DNA of 48,095 nucleotides, taken from the NCBI GenBank assembly GCA_021776435.1, contig JAJFFW010000090.1, positions 1-48,095 on the forward strand. Direction: 5' to 3'. How positions within the stretch are numbered: the first letter of the stretch is position 1; each line of letters begins with the position of its first letter. This document shows positions 1 through 48,095 of the stretch, in pieces. The notes beneath the pieces are model-generated. The model did no database searches, was not told where the DNA came from, and saw nothing but the letters and a program-made list of their open reading frames with translations. The stretch is from Parvularculaceae bacterium. GTDB lineage: Bacteria; Pseudomonadota; Alphaproteobacteria; Caulobacterales; Parvularculaceae. A program made the position numbers and the translations under genes.

Positions 1-7
1 CGGCGCT

Positions 8-967
8 CTAACGCTTCGACCGGGCGCGGATATAGCGTACTGTGCCGGTTTTCGAGCGCATCACCACCGTATGGGTATTCACATGACCCGTTTCCCACTT
101 CACGCCGTCAAGCATCGTGCCGTTTGTGACCCCTGTCGCCGCAAAGAACACATCACCGGAAGCGAGATCGAACAAATCATACTTCCGATTAAGATCTCTG
201 ATGCCTATGCGCTCTGCTCGTTGACGTTCATCATCCGTCTGGAAGTGTAATCGCCCCTGCATTTGTCCGCCTACGCATCGAAGCGCCGCAGCCGCGAGAA
301 CCCCTTCCGGCGCCCCGCCTCGCCCGAGATAAAGGTCAATACCAGTCGATTTCTCGGTTGTGTGAAACACACCGGCGACATCACCATCCGGGATCAAGAA
401 GACCCGGGAGCCCAACTTACGGGCGCTTTCAATGATATTTTCATGGCGTTCCCGATCGAGGACGCAGACCGTTATTTCAGAAGGAAGCGTACCCTTTGCT
501 TTCGCCAGCGCGGTAATGTTGTCTTCAACCGAAGCGTCAAGATCGACCACGCCAACTGGCAAATCCGGACCCACGGCAATTTTATCCATGTAAACATCTG
601 GCGCATGAAGCAGGGCGCCTCCCTGCGCCATGGCTACGACCGCGAGCGCATTCGCCATCGCCTTAGCGGTCAACGTCGTTCCTTCGAGAGGGTCCAGCGC
701 AATATCGACTTTCGGCCCGCTGCCAGAACCAACACGTTCGCCAATATACAGCATGGGCGCTTCATCACGCTCGCCTTCGCCGATAACGACAGTACCGTCG
801 ATTTCAAGTTTATTGAGGGCCGCACGCAATGCTGTGACCGCTTCTTGATCAGCGCCTTCTTTGTCACCTCGACCGATCATCGTCGATGCTGCTATTGCAG
901 CGGCTTCAGTGCAGCGACCGACTTCCATCGTTAACACTCGGTCTAGATAGGATTCCTGATCAGTCAT
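8..967 (-). CDS. glpX: Class II fructose-1,6-bisphosphatase GlpX
   Basis: Hydrolyses fructose-1,6-bisphosphate to fructose-6-phosphate in gluconeogenesis (cytosolic, metal dependent). The 319-aa product has the GlpX pattern: an acidic residue at D35, a GEGERDEAP block near 63-71, and the metal-binding stretch with D92 and E95 in LDPLEGTT. I start at the ATG at 967 because GGAAG lies just upstream. The ORF can be extended to 985, but that start has no ribosome site and would absorb the Shine-Dalgarno into coding sequence. It lies 30 bp downstream of hom in the same direction, an order common in alphaproteobacteria, where recJ often follows; anything after position 8 is outside the window. The family call is firm. 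Confidence 0.96.
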   Translation of the reverse strand: MTDQESYLDRVLTMEVGRCTEAAAIAASTMIGRGDKEGADQEAVTALRAALNKLEIDGTVVIGEGERDEAPMLYIGERVGSGSGPKVDIALDPLEGTTLTAKAMANALAVVAMAQGGALLHAPDVYMDKIAVGPDLPVGVVDLDASVEDNITALAKAKGTLPSEITVCVLDRERHENIIESARKLGSRVFLIPDGDVAGVFHTTEKSTGIDLYLGRGGAPEGVLAAAALRCVGGQMQGRLHFQTDDERQRAERIGIRDLNRKYDLFDLASGDVFFAATGVTNGTMLDGVKWETGHVNTHTVVMRSKTGTVRYIRARSKR

Positions 968-997
968 GTAACTCTTCCTTCCCACATTCGATCATAA

Positions 998-2296
998 TTA
1001 AAATTCCTCGATTCGGATCACCGTCGGTTCGCCGATGACAAATGGTTTCGCTGAAATGGCATCCACTGCGCACCGCACATTTTTATCAAGCGCGCTATGG
1101 GTGGTGATGACAACATCAACCGCAGCCGGTTTGCCCGGATGTTCACCGACCGGCGGCTGCAGCATACTGTCGATTGAGACATCGTTGGCAGCCAGCATTT
1201 CCGTAACAGCGGCGATGGCGCCTTTCACATCCTGCAGCGAAAATCGCAGATAAAAGCGCGCTATCTGAACGATTGGGTTGACCACACTCGCCGCTTTCAA
1301 ATCCTTTGCCGGTCGATTGAAGACCGGTCCGCGGGCGCCGCGAGCAATCGCGATGATATCCGCCATGACAGCGCTGGCAGTTGGTCCGGCCCCAGCCCCT
1401 GGTCCGGTCAAGCATATTACCCCTAAAGGGTCGGCCTTGAAATAAATAATGTTTTCAGCGCCGCCAGTTTGAGCAATGGCGTGGCGTTCGCGGACAAGCG
1501 CCGGGCGTACGCAAAGCTCGACGCTTTCAGATGCGCGACGTGCGACTGCTAGAAGCTTAATGCGATAGCCAAGGTCTCGTGCATGGCCGACATCCGCTAA
1601 CGCGATATTTTCTATTCCTTCTACCGGCATAGATTTAAGATCCGGACACACACCAAATGCAATCACCGTCAAAATTGCAAGTTTATGGGCCGCATCGAGT
1701 CCACCAATATCAAATAAGGGGTCGTCCTCTGCATAGCCGAGACGCTGTGCCTCGCCGAGCGCGTCTTTATAGGTCGACCCTCTGCGATCCATCTGTGTAA
1801 GAATATAATTGCAGGTACCGTTCAAAATTCCAGCGACATAGTCAATATCACATACAGCAGCGCCGTCGCGTATGGCGCGGATAACAGGTATGCCCGCCGC
1901 TACTGCGGCTTCAAAAAACAGGGCGACATTCGCGTCCTCCGCAGCCCGGGCGAGTGCGGCGCCATGCTCGGCGATCAGCGCCTTATTGGCGGTAACGATG
2001 TGCTTGCCAGCGGCGATCGCCGCTGCCACCGAATCCCGCGCCGGGCCCTCCGATCCGCCGATCAATTCGACAAAAATATCGATATCAGGTGACGACGCCA
2101 GGTCCACAGGATCATCGAACCAGGCGACGCCTTCCAGCGACACACCACGGTCACGATCGCGATTGCGCGCGCTGACCGCCGCCAATTCGAGCCCTGCCCC
2201 GATTTGCGAAAGCTGGCCCTGCCGTCCGGTCAAAAGCGGAAGTAAGCCGCCGCCGACGACCCCGAGTCCTGCAACCCCTATCCGCCAGGTTTTCAT
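998..2296 (-). CDS. hom: Homoserine dehydrogenase
   Basis: Reduces aspartate semialdehyde to homoserine, the branch point toward threonine and methionine. The 432-aa product starts with a Rossmann motif (GVAGLGVVGGG, residues 7-17). It carries the catalytic-domain lysines at K105 (TANKAL) and K205 (GLDAAHKLAIL), and ends with a regulatory ACT domain from about residue 350 (FSLQDVKGAIAAV), as expected for threonine-feedback enzymes. The family's usual length is 430-440 aa. It sits between an aminotransferase gene (184 bp upstream) and glpX (30 bp downstream), all on minus, so they are probably co-transcribed, perhaps with a second promoter in the 184-bp gap, which also holds a repeat. Confidence 0.96.
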   Translation of the reverse strand: MKTWRIGVAGLGVVGGGLLPLLTGRQGQLSQIGAGLELAAVSARNRDRDRGVSLEGVAWFDDPVDLASSPDIDIFVELIGGSEGPARDSVAAAIAAGKHIVTANKALIAEHGAALARAAEDANVALFFEAAVAAGIPVIRAIRDGAAVCDIDYVAGILNGTCNYILTQMDRRGSTYKDALGEAQRLGYAEDDPLFDIGGLDAAHKLAILTVIAFGVCPDLKSMPVEGIENIALADVGHARDLGYRIKLLAVARRASESVELCVRPALVRERHAIAQTGGAENIIYFKADPLGVICLTGPGAGAGPTASAVMADIIAIARGARGPVFNRPAKDLKAASVVNPIVQIARFYLRFSLQDVKGAIAAVTEMLAANDVSIDSMLQPPVGEHPGKPAAVDVVITTHSALDKNVRCAVDAISAKPFVIGEPTVIRIEEF

Positions 2297-2333
2297 AGTG
2301 CTTCATCCGTCATTTCGCGACGCAACAGTGACT

Positions 2334-2382
2334 AGAGCATTTCCAGGAAAAGGGGAAACCGGTTTTCTGATCGGAAACGCAA
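2334..2382. repeat. Small intergenic palindromic repeat (alphaproteobacterial AGAGCATTT...ACCGGTTTT type)
   Basis: The spacer between the aminotransferase and hom contains AGAGCATTTCCAGGAAAAGG followed by a perfect 10-bp palindrome AAACCGGTTT at 2356-2365. This matches from memory a short dispersed intergenic element frequent in Rhizobiales-type genomes. I cannot see other copies of it in this window, so the repeat call rests on recalled similarity. Confidence 0.45.
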
Positions 2383-2480
2383 CAATACACAGACTAAACG
2401 CAAGCCCTTCCGTCCTTCAGAATCGGATTTTCTCAAGACCTTGTCAGGCTGAGTCTTAAACTCAATCCAACACTTTCTGA

Positions 2481-3671
2481 TTATGCCGCATTCTTGCGGG
2501 CAAGAAGTTTCTTGATATTGCGCGCCGCCTGACGAATGCGCTGTTCGTTTTCCACAAGGCCGATTCTTACATACCCCTCGCCTTGTTCGCCGAACCCAAG
2601 ACCGGGCGCGACTGCGACATCTGCGTTTTCCATCAACAGCTTCGAAAAACCAACGGAGCCCAAATCCTTGAACCTTTCCGGGATCGGCGCCCAGGCAAAC
2701 ATCGAAGCTGCTGGGTTTGGAACTATCCACCCAGCACGGGCAAAACTCTCAACCAAGACATCACGACGGGCGCGATAAATACTGCGAATTTCATCGACGC
2801 AGTCCTGCGGTCCATCGAGTGCGGCTGTGGCGGCGACTTGGATTGGTGTAAAGGCGCCGTAATCGAGATAGGATTTCACCCGCGCCAGAGCGGCGATCAT
2901 CCGTTCATTGCCGACCGCCATACCGATCCGCCAACCAGCCATGGCGAAGGTCTTCGACAAGGAATTGACCTCTACAGCGATATCTTTAGCGCCAGGAATC
3001 TGAAGGATCGATGGCGCAGGATCCCCAAAATAGATCTCAGAATAAGCGAGGTCGGAAAGCACCAGGATCTCGTGCTTTTTCGCAAGCGTCACAGCGTCAC
3101 GATAAAAATCCAGATCGACAACCTGCGCAGTCGGGTTGGATGGATAATTCAACACCATCGCCTTTGGCCGCTTTGTGCTGCTCGCAATGGCGCGACTGAG
3201 TCCCGAGAGATAAGCGTCAGGCGATAACGCTGACACTGCGTTGATCACGCCGCCGGCGATAATAAACCCGTATGCGTGGATCGGATAAGCAGGGTCCGGC
3301 GCCAGAATGATATCTTCCGGCGCTGTGATCGCCTGTGCAAGATTTGCAAATCCCTCCTTCGACCCCAAAGTCGCAACGATCTCGCGCTCAGGGTCGAGCT
3401 TCACACCGAAGCGGCGCTCGTAATAGCGCCCCATCGCTTTACGCAGCCCTGCTATACCCCGTGACGCTGAATACCTATTCGTTCGAGGTTTTTGAGCCGT
3501 TTCAATAAGTTTTTCGACAATATGCACCGGCGTCGGCATGTCCGGATTGCCCATGCCGAAATCGATGACATCGCGCCCCTCACCTCGCAAATGCGCTTTC
3601 AGCGCATTCACCTCATCAAATACGTAAGGTGGCAGGTGTTTGATGCGATAAAATTCCTCAGCATCCGGCAT
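2481..3671 (-). CDS. Class I/II aminotransferase (LL-diaminopimelate aminotransferase / AlaC-like)
   Basis: PLP-dependent fold-type I aminotransferase of 396 aa. The PLP lysine is K240 in NSLSKTFAMAGWRIG; the upstream NYPSNPTAQ (175-183) and SDLAYSEIYFG (206-216) blocks hold the cofactor-binding Asn, Asp and Tyr. Alphaproteobacterial members next to hom are usually annotated as LL-diaminopimelate aminotransferase or alanine/glutamate transaminase (AlaC). Position beside hom suggests amino-acid biosynthesis, but substrate cannot be read from the sequence. The ATG at 3671 gives MPDAEEFYRIKHLPPYVF, the conserved family N-terminus. It ends 184 bp before hom. Confidence 0.9.
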   Translation of the reverse strand: MPDAEEFYRIKHLPPYVFDEVNALKAHLRGEGRDVIDFGMGNPDMPTPVHIVEKLIETAQKPRTNRYSASRGIAGLRKAMGRYYERRFGVKLDPEREIVATLGSKEGFANLAQAITAPEDIILAPDPAYPIHAYGFIIAGGVINAVSALSPDAYLSGLSRAIASSTKRPKAMVLNYPSNPTAQVVDLDFYRDAVTLAKKHEILVLSDLAYSEIYFGDPAPSILQIPGAKDIAVEVNSLSKTFAMAGWRIGMAVGNERMIAALARVKSYLDYGAFTPIQVAATAALDGPQDCVDEIRSIYRARRDVLVESFARAGWIVPNPAASMFAWAPIPERFKDLGSVGFSKLLMENADVAVAPGLGFGEQGEGYVRIGLVENEQRIRQAARNIKKLLARKNAA

Positions 3672-3685
3672 ATCAATCGCAAAGG

Positions 3686-4201
3686 CTAATTGCCTTCATC
3701 TCCATCTTTCTTCTCGTCGCCCTCTCTGAGAAGAGGTTCGGCGCGTTCCAGGCGCGCTGCTTCGCTTGATGTCTCAACCGCTTGAGACAAGGCTGAACTG
3801 GTTTCATCAAGAGATCGTTCACCAGCCTCCGGGTCGCCAGGCAGCAGCACCCCACGCTCTTGATCGAGTCTCGCCGCCGCCCTGGCTTGCTCGATTTCGC
3901 TATCAAGCAATGCGCCAGCATCGATTAAGGCTTGAGATTCTGCCGTTCTGACTTCTGATGAGGGTTGATCGGGTCTTTTGGATGGCTCTTTGGAAAGATC
4001 TGGGAAGCGCGCGTCGTCTCGGGCGCGCTGAGTGGCGACCCTCTCTTTAATCACCGGGTTCACGGGCTGGTCACTGCCGCGATCTTCATATTTCACGAAC
4101 CCAGGGGGGGCGAAGCGTTTCAAGCTGCTGCAAGCAGGCAGGAAAGCGGCGGCGGCAGCCACAAGCGACAACAAAATTCCGTTATTAAATTTTGCACCCA
4201 T
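3686..4201 (-). CDS. Putative lipoprotein of unknown function
   Basis: 171-aa protein with a lipoprotein signal peptide: hydrophobic residues 8-20 and lipobox LPAC with the acylated Cys at 24. The mature part has a conserved-looking proline/charged segment (PPGFVKYEDRGSDQPVNP, about 32-49) and then a charged, alanine- and glutamate-rich, probably helical or disordered tail. I do not recognise a named domain. Similar short lipoproteins accompany this aminotransferase in other alphaproteobacteria, but that is recollection rather than something shown here. It lies 14 bp upstream of the aminotransferase on the same strand and diverges from phaC across about 52 bp, so its promoter must be in that short spacer. 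Confidence 0.75.
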   Translation of the reverse strand: MGAKFNNGILLSLVAAAAAFLPACSSLKRFAPPGFVKYEDRGSDQPVNPVIKERVATQRARDDARFPDLSKEPSKRPDQPSSEVRTAESQALIDAGALLDSEIEQARAAARLDQERGVLLPGDPEAGERSLDETSSALSQAVETSSEAARLERAEPLLREGDEKKDGDEGN

Positions 4202-4253
4202 TCAAACCACATTCTATAAGCTGATCAATGACACATAACCCTCATCCGGCCCC

Positions 4254-6290
4254 ATGACGCAAGCTGAAGATCAATCGAAGCCTTCCGATACTGTCTCGGC
4301 GCCGAAACCCAAGGCGCCGAAGAAGAAAAAATCCGCCCAAAAAACGTCGAAACCCAAGGATTCCAAATCGAGAGCGGCGAAAAAACGGACAAAAAAGAAA
4401 TCGAATGGCGCAGCGCCTAAACGCTCAACCACGCCATCAAAAGCAACATCGAAAAAACCGCACATCACGGCGTCCAAATCACGCGCCGGCGCCGAAAAAG
4501 AGTCTGTCAAGACCCTCGACGGGGATTTTGACGCCCTTTCTGAATACCTCACGGAGATTTCAGGGAGAAGCCAGGAGGTCGTGCGCAATTATTTTTCGCA
4601 CCAACCTGATCTTCGCCGCGTGACCGGCGAACTGTCCTCCGACCCGTTAAATGTCGGTGAGGCGTTTCGGGAGATGATGAAATCATTCGCCACAGACCCG
4701 GCGACCCTGATGCAGAGTCAATTCAAACTCTGGACCGATTACGCCCTGTTGATGGCCTCCATGTCTCGAAAAATGGCCGGAGAGGATGTCCAACCTGTCA
4801 TTGAACCGGCAGCCGGTGACAAACGCTTCACGCATCCCGCCTGGAAGGAAAACCAACTTCTTGATTTCGTCAAGCAATCCTATCTTACCGTTGCGGATTG
4901 GCTGCGCACGACTGTGCACCAACTCGAAGGCATGGACGAGCACGAGAAGAGAAAAGCCGAATTCTTCACCCAACAATTCATCGATGCCCTCTCTCCATCG
5001 AATTTTGCCATGTTGAATCCTGAGGTGGTCGAAGCGACCATTGAAAGTCGCGGTGAAAACCTTCTGAAAGGGCTTAAAAATCTACTCGAAGATATTGACC
5101 GCGGTCACGGCGAGCTTTCAATCCGCCAGGCCGATCTCGATTATTTCAAGCTTGGCGAGAACGTCGCGACCACAAAAGGCAAAGTCGTTTATCAAAACGA
5201 CATCATGCAGCTCATCCAATATGAGCCTTTGACGAAAGACGTCGCCAAGCGACCGTTGCTGGTTTTTCCACCCTGGATTAACAAATTCTACATCCTCGAT
5301 TTGCAAGCCAAAAATTCCTTTGTTCGATGGATGGTGGAACAGGGCCGGACGGTGTTTGTCGTCTCATGGATCAACCCTGGTACGGATCTTAAAGAGAAGA
5401 CCTTCTTCGATTATATTCAAGGTGGAGTTTTCGGTGGTCTAGACGCCGTTAAAGAGGCGACGGGCGAATCTGAGGTCGATGCGATTGGGTATTGCATCGG
5501 CGGCACCATGCTCGCGACGGCCCTCACCTATATGGCCGCGATTGGCGACAAGCGGATCAAGTCAGCGACATTTTTCACTGCTCAGACGGATTTCACAGAA
5601 GCCGGTGACCTCTTGCTGTTTGTTGACGACGATCAGCTCAACGCAATTGAAAAGCAGATGGATGCAGCCGGCGGCGTTCTTGAAGGGCGTGCGATGGCGA
5701 CAACTTTCAATATGTTGCGTTCGAACGATCTGATCTGGTCGTTCGTCATCGATAATTATCTCAAGGGTAAAGAGGCTGCAAAATTCGACCTCTTGTTCTG
5801 GAATTCAGACGCGACACGGATGTCGAAAAACGTTCACCTGTTTTATTTGCGTGAGTTTTATCAACATAACCGACTGGCCAATGGGGATATGGAGCTCGGC
5901 GGTCAGAAACTCGATTTAGGTAAAGTTGCGATTCCGATCTTCATGCAGGCCGGCGAGACAGACCACATCGCCCCCCCGAGCTCAATTTATAATAGCGCCA
6001 AACTCTTCGGCGGCCCTGTCGAATACATGCTTGCCGGGGCTGGCCATATCGCCGGCGTGATCAACCATCCGGACAAGAACAAATATCACCATTCGATCAA
6101 TACCGGTTTACCGGCCTCACTGGACGCTTGGAAAGGCGCTGCGGTTCGCCATGAAGGGTCATGGTGGTGTCATTGGATGGACTGGCTCAACGAAGTCAGT
6201 CCTGAAAAAGTTCCGGCCCGAACGCCAGGAGACGGCGCACTGAAACCCATCGAGGACGCGCCCGGTAGCTATGTGAAGGTGAAAGCTTAA
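4254..6290 (+). CDS. phaC: Class I poly(3-hydroxyalkanoate) synthase with lysine-rich N-terminal tail
   Basis: Polymerises (R)-3-hydroxyacyl-CoA into polyhydroxyalkanoate at the granule surface. The alpha/beta-hydrolase core carries the lipase-like box GYCIGGT with nucleophile C414, D570 (GETDHIAPP) and H598 (GAGHIAG), the full catalytic triad. At 678 aa it is longer than the usual class I enzyme (about 560-610 aa). The excess is residues 1-90, made almost entirely of Lys, Ala, Pro, Ser and Thr, like histone H1 or PhaF/AlgP-type tails. The start at 4254 has only a weak ribosome site. The tail is nonetheless in frame and unbroken, and no later Met before residue 130 offers an obviously better start. 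No phaR, phasin or phaAB gene is adjacent. Confidence 0.96.
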   Translation: MTQAEDQSKPSDTVSAPKPKAPKKKKSAQKTSKPKDSKSRAAKKRTKKKSNGAAPKRSTTPSKATSKKPHITASKSRAGAEKESVKTLDGDFDALSEYLTEISGRSQEVVRNYFSHQPDLRRVTGELSSDPLNVGEAFREMMKSFATDPATLMQSQFKLWTDYALLMASMSRKMAGEDVQPVIEPAAGDKRFTHPAWKENQLLDFVKQSYLTVADWLRTTVHQLEGMDEHEKRKAEFFTQQFIDALSPSNFAMLNPEVVEATIESRGENLLKGLKNLLEDIDRGHGELSIRQADLDYFKLGENVATTKGKVVYQNDIMQLIQYEPLTKDVAKRPLLVFPPWINKFYILDLQAKNSFVRWMVEQGRTVFVVSWINPGTDLKEKTFFDYIQGGVFGGLDAVKEATGESEVDAIGYCIGGTMLATALTYMAAIGDKRIKSATFFTAQTDFTEAGDLLLFVDDDQLNAIEKQMDAAGGVLEGRAMATTFNMLRSNDLIWSFVIDNYLKGKEAAKFDLLFWNSDATRMSKNVHLFYLREFYQHNRLANGDMELGGQKLDLGKVAIPIFMQAGETDHIAPPSSIYNSAKLFGGPVEYMLAGAGHIAGVINHPDKNKYHHSINTGLPASLDAWKGAAVRHEGSWWCHWMDWLNEVSPEKVPARTPGDGALKPIEDAPGSYVKVKA

Positions 6291-6378
6291 TCTTAATCCG
6301 TACCGTGACGATAAAGTGTTCTTAAGGTGAGCGCTGTTCGTTTCGCTTGTGGATCGTTTCTGCACCCCAGGATTGTTG

Positions 6379-6394
6379 TTAACTTTTTATTAAC
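6379..6394 (+). promoter_or_regulatory. Putative CtrA-binding box
   Basis: TTAA (6379-6382), seven bases, then TTAAC (6390-6394): an exact match to the TTAA-N7-TTAAC recognition sequence of the alphaproteobacterial cell-cycle regulator CtrA. A second near match, TTAA-N7-TAAA, lies at 6417-6431. Both are directly upstream of the small gene at 6447. AT-rich sequence raises the chance rate, so this is a prediction. Confidence 0.5.
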
Positions 6395-6446
6395 CTTTCC
6401 GAATCATTTTGAATTCTTAACAAAACCTAAATTTTTGGGGGAAGTG

Positions 6447-6653
6447 ATGTCCAGGGTAAACCAGACAACGCAACAGCTGTTTTTGAAGTTAGGCGCGACG
6501 GAACGCACGCGCAGCACCAAAGCTGATGCGCTGTTTCGCCGTCTGCGCAAGACTGATCAAGAGAAATTGTCAGAAACGCTAAATTCTTCGGCGAAGCGTT
6601 TTGAGGACGCTGTGGCGCGCACAAAAAAGAAGCAATCTGAATCCGGTAATTAA
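6447..6653 (+). CDS. Small basic protein of unknown function (68 aa)
   Basis: Starts at ATG 6447 with a strong ribosome site GGGGGAAG eight bases upstream. The frame can be read back to 6327, but that part is AT-rich promoter-like sequence and contains the CtrA-type box. The product (MSRVNQTTQQLFLKLGATER...) is rich in Lys, Arg, Glu and Ser, has no hydrophobic segment, and looks helical and cytosolic. I recognise no domain. It is followed by a bidirectional terminator and converges with rpsI. The clear ribosome site, promoter-like upstream region and terminator make it a likely real gene. Confidence 0.7.
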   Translation: MSRVNQTTQQLFLKLGATERTRSTKADALFRRLRKTDQEKLSETLNSSAKRFEDAVARTKKKQSESGN

Positions 6654-6671
6654 AGTTTCTTTAGACGGAAT

Positions 6672-6705
6672 AAAAAAAACGCCCCAAACCAGGGCGCTTT
6701 TTTTT
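6672..6705. terminator. Bidirectional Rho-independent terminator
   Basis: An eight-A run, then CGCCC (6680-6684), a seven-base loop, GGGCG (6692-6696) and an eight-T run. It reads as a terminator on both strands and lies between the convergent 68-aa gene and rpsI, so it can stop both transcripts. Confidence 0.9.
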
Positions 6706-6721
6706 GATATTGAGGCTCGAT

Positions 6722-7216
6722 CTAGCGTTTCGAGAACTGGAAAGAACGGCGCGCTTTTTTACGGCCGTATTTCTTACGTTCCACGACACGACTGTCGCGC
6801 GTTAGGAACCCGCCTTTTTTGAGAACAGCCCGCAGCTCCGGCTCGAAATAGGTGAGCGCTTTTGAGATGCCATGGCGCACCGCGCCAGCTTGCCCCGAAG
6901 GACCAGAGCCGGTCACTGTGCAGACAACATCGAACTGATCATTACGGTTGGCGGCGACCAGCGGTTGCTTGATGATCATCTGCAACACAGGCCGGCCAAA
7001 ATAATCAGCATGATCTTTTTTGTTAACCGTTATGCGGCCAGCGCCAGGCTTAATCCAAACCCGCGCAATTGCCGTTTTACGCTTGCCCGTCGCATAAGCG
7101 CGGCCTTGCTCATCGACTTTACGGACATAAACCGGGGCTTCATCCGCTTCCGGTTGTTGAACAATACCGGCCTCTTCGGCCACGACTTTCAGGTCTTCTA
7201 GAGAGGTTACGCTCAT
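6722..7216 (-). CDS. rpsI: 30S ribosomal protein S9
   Basis: 164-aa S9. The conserved core begins near residue 42 ([18 protein letters not shown]) and ends with the typical basic C-terminus ([18 protein letters not shown]) that reaches the P-site tRNA. The roughly 40-residue acidic N-terminal extension is usual in alphaproteobacterial S9 and absent from the 130-aa E. coli protein. It follows rplM with 2 bp between, the standard rplM-rpsI operon, and is closed by the terminator downstream. Confidence 0.98.
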
Positions 7217-7218
7217 AA

Positions 7219-7686
7219 TTAGGCGTCCCTTTTGTTCTTGCGGTTCATCGCGCCGACATCGAGGGTTTCAGGTTGCTGGGCCTCATGAGGATGCTCAGTA
7301 CCCGTATATACGCGCAAATGCGTCATCTGTTCGCGTGCAAGCGGCGAATCTTTTGGCATCATACGCTCAACTGCTTTGGTCAAGACACGCTCAGGAAACT
7401 TCCCTGTAAGGATTTTTCCCATGGTGCGCTCTTTAATGCCGCCGGGATATCCGGTGTGCCAATAGAACTTCTTATTCTCGAGCTTACGGCCCGTGAATAC
7501 GACTTTATCGGCGTTGACGACAATGACGTGATCGCCGCAATCCACATGCGGTGTGAACATCGGTTTATGCTTGCCGCGCAGTCGAGTGGCGATAACCGCC
7601 GCCAGGCGCCCGACGACGAGGCCTTCAGCGTCGATCAGCAGCCATTTTTTCTCAACTTCCGCAGTTTTGGCGGAATAGGTTTTCAT
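7219..7686 (-). CDS. rplM: 50S ribosomal protein L13
   Basis: 155-aa L13, recognised by [17 protein letters not shown] near the start, [23 protein letters not shown], and WHTGYPGG with the following [14 protein letters not shown]. First gene of the rplM-rpsI operon. The ATG at 7686 is preceded by a 22-nt hairpin (see separate entry) within the 5' leader, which lies in the region divergent from a lipoprotein gene. Confidence 0.98.
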
Positions 7687-7717
7687 TCTCAGCCCCAGAT
7701 TGGATCTAGAAAAGGGC

Positions 7718-7740
7718 GCGGGCCCGGCAATCGGTCCCGC
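7718..7740 (-). promoter_or_regulatory. Hairpin in the leader of rplM-rpsI
   Basis: Read on minus, GCGGGACC and GGGCCCGC pair (7 of 8 positions) around a 7-base loop, followed by GCGCCCTTTTCT, 30 bases before the rplM start. The stem followed by a short T run resembles an attenuator or a ribosomal-protein binding site. No equivalent is known to me for alphaproteobacterial L13, so function is unproven. Confidence 0.35.
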
Positions 7741-7936
7741 AGGAGCGGATGCCGTTAGAGTACTCGTCGAACGGCGTCAACATGTTTTAATAATTTGTTT
7801 GAAAACAAAGGGATAGGTGAGCGGTAGTATATTACCACACATCTCCAATCTTAGCTCACGCTTGACGCGTGTGGTCCAGGGCCACAAAAGAGAGACCGCT
7901 AAGTTGCGCCTTTTCACCATCGCCCGGAGAGCGTTC

Positions 7937-9109
7937 ATGCGCGCCTATCTTTCTCATCCAATCGCCCTTACCGCCGCCTTCGCCCTCCTCGCGGCCTGTA
8001 GTCCGCCAGAGCGAGAAGCAACACCGGACGCCGTCGAGGAAGCCACCCCTCCGCCCGTCGAAGATCCCACGCCGACTGACCAACCTGCGGAAGTGTCCAC
8101 TATCGACGAACTCGCCAAACTTTCGGCGACGGCGCATGGGCTCGCGTTCTGGAAACATCCTACACTGCCGTTCAAAAGCATGGTGATCGCCGCGACCGGC
8201 GTTGGCGTCATCGGATACGATATCGAAGACGGCGCTGAAGTTGCCCGCCTTGAAGGAATCGAAGCCGGCGGCGTCGACATCGCCTATATTGGCCAGGGCG
8301 ACACATCGCGCGCCGTCATGGCGGTCCATGACCGCAGCCAGCAGGCAATTGTGTTTTACGGCGTTGATAATATTTCCCGCCAATTCGCACCGGATCTTAC
8401 CGCCATCGCAATCGATGAAGACGCAGACGGGTTTTGTTTTGGCCGCATACCGGGTCGTGAGATGTTCACGCTTTATGTGCTTCGTGATGACAGACTATAC
8501 GGACAAGACATCGGCGCTTATGCGAGTAGCAACGTTTTACAAGATGTCGTGATTCATTCTCTTCCTGCAGCGGCGGTGGCCTGCGCTGTCGATGATCGCG
8601 ATGGCTCGGTCTTCGTCGCAGCAAAAGACGGCGCCATTTACCGCTTCGATCGTGGCGAGGGATTGACAACGCCTTTCGCACAAAGCGCCGCCAGACAACC
8701 TGTCTCTATCGGCATCGCGTTGAACGGATCCATAGACAGCGATACATCCGATCCGTGCTGTGGCCAAATTGCACTCCTCAATGGCGCCGACGGCGTTGTG
8801 CATCTTTTCGACCGCAAAGATGGCCGTGATCTGGGCGCCGTTCGATTGATCCGGTTTGATGAGATCGAGGGAGTCCATGCGGCGACGGCCATGGCGCTTG
8901 GCTATGCAAATTATGGTGGAATTTATCGTAGCGGCGCACTGGCGCTAGCGACCAATGGCGAGTCGCCTGCCTTACGAATGACGCCTTTCGGCGGGATCGC
9001 CAATGCCCTTGAGTTCACGCTCGGCGAACCCGTCAATCCACGCGGGAGTAATCCGGAGCCGGACAAAGACCCCAACACCATTATCGATATTGAAATTGTC
9101 AAACCCTGA
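7937..9109 (+). CDS. Lipoprotein with phytase-like beta-propeller features
   Basis: 390-aa exported protein. I start at ATG 7937 (GGAGA ribosome site; upstream in-frame residues are not signal-like), which gives MRAYLSHPIALTAAFALLAAC: a lipoprotein signal peptide with lipobox LAAC (Cys 21). A Pro/Glu/Thr-rich linker (about 24-55) precedes a repetitive region of beta-strand character. Phrases such as GFCFGR, LYVLRDDRLYGQDIG, YRFDRGEG and ALALATNGE resemble 3-phytase/beta-propeller lipoproteins of alphaproteobacteria. Family assignment is by overall pattern only. I could not identify the calcium and phosphate ligands needed to claim phytase activity. Divergent from rplM. Confidence 0.75.
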   Translation: MRAYLSHPIALTAAFALLAACSPPEREATPDAVEEATPPPVEDPTPTDQPAEVSTIDELAKLSATAHGLAFWKHPTLPFKSMVIAATGVGVIGYDIEDGAEVARLEGIEAGGVDIAYIGQGDTSRAVMAVHDRSQQAIVFYGVDNISRQFAPDLTAIAIDEDADGFCFGRIPGREMFTLYVLRDDRLYGQDIGAYASSNVLQDVVIHSLPAAAVACAVDDRDGSVFVAAKDGAIYRFDRGEGLTTPFAQSAARQPVSIGIALNGSIDSDTSDPCCGQIALLNGADGVVHLFDRKDGRDLGAVRLIRFDEIEGVHAATAMALGYANYGGIYRSGALALATNGESPALRMTPFGGIANALEFTLGEPVNPRGSNPEPDKDPNTIIDIEIVKP

Positions 9110-9253
9110 TTTTCCAAAAATGCGCCCCCGCAAGCGAGGATGAACAATCAGGGACTTATAAAGAGGAAAATGCGCGAGCGCCCCACAAAGACCATATTGT
9201 TGATCATGACTCTCAAGGATAGGATTCAACAGACATTCTGAGGGGAGAGTGAT

Positions 9254-9742
9254 GTGGCTGTTCGTATACGAAATCTTATTTTTGCGGGTTGCGCATTCCT
9301 GCTTTCGGCTTGCACGACCGAAGAGCTGAATTACTTCGCAGACTCGCTCGCAGCGGGCGTGGAGGAGAGTTTTGGCCCCGGTTACGGCTCTGGTTATAAC
9401 GCAGGGCACAATACGGGTTACAACTCAGGGTATAGCGGCCCCTATTACGACCCATACGGCTTTTCCAGTTATTCCGGTTGGTCATCGGGCTATTCCTATG
9501 GCGATTATGTCGGCTATCGGGAGTGCAGAAATACGGGGTCATATTACACCTGTGACAGTGACGGCGACGGCTACGCCGATATGTATGGCGACACCGATGA
9601 CGGGTCATATGCATCATCGAATTTACGGGTGAATGGACGCGGGGAAGCCTATACATGGGATTCCAGCTGTTCGTGCTGGGAGCGGGAATACTCGCTGGAT
9701 GGCTCGCGTACGGACTATCACGACGACTATGATGATTACTAG
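9254..9742 (+). CDS. Tyr/Gly/Ser-rich lipoprotein with a calcium-loop-like motif
   Basis: 162-aa predicted lipoprotein starting at GTG 9254 behind a good AGGGGAGAG site. The signal peptide ends with lipobox LSAC (Cys about 20). The mature protein has a low-complexity segment of GY/SG/NTGY units (about 42-62) and a Tyr/Ser-rich stretch. A DSDGDGYADMYGDTDDG segment near 97-113 then resembles EF-hand or thrombospondin type 3 calcium loops. The tail ends in Asp/Tyr repeats. No named family is recognised. It probably sits in the outer membrane or on the surface. Separated by 144 bp from the preceding lipoprotein gene and convergent with ctaA (26 bp). Confidence 0.7.
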   Translation: MAVRIRNLIFAGCAFLLSACTTEELNYFADSLAAGVEESFGPGYGSGYNAGHNTGYNSGYSGPYYDPYGFSSYSGWSSGYSYGDYVGYRECRNTGSYYTCDSDGDGYADMYGDTDDGSYASSNLRVNGRGEAYTWDSSCSCWEREYSLDGSRTDYHDDYDDY

Positions 9743-9768
9743 TCGCGCATAAGGGGAGCGCGATTAAG

Positions 9769-10863
9769 TTAAGCCGCCTCTTCGCTACGACGCGCCAGCC
9801 CATGCGTGGCGAAGAGCGCAGCAGTGAGTACACCAAGGGCGCCCGCCTGGTGCAACAACCCCAGAGTGATTGGCGTTGCGGCCAACAATGTCCACACGCC
9901 CAACACGATCTGTAGGCCGACGGCGGCAAGCACAAGGCGCGCACGGGATTCTATGGTGATTTTACGGGCGGCGAGATAAAACCAGATGGCCCCAGCAGCC
10001 AACAGATAGGCCCCGATCCGGTGGTTGAATTGAACGGCGGCGAGGGATTCAAACACATCCCCAAAACGGGGCGCATGATTAAAATACGCGTCCGGAATGA
10101 AGCGCCCGTCCATTAACGGCCAGGTGTTGTAAACATGCCCGGCGCGCAGCCCCGCCACGAATGCGCCGAGAATCATTTGCACAAAAACGCCGACACTCAG
10201 CGCCACACCTGCCCAAAAAAGCTTCGGCGCAAGAACCTCTGCACTTTTCCTTTCCCCGCCGGCGCGCCAAAGAGTCAGCCCCGTCCAGAACATCAGCGCA
10301 AAGAGAAAAACGGCAAGACCAAGATGCGCCGCCAACCGGTATTGACTGACATCGACCCGATCAGCGAGGCCGCTCATCACCATGTACCAACCCAAAAGTC
10401 CCTGCGCCCCTCCAAGCAAAAACAAACCGAAGAGCTTCACGCCAAGCCAGCGGCCGGTCTGTTTGGCGACGAAAAACCCAATCATCGGCAAGAAAAAAGC
10501 AACGCCGATCAACCGCCCCAGCAGGCGATGCCCCCACTCCCACCAGTAGATCGACTTGAACTCGGACAGGCTCATGCCCCAGTTCACTTCTTCATATTCC
10601 GGAATCGACTTGTATTTCTCGAACTCTTCCAGCCAGACCGCTTCGCTTAAGGGCGGAAAGGCGCCGGTAACGGGCCGCCATTCGGTAATCGACAGCCCTG
10701 AATCCGTCAGGCGCGTCGCCCCGCCAACGATCACCATCGCGGCGACCAGTCCGCACATGATAAAAAGCCAGATGGCAATGCGCCGGGCGGCGCGCGCCGA
10801 CGTCGCGCCCGCATAGGGTGGCAGATTTTGCCGGCCGGCGATCGAAGTGTTATGGGCTGTCAT
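9769..10863 (-). CDS. ctaA: Heme A synthase (COX15/CtaA)
   Basis: Integral membrane enzyme that oxidises the C8 methyl group of heme O to give heme A for cytochrome c oxidase. 364 aa with eight hydrophobic segments. Family motifs are GGATRLTDSGLSITEWRPV (about 47-65), the conserved EWGHRLLGRLIG block with a heme-ligand His, and FNHRIGAYLLA and LLHQAGALGVL in the second half. This is the proteobacterial type without the Bacillus extracellular Cys pair. Divergent from the DUF2842 gene across 87 bp. Confidence 0.97.
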   Translation of the reverse strand: MTAHNTSIAGRQNLPPYAGATSARAARRIAIWLFIMCGLVAAMVIVGGATRLTDSGLSITEWRPVTGAFPPLSEAVWLEEFEKYKSIPEYEEVNWGMSLSEFKSIYWWEWGHRLLGRLIGVAFFLPMIGFFVAKQTGRWLGVKLFGLFLLGGAQGLLGWYMVMSGLADRVDVSQYRLAAHLGLAVFLFALMFWTGLTLWRAGGERKSAEVLAPKLFWAGVALSVGVFVQMILGAFVAGLRAGHVYNTWPLMDGRFIPDAYFNHAPRFGDVFESLAAVQFNHRIGAYLLAAGAIWFYLAARKITIESRARLVLAAVGLQIVLGVWTLLAATPITLGLLHQAGALGVLTAALFATHGLARRSEEAA

Positions 10864-10950
10864 CGGTGTTCCTGTACCGTGTTTCGCATGGTCTAGCGCA
10901 GAGCCGCATGGCGCGGGAATAGCCGAACGACCTCAAAGACGGAAGATGCC

Positions 10951-11163
10951 ATGACCGCGCGCACCAAAAAACTGCTTGGCCTGTTTATCCTGTTGCCGGG
11001 CATTGCGGTTTATCTGTTCGCGGCGGCGGCGATTAGCGATTTCGTACCCGATTTCTGGCTGGCGAAACTGATCTATTTCATCATTGCGGGGGTCAGTTGG
11101 GCGTTTCCGGCAAAATATTTGATCTCGTGGATGAACGCTGACCCGCCTGCGCGCGGGGAGTGA
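10951..11163 (+). CDS. DUF2842 small membrane protein
   Basis: 70-aa protein with two hydrophobic segments (about 7-28 and 39-57) separated by a short loop (DFVPDFWLAK). The sequence matches the alphaproteobacterial DUF2842 family (PAKYLISWM near the C-terminus), whose function is unknown. It is frequently found near cytochrome-oxidase assembly genes, as here beside ctaA. Convergent with the polysaccharide deacetylase gene, 9 bp apart. Confidence 0.85.
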   Translation: MTARTKKLLGLFILLPGIAVYLFAAAAISDFVPDFWLAKLIYFIIAGVSWAFPAKYLISWMNADPPARGE

Positions 11164-11172
11164 ACGCAGCCT

Positions 11173-12186
11173 TCAATTCGTCGCAAATTTGGTTTCGATC
11201 CGAGCTTGAATTTCTTCCTGTTCGAGCCACCACCCTTCGATTTCATCCAGCGCCTTCACGGTGGAAAGCTCAAAGCCGCGCGTCGGCGCCGAAGTCAGCC
11301 ACGGACCAATCATCGCAATCGTATCTGGCCGTGGATGACAGATCGCAACCACATAACCGGTCGCCCTGGCGATGCGTTCGAGCTGATCCAGCTGTTTACG
11401 TACGGTTTCACGGCCCGCTTCGGGGTCCAGAAAAACATCGCGATCAAAGATCGTCGCACCAATCGATTTTCCCGCCTCACGGGCGCTGCTGTCGGGCGTT
11501 GTCAGGGAATCCAGAAAAAATAAGCCCTTACTCGCCAGAACCGATAACACGGTTTTCATTGTCGGAAGGTCGGCCGTCATCTTTGAGCCCATATGATTGT
11601 TGACGCCGACATAGCCAGTGAAGCGCGAAAGATTCCAGTCGAGCTCCTTTAACAAAGTGCTGCCCGTCATATCTGACGAGAGACTATGGGGTCCCGGATC
11701 TAAATCAACAGATGGCTCCATCGGTAAATGCAACATAACCGCATGACCGCGCGCATTCGCTCGGTCGATCAGCGGTTGGGCATTATTCGCGTAAGGGAGA
11801 AATGAGAGTGTGAGAGGACCTGGCAGGGACATCACCTGTTCAAAAGCGACCGGGTCAAGCCCCATATCATCAAAGATGATGATAATACGTGGACGCCCAG
11901 GCACGAGGGATGGCGCATCGAAGCGTTCTGGCAAACCGCCCGAGAGCACGCGATCGACCAGACGGGCTCGAATTTCGCGCGTTGCACCAGCGGCGAGTGG
12001 AGAATTCCGTAATTCAAGCGAAATCATCCGATCACGATTAGCCCGCGCCGCTGTTCCCTGCCCGCCAAGATAGGATCCGAAAGCCCCAAGGGAGACCCCC
12101 GCGATCGCTATCACGATCGACGCAAAAACACCTGCGCTGCCGACCCTCGGTTTAGCAACCTTGGCCTGATGCGATTTTCTGGGCAA
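11173..12186 (-). CDS. Divergent polysaccharide deacetylase family protein
   Basis: 337-aa protein of the DUF610/YibQ-like divergent polysaccharide deacetylase family. It has one N-terminal membrane anchor (about 16-40), a charged linker, and a TIM-barrel-like domain from about 115 (IIIIFDDMGLDP). HAVMLHLPMEP near 167-177, GVNNHMGSKMT near 214 and AICHPRP near 297 are the characteristic metal-site and core motifs. Members are envelope proteins, in many alphaproteobacteria found beside ctpA/envC-type cell-wall genes. That neighbourhood is absent here; instead the gene diverges from trpG across 98 bp. Confidence 0.9.
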   Translation of the reverse strand: MPRKSHQAKVAKPRVGSAGVFASIVIAIAGVSLGAFGSYLGGQGTAARANRDRMISLELRNSPLAAGATREIRARLVDRVLSGGLPERFDAPSLVPGRPRIIIIFDDMGLDPVAFEQVMSLPGPLTLSFLPYANNAQPLIDRANARGHAVMLHLPMEPSVDLDPGPHSLSSDMTGSTLLKELDWNLSRFTGYVGVNNHMGSKMTADLPTMKTVLSVLASKGLFFLDSLTTPDSSAREAGKSIGATIFDRDVFLDPEAGRETVRKQLDQLERIARATGYVVAICHPRPDTIAMIGPWLTSAPTRGFELSTVKALDEIEGWWLEQEEIQARIETKFATN

Positions 12187-12284
12187 TTTCCTTCACCGTA
12201 GATACGCGATTTGGCGTCAGCGCTTGCGCGAACAGACGCTCTGTTTATTGTCGCGCTCGGACAATTTCATGATTCTCGGCAAAG

Positions 12285-12908
12285 ATGATTCTGGTAATCG
12301 ATAATTACGACAGTTTTACATTTAACCTAGTGCACTTGATCGGTGGCCTCGGTTACCCCATCCGCGTGAAACGCAATGACGAACTATCCGTCGAGGGCGT
12401 CTTCGCGCTTGACCCGAAGGTCATCGTGTTATCACCCGGTCCTTGTACCCCCAACGAAACGGGGATTGGCCTGGATTTGGTGAAGGCCGCAACGGGTCAG
12501 CGAAGGGATGGAAAAGTGTATCCCACCACACCGCTCTTCGGCGTATGTCTTGGCATGCAAACACTTGCACAATCGCTTGGAGGTCAAATCAAGCCTGCAA
12601 AATGCCTGATGCACGGCAAAACCAGCCACATCAGGCATAACGGCAAAGACCTCTTTAAGGGAATTCCGCAAGACTTTAAGGCGACCCGCTACCATTCTCT
12701 GGCTGTGGGCGCGGAAAGTTTACCAGAGGAATTGGAGATCACCGCGACCACGGGTGACCTATCGGACTCAAAGGCTGATGTCGAAGTTATGGCGATATGT
12801 CATTCTCAAAAACCGATGGCGGGCGTGCAATTCCACCCGGAAAGCATCGCCAGCGAATATGGTGCTGCCGTTTTTTCGAATTTCCTGACATGGGCAGGCG
12901 TAAAGTGA
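12285..12908 (+). CDS. trpG: Anthranilate synthase component II (glutamine amidotransferase)
   Basis: Supplies ammonia from glutamine to TrpE for anthranilate synthesis. 207-aa class I glutamine amidotransferase with nucleophile C88 in FGVCLGMQ and His184/Glu186 in VQFHPES. LSPGPCTPNE (49-58) is the oxyanion-associated loop. The gene stop overlaps the trpD start (GTGA), so translation is coupled. No trpE is present upstream; the neighbour there is a divergent deacetylase gene, so component I must be elsewhere. Some PabA proteins look alike, but linkage to trpD and trpC supports TrpG. Confidence 0.95.
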   Translation: MILVIDNYDSFTFNLVHLIGGLGYPIRVKRNDELSVEGVFALDPKVIVLSPGPCTPNETGIGLDLVKAATGQRRDGKVYPTTPLFGVCLGMQTLAQSLGGQIKPAKCLMHGKTSHIRHNGKDLFKGIPQDFKATRYHSLAVGAESLPEELEITATTGDLSDSKADVEVMAICHSQKPMAGVQFHPESIASEYGAAVFSNFLTWAGVK

Positions 12909-13936
12909 ATCCATCTTTCACCCCCTATTTGCGAAAAGCCGTATCCGGCGCCTATTTCTCAAGCGAGGAAATGCGGGCTGCGATCAGGCTGTTGCTCGAG
13001 GGATCGGTTAGCCCGGTTCAAACTTCGGGTTTTTTAACAGCCCTTCGAACCCGGGGGGAAAGCGTCGATGAGATTGCCGCCGCGGCTCAGGCCTTGCGCG
13101 ATAAGGCGCTCATGGTCGAAGCGCCGGAGGGCGCTGTCGATACCTGCGGCACAGGCGGGGACGGCGCGGACACATTCAATATCTCGACAGCGGCAGCGTT
13201 GATCATCGCCGGATGCGGTGTTGCTGTCGCAAAACACGGCAATAAACGTGCGACATCGAAATCCGGATCATCGGAGGTGCTCGCTGCTCTCGGCGTAAAA
13301 GTCGACATACCGCCCAGACAGATTTCAAAGTGCATCCACGAAGCCAATGTGGGCTTTATGTTAGCCGCCCTTCACCATACAGCCATGGCAAAGGTTGCAT
13401 CAGTACGCAGGGAATTGGGCGTTCGCACACTCTTCAATTTACTTGGCCCCCTTTCAAACCCCGCAGGGGCGCGCCTCCAACTGATGGGCGTATTCGCTGA
13501 AAACCTTGTTGAACCAATGGCCGAAGTTTTGAAACGTCTTGGCGCCAAATCCGCCTGGGTCGTGCACGGTGGAGACGGCCTTGATGAATTAACAACGACG
13601 GGTCCTAGCACAGTGGCCGAGCTTAAAAACGGGAACATCCGCGTATTCACCGTGACACCGGAAGACGCAGGTCTGCCGCGCTCAACGATATCAGACCTTA
13701 AAGGCGGTGACCCCGATAAAAATGCTGCATCCATTCGACGGTTACTTGAGGGTGAAGCGGGCCCGTTCCGCGATATTGCAGTCATGAATGCCGCCGCTGT
13801 CCTCGTTATCGCGGATAAGGCTGCATCCCTGGCGGAAGGCGCCAAACTCGCAATGCAGGCAATCGATGATGGTCGAGCGGCAATCGCTCTCGAAAAGTTG
13901 GTTGCGATTTCGAACCAATCAGAATCAGTGCGGTGA
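12905..13936 (+). CDS. trpD: Anthranilate phosphoribosyltransferase
   Basis: Transfers phosphoribosyl from PRPP to anthranilate. The GTG at 12905 overlaps the trpG stop by four bases (GTGA) and yields a 343-aa protein, the family's usual size; the frame can be read upstream into trpG but that part is not TrpD-like. Motifs: [17 protein letters not shown] (PRPP-binding glycine loop, about 80-96), the [17 protein letters not shown] block, and the [13 protein letters not shown] sequence. Spacing to trpC is 4 bp. Confidence 0.96.
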
Positions 13937-13940
13937 CGCC

Positions 13941-14738
13941 ATGACCATCCTCGACAATATTGTCGCCTATAAGCGTGAAGAGGTCGCATTGGCGAAAACC
14001 AATGCGCCCTTCTCTGCGATAGACACACTCGCTCGTGATACCGCGCCGCCACGAGGGTTTTTAAGAGCTCTGGAGAGAAAGGGCGAAACCGGTTTTGCGC
14101 TGATCGCAGAAATCAAAAAAGCCAGCCCTTCCAAAGGCTTGATACGGGCTGATTTTGATCCAGCGGACCTCGCTCGCGCCTATGAAAGCGCCGGAGCAGC
14201 CTGTTTATCGGTGCTCACCGATACGCCGAGCTTTCAAGGCTCGCCAGTTTTTTTACGCGAGGCGCGCGATGCGTCACGATTGCCGGTATTGCGTAAGGAT
14301 TTCATGATCGACCCCTATCAGGTCGCCGAAGCGCGGGCATGGGGCGCCGATTGCATCTTGCTCATTATGGCGTGCCTGACCGAGACACAGGCGGGCGAGC
14401 TTGAAGATGCCGCCATTGGTTATGGCCTCGATGTGTTGGTCGAAGTTCATACCTCGGAAGAGCTCACGCAGGCGCTAAATCTAAATTCTAAATTAATTGG
14501 TGTAAATAACCGTAATTTAGATGATTTTACCACAAATCTTAATACAACTTATGAACTTGGCCGCAGCATACCCTCCGATTGTTTGATCGTGAGCGAAAGT
14601 GGCATTGCCGCCCATAAGGACCTGATCACCCTCCATGGTTTTGGGGCCCGCGCCTTTCTTGTCGGTGAGAGTTTGATGCGCCAAAAAGATGTCGCTTCCG
14701 CCACCCGGCGCTTGATTGATCCCTCTGGTCTTGCCTAG
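13941..14738 (+). CDS. trpC: Indole-3-glycerol phosphate synthase
   Basis: Closes the indole ring from CdRP. 265-aa TIM barrel starting at ATG 13941 ([15 protein letters not shown], the typical N-terminus). Visible motifs are [12 protein letters not shown] (catalytic Lys), [26 protein letters not shown] (catalytic Lys), [10 protein letters not shown] and SESGI. Upstream in-frame sequence overlaps trpD and is not used. A stretch of about 80 bp encoding the GVNNRN region (14477-14556) is strikingly AT-rich compared with the rest of the gene. Last gene of trpGDC; lexA follows after 177 bp. Confidence 0.96.
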
Positions 14739-14789
14739 AATCGAGGGCTCTTCTTCTATTATTTCCGTCACTTGCTTGACGACGCAATA

Positions 14790-14804
14790 GAACAACCATA
14801 GAAC
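14790..14804 (+). promoter_or_regulatory. LexA operator (SOS box)
   Basis: GAAC-N7-GAAC (14790-14804) is the exact reverse complement of the alphaproteobacterial LexA site GTTC-N7-GTTC, 111 bp before the lexA start. A partial second site, GTTG-N7-GTTC, follows at 14808-14822. Together they indicate autorepression of lexA and induction by DNA damage. Confidence 0.85.
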
Positions 14805-14915
14805 ATCGTTGTCGTTTTGTTCCCTTATCGTTTCGGACTTGCAAACACTTGGCCTTTTTAGCCCTCGGTTTACGCAGCTGAAGCATAACGACGAACGCAG
14901 ACCGGAGAAACAACG

Positions 14916-15623
14916 ATGCTGACGACAAAACAGCGCGAACTGCTTGTTTTCATTAATGAGCGCATAAAAGAAACGGGCGTATCACCTTCATTTGATGAAA
15001 TGAAAGACGCCCTCGACTTACGCTCGAAATCAGGCATTCATCGACTAATTACAGCACTCGAGGAACGTGGCTTTATCAGACGCTTGCCCCACCGGGCGCG
15101 GGCGCTTGAGGTTTTGCGTCTCCCTGATGAAGCCAGTCCCGATGCGCGCCGCCGCACCACGCGAGGCTTTTCGGCGTCGATTGTGGAGGGCCGGTTTCGT
15201 GGAGGACGAAAACAGTCTCCCCTTACAGGATCCTCCGACGGGGCCATCGATCTTCCCGTTCTTGGTCGTATCGCCGCCGGCACGCCGATTGAAGCGATCG
15301 AGCACGAAGTGGACCGTTTCGCGGCCCCACGCAGCATGCTCGGCTCAGGCGAGCACTTCATTTTAGAAATTCAGGGCGAGTCTATGATCAATGCCGGGAT
15401 TCAAGACGGTGACATGGCGATCATCCAACGGTGTGATGATGCTTCAAGCGGTGAAATCGTCGTGGCGCTTGTCGATCGAGAAGAAGCCACGCTGAAGCGA
15501 ATTCGCAAAAAGGGCGCATCGATCGCTCTCGAGGCAGCCAATCCCTCGTATGAAACCCGTATTTACGGGCCAGACAGGGTGGCGATTCAAGGGCGGTTGG
15601 TTGGCCTTATGAGAAAATACTAA
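14916..15623 (+). CDS. lexA: SOS repressor LexA
   Basis: 235-aa repressor. The N-terminal winged helix-turn-helix covers about 1-65 ([20 protein letters not shown]). A linker of about 50 residues, longer than in E. coli and usual in alphaproteobacteria, leads to the S24 autoprotease domain. The cleavage bond is A121-G122, the nucleophile S156 (GESMINAG) and the general base K194 (EATLKRI). It represses the SOS regulon and its own promoter through the upstream box. It is convergent with comEC. The lexA-comEC-gltX-gltA neighbourhood is typical of alphaproteobacteria. Confidence 0.97.
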
Positions 15624-15760
15624 CGCCTCACACGACGTGAGCAAAAGCGCGATCAACCCGACTCATCCTCTTTGCTCTCTTTTAATGTGGTCGCGCTATT
15701 TAACCCCAAAACCGTTGCTCACTTTTCGCTCGACATTTTAGTGAGGGTGTTCGTTCGGTT

Positions 15761-17926
15761 TCACCGAACCGAATCCCGTCCTGTCCAGGGTCTACGGCCA
15801 CGAGCAGCGGAGGTCGTTCGCACGCGAACGGCGCCGTTTTTATTCAACCAAAGCGCATGTGCGCCGCGCCGCCAACTTGATCCTCGATCGACAAGAACCG
15901 CGCGGCATGCTCGCCAATCCGGACCGCTGACAGGGTAAACCGCAATAACAACATCGGCCCGATTGCAATCTTGAGCCAATCCGATCGGTGCACGGGAGAC
16001 GGCGATGCGTGCGCTTGTTCGCGAAACAATGGTGCAACCCGAAGGGTCGCATTGACCAAGTGTCGCCATGGCTTCGCTGTTGGTTCGATCAGGGTCGAAA
16101 CCTGCAGCTTCCTTCCAGACACCTGCGGCAAATTTTTCGCGACGAGGTTCGTAGACCGAAAAGACGCGCGCTCCATCATCCCCGAATGTGACCACTGCGG
16201 TATTGAGACCAGACGCACTCACGAAAATATCCGGCGGGCGCTCAACCGCAGTTGAGACCAGCACGACCGGCAATGCGAGCAAGCCACCCCATCGCCATCG
16301 CGCTCGCATTAAACAAAGCCATAATCCCCCGAAAGTTAAAACCACCATCGCGAAAACCGGCCATTGCGACGTCACGCTGACAGCGCCGGGCCAACTCGAA
16401 ACTTCACCGCCGACTGAGAGCACCGCCTCAACACCCGCCGCCGATAATCGCCAGGCCCATGCATCCGCGCCAAGCGGTGAAAGGAATAAGGCAAGAATGG
16501 CCGCGGGCATGATGACCAATCCCATCAAAGGCATCGCGATAAAATTGGCCGGAAGACTGTAAATCGCCGCTCGATTGAAATGAAAGAGCGCATACGGCGC
16601 CGTCGCGATTGCGGCGATCAAGTCTGTAAAAATAATCCCAATCGCATAGCGCCTCACACGCGCAACCAAGGTGAAAATGCGCTCGCCCCGGCGATATGCC
16701 GCCCACTCATACGCCGCAATCAGAGCCGTCACCGCCGCAAAGGACATCTGAAAGCCAGGATGCAAGAGGGCTTCCGGCGTCATCAGTAAAATGAGCGAAG
16801 CCGCAATGGCGACATTTCTTAAGGACAGTGCTCGGCGATCAACAAGCACAGCAAGAAAAATGATCGCCGTCATGACGAATGCCCGCCGCGCTGACCATCC
16901 GGCGCCGGAAATAATGAGATAGACGGCTCCTGATAAGAGCGCCGCCGCCGCGGCCCACTTCTTGATCGCGAAACGCAACGCAACCGGCTCGATCAGAGCC
17001 AGCCCCAGCCGCACGGTAAAAAAGATGAGCCCGGTCGCCAGTCCCATATGCAAGCCGGAGATTGCCAAAAGATGAGCAAGCCCGGCGTCACGCAGAGCTG
17101 CTTCAGCTGAGGGCGAAATCGCCTCGCGCTTCCCGGTCACAACAGCGGCGACGATGGCGCCCCCATCTCCCGGCGCAGCAGCTGTGATGCGATGGAAAAG
17201 CCCAAGCCGGATCCGTTCAATCCACGCGGATGCTTTTTGAGCGTAAGTCGGGTCGTTCTCCGACAGAACTTCGGGCTTCCGAACCACAAATCCGACGGCG
17301 CCGATGCGTTCGAAATAGAGCTGGCGTGCAAAATCGTAAGTTCCTGGCGCCGCAGGCGGTGGCGGCGGAGAAAGACCGGCCAGGAGACGGAGTGTATCAC
17401 CCGGTTTGGCGTTGAAGGATTTTCCCCGCCACGTCACACGAGCCCGCCGTGGCGTCGCCTCGGCCGGAACCCCCTCAATTCCATCAACAACTATGATAAG
17501 GCGACGAGAATTGGGCCCTTCCTCAACGGAAACCAGACGCCCTTCGAGCGCTGAAATGGGAAGCTCTTTCTCAAGCACCGGTGCGCGCACCAACTCGGTC
17601 CGGATATCAGCGGCGCAAAACCCGATCGCCGTGAGCATGAGCGCCAGCCAAAAGCGCCTCCGTATTTCCGATAACCGCGAGAACAAATAAAAACTGATCA
17701 GGAAAATTGGGCCGACCCAGATTGGCGGCTCGACTTTCAGAGCAAAATAGCCACCTGCCCCGAGCCCGATCGCCACAGGAACCCAAAGCGCAAAGCGTTC
17801 GGTTTCTTCTATTGCCCAGTCAGCGATTTGTTTGCGAACGCTATTGAACACGGCGCCGAATGCCACGAAACCTACGAGCATGCTCGGTTCTAGACGTTTT
17901 CGCCTGGCGAAAAAGTGCACTGTCAT
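15761..17926 (-). CDS. comEC: ComEC/Rec2-family DNA uptake channel protein
   Basis: Polytopic inner-membrane protein predicted to carry single-stranded DNA across the membrane during transformation. I use ATG 17926 (721 aa); the longer frame to 17992 begins with TTG and leaves only 25 bp to divergent gltX. An N-terminal membrane pair is followed by a soluble DUF4131/OB-like domain (about 80-210). The competence core follows, with HLLAISGLHMGLATG and SGAGWSARRAFVM and about eight membrane segments. The C-terminal soluble part lacks the HxHxDH metallo-beta-lactamase motif of Gram-positive ComEC. A GTTCGG/CCGAAC hairpin overlaps the stop codon. Whether the organism is competent cannot be judged here. 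Confidence 0.93.
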   Translation of the reverse strand: MTVHFFARRKRLEPSMLVGFVAFGAVFNSVRKQIADWAIEETERFALWVPVAIGLGAGGYFALKVEPPIWVGPIFLISFYLFSRLSEIRRRFWLALMLTAIGFCAADIRTELVRAPVLEKELPISALEGRLVSVEEGPNSRRLIIVVDGIEGVPAEATPRRARVTWRGKSFNAKPGDTLRLLAGLSPPPPPAAPGTYDFARQLYFERIGAVGFVVRKPEVLSENDPTYAQKASAWIERIRLGLFHRITAAAPGDGGAIVAAVVTGKREAISPSAEAALRDAGLAHLLAISGLHMGLATGLIFFTVRLGLALIEPVALRFAIKKWAAAAALLSGAVYLIISGAGWSARRAFVMTAIIFLAVLVDRRALSLRNVAIAASLILLMTPEALLHPGFQMSFAAVTALIAAYEWAAYRRGERIFTLVARVRRYAIGIIFTDLIAAIATAPYALFHFNRAAIYSLPANFIAMPLMGLVIMPAAILALFLSPLGADAWAWRLSAAGVEAVLSVGGEVSSWPGAVSVTSQWPVFAMVVLTFGGLWLCLMRARWRWGGLLALPVVLVSTAVERPPDIFVSASGLNTAVVTFGDDGARVFSVYEPRREKFAAGVWKEAAGFDPDRTNSEAMATLGQCDPSGCTIVSRTSARIAVSRAPIGLAQDCNRADVVIAVYPVSGPDWRACRAVLVDRGSSWRRGAHALWLNKNGAVRVRTTSAARGRRPWTGRDSVR

Positions 17927-18017
17927 CAACGTAGGCGCCTTCTGGCGTTCCGTGCTAAACGCCACGCGCACGATCTGACTAAACCCATGCAACCTAAAAA
18001 AGGACTATAACGCAACC

Positions 18018-19418
18018 ATGTCGCAGGCCGTCGTCACCCGCTTTGCTCCCTCCCCGACCGGATTTCTTCATATCGGCGGCGCGCGCACGGCACTCTTTAA
18101 CTGGTTATACGCCCGCGGGCGGGGTGGAAAATTTTTGTTGCGTATCGAAGACACAGACAGGGCCCGACATAACACCCAAGCTGTCGATGCAATTTTAAAC
18201 GGTCTGACATGGCTTGGCATCGATTGGGATGGTGAACCGGTTTCCCAATACGCGCGGCAGGAGCGCCATATTGAGGCGGCCCAAACATTACTCAAATCAG
18301 GTCGAGCCTATCGATGTTATTTATCCCCGGACGCCATCGAGACGGCCCGATTGCAATCGCGAGAATCGGGAACGCCATTTGAAAGTCCCTGGCGCGACGC
18401 CGACCTCGCCGACGCGCCGGACACGCCCTACTCAATCCGGTTCAAGGCGCCCCGTGAAGGCGAAACCATCGTAAACGATGCAGTCCAGGGTCAAGTGCGT
18501 TTTCCGAACTCGGCTCTGGATGACCTGATCATTCTCAGAAGTGACGGTTCGCCTACGTATAATCTGGCTGTCGTTGTCGATGATCACGATATGGATGTCA
18601 CCCATGTGATCCGTGGCGACGACCACTTGAACAACGCCGCGCGCCAACAACAGATTTATGACGCTCTTGATTGGCCTGTACCGGTGTTCGCTCATGTGCC
18701 GCTTATTCATGGCCAGGACGGCGCCAAGCTGTCGAAACGTAATGGCGCACTTGGCGTCCAATCCTATCGTGATCTCGGCTACCTGCCCGAAGGGTTAGCC
18801 AATTATCTATTGCGCCTTGGCTGGTCACATGGCGATGATGAAATCATTACACAGGAAGAAGCTCTCGGGTGGTTCGACCTGACGGCAATCAACAAAGCGC
18901 CGGCCCGGCTCGATCTCGAAAAACTCAACCATGTCAACGCGCATTATATCCGCAAACTTGACGACAAGGATTTCGTTGATAAGGCGACGCCGTTTATTGA
19001 AACTTCCGCTGGTCGTCTGGATGGCGCCATACATGCCCGATTAATGCGTGCAGCGCCTTTTATGAAAGCCCGGTGCGAAACGCTTAAAGGCGCGCCCGAC
19101 GCCGCGGCCTTTCTGCTCACTTGCCGCCCCCTTCAAATCTCCGGCAAAGCCGCCAAACCACTACGCAAAGACACCGCTCAAGAAACCCTTCGCGCTGCAC
19201 AAAAGGCGCTCTCCCTCGCGTCGAATTGGGATAGTGCTTTGGCTCTTGAGACTGTGTTACAAGAGCTTGCGGCTCACCAAAAAATGAGTTTCGGCCAAAT
19301 CGGCCAACCCCTTCGCGCCGCACTAACAGGTGGAGCGTCGGCGCCATCCCTGGGCGAGGTGCTCTTCTCTTTAGGGCGAGAGGAATCGCTCTCGCGAATT
19401 GGCGATCATGTGATGTAA
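18018..19418 (+). CDS. gltX: Glutamate--tRNA ligase
   Basis: Class I aminoacyl-tRNA synthetase charging tRNA-Glu (possibly also tRNA-Gln in alphaproteobacteria that use GatCAB). 466 aa. The HIGH-type motif is FAPSPTGFLHIGGART (residues 8-23), and the KMSKS-type motif is GAKLSKRNG (about 241-249). The C-terminal anticodon-binding domain is all-alpha. A good AAAGGA ribosome site precedes the ATG. Many alphaproteobacteria have two GltX paralogues; this is the copy linked to gltA. Confidence 0.96.
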   Translation: MSQAVVTRFAPSPTGFLHIGGARTALFNWLYARGRGGKFLLRIEDTDRARHNTQAVDAILNGLTWLGIDWDGEPVSQYARQERHIEAAQTLLKSGRAYRCYLSPDAIETARLQSRESGTPFESPWRDADLADAPDTPYSIRFKAPREGETIVNDAVQGQVRFPNSALDDLIILRSDGSPTYNLAVVVDDHDMDVTHVIRGDDHLNNAARQQQIYDALDWPVPVFAHVPLIHGQDGAKLSKRNGALGVQSYRDLGYLPEGLANYLLRLGWSHGDDEIITQEEALGWFDLTAINKAPARLDLEKLNHVNAHYIRKLDDKDFVDKATPFIETSAGRLDGAIHARLMRAAPFMKARCETLKGAPDAAAFLLTCRPLQISGKAAKPLRKDTAQETLRAAQKALSLASNWDSALALETVLQELAAHQKMSFGQIGQPLRAALTGGASAPSLGEVLFSLGREESLSRIGDHVM

Positions 19419-19502
19419 CCCGGGCTAGCTTCTGTTGAGCAAAACCCTATGATCGCACCGCAACATAGCATATTGTGCACCGCACAAAAATGGAGAGACT
19501 TG

Positions 19503-20807
19503 ATGAAAAGTAAGATGAATCCTGCGGGCTCAATGACCGTTACCATCGACGGAGTCTCTCACAAATTCCCCTTATATGAGGGAGCCGAAGGGCCGAAGGT
19601 TGCCGATATCCGCGCTTTTTATCAAAAAACCGGCGCGTTCACATTCGATCCCGGATTTACATCCACAGCCAGCTGTGAATCGCAGATTACATTCATCGAT
19701 GGAGACGAGGGCGTCCTCTTATACCGGGGGTATCCGATTGATGAATTGGCGGAGGACTCCAACTTTCTCGAGGTCGCCTATTTGCTCCTGCACGGAGAGT
19801 TGCCGTCAAGAGAACAAAACGTAGCTTTTGATGCAGCAATTACTCGTCACACCATGGTGCACGAGCAGCTGAAGAATTTTTATAATGGCTTTAGACGCGA
19901 CGCACACCCAATGGCGATCATGGTCGGTGTCGTCGGCGCACTATCAGCCTTTTATCATGACTCAACTGACATCAACGACCCAAAGCAACGCAAAATCGCC
20001 AGCCATCGGATGATCGCAAAAATGCCGACAATAGCCGCCATGGCATATAAATATTCGACTGGCCAACCTTTCGTGTTCCCACGAAACGACAAATCCTACA
20101 CAGAAAACTTCATGCGCATGTGCTTTGCGGTCCCCGCCGAAGAGTATGAAGTCAATCCTGTATTATGCGCCGCCCTCGATAAAATTTTTATTCTCCATAT
20201 GGACCACGAACAAAATGCATCAACCTCCACTGTTCGGCTTGCTGGTTCATCTGGAGCCAACCCGTTCGCATGTATCGCCGCCGGGATCGCATCCCTTTGG
20301 GGGCCGGCCCATGGTGGAGCGAACGAAGCCGCACTTACAATGCTTGAAGAGATTGGTTCAGTTGATCGCATACCCGAATATGTCGCTAAGGCAAAAGACA
20401 GGAATGACCCTTTCCGCCTTATGGGTTTTGGGCACAGGGTATACAAAAACTATGATCCGCGTGCGAAGGTGATGCGCAATGCCTGCTACGAAGTTCTAGA
20501 CGCGCTCAATATTCGCGACGAACCGCTTTTACAGGTAGCGCTGGAGCTTGAGCGGATCGCCCTTGAAGACGAATACTTTGTTCAGAAAAAACTTTATCCG
20601 AACATCGACTTTTATTCTGGCATCACATTAAGAGCCTTAGGCTTTCCGACCGACATGTTCACTGTCCTTTTCGCACTCGCGCGCACGGTTGGCTGGATTG
20701 CTCAGTGGTCGGAAATGATCGTTGATCCGAGTCAAAAAATCGGCCGCCCGCGACAAGTTTATACCGGCTCCAACTCTCGAAATTATGTGCCTTTAAGTAC
20801 GCGGTAG
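19503..20807 (+). CDS. gltA: Citrate synthase
   Basis: Condenses oxaloacetate and acetyl-CoA, the first TCA-cycle step. 434-aa hexameric-type Gram-negative enzyme. I start at ATG 19503, with GGAGAG just upstream; the frame extends to 19449 without a family-like N-terminus. Motifs: [35 protein letters not shown], the [14 protein letters not shown] catalytic His block, [12 protein letters not shown], and [15 protein letters not shown] with the second catalytic His. It follows gltX by 84 bp. Confidence 0.97.
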
Positions 20808-20844
20808 CGAAGTCACATTAAAATTGAATGCCTCATCCGAGAGG

Positions 20845-21852
20845 TTATGTGACCTGAAATCCACGCCAAAGTGGGTCGCGTTCATCAACGAAGATCGTGT
20901 TCAAACCGGTCATTCGCGCCCAACCGGAAAAGCTTGGCATGATAGCGTTAAAGTCACCGACCGTGGTGAGGGATTCGACACGCCCGTGAAAACAACTTCC
21001 GATGATGCTCTCATGAACAAAATCCTCTCCGGCCTTTAATCGGTCCTTCTCAACCCACTGCGCCATACGAGCGCTCGTACCGGTGCCGCATGGCGAACGG
21101 TCTATCGCCCGGTCACCGTAAAAAACAGCATTTCTGGCGTGTGCGCCTTTGGCGCGTGGGGCGCCGGTCCACATCACATGACTGACGCCGTTGATCGAGT
21201 CATCATGGGGGTGGACCGGATTGGTTTTCTCACGGACTAAACGCCGCACGTCCACACTCAAACGTAAAATATCATCGGCGCTTAAACTTTCAAGGCCGAG
21301 ATAATTCGTTTGCGGATCGATAATGGCGTAGAAATTACCGCCGTAAGCAACATCAATCCTGAGAGGACCCATACCGGGGCACTCAATCTCTATGTCTGTC
21401 GCCGCTAGATAGCTGGCGACATTAAAGAGACGCACCTCATCGATATAATGGCTTGAGCGTTTATATTCGGCGCGAACTTCACCGGCAGGCGCCTCCATGA
21501 CAACGACGCCTTCCCTGCGCGGCTGAATCAGCCCTTGTTCCAAGCCCATGGTGACAGCGCCTATCGCGCCATGTCCGCACATTGGCAAACAACCGCTGGT
21601 CTCCATGAAGACAATAGCAATATCGGCATTGGGGCTTATGGCAGGGTACAAAATTGCACCCGACATCATGTCATGACCACGGGGTTCAAACATCAATGAC
21701 TGACGGATCCAGTCATAATGCTCAATAAACGCTTTGCGTTTATCACTCATCGTATTGCCATAAAGCGCCGGGGCGCCACCCGCGACCAAACGCACAGGAT
21801 TGCCGCAAGTGTGGCCGTCTATGCAAAAAAACGTCTGAGGGTTTACGGGCAT
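20845..21852 (-). CDS. 4-hydroxyproline epimerase (proline racemase family)
   Basis: Proton-exchange epimerase expected to convert trans-4-hydroxy-L-proline to cis-4-hydroxy-D-proline. With the ATG at 21852 the product is 335 aa, normal for the family. Both catalytic cysteines are present: one in MCGHGAIG (about 92) and one in DRSPCGTGTSA (about 255). This separates it from trans-3-hydroxyproline dehydratases, where the second is Thr. Neighbouring deaminase, D-amino-acid oxidase-type and M24 aminopeptidase genes support hydroxyproline rather than plain proline racemase, but the substrate is inferred. It follows the deaminase gene with 12 bp between and is probably in its operon. Confidence 0.88.
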   Translation of the reverse strand: MPVNPQTFFCIDGHTCGNPVRLVAGGAPALYGNTMSDKRKAFIEHYDWIRQSLMFEPRGHDMMSGAILYPAISPNADIAIVFMETSGCLPMCGHGAIGAVTMGLEQGLIQPRREGVVVMEAPAGEVRAEYKRSSHYIDEVRLFNVASYLAATDIEIECPGMGPLRIDVAYGGNFYAIIDPQTNYLGLESLSADDILRLSVDVRRLVREKTNPVHPHDDSINGVSHVMWTGAPRAKGAHARNAVFYGDRAIDRSPCGTGTSARMAQWVEKDRLKAGEDFVHESIIGSCFHGRVESLTTVGDFNAIMPSFSGWARMTGLNTIFVDERDPLWRGFQVT

Positions 21853-21864
21853 CACCGGGGAGCC

Positions 21865-22788
21865 TTATGAAAGCACAGCGTTAATATCCGAACGCGTATC
21901 ATCCGCCTTCTTGACCGCCCCGATCAATGTTTCGCGCTCTTCACCTGTAAGCGTCATACGCGGCATGCGAACGCGTTCTGAGCCACGACCCATCACTTGT
22001 TCAGCGAGCTTGATATACTGCACCAGTTTTGGCTTCGAATCGAAATGCAGGAGCGGCATGAACCAACGATAAATGGTCCGCGCTTTCTCAATTTCTCCCG
22101 ATTGAAGACATTCATAAAGAGCGACACTCTCGCGCGGGAACGCATTGGAGAGACCGGACACCCATCCGCTGGCGCCGAGAACAAGCGCCTCAAACGCCAT
22201 ATCGTCAAGACCTGCGAAGACGACATAACGATCGCCGCAAGCTTCGATAATGTCTGTGAACCGGCGCGTGTCTTCAGCGGATTCTTTGATGCATATAATG
22301 TTCTCGACATCCGCTAAACGCGCCAGCGTTTCGAGCGATATGTTAATCCTGTAAGACGCCGGATTATTATAGAGCATGATAGGAAGGCCGGATGCGCCAG
22401 CAACATCTCGAAAGTGATGCTCCAGTTCCACAGCGTCCGGCGTATAAACCATAGCTGGCAAGACCATTAATCCATCAACACCGGCGGCCTCCGCATCGCT
22501 GACAAAATCCTTCGCCGCATCCGTCGTAAATTCGGAGACACCGGAAAGCAAAGGAACCCTTCCGGCCACGACTTCCCTCGCAGCTTGCATGATCGTTCGT
22601 TTTTCTGCTGGCCGTAGCGAATTATTCTCGCCAACCGTTCCCAGAATAACCAAGCCATGAACGCCATCCCCAATGAGGGCGTCAATGATGCGCTGGGTCG
22701 CATTCACATCAAGGTTGTGCATCTCATCAAATTGCGTCGTAACCGCAGGAAAAACGCCTTTAAAGATCGATCGGACAGAATCACCCAT
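21865..22788 (-). CDS. DapA-family lyase, probable 1-pyrroline-4-hydroxy-2-carboxylate deaminase
   Basis: Class I aldolase-fold Schiff-base enzyme of 307 aa. I start at ATG 22788, preceded by GAGGGAG; the frame reaches 22803. The catalytic residues are Y140 (IMLYNNP) and the Schiff-base K168 (ICIKES). Because it sits with a hydroxyproline epimerase and a D-amino-acid oxidase, the likely reaction is deamination of 1-pyrroline-4-hydroxy-2-carboxylate to alpha-ketoglutarate semialdehyde. True dihydrodipicolinate synthase or another DapA-family lyase cannot be excluded from sequence alone. First gene of the minus-strand arm. Confidence 0.82.
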   Translation of the reverse strand: MGDSVRSIFKGVFPAVTTQFDEMHNLDVNATQRIIDALIGDGVHGLVILGTVGENNSLRPAEKRTIMQAAREVVAGRVPLLSGVSEFTTDAAKDFVSDAEAAGVDGLMVLPAMVYTPDAVELEHHFRDVAGASGLPIMLYNNPASYRINISLETLARLADVENIICIKESAEDTRRFTDIIEACGDRYVVFAGLDDMAFEALVLGASGWVSGLSNAFPRESVALYECLQSGEIEKARTIYRWFMPLLHFDSKPKLVQYIKLAEQVMGRGSERVRMPRMTLTGEERETLIGAVKKADDTRSDINAVLS

Positions 22789-22911
22789 TGATCTCCCTCG
22801 CATTTTGTTGATGCTCAGACATTACTCAGCTTCGCTCCAGGTAAAGATTGTATAAAATATAGCCCCGGTTCATTCAATCGCTATTGTGGGTTGAGTTTGA
22901 AGCAGTGGCGT

Positions 22912-22934
22912 TCAAATTGCGCTCAAACTTGCGC
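22912..22934. promoter_or_regulatory. Tandem 11-12 bp direct repeat in the divergent hydroxyproline promoter region
   Basis: TCAAATTGCGC (22912-22922) is followed at once by TCAAACTTGCGC (22923-22934), near-identical direct repeats one helical turn apart in the 178-bp spacer between the two catabolic arms. This is a candidate operator for a pathway regulator, although no regulator gene is adjacent. Low-information sequence, so tentative. Confidence 0.3.
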
Positions 22935-22966
22935 TTAGAAGATACGGATGCGAGATCAAAAGAACG

Positions 22967-24217
22967 ATGAAACAGCCCTCGATTGAATATGACATCGCTG
23001 TGGTTGGCGCCGGCGTTGTCGGCGCAGCATGCGCCTTTCGACTTGCCCAGGGCGGGCGTTCGGTCGCCCTTCTTGACCGCGATGAACCTGGCCGAGCGTG
23101 TTCGTTTGGAAATGCGGGGCACCTGGGGACGGATCATATTTTTCCTCTTCCTTCCCTTTCGGCCCTGATGGCCACGCCGGGCTATCTCCTGAGTAAAGAC
23201 GCTCCACTCAAAATACCGGCGCGGTACGCCTTGCAAATCGCACCTTGGCTGGCGCGTTTTGTATGGGCCTCTCGGCCGAGCGCATTTCAACGGGGAACAG
23301 AGGCGTTAAAAAGCCTTCTTGGTCGATCTATGGACGATTTTTTAAACCTGGCGCGCGACGCCGACATCGTTGACCTTTGCCGTACGGACGGTCATTTGAT
23401 GCTGGTTGAACGCGCAGGTTCCATCAGAGAGGTGAAGAAACTCATTGCTGACAGCACTGCCCACGGCGTTCCGGTGACGTGGCTTGAACCTGACGCCGCT
23501 TATGAACTCATCGGACGTCGCTCGCCTGACATTGTCGGCGCTGCTCATTTTACCGGCACGGGGCACGTGAAGAGTCCTTTCGGCATTGTTCAGGCTTTCG
23601 CGAATGCCGCCGTCGCTGCCGGCGCCGACCTTCAACGCAGCGAAATTGTCAGTATCGAACGCACGTCCAGAGGTTATACGCTTAAAAGTCATCAAGGGGA
23701 TATTCGCGCCAAGTCTGTATTGATCACCGCGGGTGTCTGGTCTAAATCCATTGTAGCATCATTAGGATTTAATGTTCCTCTCGATACGGAGCGCGGTTAT
23801 CATTTGATGGCGGAAGGCGGCGAAACATCATTCCGAATTCCAGTGTCTTCTTTTGAACGAAAAGTGATCATAACGCCAATGGTGCAAGGTGTGCGAATTA
23901 CCGGCGCGATAGAATTCGGCGGCACGAAATTGCCGGAGGACACAAATCGCTATCAAATCCTTGAACGAACACTTGATCATCTTGCTCCTGAAGTTGACAG
24001 GACACGAATGAGTCAATGGATGGGGTTTCGTCCCTCCTTGCCAGATCTCCTGCCGGTCATTGGGTGCGCGCCGGGTGAACCAAACCTTCTATTCGCTTTC
24101 GGACATCAACATCTCGGTCTGACATTATCTGGCGTAACAGCGGAAATCGTCCGGTGTCTTGCTTATAATGAAGCAACCCCCATCGACTTAGCGCCTTTTC
24201 GCATAGAAAGATTCTGA
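22967..24217 (+). CDS. FAD-dependent D-amino-acid dehydrogenase (DadA-like), probable D-hydroxyproline oxidase
   Basis: 416-aa DAO/DadA family flavoprotein. The N-terminal dinucleotide motif VVGAGVVGAACA (about 11-22) is followed by the LLDRDEPG segment that binds the FAD ribose. The middle holds the substrate domain, and the C-terminal MGFRPSLPDLLPVIG and FAFGHQHLGLTLS blocks are FAD-contacting in this family. In the hydroxyproline pathway such an enzyme oxidises cis-4-hydroxy-D-proline to 1-pyrroline-4-hydroxy-2-carboxylate, and it diverges here from the epimerase and deaminase genes. General D-amino-acid oxidation is an alternative. Confidence 0.87.
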   Translation: MKQPSIEYDIAVVGAGVVGAACAFRLAQGGRSVALLDRDEPGRACSFGNAGHLGTDHIFPLPSLSALMATPGYLLSKDAPLKIPARYALQIAPWLARFVWASRPSAFQRGTEALKSLLGRSMDDFLNLARDADIVDLCRTDGHLMLVERAGSIREVKKLIADSTAHGVPVTWLEPDAAYELIGRRSPDIVGAAHFTGTGHVKSPFGIVQAFANAAVAAGADLQRSEIVSIERTSRGYTLKSHQGDIRAKSVLITAGVWSKSIVASLGFNVPLDTERGYHLMAEGGETSFRIPVSSFERKVIITPMVQGVRITGAIEFGGTKLPEDTNRYQILERTLDHLAPEVDRTRMSQWMGFRPSLPDLLPVIGCAPGEPNLLFAFGHQHLGLTLSGVTAEIVRCLAYNEATPIDLAPFRIERF

Positions 24218-24268
24218 TACCCTCTTGAAGAGCTAAATATTAAGCACACCCCCAACCAGGAAACGTTG

Positions 24269-25480
24269 ATGACAATTGGCGGAAAATCGCAACTTCAAGC
24301 CTTAGAAGGCCTGATGAATACACGCTCCGAAACAACCCCCATCACAACAGAAGAACACCGTTGCCGTATCGCGAAGGCTCAACGGTTGATGAGCGAGATG
24401 AATATCGATGCGTTATATTTAACCGCGGGAACAAGCCTGTATTATTTTACCGGAGTCTCTCTGGGGATGAATGAGCGTCTCATAGGGGCGATCTTTCCCG
24501 AAGAGGGTGACCCGATTTACATCTCGCCAACCTTCGAGGAACCGGTGCTTCGCGGATACATCACCATCGGCGATGATGTGCGGGTGTGGGAGGAAGATGA
24601 AGACCCCTATGCCTGTGTGCGAAGTGTTCTGGCTGATTTATCAGCGCTTTCAGGACGGATTGCAGTCGAGGAGAAGACACCCTATTTCGCAGTTCGGGGC
24701 CTGGCAGGCTGTGCACCGATGGCCTCACTGGTCGATGCAACACCGATCACTGCTGGGTGTCGCATGCAAAAATCCGCAGCAGAAATCATGCTTATGCAAC
24801 ACGCAAAAAACATCACCTTGGATGTTCATCGGCGCACTTCGCAAATCATGTATGAAGGCATCACAACCACGCAGATTGCGGCATTCATCAATGACGCTCA
24901 TAAAATCGCCGGGTCCGACAATGGCTCCACATTTTGCATCGTTTCCTTCGGTGAAAACACCGCATACCCCCATGCGCCCAATGTTGAGCAAAGTTTGAAA
25001 TGGGGGGATCTCATTTTAATCGATACCGGTTGCACCTTTCATGGCTATCACTCCGACATTACACGGACCTATATTTTTGGTGAGCCCTCCGCCAAACAAA
25101 ACAAGATTTGGGCGATTGAAAAAGAAGCTCAACAAGCCGCCTTCGACGCCGCCCAGATTGGCCGACCGTGCGCCAGCATTGACGCCGCCGCGCGGGCTGT
25201 CCTGGAACGTTATGGTCTAGGCCCGGACTATAAAACGCCCGGTCTCCCACACCGGACAGGGCATGGTATCGGTTTAGATATTCATGAGTGGCCCTATCTC
25301 GTGAGAGGCGATTTAACGCCGCTGGCCCAGGGTATGTGTTTTTCGAACGAACCCATGATCTGTCTTTATGGTGAGTTCGGCGTGCGTCTTGAGGACCATT
25401 TCTACATGACTGGAGATGGCCCTCGCTGGTTCACACACCCCAGTCACGCCATCGACGACCCGTTTGGAGAGCGAAAATAG
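24269..25480 (+). CDS. M24-family aminopeptidase (Xaa-Pro dipeptidase/aminopeptidase type)
   Basis: 403-aa pita-bread metallopeptidase. All five metal ligands are present: D252 (IDTG), D263 (SDITRT), H332 (RTGHGIG), E361 (SNEP) and E375 (RLED). The N-terminal creatinase-like domain spans about 25-160. I start at ATG 24269; a TTG immediately before it also fits. It probably releases proline or hydroxyproline from peptides and so feeds the neighbouring pathway; it is 51 bp after the oxidase gene and probably co-transcribed. Confidence 0.88.
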   Translation: MTIGGKSQLQALEGLMNTRSETTPITTEEHRCRIAKAQRLMSEMNIDALYLTAGTSLYYFTGVSLGMNERLIGAIFPEEGDPIYISPTFEEPVLRGYITIGDDVRVWEEDEDPYACVRSVLADLSALSGRIAVEEKTPYFAVRGLAGCAPMASLVDATPITAGCRMQKSAAEIMLMQHAKNITLDVHRRTSQIMYEGITTTQIAAFINDAHKIAGSDNGSTFCIVSFGENTAYPHAPNVEQSLKWGDLILIDTGCTFHGYHSDITRTYIFGEPSAKQNKIWAIEKEAQQAAFDAAQIGRPCASIDAAARAVLERYGLGPDYKTPGLPHRTGHGIGLDIHEWPYLVRGDLTPLAQGMCFSNEPMICLYGEFGVRLEDHFYMTGDGPRWFTHPSHAIDDPFGERK

Positions 25481-25490
25481 TTATCAATTT

Positions 25491-25590
25491 TTAATCACGC
25501 CAATCGAAGTCGCCATCGCCGCGACGATCTATATCGGAACGGTCGAACCGCCCGCCATAGGCGTCTCCAGAGCCAAGCGGCGTTATTATA
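25491..25590 (-). pseudogene. Possible C-terminal remnant of a Gly/Asp/Arg-rich protein
   Basis: In the spacer after the M24 gene, one minus-strand frame reads GSGDAYGGRFDRSDIDRR followed by a further acidic segment and a TAA at 25491-25493. Low-complexity R/G/D tails like this are common in real proteins. The frame has no start codon and a TAG shortly upstream, and a neighbouring frame with an ATG joins only by a frameshift. I record it as a possible decayed gene end only. Confidence 0.2.
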
Positions 25591-25675
25591 GCCGTTGAGA
25601 TGCATTTCGTCTAAAAGCTTCAGTTCAATTGTTTGAATCTTGAATACAGAGCCTCCTCATAAGGATTTAACATAT

Positions 25676-26242
25676 ATGAAAAAAATCATCATCGGCATAG
25701 GCGGTGCGAGCGGTGTGATTTATGGAGTCCGCATTCTCGAAGTATTACGAGACACACCAGACGTCGAGACACATCTTGTCATGAGCACTACATCGCAAAT
25801 TAATCTTCGTGTAGAGACCGATTGGAATATAGAAGACGTAAGAACCCTGGCCAACAAAAACTATAAGAACACAGACATAGGTGCAGCGTTAGCCAGCGGA
25901 TCTTTCAAAACTGACGGCATGATAATCGCTGCCTGTTCTATCAAATCCTTATCTGGCATCGTTCACTCTTATGCGGATGATCTTTTAACACGGGCCGCAG
26001 ACGTTTGTCTGAAAGAACAACGGCCGCTTATCCTGATGCCGCGAGAGTCCCCTTTGCATCGCGGTCATTGTAAACTTCTGTATGAAGCAAGTAAGCTTGG
26101 CGCTGTTATCGCACCGCCATTACCGGCGCTCTACAACCGCCCAAAAACAATTGATGATGTTATCAATCATTCCGTCGGACGCGTTCTTGATCTGGTCGGT
26201 ATAGATTCCGATTTGGTTAAACGATGGTCCGGAGTGCAGTGA
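25676..26242 (+). CDS. UbiX-family flavin prenyltransferase
   Basis: 188-aa member of the UbiX/Pad1 family, which makes prenylated FMN for UbiD-type decarboxylases. The N-terminal GIGGASGVIYGVRILEVL binds the flavin phosphate, and PRESPLHRGHCKLLYEASKLGAVIAPP followed by LPALYNRP matches the family's signature region. I use ATG 25676 (AAGGA ten bases upstream); a TTG at 25640 is less likely. There is no UbiD gene in the window. The family usually has PRETP; here it is PRESP. It may serve ubiquinone synthesis or a linked aromatic-acid decarboxylase elsewhere. Confidence 0.85.
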   Translation: MKKIIIGIGGASGVIYGVRILEVLRDTPDVETHLVMSTTSQINLRVETDWNIEDVRTLANKNYKNTDIGAALASGSFKTDGMIIAACSIKSLSGIVHSYADDLLTRAADVCLKEQRPLILMPRESPLHRGHCKLLYEASKLGAVIAPPLPALYNRPKTIDDVINHSVGRVLDLVGIDSDLVKRWSGVQ

Positions 26243-26471
26243 AAGTGAACTCTATATCAACGGTTCCTATGTTCATCCCAACTCTCACGATTTGATTTTG
26301 ATGATGATTAAGGATTCTCTTATTATTATTCCGTATAATGATACCACCGCAATGACGCCGTAGCAGAGTACGGAGCACTCTGAGACAGAACGTGAAGTCT
26401 CGATCATTAAACCAGAAAATCGAATAAGTTCGATCAAAAATGATATTGCACAGACGCTTGATAAACGATAA
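26241..26471 (+). pseudogene. Decayed N-terminal fragment of an aldehyde dehydrogenase
   Basis: Directly after the UbiX-type gene one frame reads ELYINGSYVHPNSHDLI, the opening beta-strand pair of aldehyde dehydrogenases (consensus like LYINGEWV.P.SG). It continues to IIPYNDTTAMTP and then a TAG at 26361. The same frame resumes and includes SETEREVSIIKPENRISSIK and NDIAQTLDK, which fits the following helix (S.TPREER..LL.RI...). Between them the alternative frame gives AVAEYGAL, where intact enzymes have AVAAARAAF, so small indels probably accumulated. There is no start codon and nothing of the catalytic half. A decayed gene, not expressed as a functional enzyme. Confidence 0.6.
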
Positions 26472-26501
26472 TTGTATGAATTATGGCTTAAAAAAGCGCG
26501 C

Positions 26502-26519
26502 TCTGTTCAAAAGAACAGA
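26502..26519. promoter_or_regulatory. Perfect 18-bp inverted repeat upstream of marR-type gene
   Basis: TCTGTTC-AAAA-GAACAGA (7-bp arms) about 50-90 bp before the possible starts of the MarR-family gene, with no T run after it. Candidate protein-binding palindrome. Confidence 0.4.
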
Positions 26520-26557
26520 CTAGCCCTCACTGCTCTTTACTAGACCGCGAGTTCCTT

Positions 26558-26578
26558 TTAACAACTAGTGGTTCTTAA
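26558..26578. promoter_or_regulatory. MarR-type operator-like palindrome
   Basis: TTAACAACTAGTGGTTCTTAA is an imperfect 21-bp dyad (TTAA-AAC...GTT-TTAA core), the size and shape of MarR-family operators. It overlaps the most upstream possible start of the MarR gene (26568), which argues for a later start and for autoregulation. Confidence 0.4.
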
Positions 26579-26591
26579 ACAAAAAGTGGCG

Positions 26592-27140
26592 ATGTCGATG
26601 AAAGACACATCAAATTTAAATAACGAAATCTCTTCGCAGGGGTCTGACCCCAACGGTGATGTCAGGATCAAGGAAAGGCTCGATCTTGCACACCACCTCC
26701 CCTACCGGCTCAGTCAAGTTTCACGTATGGGCTCGATCGGCGCTTCCAGGCTCTTCCAAAAACGTTTCGGCTTCGGAATTCGCGAATGGCGAATTATCGC
26801 CCTCTTGGGGGACTACGGCCCTGCAAGCGCAGCGGACATGGTTGGCCCTGCCGCGTTCGATAAAGCGACGGTAAGTCGCGCTATAGGGGTCTTAGAACGT
26901 GGCGGCATTGTCGAGAGATTGCCTGACGCAAGCGACGGCAGAAAACAGGTCGTCCGGCTAACCTCTAAGGGCGTTGAGGTCCATGACCACATCGTACCAT
27001 TATCGCGAATGCGTGGCAGGATGCTTGAATCCGTTTTAACTCAAGAAGAACGAGATCAGCTTTTCACAATTCTTGACAAATTGGCAGCGCATCTCGAATG
27101 GCTGGCGCGCGAAGAAAAAGATGACTTCATCATCGAATAA
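26592..27140 (+). CDS. MarR-family transcriptional regulator
   Basis: 182 aa from ATG 26592. A GTG at 26568 and an ATG at 26598 are alternatives, and none has a strong ribosome site. Winged helix-turn-helix typical of MarR: dimerisation helices at both ends, recognition region FGIREWRIIALLGDYGPASAADM then FDKATVSRAIGVLERGGIVERLPDASDGRK with the wing DGRKQVVRLTSKG. MarR proteins commonly bind phenolic or hydrophobic ligands. Its neighbours, a UbiX-type gene and an OsmC-type gene, are compatible with control of aromatic-compound or peroxide handling, but the ligand is unknown. Convergent with the OsmC gene. Confidence 0.88.
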   Translation: MSMKDTSNLNNEISSQGSDPNGDVRIKERLDLAHHLPYRLSQVSRMGSIGASRLFQKRFGFGIREWRIIALLGDYGPASAADMVGPAAFDKATVSRAIGVLERGGIVERLPDASDGRKQVVRLTSKGVEVHDHIVPLSRMRGRMLESVLTQEERDQLFTILDKLAAHLEWLAREEKDDFIIE

Positions 27141-27188
27141 AATTCAACGTCAGAAATTTCAAAAATTACAGGCTTTACAAACAAAAAG

Positions 27189-28370
27189 TCAGCGCGCCTC
27201 AACCTCTACACGAACAGGCACATCTGAACGCGCCGCAGCGTGAAGAAAACAGGTTCGCTCACCCATTTGGAGGAGTTTTTGGGTCGAAGCTAAATTCTCT
27301 GAAGTATCCACATAAACATGCGTAACCACTGGCGATGCTGTTGCCGCGCCGGTCTTTAACGCGATCGCTGGTTCCATAAATTTTGTCTTTTGGAATAACT
27401 TGGTCGACGCCAAATCAAATTTGACTATTTTTGAATACCGTTCGAATTGGGTCATCAAACAAAACGCAATTCCCGCAGAAAAATAATCCAGTCCTGTGGG
27501 CGCTCGCGCACGCCCTCCTCGGCATAAAAGATCATCGCCAATGAACCTGAAAGAGCTGCCAATCGGTTGAAAGAGCTCGATATCCGCCTCATAAAAACCG
27601 TTCTCGTTAATACACAAATTGCCGCTCACATGTAACGTTCTCTTTTGAATTGCCTGGAGACTGGAACCCACCCCCCCCGTTACGCCGAGTTTCTTTTCGG
27701 CTTCTTTAAGCTTGCTCAATATAGGTTTTTTTAACAACGCCTCACCCTCTGGACTTATATAATTAAAATCACCGATATGAGGTGGGGGAACAATTTCGGC
27801 CGTAGATTTGATAAACTCGATCGGAGTTTCGTCACCGTTATGATGTAGTGAAAATTCATTTTGGAGGATGACCTTCACATAAGCGACTGTCGCCGAATAA
27901 CGCACCGCTTCGTCTACAATTGAATGAAGTGTTTTCTTAGCGACACCTTCTGCCTTCACATGAAGACTAACGGGCAAAGCCTGTCCCTTCATTGTTCCTT
28001 TAAGTGCTGACCCTTCCATTGTGAAATAATTATTGACGCTCAGCTCCAAACCACTGAGTGACACGCCATCTCGCTCCGCAATAAGACGGATATTCGATGC
28101 TATGTCGATTGCTATGCCCGCTGAAAAAAAAGCGAGTGGAAATGGCACCAGATCCGTCCCGTTAAGATATGGTCCTTCATCACTGACCATTCTCCATGTC
28201 GCTTCCAAAGGACCGTTATGGACGAGCGCCTCTTTCAGCATCCCCCCAAGAGAACGCGACTTTACGGCGATGCAGCAGCTATCAACATCATTGCTTGCAA
28301 CCGCTGACAATATACTGTCCAAGCCAATCTTAAATACAAACGGCTTATTTATGCCTTGCATCGACGCCAT
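27189..28370 (-). CDS. Protein with two OsmC-like domains
   Basis: 393 aa from ATG 28370 (a TTG at 28394 and an ATG at 28361 are alternatives). The N-terminal half reads like an OsmC fold: GTDLVPFPLAFFSAGIAIDI, then SVNNYFTMEG and the long helix AEGVAKKTLHSIVDEAVRYS. The expected cysteine after FFSAG is replaced. The C-terminal half repeats the pattern (GLDYFSAGIAFCLMTQFERY ... ERTCFLHAA) with two cysteines in the positions typical of OsmC/Ohr peroxidases. One degenerate and one possibly redox-active domain would make a single-chain pseudodimer, since OsmC proteins are normally about 140-aa dimers. Function unproven; thiol peroxidase-like is plausible. Confidence 0.65.
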   Translation of the reverse strand: MASMQGINKPFVFKIGLDSILSAVASNDVDSCCIAVKSRSLGGMLKEALVHNGPLEATWRMVSDEGPYLNGTDLVPFPLAFFSAGIAIDIASNIRLIAERDGVSLSGLELSVNNYFTMEGSALKGTMKGQALPVSLHVKAEGVAKKTLHSIVDEAVRYSATVAYVKVILQNEFSLHHNGDETPIEFIKSTAEIVPPPHIGDFNYISPEGEALLKKPILSKLKEAEKKLGVTGGVGSSLQAIQKRTLHVSGNLCINENGFYEADIELFQPIGSSFRFIGDDLLCRGGRARAPTGLDYFSAGIAFCLMTQFERYSKIVKFDLASTKLFQKTKFMEPAIALKTGAATASPVVTHVYVDTSENLASTQKLLQMGERTCFLHAAARSDVPVRVEVEAR

Positions 28371-28394
28371 AGAGGCTTTGTTTCCCAAAAACAA

Positions 28395-28816
28395 TAATCG
28401 CAGTTTACGAACTGTATAACTAATTTGATGCAGTTACAACTAATATGAAGCCGTCAATCCGCAACATAAAAGTCAGCCGCTTATTACTTTGCCGTTTGGC
28501 AACATTGATCAAAGGGATAACCCCCTCCCCCTCTTTGGCAATACTATTTCGGTAAGCGCGACCTCAGCATCTACTGATTCAACCACTTGAATAAATCTAA
28601 GCCGGGTTCCTTTTCAATAGTAAAGCATAGCTTGTAATTCAGTTTCATCCGCAACGAGAATCAACACTCTTAGATGTGTTAAGGCCGGTTACGCCCGCAA
28701 AAAGAGAGGATCGCCCTGAAAAGGGTTGCTGGTTGGATAACGCCCTTCATCAGGCGATTGCGATCGGCTTCAATATTATTTCTGGCCATCGGCAACCATT
28801 GATTTCTAATGGATTT
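28395..28816. other. Non-coding stretch between OsmC gene and tRNA-Gly
   Basis: About 420 bp without a convincing gene. The first part probably holds the OsmC-gene promoter (AT-rich, 28395-28450). A 36-codon minus-strand frame at 28679-28789 lacks a ribosome site. No repeat or known RNA element was recognised. Confidence 0.5.
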
Positions 28817-28890
28817 TGGAGCGGGTAGCGGGGATCGAACCCGCATCTTGAGCTTGGAAGGCTCCGACTCTACCATTGAGCTATACCCGC
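28817..28890 (-). tRNA. tRNA-Gly (anticodon TCC)
   Basis: Read on minus the sequence begins GCGGGTATAGCTCAATGGTA, folds into a cloverleaf with 7-bp acceptor GCGGGTA/TACCCGC, anticodon loop CTTCCAA (anticodon TCC, decoding GGA/GGG) and T-arm CGGGTTCGATCCCCG. It ends with discriminator T and an encoded CCA at 28817-28819. Confidence 0.96.
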
Positions 28891-29291
28891 TTGGCCCTCT
28901 AAATATCGTAATTGTGCGGGCGCGCAAGGGGTGGCAGCGTCTGGCCGGAACCGCGCGACATTTTCAACGATTGTTTTCGGCCAAGGAGGAGGCAGACTCT
29001 ATCGCGTGCTCGCTTATTTGCGGAGAAGCGGCTTGGCGTATACACCCCACGAACTCCACGAAGAGTTCCGCCAAGCCGCCGATAGGATTCATGCCTCAAA
29101 ACCAGTGACGCCCATTTCTCGCGCCTCGCTGATGAATATCATGCAGTTAATCGATCCATTCACAGGATCGAAAGTGATGTCGAGCCCGCATCTGACGAGC
29201 GCATGCACAGGCTTCGCAAGAGATGCATGCAACTGAAAGATGAGATCGCCGTTATACCCCGCTCAGGACTGACGGCGTGAAGGCAGTTTTC
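28891..29291. other. Non-coding stretch with a compound hairpin
   Basis: About 400 bp between tRNA-Gly and the acyl-CoA dehydrogenase gene. The tRNA promoter should lie at its left edge. A perfect 11-bp inverted repeat GCGGCTTGGCG (29028-29038) / CGCCAAGCCGC (29069-29079) encloses a second stem GAACTC/GAGTTC (29051-29056, 29063-29068). An open frame on plus (28931-29236) has no recognisable family or ribosome site, so I do not call a gene. Confidence 0.45.
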
Positions 29292-30449
29292 TTATAAAGT
29301 GCGTGCAATCAGTAATTTCATAATCTCATTCGTCCCACCGTATATCCGTTGAACACGCGCATCGGCATACATGCGGCTAATCGGATATTCATCCATATAC
29401 CCATACCCACCGAAGAGTTGCAGGCATTCGTCGATGATCTCGTTCTCCAAGTCACTGAGCAACATCTTCGACATAGACGCGGTCGCGGGATCAAGTTTTC
29501 CTTCGATCAAAAGACCGGTGCAATAGTCAACGAAAACCCGAGCCATAGTCGCTTTGGCCTTCGCCTCCGCAAGTTTGAACTGAGTATTTTGAAAAGCGAT
29601 AATCGGCTTACCGAAGGCGTGGCGCTCCTTTACATAATCAATTGTAAGTTCAAGGGCGCGTTCAATTGCGGCCATCCCCTGAACAGCTATTTGATGGCGC
29701 TCTTGCGGCAATTGCTGCATAAGTTGGAAAAACCCCTGCCCCTCCTCTGTACCCAGAAGATTTTCAGTGGGAATCTTCACGTCGTCAAAAAATAACTCCG
29801 ACGTATCTTGAGCTTTGAGTCCAAGTTTTTTGAGGTTCCGACCACGTTGAAATCCGTCGGAGTCGTCGGTCTCAACAACCATAAGGGAAACCCCCTTTGC
29901 GCCCTCTTTGGTATCTGTCTTGGCGACGACGATGATGAAGTTTGCCGTTTGACCATTCGTGATAAAAGTTTTTTGCCCATTGATGACATACTGATTACCG
30001 CTCCGAAGCGCCGTCGTGCGCACGGACTGAAGGTCGGACCCGGTGCCGGGTTCTGACATGGCAATGGCGCCAATGAGTTCGCCAGTCGCAAGGCGTGGCA
30101 ACCACCTCTTCTTTTGTTCTTCTGTACCGTAGTGAAGGATGTAAGGGGCGACGATGCAGTTGTGCAACGACATGCCAAAACCTTCTACGCCCGCTTTCGT
30201 TTGTTGTTCGATGATGATCTGCTCATGTGCAAACGTACCGCCGGCGCCGCCATATTCTTCTGGCATGGAAGCACAAAGAATCCCCGCCTCGCCGGCTTTT
30301 TCCCAGGCCCAACGATCTACGACGCCTTGGTCACGCCATTTCTCAACATGAGGCTTGAGTTCGCGCGTAAAGAATTTTCCGATTTCATCTCCAAACAATT
30401 CGAGATCATCAGTTCTCCAAGCGGGCGGTGCGACATTAAGGGGTGACAT
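29292..30449 (-). CDS. Acyl-CoA dehydrogenase (long-chain ACADL-like)
   Basis: FAD-dependent alpha,beta-dehydrogenation of acyl-CoA. 385 aa from ATG 30449 (GGAG upstream). The three family domains are present: the substrate/FAD loop AMSEPGTGSDLQSVRTTA, GQKTFITNG, and the C-terminal FGGYGYMDEYPISRMYADARVQRIYGGTNEIMK. The YGGTNEIMK ending, with Gly where medium-chain enzymes have the catalytic Glu, together with QERH...ERALELTIDY, resembles long-chain enzymes whose catalytic base lies on helix G. Substrate length is not proved. It is separated from the next minus gene upstream by about 106 bp, and all three minus genes here could work in acyl or branched-chain catabolism. Confidence 0.93.
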   Translation of the reverse strand: MSPLNVAPPAWRTDDLELFGDEIGKFFTRELKPHVEKWRDQGVVDRWAWEKAGEAGILCASMPEEYGGAGGTFAHEQIIIEQQTKAGVEGFGMSLHNCIVAPYILHYGTEEQKKRWLPRLATGELIGAIAMSEPGTGSDLQSVRTTALRSGNQYVINGQKTFITNGQTANFIIVVAKTDTKEGAKGVSLMVVETDDSDGFQRGRNLKKLGLKAQDTSELFFDDVKIPTENLLGTEEGQGFFQLMQQLPQERHQIAVQGMAAIERALELTIDYVKERHAFGKPIIAFQNTQFKLAEAKAKATMARVFVDYCTGLLIEGKLDPATASMSKMLLSDLENEIIDECLQLFGGYGYMDEYPISRMYADARVQRIYGGTNEIMKLLIARTL

Positions 30450-30555
30450 CAATGACTCCGATATAAAACATATGATTGCGTTATGGTGACCGGCGAGAAG
30501 GCCTTGAGCAAGGCTGATGCGCAGATACGAACGAAAATCGAGCGCCAGAGAACCT

Positions 30556-31416
30556 CTACTCAGATGGTTTTAAACGGCGGAAAAGACTTGAAGTATCCCA
30601 CCGACCGCCGCCCATTCCCTGTACGTCCGCGTAGAACTGGTCAACCAGCGCCGTTAGAGGGAGTTTTGCGCCATTTGTTCGCGCCTCGGCAAGAGCGATA
30701 CGCAGATCTTTGCGCATCCAGTCAACTGCAAAGCCAAATTCAAACTCATTGTCAGCCATGGTTTTGGTGCGATTTTCCATTTGCCAGGACTGCGCCGCCC
30801 CGCCGCTAATCGCTTCAAGCACCTTGTCAATGTTCAGATCCGCTTGCTCCGCAAAGTGGATCCCCTCAGATAGTCCTTGCAACACTCCGGCGATACAGAT
30901 CTGGTTGACAGCTTTGCATAATTGTCCGTGTCCTGATGGGCCAACATGAACAATACGCGCCGCATAGGCCTCCATGACTGGGCGAACTTTGTTAAAGTCG
31001 TCGACGTCGCCACCGCACATAATGGAAAGCTTGCCGTTTTCAGCCCCGGCCTGCCCACCAGAAACCGGCGCATCTACAAACCCGACGCCACGCGCCTTCG
31101 CTGCCTCGTGAAGGCGCCTGGCGAGCGTAGGTGAAGCGGTTGTGTGATCGACGAGAACAGCCCCGGGTCGCAACACCGGCATCACCTTATCCGCCACCGC
31201 CTCCACATCGGGATCATCACCAAGACAGGCGAAAACAACCTCAGCATCCGCCACTGCTTCTGCTGGAGAGCAGCCCTCTCGGCCAGAATGCAAACTCAAC
31301 CATCGTTTGGATTTTTCGGGCGACCGGTTGAAAATGGTTACTTCATGACCAGCGCGCTGCAAATGCCCCGCCATCGGAAAGCCCATGACCCCCAGGCCAA
31401 GGAATGAAACCTTCAT
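30556..31416 (-). CDS. NAD(P)-dependent beta-hydroxyacid dehydrogenase (3-hydroxyisobutyrate dehydrogenase family)
   Basis: 286-aa enzyme with Rossmann motif FLGLGVMGFPMAGHL (5-19), an arginine after the second strand (FNRSPEK), which suggests NADP(H) preference, the DAPVSGGQAGAENGKL substrate loop (about 116-131) and catalytic Lys in CKAVNQI (about 168). Family members act on 3-hydroxyisobutyrate, tartronate semialdehyde or related acids. The neighbouring acyl-CoA dehydrogenase makes branched-chain (valine) breakdown one possibility, but hydratase and mmsA genes are missing here. Confidence 0.88.
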   Translation of the reverse strand: MKVSFLGLGVMGFPMAGHLQRAGHEVTIFNRSPEKSKRWLSLHSGREGCSPAEAVADAEVVFACLGDDPDVEAVADKVMPVLRPGAVLVDHTTASPTLARRLHEAAKARGVGFVDAPVSGGQAGAENGKLSIMCGGDVDDFNKVRPVMEAYAARIVHVGPSGHGQLCKAVNQICIAGVLQGLSEGIHFAEQADLNIDKVLEAISGGAAQSWQMENRTKTMADNEFEFGFAVDWMRKDLRIALAEARTNGAKLPLTALVDQFYADVQGMGGGRWDTSSLFRRLKPSE

Positions 31417-31432
31417 TTCCGTGTCTCCGTCT

Positions 31433-31912
31433 TTAGGATTTCAAGCCCTTTGAGTATTTGCTCGAGAAATACAGCAGCGGGTCCCCTTTAAAGCTATCGA
31501 AGCGACACACTTCACCGACCAGAATACAATGGTCGCCAGCTTTATGGCGGGCGACCACTTTACAATCAAAAGCCGCTAGGCGGGCCCTGAGAATAGGCGA
31601 GCCAGTTTCCCAGTGTTCAACTTCATCTTCGGTCAGGGGTGCTGAAGTATGGGTTGCAAAACGCTCTGAAATCGACTGACCGTCGGAGCGCAAAACGCTG
31701 ATCGCATAACTTGTCGCCCCCATGAATATGGGAAAGTTAGACGCGCGGTATTCAAGACACCAGAGAACCAGCGCGGGCTCAAGAGAGACCGACGAAAAGG
31801 AATTGATGGTGATTGCCACTGGCTCGCCTGCCGTATCGAGACAACTCGCAACGGCCACCCCCGTTGCATAACGCCCAAATGCATCTTTGAGCGCGCGAAA
31901 CTGGTCGGTCAT
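31433..31912 (-). CDS. Flavin reductase-like domain protein
   Basis: 159-aa FMN-binding split-barrel protein of the HpaC/NtaB type (RYATGVAVAS near 14-23, ITINSFSSVSLEPALVLWCL, SILRxxQ-like SVLRSDGQ, and C-terminal HCILVGEV). Such proteins reduce FMN or FAD with NAD(P)H for a two-component monooxygenase. No oxygenase component is adjacent. It is 16 bp upstream of the hydroxyacid dehydrogenase gene, likely the same transcript. Confidence 0.88.
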   Translation of the reverse strand: MTDQFRALKDAFGRYATGVAVASCLDTAGEPVAITINSFSSVSLEPALVLWCLEYRASNFPIFMGATSYAISVLRSDGQSISERFATHTSAPLTEDEVEHWETGSPILRARLAAFDCKVVARHKAGDHCILVGEVCRFDSFKGDPLLYFSSKYSKGLKS

Positions 31913-32069
31913 ATAATCACGCTCTTTAAATCCTCAGCGAACAAGATAACATATTGAATAAACTAACTCTTGTGCGGTTAGCATCAATCACTGAAAATAC
32001 AAAACGCGGACGGATGCGTGTGGTGTAACCGCTTTCAGTATTAACCATTCACCTTGTGGCCTCACCCTT

Positions 32070-33935
32070 ATGGAAATTACAGCCTCGGCGCCATGGCAAA
32101 TGTGGATGACGCTCGCAATTATTGCGGCCGCCGTTATCACTTACAGCTCCGATCGCTTTTCGCTCGAATTGATCTCAGCGTCGGTCATTATTGCCTTATT
32201 GTTGTTATTTCACCTGGCGCCGCTGATCAGTGCTGAGGGCCAATCAACTCTAGACAGCCAGACATTGTTGATGGGATTCGCCAGTCCGGCTCTATTCGCG
32301 ATTCTGGGCCTCCTTATTATCGGACAGGGCATGTTCCAATCGGGCGCCATGGAGCACCCGACCGAGTACCTGTTGCGCGCCTATGACGACAGACCCATGC
32401 TGGTAACGGGCGCCGTTTTTGTTTTCGTGATGGTGGTCAGCGCATTTTTGAACAACACGCCGGTCGTCGTGATGTTTATCCCGATCATCGCGGCCATCGC
32501 ATTGCAGAGCGGCATACGCGCTTCCCGTCTTATGATGCCGCTTTCATTCCTCTCAATCCTGGGTGGCATGACGACCATTATCGGCTCCTCAACAAACTTA
32601 TTGGCTGCGGAATCCTATCGCGCCACGACCGGCACAGAGATCGAGTTTTTTGAGTTAACACCGCTGGGGCTTATCCTCGTCCTCACGGGGATCCTTTATC
32701 TTTTGACTGTCGGTCGATGGCTAATGCCGCAGCGCGATAATCCTAATCAGTCAAAGGAAGCTGAGCGCGAAAACAAACATTTTATCGCTCAAATCGAGAT
32801 TACACCGGAGCATCCGCTTATCGGTGAAGGTTCCGTGAGCGGGCTTTTCCCATCTCTGCCGGATATTACCGTGAGAATGGTGCAAAGGCGCGATCGAGCC
32901 ATCCTGCCGCCCTATGATGACTTCACATTCAAATCCCGCGATGTTGTTATCATCGCCGCAACGCGTACGGCGCTCACATCTCTCTTAAAATCCAAACCCG
33001 AGATTGTCGAAGGCGTGATGTCGGAGACCTCCATCGATATTGATGGCGACCCAGCTCAGCGAACAACCCAGCTTACAATGGTAGAGGCAATTATCGCACC
33101 CGGATCCAGGATGATTGGACGATCAATCGCCCAGATCGGTTTCCATTACCAAACGAATTGCGTCATTCTCGGGATCGAACGCCGCAGCCGTATGATCCGT
33201 GTACAAATGAATACTATTCGACTTGAGGCTGGTGACGTACTCCTCATTGTCGGTGACATTCGTGATGTGCGCTCCTTAAGAGCAGACCGTGACATTCTTC
33301 TTCTTGAATGGTCGATGAAAGGCCTTCCCGACCCTCGCCATGCTCAAATAGCAGCATTGATATTCGTTGCGGTCGTCGCCTTTACCGCGACAGGAGTCTT
33401 GCCGATCGCCATTTCGGCCCTCGCGGGCGCGACGACCATGGTGGCGACCGGCTGTCTCAACATTCGCCAGGCCGCGCGGGCCATAGATAGGCGAATTTAC
33501 CTCCTTATTGGCGCGTCACTAGCGATGGGGGCAGCGCTTGAACGAACTGGCGGCGCGGCATTAATTGGCGAAGGCCTTGCTACAGCGGCTGGCCCGATGG
33601 GACCGGTGGCGCTGATCGCAGGGTTCTTCATTCTTTCCGCTGGAGTCACCAATGTTCTCTCAAACAACGCGACTGCCGTCTTATTTATTCCGATAGCCGT
33701 CAGCGCCGCCCGCCAGGCGGGGATCGATCCCCATGTGCTCGCCCTGACAGTGATTTTCGGATCCAATTGTTCTTTCGCAACCCCGATCGCCTACCAGACC
33801 AATCTCCTCGTCATGTCGCCAGGCCATTACAAGTTTAAAGACTTCATTCGGGTCGGCGGTCCACTGATCATACTTCTCTGGGTCGTCTATACGATTGCCG
33901 CACCAATATATTTTAAAATAACCGGCATCTTGTGA
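32070..33935 (+). CDS. SLC13-family permease with RCK_C (TrkA-C) domains
   Basis: 621-aa polytopic membrane protein of the ion-transporter superfamily. The first block of about six membrane segments contains FLNNTPVVVMFIPI and GSSTNLLAA, characteristic of SLC13/ArsB-type carriers. A cytosolic insert (about 225-400) follows with two RCK_C-like units (HPLIGEGSVSGLFP... and GSRMIGRSIAQIGF). The second membrane block ends with SNNATAVLFIPIA and NCSFATPIAYQTNLLVMSPG. These carriers move dicarboxylates, sulfate or arsenite; substrate is not evident. The start at 32070 has a weak ribosome site. Divergent from the flavin reductase gene (157 bp). Confidence 0.88.
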   Translation: MEITASAPWQMWMTLAIIAAAVITYSSDRFSLELISASVIIALLLLFHLAPLISAEGQSTLDSQTLLMGFASPALFAILGLLIIGQGMFQSGAMEHPTEYLLRAYDDRPMLVTGAVFVFVMVVSAFLNNTPVVVMFIPIIAAIALQSGIRASRLMMPLSFLSILGGMTTIIGSSTNLLAAESYRATTGTEIEFFELTPLGLILVLTGILYLLTVGRWLMPQRDNPNQSKEAERENKHFIAQIEITPEHPLIGEGSVSGLFPSLPDITVRMVQRRDRAILPPYDDFTFKSRDVVIIAATRTALTSLLKSKPEIVEGVMSETSIDIDGDPAQRTTQLTMVEAIIAPGSRMIGRSIAQIGFHYQTNCVILGIERRSRMIRVQMNTIRLEAGDVLLIVGDIRDVRSLRADRDILLLEWSMKGLPDPRHAQIAALIFVAVVAFTATGVLPIAISALAGATTMVATGCLNIRQAARAIDRRIYLLIGASLAMGAALERTGGAALIGEGLATAAGPMGPVALIAGFFILSAGVTNVLSNNATAVLFIPIAVSAARQAGIDPHVLALTVIFGSNCSFATPIAYQTNLLVMSPGHYKFKDFIRVGGPLIILLWVVYTIAAPIYFKITGIL

Positions 33936-34058
33936 TTGCCTGCTCTTTGTATTGGCTTGCTCAGGATGATTTCATGTCCCCGGCCCATATTTACTTTACA
34001 GGCAGAATATATTTCTGCAATCTAAGGTGAATGTTCAAAAGCATTAGGGGGCTTAGAC

Positions 34059-35984
34059 ATGCGCAATTTCATCACTCTCTTCTTCTTGATTGGTCAACTA
34101 ACGAACGCAAATGCGGCGCCGCCGATTGAAGCCTATGGACAATTGCCGTCAGTTCGCTCAATGGCCATTTCCCCCGACGGCGCACATCTGGCCTATCTGG
34201 TAAACTCCGAAGAAGGCGAATTTTTATCGATATACAACTTCAAAGATGGACCGGTTGGATCTGTTGGCGCCAGCAAGCTTAAAGCACGAGGTGTGAGTTT
34301 CGCCGGTCCGGATCACGTCATCATAGAAGTCTCGATGACAGCTCGCGTGTCCGGTTTTCGTGGAAAATTTGAACACTCCGGCGCTTTTGCATACAATCTG
34401 CGCAACAACAACATCGTCCAACTCTTGAGCCGTGTGGTTAATTTGCACCCTGCTCAAACAGGGCTCGGATATATCGTCGGTATTCACAAAAAATCAAATG
34501 ATGTTTTCATGCCCGCATTTATCGGTGACCAGTTCTCAGATCCGCCTTACAATCTTCTCAAGGCCGATCTCGACAACGGATTGGCGTCAATTTTTCACCC
34601 CGGCAACGTCGATACCCAAGATTGGTTTGTTGACACCGACGGAACAATTCTCGCGCGCGAAGATTATTCCGATAAGCGCAATCAATATTCGGTTTGGACT
34701 AAAAAAAGTGGCGATTGGGTGAAAATTTATTCAAAAACTGCAGAAATTGCGCCGATCAGCCTTATTGGAATAAAATCAGACCGATCCGCACTCATTTTTT
34801 CAGATCGAAAACAGAGTGATGGATTTACGGCATTATTTCAAATGCAGTTTGACGGAACGATACTGCCGCCGATTTTCTCCCGAACCGATTCGGGCATAGG
34901 GAGCGTATTACTCGATCAAAATAGAGTCGTCTTCGGTGTGGAATATGATGGTCTTTACCCATTTTATGAATTTTTCGATTCGGAGATCGAAAAGTTAGTT
35001 AATTCAGTCGCAAAATTGCATCCCGACTCCGCCGTAACGCTCACAGATTGGAGTTCTGATTTTAACAAGCTTGTGTTTTATGTCGCTGGCGGCCCTACTG
35101 TGCCTGCGTATTTTGTTCTTGATCGCACAACTCTGAAATTGACTCGAGTCGTCAATGCGTACAACAATATTACAGATAAAGACGTAGGCGAACTATCAAC
35201 AATCGAATACAAAGCGCGCGATGGACTTACAATACCTGCCATCATAACATGGCCACCTTATGTCGAGAATCGTAAAAACCTTCCATTGATCGTTATTCCC
35301 CATGGCGGTCCGGAAGCCTATGACGCCATTGGTTTTGACTGGATGGCGCAATATTTCGCGAACCGCGGTTATCTGGTCTTTCAACCGAATTTCCGTGGGT
35401 CTACAGGTTTCGGCGCCAAGTTTCGTGATGCAGGACGCGGTGAATGGGGCCGCAAGATGCAAGACGACATCACTGATGGCGTTAAAGCGTTAATCAAGAC
35501 AGGGTCAGCGGATAAAGATCGTATCTGCATTGTTGGGGCCAGCTATGGCGGATATGCCGCTTTGGCGGGCGGCGCTTTTACACCCGATCTCTATCAATGT
35601 GTCGCCGCGATTGCGCCGGTCGCGGACCTCCCAAAAATGCTCATAGACGAACGGTCAGATAACGGGAAAGACAGTTGGGTCCTCACCTATTGGAAGACAG
35701 TTATCGGTGATCCAAAATCTGAGCGCGAAAAGTTAGAGGCGATTTCGCCTGCCGATCATGCTGATGCGTTCACGGCGCCAGTCCTTCTTCTGCATGGCGA
35801 TGACGACACCGTGGTTCCATTCCGTCAAAGCACAATCATGGAAGGCGCGCTCAAAAAGGCTGGCAAAGAGGTCACACTTATAAAATTAGAAGGTGAAGAT
35901 CACTGGCTTTCGACAGGGGAAACCCGTCTACAAACACTGCAGGAGCTTGATCGTTTTGTAACCGCGACGATTGGCGCCAATTAA
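34059..35984 (+). CDS. Secreted S9-family prolyl oligopeptidase
   Basis: 641-aa serine peptidase. Cleavable signal peptide (ITLFFLIGQLTNANA, about 4-18), beta-propeller domain (about 25-390), then alpha/beta-hydrolase catalytic domain with S495 (GASYGGYAAL), D583 (HGDDDTVVP) and H615 (GEDHWLS). Likely periplasmic or secreted degradation of oligopeptides, which would suit the proline/hydroxyproline metabolism upstream. The gene is somewhat AT-richer than its neighbours. Good ribosome site (AGGGGG) before ATG. Transcribed alone, it appears. Confidence 0.94.
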   Translation: MRNFITLFFLIGQLTNANAAPPIEAYGQLPSVRSMAISPDGAHLAYLVNSEEGEFLSIYNFKDGPVGSVGASKLKARGVSFAGPDHVIIEVSMTARVSGFRGKFEHSGAFAYNLRNNNIVQLLSRVVNLHPAQTGLGYIVGIHKKSNDVFMPAFIGDQFSDPPYNLLKADLDNGLASIFHPGNVDTQDWFVDTDGTILAREDYSDKRNQYSVWTKKSGDWVKIYSKTAEIAPISLIGIKSDRSALIFSDRKQSDGFTALFQMQFDGTILPPIFSRTDSGIGSVLLDQNRVVFGVEYDGLYPFYEFFDSEIEKLVNSVAKLHPDSAVTLTDWSSDFNKLVFYVAGGPTVPAYFVLDRTTLKLTRVVNAYNNITDKDVGELSTIEYKARDGLTIPAIITWPPYVENRKNLPLIVIPHGGPEAYDAIGFDWMAQYFANRGYLVFQPNFRGSTGFGAKFRDAGRGEWGRKMQDDITDGVKALIKTGSADKDRICIVGASYGGYAALAGGAFTPDLYQCVAAIAPVADLPKMLIDERSDNGKDSWVLTYWKTVIGDPKSEREKLEAISPADHADAFTAPVLLLHGDDDTVVPFRQSTIMEGALKKAGKEVTLIKLEGEDHWLSTGETRLQTLQELDRFVTATIGAN

Positions 35985-36117
35985 GTCCGCCTCTATGCTT
36001 CACTAACGCTCTGGCCGTAATTCAGGGATGCTGAAACGCCTCAGCGGCCTTTCATGCAATCTCAATCATTGCCCCGCCGATAATCGACCGCTAAGATTCT
36101 GGGGTTAGGATTGTTTT

Positions 36118-36873
36118 ATGCGTAAAGAAGACGTCAGCCGACGATATGGCCTCGAAGGGGGCGAGTTTTACATCACAAGCCCTGCGCCTTGCCCTTATCT
36201 TGAGGGCAAATGCGAAAGGAAGATCTTTTCCTATCTGGGTGGTCCGGCGGCGCCAGCAGTCAACGCGATGTTAACGCGGAGAGGATTCCGTCGCTCTCAA
36301 AAGATTATCTATTTACCCGCATGTGAATCCTGTAGCGCCTGTGTGCCAGTGCGCATCATCACAGATGATTTTCAGCATGGCCGATCACGCCGTCGAATCT
36401 TGAATCGGAATACCGACATTATCCGCCGTATCCGTGCGCCGCGCGCGACCAGTGAGCAATATGGGATCTTGCGCAGCTATCTCGATTCACGACATTTTGA
36501 CGGCGGCATGGTCGATATGACCGTTCTCGATTACGCCAGCATGGTTGAAGAGACGACAGTCGAAACTTCAATCGCGGAGTATTCGTTACGTGAACCGTCT
36601 GGTGAAGAACGTTTGATCGCTATTGCCCTCACCGATACGCTGAGCGACGGTCTTTCTATGATCTACAGCTTTTTCGATCCCGACGATGCTCGCCGCAGTC
36701 TGGGCCAATACATGATACTGGACCATGTCGCCTGGGCGCGTGAATTGGGTCTGTCCTATGTCTATCTTGGTTATTGGGTGGAAGGCAGTCGCAAAATGGA
36801 TTACAAGAACGCCTTCCAGCCTCTTGAAAAACTTACCCAAACTGGCTGGGTCCGGATGGACCACAATACCTGA
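36118..36873 (+). CDS. bpt: Aspartate/glutamate leucyltransferase
   Basis: Transfers Leu from Leu-tRNA to N-terminal Asp/Glu of proteins, marking them for ClpAP through the N-end rule. The 251-aa sequence has the N-terminal ATE domain (FYITSPAPCPYLEGKCERKIFSYL, with CPYL) and CESCSACVPVRI, then the GNAT-like C-terminal domain ending in YVYLGYWVEGSRKMDYKNAFQPLE. This is the bacterial Bpt class rather than arginyl ATE1. ATG 36118 is preceded by only a modest ribosome site. Its stop is followed by a hairpin. Confidence 0.95.
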   Translation: MRKEDVSRRYGLEGGEFYITSPAPCPYLEGKCERKIFSYLGGPAAPAVNAMLTRRGFRRSQKIIYLPACESCSACVPVRIITDDFQHGRSRRRILNRNTDIIRRIRAPRATSEQYGILRSYLDSRHFDGGMVDMTVLDYASMVEETTVETSIAEYSLREPSGEERLIAIALTDTLSDGLSMIYSFFDPDDARRSLGQYMILDHVAWARELGLSYVYLGYWVEGSRKMDYKNAFQPLEKLTQTGWVRMDHNT

Positions 36874-36874
36874 T

Positions 36875-36899
36875 CCGCACCTCTAAGAATTCGGTGCGG
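36875..36899 (+). terminator. Hairpin after bpt, possible terminator
   Basis: CCGCACC (36875-36881) and GGTGCGG (36893-36899) pair around an 11-base loop directly after the bpt stop. There is no T run, so termination is uncertain. Confidence 0.3.
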
Positions 36900-36962
36900 G
36901 GATAAGGCGCGCCGATGATCGGCGTCCCTTACAATCGAGTCCAAGAAAGCGGCGTTAAGGCG

Positions 36963-38075
36963 ATGCACAGACGTAAATTTCTTACAGGCGGTGCAATCGG
37001 CGCCGCAAGCTTGGCATCGGGCTGTGAGTGTGGCGTGCCAGCCGGTTTGGACAATATTGCTGGCGCAATCCGGTCACGTGAACTTAAAATGGTGACGACC
37101 TGGCCCAAGGATTTCCCAGGATTAGGCACGATGGCCGAACGCACCGCGCAATTTATCACCGAGATGTCCGGCGGCGCCTTGCGCGTCAAAGTTTTTGCAG
37201 CGGGCGAACTTGTCAGCGCTTTTGAAAGCTTTGACGCGGTCTCCAGCGGCGCTGCGGACCTTTACCATGGGGCGGAATATTACTGGGTTGGGAAATCCCC
37301 CGCCTTTGCATTTTTTACCGCGGTGCCCTTTGGTATGACCGCGCAGGAAATTATGGCGTGGACGGAATTTGGGGGTGGCCAGCAATTATGGGATGAGCTT
37401 TCAGCTCCGTTTAACATCAAGCCCTTCGCCGCAGGCAATACGGGCCACCAGCTTGCCGGGTGGTATAAGCGCGAGATTAACTCGCTCGAAGATTTGCGCG
37501 GCATGAAGATCCGTATGCCGGGCTTAGGGGGAGAAGTTTTGCGGCGTGTCGGCGCATCGGCCGTTGCGCTATCGGGGGGGGAGATTTATCAGGCCCTGCA
37601 ATCTGGCGCAATCGACGGCACGGAATGGGTCGGCCCCTGGAACGACCTGGCTTTTGGTTTCTACCGCGAAGCAAAATATTATTACTGGCCGGGCATACAT
37701 GAACCCGGCGCGCAGCTCGGTGTCGGTGTCAATCTCGGTTTATGGGATTCGATGAACTTACAAGAGCAATCAATCATCCAGGGAGCTTGCCATCGCGCAA
37801 ATCATTTGTCGATTGCAGAATATATTCATCATAATGCGACAGCGCTCGATCAACTCGTCAATGATCACGGGGTTCAATTGCGACAAATGCCTGATGATGT
37901 GATGGCGGCGTTGGCACGAGAGACAAAGAATGTGCTTGAGGATACAGCGCAAACGGACGACATCACGAGCCGTATATTCGAAAGTTTTAAAATTTCGCTT
38001 GAACGCTCTCAGGCATGGAGTCGGATTTCCGATGAAGCCTTCATGAGCGCCCGTCGCTCAGTATTTTCGCTTTAG
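36963..38075 (+). CDS. TRAP transporter substrate-binding protein (DctP type)
   Basis: 370-aa periplasmic solute receptor. I start at ATG 36963: HRRKFLTGGAIGAASLASGC has a twin-arginine-type motif (RRKFL) and a lipobox-like end (ASGC); the frame extends to 36915 without signal character. The mature protein has the DctP fold, with GHQLAGWYKREINSLEDLRGMKIRMPGLGGEV and the GEIYQALQSGAIDGTEWVGPWND hinge, as in TRAP receptors of the 2-oxoacid/mannitol-chloroaromatic group. It probably captures a carboxylate; ligand undetermined. First of three TRAP genes (3 bp to the next). Confidence 0.92.
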   Translation: MHRRKFLTGGAIGAASLASGCECGVPAGLDNIAGAIRSRELKMVTTWPKDFPGLGTMAERTAQFITEMSGGALRVKVFAAGELVSAFESFDAVSSGAADLYHGAEYYWVGKSPAFAFFTAVPFGMTAQEIMAWTEFGGGQQLWDELSAPFNIKPFAAGNTGHQLAGWYKREINSLEDLRGMKIRMPGLGGEVLRRVGASAVALSGGEIYQALQSGAIDGTEWVGPWNDLAFGFYREAKYYYWPGIHEPGAQLGVGVNLGLWDSMNLQEQSIIQGACHRANHLSIAEYIHHNATALDQLVNDHGVQLRQMPDDVMAALARETKNVLEDTAQTDDITSRIFESFKISLERSQAWSRISDEAFMSARRSVFSL

Positions 38076-38078
38076 GCT

Positions 38079-38873
38079 ATGCTTGATCTCATCGGCGATA
38101 TCCTGAATTGGATTGCGGCAGGGGTCATTTTCCCTCTGATGTTCTTACCTGTGGCGGCGCTCTTCGAATGGCGAAGCGCCAAATATCGCGCAACCCTTAA
38201 AACGCTATCCTGGATTTTACTCTATGCCGCTTTTTTTGCGGCAGGGTTCCTTTTCGTCGCTCTCACACCGAGTCTCAGCATAAAAATCTCCGCACAAGAC
38301 ATCACCATCAACTCTGGGCTTATAGTGCTGATAGGCGCTGCGATTATTCTTGGAGGCGGACCGGCGCGTGCAATCGCAAAGCTTTCACCTCCATTTGAAG
38401 CGATTATTCGCATCACATCCCGCACTGTCATGTGGTTGCTGCTCGGCATGGCGCTCGTGCAATTCGGCGTTGTGGTGTTGCGCTATGTGTTCGGGATCAA
38501 TTACATCTTCATGCAGGAATCGATCACCTATATGCACGGCGCTGTATTTCTGCTCGCCAGCGGGTATGCCCTCTTAACGAATGATCATGTGCGCGTTGAT
38601 ATTTTCTACAGTGGCGCTTCCGAAAAACGCAAAGCGCTGATCGATTTGCTCGGAACTTATCTATTCCTCTTTCCCATCTGTCTATTGTTGCTGTGGACAG
38701 CCTCGCCTTATGTCAGTTCATCTTGGAGCGTACTGGAACGCTCAACAGAGACCTCCGGCATTCAGGGCGTTTATATCCTGAAGTCTTTCATACCCGCCTT
38801 CGCTGTGCTCCTCGCCATGGCGGGCTTTAGCATCGCTGCGCGCGCCGCCGAGACCATACGGGATCGCGAGTGA
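38079..38873 (+). CDS. TRAP transporter small permease (DctQ) with N-terminal extension
   Basis: 264 aa, against about 160-200 for most DctQ proteins. The C-terminal two thirds (about 105-250) carry the DctQ pattern: four membrane segments, FMQESITYMHGAVFLLASGYAL, NDHVRVDIFYS and a final segment before IRDRE. Residues 1-100 add three further hydrophobic segments (starting MLDLIGDILNWIAAGVIFP). Such longer small subunits occur in some TRAP families. The stop overlaps the next start (TGATG), so the three genes form one operon. Confidence 0.88.
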   Translation: MLDLIGDILNWIAAGVIFPLMFLPVAALFEWRSAKYRATLKTLSWILLYAAFFAAGFLFVALTPSLSIKISAQDITINSGLIVLIGAAIILGGGPARAIAKLSPPFEAIIRITSRTVMWLLLGMALVQFGVVVLRYVFGINYIFMQESITYMHGAVFLLASGYALLTNDHVRVDIFYSGASEKRKALIDLLGTYLFLFPICLLLLWTASPYVSSSWSVLERSTETSGIQGVYILKSFIPAFAVLLAMAGFSIAARAAETIRDRE

Positions 38874-40495
38874 TGGATTTTATGATCGGCGATATGCATT
38901 TTTGTACCTGCGCTTTCGCGGGCTGGCTTGATATTGCGATGGTGGTGGTGCTGTGCGCTTTTTTGATAGCGGGTTATCCGGTTGCCTTTTCGCTTGGCGG
39001 CACAGCGCTCCTTTTTGCGGTCATCGGTCTCGCCTTTGGCGTTTTTGACATCAGCTTTCTAAAACCATTCCCGCAGCGCATTTATGGCTCCGTCTCCAAC
39101 ACAACATTGATCGCCGTACCGATGTTCATCCTGATGGGTGTGATCCTGGAGAAGTCAAAAATCGCCGAAGAGCTGCTCGATGAAATGGCGAAACTTTTCG
39201 GATCCCTGCGCGGCGGGCTCGGCATTTCGGTCACAGTGGTTGGCGCCTTGCTCGCAGCCTCAACGGGCATCGTCGGTGCGACAGTCGTCACGATGGGTCT
39301 GCTCAGCCTGCCGACCATGTTGCGGCGTGGTTATGATCCGGCGTTCGCAGCCGGATCCATCGCAGCTGCGGGCACACTCGGTCAGATCATTCCCCCATCC
39401 ATCGTCTTAATCCTTCTCGGCGATGTGATTTCCAACGCCTATCAGCGGGCGCAACTTGAACAAGGGGTCTTTGCACCAGAAACCGTATCGGTCGGCGATC
39501 TGTTTGCCGGCGCGCTTGTTCCCGGTTTGATGCTGGTCGGGCTCTATCTTCTCTGGCAGATCTTTGTCGCGGTCACGCAGCCCTCAAAAGCTCCGGCGAT
39601 CCCCGCCGAAGAACTCGGTTCCCGCAAAGACGTCTGGCGCGCGGCGATGAAAACACTGCCGCCGCCGCTTCTTCTTATTATTGCGGTGCTCGGTTCGATC
39701 CTCGCGGGCATTGCAACACCAACCGAAGCCGCCAGCGTCGGCGCCATCGGCGCACTCCTGATCGCCGGTGCGCGCATGGCGCCCAAAGGCGCATTCTTCG
39801 AAGGGCGGGCCGCCGTCATAACCACTGCGGTTTCAATGGTCGGGCTGATCACTCTTACCTCTTTTCTTGATCTGCGCCTGGGTCGTGAAAACATATCCAT
39901 CACCGAGACGGCTGGCATCGTCCTCGCGTTCATTCTTTTCGCGCTAACCCCTTGGGGAATTACAGCCAGCCTGCGTCAGCTTGAACGAACAAAGACGCTG
40001 GCGCCAATTCTGGATCAAACCACCCGTGTCACAACGATGGTCTTCACGATCCTGATTGGCGCAGCGCTGTTCTCACTGGTCTTTCGCGGGCTTGGCGGTG
40101 ACGACACCGTGCGCTCAGCGCTAGCGGCAACACCCGGCGGCGTGTTCGGTGCAGTCGTCACGGTGATGCTCGTGATGTTCGTGCTGGGTTTTTTCCTCGA
40201 CTTTATCGAGATTACACTGGTTGTTGTCCCGCTGGTCGGCCCGCCTCTCCTCGCCATGGGGCTCGATCCGATCTGGCTCGGCGTGATGATGGCGATTAAT
40301 CTGCAAACGTCATTCCTGACCCCGCCCTTTGGATTCGCTTTATTCTATTTACGCGGTGTTGCGCCGCCTGAAGTAAAAACCGCGATGATCTATCGCGGCG
40401 CCATTCCGTTTATCTTTATTCAATTGCTGGCGCTGGGGTTGTTGGCAATGTTCCCAGGTTTAGCGACGTGGCTGCCGGGGCTGTTGTATGGGTAA
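38873..40495 (+). CDS. TRAP transporter large permease (DctM)
   Basis: 540-aa membrane transport subunit that couples sodium flow to substrate uptake, with multiple hydrophobic segments. Family motifs include AVPMFILMGVILEKSKIAEELL, GGLGISVTVVGALLAASTGIVGATVVTMG, AAGTLGQIIPPSIVLILLGD and, near the end, GFFLDFIEITLVVVPL and LTPPFGFALFYLRG. I use ATG 38873 overlapping the DctQ stop. It is longer than the common 425-435 aa; extra residues sit in the central loops. Third gene of the TRAP operon; a broken GNAT gene follows directly. Confidence 0.94.
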   Translation: MDFMIGDMHFCTCAFAGWLDIAMVVVLCAFLIAGYPVAFSLGGTALLFAVIGLAFGVFDISFLKPFPQRIYGSVSNTTLIAVPMFILMGVILEKSKIAEELLDEMAKLFGSLRGGLGISVTVVGALLAASTGIVGATVVTMGLLSLPTMLRRGYDPAFAAGSIAAAGTLGQIIPPSIVLILLGDVISNAYQRAQLEQGVFAPETVSVGDLFAGALVPGLMLVGLYLLWQIFVAVTQPSKAPAIPAEELGSRKDVWRAAMKTLPPPLLLIIAVLGSILAGIATPTEAASVGAIGALLIAGARMAPKGAFFEGRAAVITTAVSMVGLITLTSFLDLRLGRENISITETAGIVLAFILFALTPWGITASLRQLERTKTLAPILDQTTRVTTMVFTILIGAALFSLVFRGLGGDDTVRSALAATPGGVFGAVVTVMLVMFVLGFFLDFIEITLVVVPLVGPPLLAMGLDPIWLGVMMAINLQTSFLTPPFGFALFYLRGVAPPEVKTAMIYRGAIPFIFIQLLALGLLAMFPGLATWLPGLLYG

Positions 40496-40502
40496 ATTGG
40501 AA

Positions 40503-40988
40503 ATGCCTAAAATCTATCTTTCTCAGGCCTGCATCGAAGATATTGCCTGAATTATTGAAATTGAAAGCCAGGCGCGCGCCGGTGGCTTTTTTCACGGTGA
40601 CAACCGACAAATCCATCAACTGCACATGGGTGATCCGTCTACCCAATATTTGCTTATCCAGTCGGATGGCACGAAAATCGGTTTTGCTATTTTATGCGGC
40701 ATGGGTTCGGTTGATTGCAATATCGAACTAAAACGAATCGCCATGGTGCAGCCGGGCGCGGGACAAGGCCAGCCGGCTCTGCATGCGCTAATAGATTATG
40801 CGTTCAATCAAATGGGCGCCAACCGGCTTTGGCTGGACGTGCTGGATGACAATGCGCGCGCACAGCATATTTATAGGAAAATGGGTTTTCGAGAAGAAGG
40901 GCGAATGCGTCAAGCTATGTGGCTGAATGGAACTTTTCGCGACCTCATTCTCTTCTCAATGCTGGCGTCGGAATACGGCGCGCATTAA
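40503..40988 (+). pseudogene. GNAT-family N-acetyltransferase broken by an in-frame TGA
   Basis: From ATG 40503 the frame gives MPKIYLSQACIEDIA, then TGA at 40548-40550, then IIEIESQARAGGFFHGDN and about 130 further codons of an intact GNAT domain. The acetyl-CoA loop is QPGAGQGQPAL and the end NRLWLDVLDDNARAQHIYRKMGFREEG is typical of RimI/RimJ-like enzymes. An Arg codon CGA to TGA change explains the stop in one step. Restart at the downstream ATG 40626 would lose the first strand and helix. It lies 7 bp after the TRAP large permease. Function before decay unknown. Confidence 0.75.
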
Positions 40989-41030
40989 AGCGTTTTTCAC
41001 TTAATACGGATCACCCTGATCCCTTATTAT

Positions 41031-41070
41031 CCTTCGAGGCCGCCCTCTCGGGCGGCGCCTCAGGATGAGG
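41031..41070. repeat. Palindromic intergenic repeat, copy 1
   Basis: CCTTCGAGGC...CAGGATGAGG: the ends of a 40-bp element with an internal GCCGCC/GGCGGC stem, a form of dispersed palindromic repeat common between alphaproteobacterial genes (CCTTCGAGRC...CTCAGGRTGAGG). A second copy lies about 30 bp downstream in inverted orientation. Confidence 0.7.
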
Positions 41071-41100
41071 AATTCTATCTTGGAGACAATCAAATACCCT

Positions 41101-41137
41101 CACCCTGAGGTGCTCGACGAAGTCGAGCCTCGAAGGG
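41101..41137. repeat. Palindromic intergenic repeat, copy 2 (inverted)
   Basis: CACCCTGAGG...CCTCGAAGGG with an internal GCTCGAC/GTCGAGC stem; its outer sequences match copy 1 read on the other strand. Together the two copies form an inverted pair between the GNAT pseudogene and the M48 peptidase gene. Confidence 0.7.
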
Positions 41138-41178
41138 CGGACAGGGACAAAAGCCATTCACTCGGGGCGCAAAGTGCT

Positions 41179-42159
41179 TTAATTAGATTTCAAACCTCCC
41201 CCAAATTCCACCAAGGCGGCTATCCGTTTCTTAATTGGCGGATGGGTCATAAAGACGCCCGCGAAGCGCACCTCGTTTTCGATCATCATCTGTTTGACAT
41301 CGTCAGGCGCCGCAACCGACGAACGACCGGATATTTTCTTTAGCGCTGAAATCATGGCATCAGGATTCTTTGTCAGCTCTACCGATCCTGCATCCGCCAG
41401 ATATTCTCGCTTTTGCGACAGAGAAAAACGGATAACCATGGCAAGTAAATAGGCGATGACGATCAGGGTGATCGCAATCAAAATCAGCGCCCCACCACCA
41501 CGGCTATCCCCCTTGCGGCCCCGCGTGTGACCGCCGACATGAATGCCGGCGCGAAAAAGATTACGGAAAATGATTTCTCCGACGAACGAGAAAATTCCCA
41601 CAAAGATAACGGCGATGATCAAAAGCCGCACATCGCGATTCATGATGTGGGTCAGTTCATGACCCAACACGGCCCGAAGCTCATCGTCATTCAGTGTGTC
41701 TATCAGACCGCGCGTCAGTGTAATTCTATAGCTCTTTTCGCTCATGCCGCTCGCAAAGGCATTAAGGGCATCGGTTTCAATGATGTTGAGGCCAGGCATG
41801 GTGAGCCCGCGCGAGATGCAAAGTGCCTCAAGCATATTGTAAAGCTTAGGCGCTTCCTTGCGCGTCAGCCGGCGCGCGCCAACAGACGCTTCGATCATCG
41901 CTTGATTGGCAAACCAGGCAATCGTGAACCAGGCGCCAGCGCCTATCAAAGCGAAAGGCCACGCGGCGCCCACATGGGCAAGGGCAAGTTCGAGACCTTC
42001 ACCGACAGAACGCGCCTCGCCTGTCAGGCCAACCCAGCCGACGAAGAGACCATACATCAGCACAAAGAGCAGCAAAGGAAATCCCGTCAATAAGGCGATG
42101 GATTTCAGGTTATTGTTCCAGATGTGGGTCTGCAGACCGAAAGCGCCCACGGGCTTCAC
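41179..42159 (-). CDS. M48-family membrane metallopeptidase (HtpX-like)
   Basis: 326-aa membrane-embedded zinc peptidase. Two hydrophobic segments near 20-45 and 65-90, the zinc motif HELTH (H167, E168, H171) and third ligand E252 (KREYLADAGSVEL), followed by further membrane segments around 180-245. HtpX-like proteins degrade misfolded membrane proteins. Its start overlaps the preceding racemase gene by 4 bp. The lemA gene stands just upstream, and M48 peptidases are commonly paired with LemA, so a joint envelope role is likely. Confidence 0.92.
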   Translation of the reverse strand: MKPVGAFGLQTHIWNNNLKSIALLTGFPLLLFVLMYGLFVGWVGLTGEARSVGEGLELALAHVGAAWPFALIGAGAWFTIAWFANQAMIEASVGARRLTRKEAPKLYNMLEALCISRGLTMPGLNIIETDALNAFASGMSEKSYRITLTRGLIDTLNDDELRAVLGHELTHIMNRDVRLLIIAVIFVGIFSFVGEIIFRNLFRAGIHVGGHTRGRKGDSRGGGALILIAITLIVIAYLLAMVIRFSLSQKREYLADAGSVELTKNPDAMISALKKISGRSSVAAPDDVKQMMIENEVRFAGVFMTHPPIKKRIAALVEFGGGLKSN

Positions 42160-42854
42160 TCCTCCTCAAAAGCAAAGGCGCTCGCCGCCGCTGCATGAAG
42201 AGCCGTTGTGTCAAATACCGGCAGGTTAGAATGTTCCTGCGCCAAGATCATGCAGAGTTCGGTGCAGCCAAGAATAACACCATCTGCACCTTTTGTTTTA
42301 TGACGGTCAATAATATCAATCAACTCTCTGCGTGAGTCCCCAAGCACCTTACCATTCACCAATTCATCAAGAATGATCCGTCCGATAATCACTTGGTCGT
42401 CGTCGTCAGGCACAAGCACATCGCCATCATACCGTTTTGCAAGAGTGTCACGATAATGCATCTCGCTCATCACAACGGGTGTACCAAGTAATAGCGGTTT
42501 TGCGACCCCTGATGCATACATCGCTTCCGCCAGCACATCGAGTAAATGAATGACAGGCAGCCCCGTCGCATGAGCCACGGCATCCGCCGCAATATGTGTT
42601 GTGTTGGAACAGATGATCAAAGAGTCCGCCCCTGCGTCAGCGAGATGCATTCCACCTTTCACGACCTCAGCGATAAAGGCTGTCCAATCGCGCGCCTCGT
42701 AATGCTCGATCATAATGCCGTAATCGAGCGTATAAAGAAGAACATTCGCCGCATGCGTTGATCCAAGTCGAACCTTCGCCGCATCGTTGAGGAGGCGGTA
42801 ATAAATGACGGTCGATTCCGGAGAAACACCGCCGATCAAACCGAGGAGTTTCAT
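42156..42854 (-). CDS. Aspartate/glutamate racemase family protein (YgeA-like)
   Basis: 232-aa protein with the two-cysteine pattern of cofactor-independent racemases: C82 in IICSNTTH and C197 in LGCTEL, plus the N-terminal GLIGGVSPESTVIYYRLLN block. Members interconvert L- and D-amino acids such as aspartate, glutamate or homoserine. It lies between lemA and the M48 peptidase gene, overlapping the latter by 4 bp, which suggests co-translation with an envelope-related pair. The exact substrate is not inferable. Confidence 0.9.
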   Translation of the reverse strand: MKLLGLIGGVSPESTVIYYRLLNDAAKVRLGSTHAANVLLYTLDYGIMIEHYEARDWTAFIAEVVKGGMHLADAGADSLIICSNTTHIAADAVAHATGLPVIHLLDVLAEAMYASGVAKPLLLGTPVVMSEMHYRDTLAKRYDGDVLVPDDDDQVIIGRIILDELVNGKVLGDSRRELIDIIDRHKTKGADGVILGCTELCMILAQEHSNLPVFDTTALHAAAASAFAFEEE

Positions 42855-42882
42855 GGTCTAAGCCGAACTTTCCTACCGAGGA

Positions 42883-43446
42883 CTAAAATTTTACCGCTGG
42901 TGCGGTTTCGATACTCGCTCGGCTTGTTTCCGGAATTTCGAAGTAATCCTTTTTGCGATAGCCGCCGAGTGGGGCAACCACATTTCCAGGAATTTGTTGA
43001 ATGCTCGTATTAAATTCCTGTACCGCATTGTTAAAGAATCTTCGCGCCGCAGCCAGTTTATTTTCAATGTCAGAAAGCTCGCGTTGCAATTCCAGAAAAT
43101 TGGTATTCGCCTTCAGATCAGGATAGGCTTCCGCCAATGCGAAGAGTTTACCAAGCGCCGCTCCGAGAACGCCTTCTGCGGCGCCTTGCGCCGATGGTCC
43201 ATGCGCGGACGCCGCCGCATTGCGCGCGGTGATCACAGCGTCAAGAGTTTCCCTCTCATGGGACGCATACCCCTTCACTGTCTCGACTAAGTTGGGGATT
43301 AAATCATGACGTTGTTTGAGTTGAACGTCGACATCTGCAAATGCCTGATCACACCGCTGATTCAACGCAACGATACGGTTGTAAATCCCGATCGCAATGA
43401 AGATAACAATAACGATGAAACCAAGGAAAATGATCGCGCCGGACAT
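42883..43446 (-). CDS. lemA: LemA-family protein
   Basis: 187 aa. A single N-terminal membrane anchor (about 3-22) is followed by a four-helix coiled-coil domain: NQRCDQAFADVDVQLKQRHDLIPNLVETVKGYASHE, then the helices KANTNFLELQRELSDIENKLAAARRFFNNAVQEFN and the terminal NSxIQQIPGNxxAPLGGYRKKDYFE segment. Length and motifs are standard for the family. The biochemical role is unknown, though LemA proteins are often operonic with M48 or TPM-domain genes, as here with one gene in between. Confidence 0.94.
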   Translation of the reverse strand: MSGAIIFLGFIVIVIFIAIGIYNRIVALNQRCDQAFADVDVQLKQRHDLIPNLVETVKGYASHERETLDAVITARNAAASAHGPSAQGAAEGVLGAALGKLFALAEAYPDLKANTNFLELQRELSDIENKLAAARRFFNNAVQEFNTSIQQIPGNVVAPLGGYRKKDYFEIPETSRASIETAPAVKF

Positions 43447-43614
43447 GCGGGCTTCCTTCCAAATAGATCAGCGTGAAACGTTAGCGAACGCAGCCTGCGC
43501 CCGCCCCAAAAAACACCTTCAGTTTAGAGTTTTCCTTTTACTTCCGCAACTTATCCGTGTTTGCAAAAAGTTGGGCTGTGTTTCGACCACGGCATAGAAA
43601 CCCGCCAGATTGGG

Positions 43615-44745
43615 CTATGGGAGGTCAACGGCCGTTTCCGCAATCAAATGATCGACAACACTGATTAATGCTTCTTTATGCTCCGCGCCAGCCGCTTTGG
43701 CTTTTGCATAGGTTTCAAGTTGGCGACTCGAACTGGCGCCACGTTCAAGAATTTTGCGGGCGTGGCGAAGCTCCTTGAGACAACCAAGCGCGACAGCATC
43801 TTCTTCTAACCGTTCAATCAGTTCTTCCATCAACACGCCAAACGGAGTGCATTCCCCTCGCCCAAAATCAATCATGCTCTTGGTCGTACCAAACCGTTGC
43901 GCACGCCAACGGTTTTCCTCCAGTAAAAACCGTGGGTAAATGCGCCAACGCAAGTTTTGTTGTCTTAAACGACACAGCATACGGAGAATGCTCTGGTAAA
44001 AGGCCGCGATGCAAAGCGCATCTTCAAGACGGGTACAGACATCGGTAATTCGCATCTCAAGAGTGGGAAATCTTGCACTCGGTCTTAGATCCCACCAAAT
44101 TTTAGAACCATCCTCTATGACACCGGCTTTAATAAGGCGTGATATAATGCGTTCATACTCGGCATAGCTTTCAAAACGGTCCGGAATGCCTGTGCGCGGC
44201 AAAGCGTCAAAAACCACAAGTCGAGAGCAGTGTGTTCCCAAATTGTTACCGCCCCAAAAAGGAGATGAGGTGGAAAGGGCTAACATATGTGGTAGAAAAT
44301 ACCGCACCTGATTCATCAAATCGATACGCAATTCCGGATTTTCGATTCCACAATGAACATGCATTCCACATATCAGCATACGGCGTATAACACCTTGCAT
44401 GTCCTCATCAAGGTGTTCATAACGCGGTTCCGCCGTATGTTTTTGAGCCTCCCAATGACCGAAAGGATGAGTGGACGCCGCCATCAGACGCATGCCGTGC
44501 TTTTCCGCCTGGCGTATTAAAGTGCGTCTGAGATCCGTCAAATGGCGTCGAACATCTGGGATGTCGTTACAAACCGGCGTACCAATCTCTACCTGACATT
44601 TCAAAAATTCTGGAGTGACCCTCTCACCCAGAGCATCCTTACAAGCCGCCATAAATTCCGGAGGCGGATCAGGAACCAGATCACGGCTTTCGGGATCCAC
44701 GAGAAGGTATTCTTCCTCAACGCCTAATGTGAGTGCAGGGATCAT
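43615..44745 (-). CDS. Carboxylate-amine ligase (YbdK/GCS2 family)
   Basis: 376-aa ATP-dependent ligase of the glutamate-cysteine ligase type 2 fold. Visible: LGVEEEYLLVDP at the start (metal-binding Glu), ASTHPFGHWEAQKHTAEPRY, ICGMHVHCGIE (about 128-138), WWDLRPSARFPTLEMRI (about 220-236) and ENRWRAQRFG. YbdK-like members have weak glutamate-cysteine ligase activity and their natural substrate is unsettled. The N-formylglutamate amidohydrolase-type gene lies 32 bp upstream on the same strand, a pairing recurrent in proteobacteria. Confidence 0.92.
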   Translation of the reverse strand: MIPALTLGVEEEYLLVDPESRDLVPDPPPEFMAACKDALGERVTPEFLKCQVEIGTPVCNDIPDVRRHLTDLRRTLIRQAEKHGMRLMAASTHPFGHWEAQKHTAEPRYEHLDEDMQGVIRRMLICGMHVHCGIENPELRIDLMNQVRYFLPHMLALSTSSPFWGGNNLGTHCSRLVVFDALPRTGIPDRFESYAEYERIISRLIKAGVIEDGSKIWWDLRPSARFPTLEMRITDVCTRLEDALCIAAFYQSILRMLCRLRQQNLRWRIYPRFLLEENRWRAQRFGTTKSMIDFGRGECTPFGVLMEELIERLEEDAVALGCLKELRHARKILERGASSSRQLETYAKAKAAGAEHKEALISVVDHLIAETAVDLP

Positions 44746-44777
44746 GACCCCTCTCCTCCCTTAGTCGTCTCGACGTT

Positions 44778-45512
44778 TTACGCAATCGTGTCGAGAGCAT
44801 TGGTTAAAACCGACGTAAGACGTTCAACACCTTCTTTATTACTCACGAGATCTTGTCGAATTTCAAGTGTAACATGACGAAGACGGCGAGACGCCACGTG
44901 TCGATCAACAGTATAATTGAAGACTCGAGCATCATAAGGCTGGTTATCACCAATCAGGTAATCGGTCTCCCGACGAAGCAGATTAATGAGCTTGCGGGCG
45001 CTTTCTTCGTCATGATTCCACAGCACGCCAATGTGCCAAGGCCGTTCCTGAGCATCCCCCATCAGGCGGGGCGTAAAGGTGTGGACGGCCACTACAAATG
45101 GTTGGGTCTCGTTTTTACACGCCAGTTCAATTTCGTAGTCGAGATGCTCGTGATAGGGATCAAAAAAACAATTGATACGCCGATGGCGTTCCTCAACGGG
45201 AAGGTCTCGGTTTCCGGGAATGGGAATCATATCACTGACGGCGGGGACCAGATCCGATCTGTCACGAGAACGATTCGGATCGACCAGGAGCCGTGAAAAA
45301 TTACACAATATTGCGCAAGCATCCAGACGTGAGGCAACACTCTGGGCCAATGCGCCGGCGCCGGGATCCCACGCAACATGCGTTTCTAACAAATCATCTG
45401 GCAGGCCGAGCTGGCCATATCTCTCAGGAATAAAATTCGATGCATGGTCCGCCAAAACAAAATACCGGTGGTTCCGGCCTTCTAGGCAAGTTGCGAGCGA
45501 AAATTCCTTCAT
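44778..45512 (-). CDS. N-formylglutamate amidohydrolase family protein (HutG-like)
   Basis: 244-aa zinc-dependent amidohydrolase with family features: VLADHASNFIPERYGQLGL (about 19-37), HVAWDPGAGALAQSVASRL, LCNFSRLLVDPNR and a late VAVHTFTP (about 140-147) that fits the metal site. No other histidine-degradation genes are nearby, and these HutG-like proteins next to a YbdK-type ligase are widespread, so a role outside histidine breakdown is likely. The ATG at 45512 has a moderate ribosome site. Confidence 0.88.
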   Translation of the reverse strand: MKEFSLATCLEGRNHRYFVLADHASNFIPERYGQLGLPDDLLETHVAWDPGAGALAQSVASRLDACAILCNFSRLLVDPNRSRDRSDLVPAVSDMIPIPGNRDLPVEERHRRINCFFDPYHEHLDYEIELACKNETQPFVVAVHTFTPRLMGDAQERPWHIGVLWNHDEESARKLINLLRRETDYLIGDNQPYDARVFNYTVDRHVASRRLRHVTLEIRQDLVSNKEGVERLTSVLTNALDTIA

Positions 45513-45627
45513 CCGCCTAATCTAGCACGGCTCATCTCAACGTGAAGAGTCGTCTCTGTCGCAGGCTCTGACGTGCGGCGGGGTCTTGTGCCCAGCGGAT
45601 GCGTTCAGAACACGCTCTTATGTCTCA

Positions 45628-46602
45628 TTAACCTCTGGCCTCTGCAACAATTGCCAGCCAAACGCCATTATCACTCACAGCCATCCGGGTAATATTGTTA
45701 AGGCCGTGTGCTGATAACTCAGCTACAGGGCGCCAATCTTCCTTCGGATCCTCGCTTTCGCGATAATAAATAACATCACCCTCAGCAGAGAAAAAACCTT
45801 GATGCCCATCAGGTCCCGTTGGCGGAAGGATGACATAATCTTGCGATTGCCCAACGAGCGGAAAAAGAGGCGTCACGTTGAGGCTTTCAAAATCTAATTT
45901 ATTCACCTGAGTACCGCCATCATCGCGCAGCGTTGTAAAAAGTGCGGTGGCGCCATCATTGAGCGCATACAGTCCGCGACCAATATTTTCCGAGATCAAC
46001 GTCTGCTCGCCGCTGACAACATCAACGACATACAAAGTTGCCGGTTCACTCCGATAAAACACCGCAAGCTTCGATCCATCCCGGTTCCAGGCGTAATATC
46101 CAAGCGGGGCAAATCCGATAACGGCTTCACCGTCGCCGCCACTTAAGGGTTGCTTGTAAACTTGCGTGACGTCACCCGCCACATTCTCCTGAATATAAGA
46201 CAGAAATTTACCATCGGGCGTTAACCGGGGGGAATACTCACTAACGTCAGTACTGAACGTAATTTGAGTTTTCTCCGTTCGGTGAATATCAAAACTCCAG
46301 ATATCTGTTTTCCCGCTCTGACCTTGAGACGAATAAAGAAAGGTCGCTTTCTCGGGTAAAAAATACGGCTGATTGTCGTAACCAACATGGGTGGTCACAT
46401 TGTGTGGCGTGGCAAGCGAGAGTATATCGCCGTCTATCGACAAACGAGCAAGAAAGATTTCTGTATCCGGCATAATTTCAGGAGCAGCGACAACGCCGCT
46501 TTCGTTCGTCTCGATTTCAGGCTTTGAGTCTCCGTCTGAAGGCGAGCAGCCGCCGATAATTCCAATGAGAGAAAGGGAGATGAGGCATCTGTACATCATC
46601 AT
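45628..46602 (-). CDS. TolB-like beta-propeller lipoprotein
   Basis: 324 aa. Lipoprotein signal peptide (hydrophobic run about 7-18, lipobox IGGC with Cys 19; three consecutive ATGs at the start). The mature protein reads as WD40/TolB-type blades: TFLYSSQGQSGKTDIWSFDI, YSPRLTPDGKFLSYIQ, YYAWNRDGSKLAVFYR, each with the D-x-K/S pattern. Likely periplasmic and membrane anchored; no catalytic motif. Its start overlaps the methyltransferase-fold gene by 4 bp (ATGA). Confidence 0.8.
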   Translation of the reverse strand: MMMYRCLISLSLIGIIGGCSPSDGDSKPEIETNESGVVAAPEIMPDTEIFLARLSIDGDILSLATPHNVTTHVGYDNQPYFLPEKATFLYSSQGQSGKTDIWSFDIHRTEKTQITFSTDVSEYSPRLTPDGKFLSYIQENVAGDVTQVYKQPLSGGDGEAVIGFAPLGYYAWNRDGSKLAVFYRSEPATLYVVDVVSGEQTLISENIGRGLYALNDGATALFTTLRDDGGTQVNKLDFESLNVTPLFPLVGQSQDYVILPPTGPDGHQGFFSAEGDVIYYRESEDPKEDWRPVAELSAHGLNNITRMAVSDNGVWLAIVAEARG

Positions 46603-47354
46603 GGCCGAACAAATCTGAGCATAAAGTTTTCATTCAGACCAGACGGCGTCGGTGTGTCCAAAAATTCAAATCCGAAAAACTCAATTTCTGAAATCACGGA
46701 TGGCCTTCCAAAACGAACATGTTGTTGTTCAAGCGGACGCGTCTTACCTTCCACCAGGTCAAAATCCACAACATAAAGAAATCCACCCGGCTTTAATGCC
46801 GTTCGGATACTGTTCATAACCGCCTGACGGTCTTCGAAATAGTGATAACTATCCGCGATAAATACAACGTCTACAGAATTATCCGGTAGCGTGATCGAAT
46901 CTTTGCGCCCCAGAACTGAAACAACATTATCCAAGCCGTTGTCAGAGGTTCGCTTATTAATGAGGGTCAAGAATTTTGGCTCAATATCGACCGCGTAAAC
47001 GACCCCGTCACCACCAACATTTTCAGCGAAAAGCAAAGTATACAGCCCTGTTCCGGCGCCAACATCAGCGACACGCATCCCAGGTTTCAAATCCAGCGCT
47101 TCAACGACGGAATCGCGCGCGCTATAAAGTTCCCGGCTTCCGACCTCAAGTCGCTCAAGCCATAGATCAATATTTATGTTTTCAGAATCCGATGGTGTCG
47201 CGGACGTCATTTGCCCTTCGTCGCCACGCACAGCCTTTTCAGATTCAGCTGTGCAGGCGACCACGGCGCCAAAAACCAACCCCGTCACCACACACGTCTT
47301 TACCCAACGCATTTTGGACCAGCTAGACAGATACTGTAGATGTCGCGTCATCAT
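46599..47354 (-). CDS. Methyltransferase-fold protein with lipoprotein signal
   Basis: 251 aa. The N-terminus has a hydrophobic segment and lipobox-like VVAC (about 20-34), with the start placed at ATG 47354; ATG 47312 would leave MRWVKTCVVTGLVFGAVVAC, an even cleaner signal. The rest is a class I methyltransferase fold: ADVGAGTGLYTLLFAE (about 94-109, motif I), VYAVDIEP and DVVFIADSYHYFED. Predicted to be exported, where S-adenosylmethionine is not expected, so activity is doubtful. It is translationally coupled to the lipoprotein gene downstream. Confidence 0.75.
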   Translation of the reverse strand: MMTRHLQYLSSWSKMRWVKTCVVTGLVFGAVVACTAESEKAVRGDEGQMTSATPSDSENINIDLWLERLEVGSRELYSARDSVVEALDLKPGMRVADVGAGTGLYTLLFAENVGGDGVVYAVDIEPKFLTLINKRTSDNGLDNVVSVLGRKDSITLPDNSVDVVFIADSYHYFEDRQAVMNSIRTALKPGGFLYVVDFDLVEGKTRPLEQQHVRFGRPSVISEIEFFGFEFLDTPTPSGLNENFMLRFVRP

Positions 47355-47442
47355 TGTACCGAGCCTACCCTATTTTATCTCAATAGGCGAAGCGGCAATT
47401 TTTCACGCCCCCAAACCCGCCACCACGAATCGAGGAACACAT

Positions 47443-47458
47443 GGCGCTTAAAAGCGCC
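47443..47458. other. Hairpin in the 5S/methyltransferase spacer
   Basis: GGCGCT-TAAA-AGCGCC, a perfect 6-bp stem extended by imperfect outer pairs (ACACA / TGTGT), 100 bp downstream of 5S on the minus strand. No T run on either side. It may lie in the rRNA operon trailer or terminator region; otherwise the 203-bp spacer shows no gene. Confidence 0.35.
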
Positions 47459-47557
47459 TGTGTCCCTAAACCACCCGAGGGCAACGATAACCATCCGGAA
47501 ATTTTGCAAACCAAAATGAAGGGAGAGGATCGATAAAAAGGGTCAATCATCTTAGTA

Positions 47558-47675
47558 GGCCTGGCAGCGACTTACTCTCCCACGCCTTAAGACGAAGTAC
47601 CATCAGCGCTGGGGACTTTAACGACCGAGTTCGGGATGGGATCGGGTGAAGGCTCCCCGCTATAACCACCGGGCC
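47558..47675 (-). rRNA. rrf: 5S ribosomal RNA
   Basis: Reverse complement starts GGCCCGGTGGTTATAGCGGG and contains the invariant CCGAACTCGGTCGTTAAAGT and AGTAAGTCGCTGCCAGGCC 3' part, about 118 nt, pairing end to end. Last gene of an rRNA operon on minus. Confidence 0.95.
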
Positions 47676-47799
47676 AACTAAAATGAATGAATGCGAGAAT
47701 CAATTGTCTGTCTAACGCTAGCGCATGTAACGATCCTTAGACGAATCGTTCGCCACGCATGAGCCTAATTCATACAATCCCGAAGGACTGCATGAGAAC

Positions 47800-48095
<296 letters not shown>

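Follow-up and report, generated by a model that had tools for sequence, protein, structure and literature searches.

The Locus and Its Reading Frame

The window analyzed here is a stretch of 48,095 nucleotides from a Parvularculaceae bacterium and carries, on its minus strand, a gene for a protein made up of two OsmC units (Table 1). The frame 27189-28394 has no internal stop, and the ATG at 28370, giving 393 residues, is probably a better start than the upstream TTG, because members of the family begin at about the same place; residue numbers below run from this ATG. A chance reading frame is ruled out by conservation across the family, and a pseudogene by the uninterrupted frame together with the retention of both cysteines, C304 and C374, in unit 2. 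The chain contains four further cysteines (two in DSCC, one in NLCIN and one in LLCRG), none of which aligns with the C304 or C374 sites.

Table 1. Features of the tandem OsmC gene, in window positions
Feature	Position	Strand	Remarks
Tandem OsmC gene	27189..28370	minus	393 aa from ATG
Alternative TTG start at 28394	27189-28394	minus	would give 401 aa
OsmC unit 1, without both catalytic Cys	27825..28283	minus	residues 30-182; NF041052, hhalign, model
Linker, poorly conserved	27663..27824	minus	residues 183-236; mean JSD 0.341
OsmC unit 2, carries Cys	27192..27662	minus	residues 237-393; NF041052, PF02566
C304 codon (TGT), proposed redox nucleophile, C-x-x-T	27459..27461	minus	17/17 in A1
C374 codon, proposed resolving Cys	27249..27251	minus	17/17 in A1
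D89 codon, unit-1 counterpart of C304	28104..28106	minus	hhalign and pooled alignment
S159 codon, unit-1 counterpart of C374	27894..27896	minus	hhalign and pooled alignment
Unit-1 conserved block	28173..28235	minus	residues 46-66

Neighbors of the OsmC gene in the window are genes for a UbiX flavin prenyltransferase and a MarR regulator and a group of amino-acid genes. UbiX and then the MarR gene occupy 25640-27140, convergent with the OsmC gene; UbiD is matched once in the genome of the window, over 252 bases and on a different contig. At 20845-25480, genes for a proline racemase, a dihydrodipicolinate-synthase-like protein, an FAD amino-acid oxidase (DAO) and an M24 peptidase stand in a row, apparently a set for the catabolism of hydroxyproline or D-amino acids. 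Farther off, a 430-aa frame at 7817-9109 has no Pfam match at E ≤ 1e-5. The GC content, calculated over 1-kb windows, is 0.45-0.48 from about 25.5 to 29 kb versus 0.49-0.55 elsewhere in the 20-33 kb region, with the lower-GC stretch taking in the MarR and OsmC genes and part of UbiX. A tRNA-Gly gene (tcc, 28817-28890) borders this stretch, a short way upstream of the OsmC gene. A tRNA-anchored island was considered and rejected: with up to 3 mismatches allowed, the 3' end of the tRNA does not recur in the window, and no island boundary was found; phage records gave no match.

Two OsmC Units in One Chain

That two OsmC units are fused in this chain, with only the second one keeping the cysteine pair, had been proposed in a sequence-only reading of the window, and both proposals are borne out. 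Searched against the genome, the curated domain model NF041052 (OsmC_like_Se) matches unit 2 at 27201-27554 (E 6.2e-23, 82.3 bits) and unit 1 at 27933-28265 (E 4.9e-16, 59.8 bits). The whole protein scores 137.4 bits over two stretches and so exceeds the curated cutoff of 95, with each half alone staying below it. Pfam OsmC (PF02566) likewise matches in two stretches, the C-terminal half best (46.8 bits against a gathering cutoff of 27.5, E 4.3e-12), whereas the Ohr model TIGR03561 reaches 13.9 bits against a curated cutoff of 88.85; the N-terminal half also gives a weak match, under cutoff, to Pfam DIP2116-like_N (E 0.012). Half-profiles of the two units, derived from an alignment of 81 proteins (A2, see below), are aligned by hhalign with a probability of 99.3 (E 1.9e-19), colinearly across 150 columns and at 18% identity. 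None of the 54 linker columns falls in the top decile of JSD. The cysteines reside in FCLMT (C304) and TCFLHA (C374) of unit 2, which matches the superfamily pattern of a conserved cysteine on the central helix and another one downstream.

The family is already covered by NF041052 and is known to annotation. The likeness to this model lies in the score over its cutoff and in a C-x-x-T that stands where OsmC-like selenoproteins have U-x-x-T; NF041052 describes a single domain of 144 positions, whereas here two copies are fused, one of them without both cysteines. OsmC-like selenoproteins with a UXXT motif are described in a Sargasso Sea survey (PMC1088965). Selenocysteine at the C304 position is found in some NF041052 members only and is not encoded here, the codon being TGT, and a narrow, degenerate TGA pattern retrieved nothing from 398 genomes of the phylum. 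With the Ohr/OsmC thiol peroxidases, the protein has in common two cysteines and the OsmC fold (predicted here). Those enzymes are homodimers with two sites, in contrast to a single chain with, presumably, a single site; according to one report, Ohr/OsmC proteins have their active sites at the dimer interface, and Ohr differs from OsmC in the loop that bears the catalytic arginine (PMC5962072). Since the two fused units are non-equivalent and a homodimer with two equal sites is not what is found, the protein is a variant of the OsmC/Ohr superfamily rather than a typical homodimeric OsmC/Ohr. Among the papers listed in a search judged from titles and abstract openings, with subscription journals mostly outside its scope, we recognized none on a tandem or fused OsmC architecture.

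Family, Distribution and Duplication

Whole-protein searches yielded 16 further tandem proteins, which together with the window protein constitute alignment A1 (17 rows). Scanned with the window protein by itself, genome_contigs returned no relative; a profile scan of this collection (84,980 species) did, giving 276 candidate stretches of which 255 are relatives. Alignment A2 comprises the best 80 of these 255 and the window protein. All 80 are tandems, in a ranking that favors tandems, so that they do not give the tandem share among all 255. Their frames measure 371-410 aa, one (L103) being cut by a contig end, and all 81 A2 rows match both NF041052 and PF02566 at E ≤ 0.01. Judged by record titles, the best 80 of 255 are mostly from Alphaproteobacteria, with others from Gammaproteobacteria, Acidobacteria, Actinobacteria, Verrucomicrobia and Bacteroidia; with many of the loci stemming from metagenome bins, single taxon assignments may be wrong. 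A survey of family distribution, named in the sequence-only reading as a way to check it, thus shows the tandem to recur across a broad family (A1 and the 80 loci). Five plasmid records also hold relatives, with 26-37% identity across 80% or more of the length and annotated as 'OsmC family protein' (three) or 'hypothetical protein' (two). Divergent tandem members annotated as hypothetical proteins are located on Streptomyces plasmids (L022 11890-13008, L023 11893-13017).

Closer to the window, 60 genomes, 36 from its family and 24 from its order, gave no match, and any match at all was obtained in 10 of 385 genomes of the class and 8 of 398 of the phylum, counts that each include the window's own genome and in which several matches are single-domain proteins. 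The distribution of the gene is patchy. Its absence from near relatives and the lower GC suggest that the OsmC gene was acquired from elsewhere, perhaps with its neighbors. The window's own genome has a second OsmC-domain gene (L140, G000:C13:21542-21823), which lies within a 424-aa frame.

A FastTree phylogeny was calculated over 155 columns from 27 N units and 27 C units (of 19/81 A2 rows and 8/17 A1 rows) and 12 single-domain relatives. N units, C units and singles each come out separate, with support values of 0.83, 0.88 and 0.99, and because N and C units form groups of their own, a single old duplication likely lies behind the tandem family. Unit 1 of four acidobacterial members (L031, L032, L033 and L037) retains FCYMTQ or FCYLTQ, without the second cysteine. 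These may be read as intermediates, a regain of the motif being possible as well. A gene for the benzoyl-CoA epoxidase BoxB lies close to these four loci.

Conserved Residues of the Two Units

Five residues of unit 2, C304, T307, Q308, C374 and H377, are invariant in the 17 tandems of A1, which were collected by whole-protein searches. C304 is also cysteine in 81/81 A2 rows, where the single peptide pattern of the scan covers it (fixing C304 and T307 and leaving a narrow choice at the adjoining columns) and so demanded it in the 80 loci; its invariance therefore rests on the 17 rows of A1. C374, outside the scan pattern, is cysteine in all 80 A2 rows that have a residue there, one row being truncated. 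The unit-1 counterparts in A2 are mostly serine, at the C304 site in 69/81 and at the C374 site in 71/81, with the window protein having Asp and Ser, respectively. Within unit 1, K46, E47, W59, R60, D64, E65 and G66 are each invariant in 81/81 A2 rows. Three residues common in A2, Q45, G310 and C380 (80, 80 and 72 of 81 rows), are lacking in the window protein.

To compare the units with single-domain proteins, 98 rows for each of the N and C units (A2 contributing 81 and A1 17) were aligned with the 12 single-domain relatives, in a pool that has some redundancy, the window being present twice and L002 and L097 apparently being one genome. The C304 position is cysteine in 4/98 N units, 98/98 C units and 12/12 singles, and the C374 position in 3/98, 97/98 and 12/12; T307 is kept in 15/98, 98/98 and 11/12. 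The opposite distribution is seen for D64 (98/98 N units, 52/98 C units, 12/12 singles) and P78 (98/98, 8/98 and 12/12). Residues that single-domain relatives hold in one chain thus appear partly divided between the two units, cleanly so at only a few columns, with E65 for instance still present in 84/98 C units. Other unit-1 residues follow the singles less closely: G66 is Gly in just 5/12 and W59 Trp in just 4/12 singles, the four residues most often seen at position 60 in the 12 singles do not include Arg, and the Lys of the QKE motif (K46) is matched by a Lys displaced by one column in 73/98 C units. E47 and R60 are present in 97/98 N units of the pool. K46, E47, W59 and R60 are better seen as hallmarks of unit 1. 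As to overall conservation, the strand parts of units 1 and 2 do not differ significantly (0.609 vs 0.573, p 0.34), and the helix part is better conserved in unit 2 than in unit 1 (0.615 vs 0.552, Wilcoxon p 0.002), with 9 of the columns constrained by the scan pattern.

Predicted Structure

AlphaFold2 modeling of the single sequence was discarded (pLDDT 36); with the 81-row alignment it gave a model of the whole protein with pLDDT 91.1 and pTM 0.93. Comparison of this model with known structures by VIA-align places OsmC/Ohr-like chains at ranks 1-34 (including three under other names that we take to be OsmC/Ohr-like), with 3cje on top (Z 12.0, 2.0 Å, 141 residues). Methionine adenosyltransferase entries follow from rank 35 on at Z about 5; a kinship with these was rejected, and we consider them matches to a common arrangement. 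The OsmC fold is therefore predicted with confidence. The nearest solved structure both by sequence and by fold, 3cje (OsmC-like Jann_2040 from Jannaschia) differs in being a single unit of 167 residues with cysteines at both the C304 and the C374 positions. The sequence-only reading had suggested a pseudodimer, to be given up should the N-terminal half prove unlike OsmC. The profiles of both halves and the confident whole-protein model show an OsmC-like N-terminal half and support the pseudodimer.

In all 34 top ranks the aligned part of the model starts at residues 22-42 and ends at 391-393, though unit 2 starts near residue 237. This is suggestive, and suggestive only, of an exchange of strands, in which the strands of unit 1 and the cysteine half of unit 2 would equal one OsmC chain: VIA-align ranges are end points without a path and could include just one unit-1 strand, and the rows of the unrelated methionine adenosyltransferases likewise start at residues 26-31. 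Foldseek alignments, which are too short to cover both units, gave an rmsd of 13.8 for 3cje and of 2.5 (TM 0.68) for 1vla_C, and the latter one-unit alignment would speak against strand exchange.

Genomic Neighborhood of the Relatives

Recurrent neighbors of the tandem genes, named by NCBIfam searches with one representative per cluster and with clusters of wrong-strand shadow frames left out, are aldehyde dehydrogenases, glutathione transferase-like proteins, protocatechuate 4,5-dioxygenase LigA and LigB, LigM-type O-demethylase, PobA, FAD monooxygenases and BoxB. To these we add TRAP transporters, named after a plasmid annotation, presumed GntR regulators, and a putative amidohydrolase, whose representative had no NCBIfam match. 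Neighbor queries were then run by tblastn on 94 tandem loci (the window excluded and L046 and L182 removed as duplicates) and on 40 control stretches of 17 kb, taken at round positions in 13 genomes encountered in the searches and in 27 of the 40 cases from genomes that carry a tandem gene. Each of LigA and LigB is present at 15/94 tandem loci versus 0/40 controls (p 0.003 each), and any of PobA, LigA, LigB, LigM or RdhA at 26/94 versus 0/40, counts that are biased upward since all neighbor queries except UbiX and MarR were taken from tandem loci; TcuA, a query from a tandem plasmid, matched 1/94 loci and 1/40 controls. The relatives are enriched near aromatic-catabolism genes. Plasmid relatives near reductive dehalogenases (Comamonas pBHB, Nitratireductor pOM-1) are too few for an enrichment.

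The association with aromatic catabolism is seen in the family sample and not for the window copy. Within 15001-42000 of the window, the only neighbor queries to score were those derived from the window itself and, weakly, a TRAP permease (30%), and LigB has no match in the window genome (the control being positive in 4/14). PF13486 (reductive dehalogenase) has no match there either, with the control likewise silent, so that absence is not implied. Our literature search found no study on the role of the gene adjoining aromatic catabolic operons. One candidate relative from the literature was rejected: orf404 of Pigmentiphaga kullae H8 is reported to be co-transcribed with phbh1, pcaA and pcaB (PMC12016517), and we estimate that the 4,340-base five-gene stretch is too short to accommodate a gene of 1.2 kb.

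A Proposed Composite Thiol-Redox Site

We read the protein as an asymmetric single-chain OsmC pseudodimer with one composite thiol-redox site that would reduce an organic peroxide or an oxidized aromatic by-product, a reading to which we assign a probability of roughly 0.45. An old duplication would have fused two NF041052-type OsmC units, of which unit 2 would have retained the cysteine pair and unit 1 would have lost both cysteines, keeping D64 and P78 of the single-domain relatives and fixing K46, E47, W59 and R60 as residues of its own. Each chain would then contain one composite site beside a dead second one. By analogy, C304 is likely the nucleophile and C374 the resolving cysteine, as only the C304 site has the C-x-x-T form that fits the UXXT of the selenoproteins, and the chemistry would proceed via a C304 sulfenate and then a C304-C374 disulfide. 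The substrate would most likely be an organic peroxide or other oxidized by-product of aromatic metabolism, and in many relatives the function would serve aromatic catabolism.

How far unit 1 takes part is what separates the composite site from an ordinary Ohr/OsmC-type peroxidase whose whole site resides in unit 2, with unit 1 a mere fold partner fixing the dimer. The latter is a possibility we hold at less than an even chance by a clear distance. It accords with both cysteines being in unit 2, with the better conservation of the unit-2 helix part (pattern bias included), with C units keeping R275 in 54/98 and E280 in 84/98, and with the one-unit Foldseek alignment to 1vla_C, but it leaves unit 1 with seven invariant residues within 46-66, seemingly beyond the needs of folding, and with D64 and P78 kept there while eroded in unit 2. 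A share of unit 1 in the active site would fit these seven residues, and we rate it somewhat above a role in structure alone. Of the sequence-only suggestion that one half has become a structural or regulatory partner, the structural part may still stand and for the regulatory part no evidence was found, the invariant residues of unit 1 instead fitting a contribution to the active site. That the protein is a redox sensor or regulator working with the MarR gene at 26568-27140 is very improbable. OhrR belongs to the MarR family, ohr genes are governed by OhrR regulators, and the MarR-family gene stands tail to tail with the OsmC gene, 48 bases apart; yet no relative of it, at the cutoff used, occurs near any of the 94 tandem loci, and against the OhrR model NF052638 it gives only E 0.056.

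Rather than a general peroxidase, the protein could be an aromatic-pathway enzyme that depends on its thiols, acting for example in the reduction of quinones or thiol adducts or linked to dehalogenation. Relatives adjoin pobA, ligAB, LigM, BoxB and a glutathione-transferase-like gene, and two of the plasmid relatives have a reductive dehalogenase nearby. No one pathway is common to all loci, however, the five hallmark genes are absent from 68/94 tandem loci (some of them cut short), the dehalogenase count of 2/94 versus 0/40 is not significant (p 0.49) and the window genome is without a LigB match, which leaves this option doubtful. Similarly unlikely in our estimate is a more elaborate form of the composite-site reading, in which after one ancient duplication the units would have degenerated complementarily and exchanged strands, so that loop and strand residues of unit 1 and the cysteine pair of unit 2 would form one composite site for by-products of aromatic ring cleavage, with L031-L033 and L037 preserved half-way.

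The pseudodimer with one composite site, if true, would exemplify the natural conversion of a homodimeric thiol enzyme into a single-chain, one-site form, for which single-domain relatives and apparent intermediates allow comparison. It also points to a recurrent gene beside aromatic catabolic operons, including the two plasmids with reductive dehalogenases. On these two plasmids the reductive dehalogenase genes (L019 2828-5869, L020 6817-10035) lie less than 10 kb from the tandem OsmC gene.
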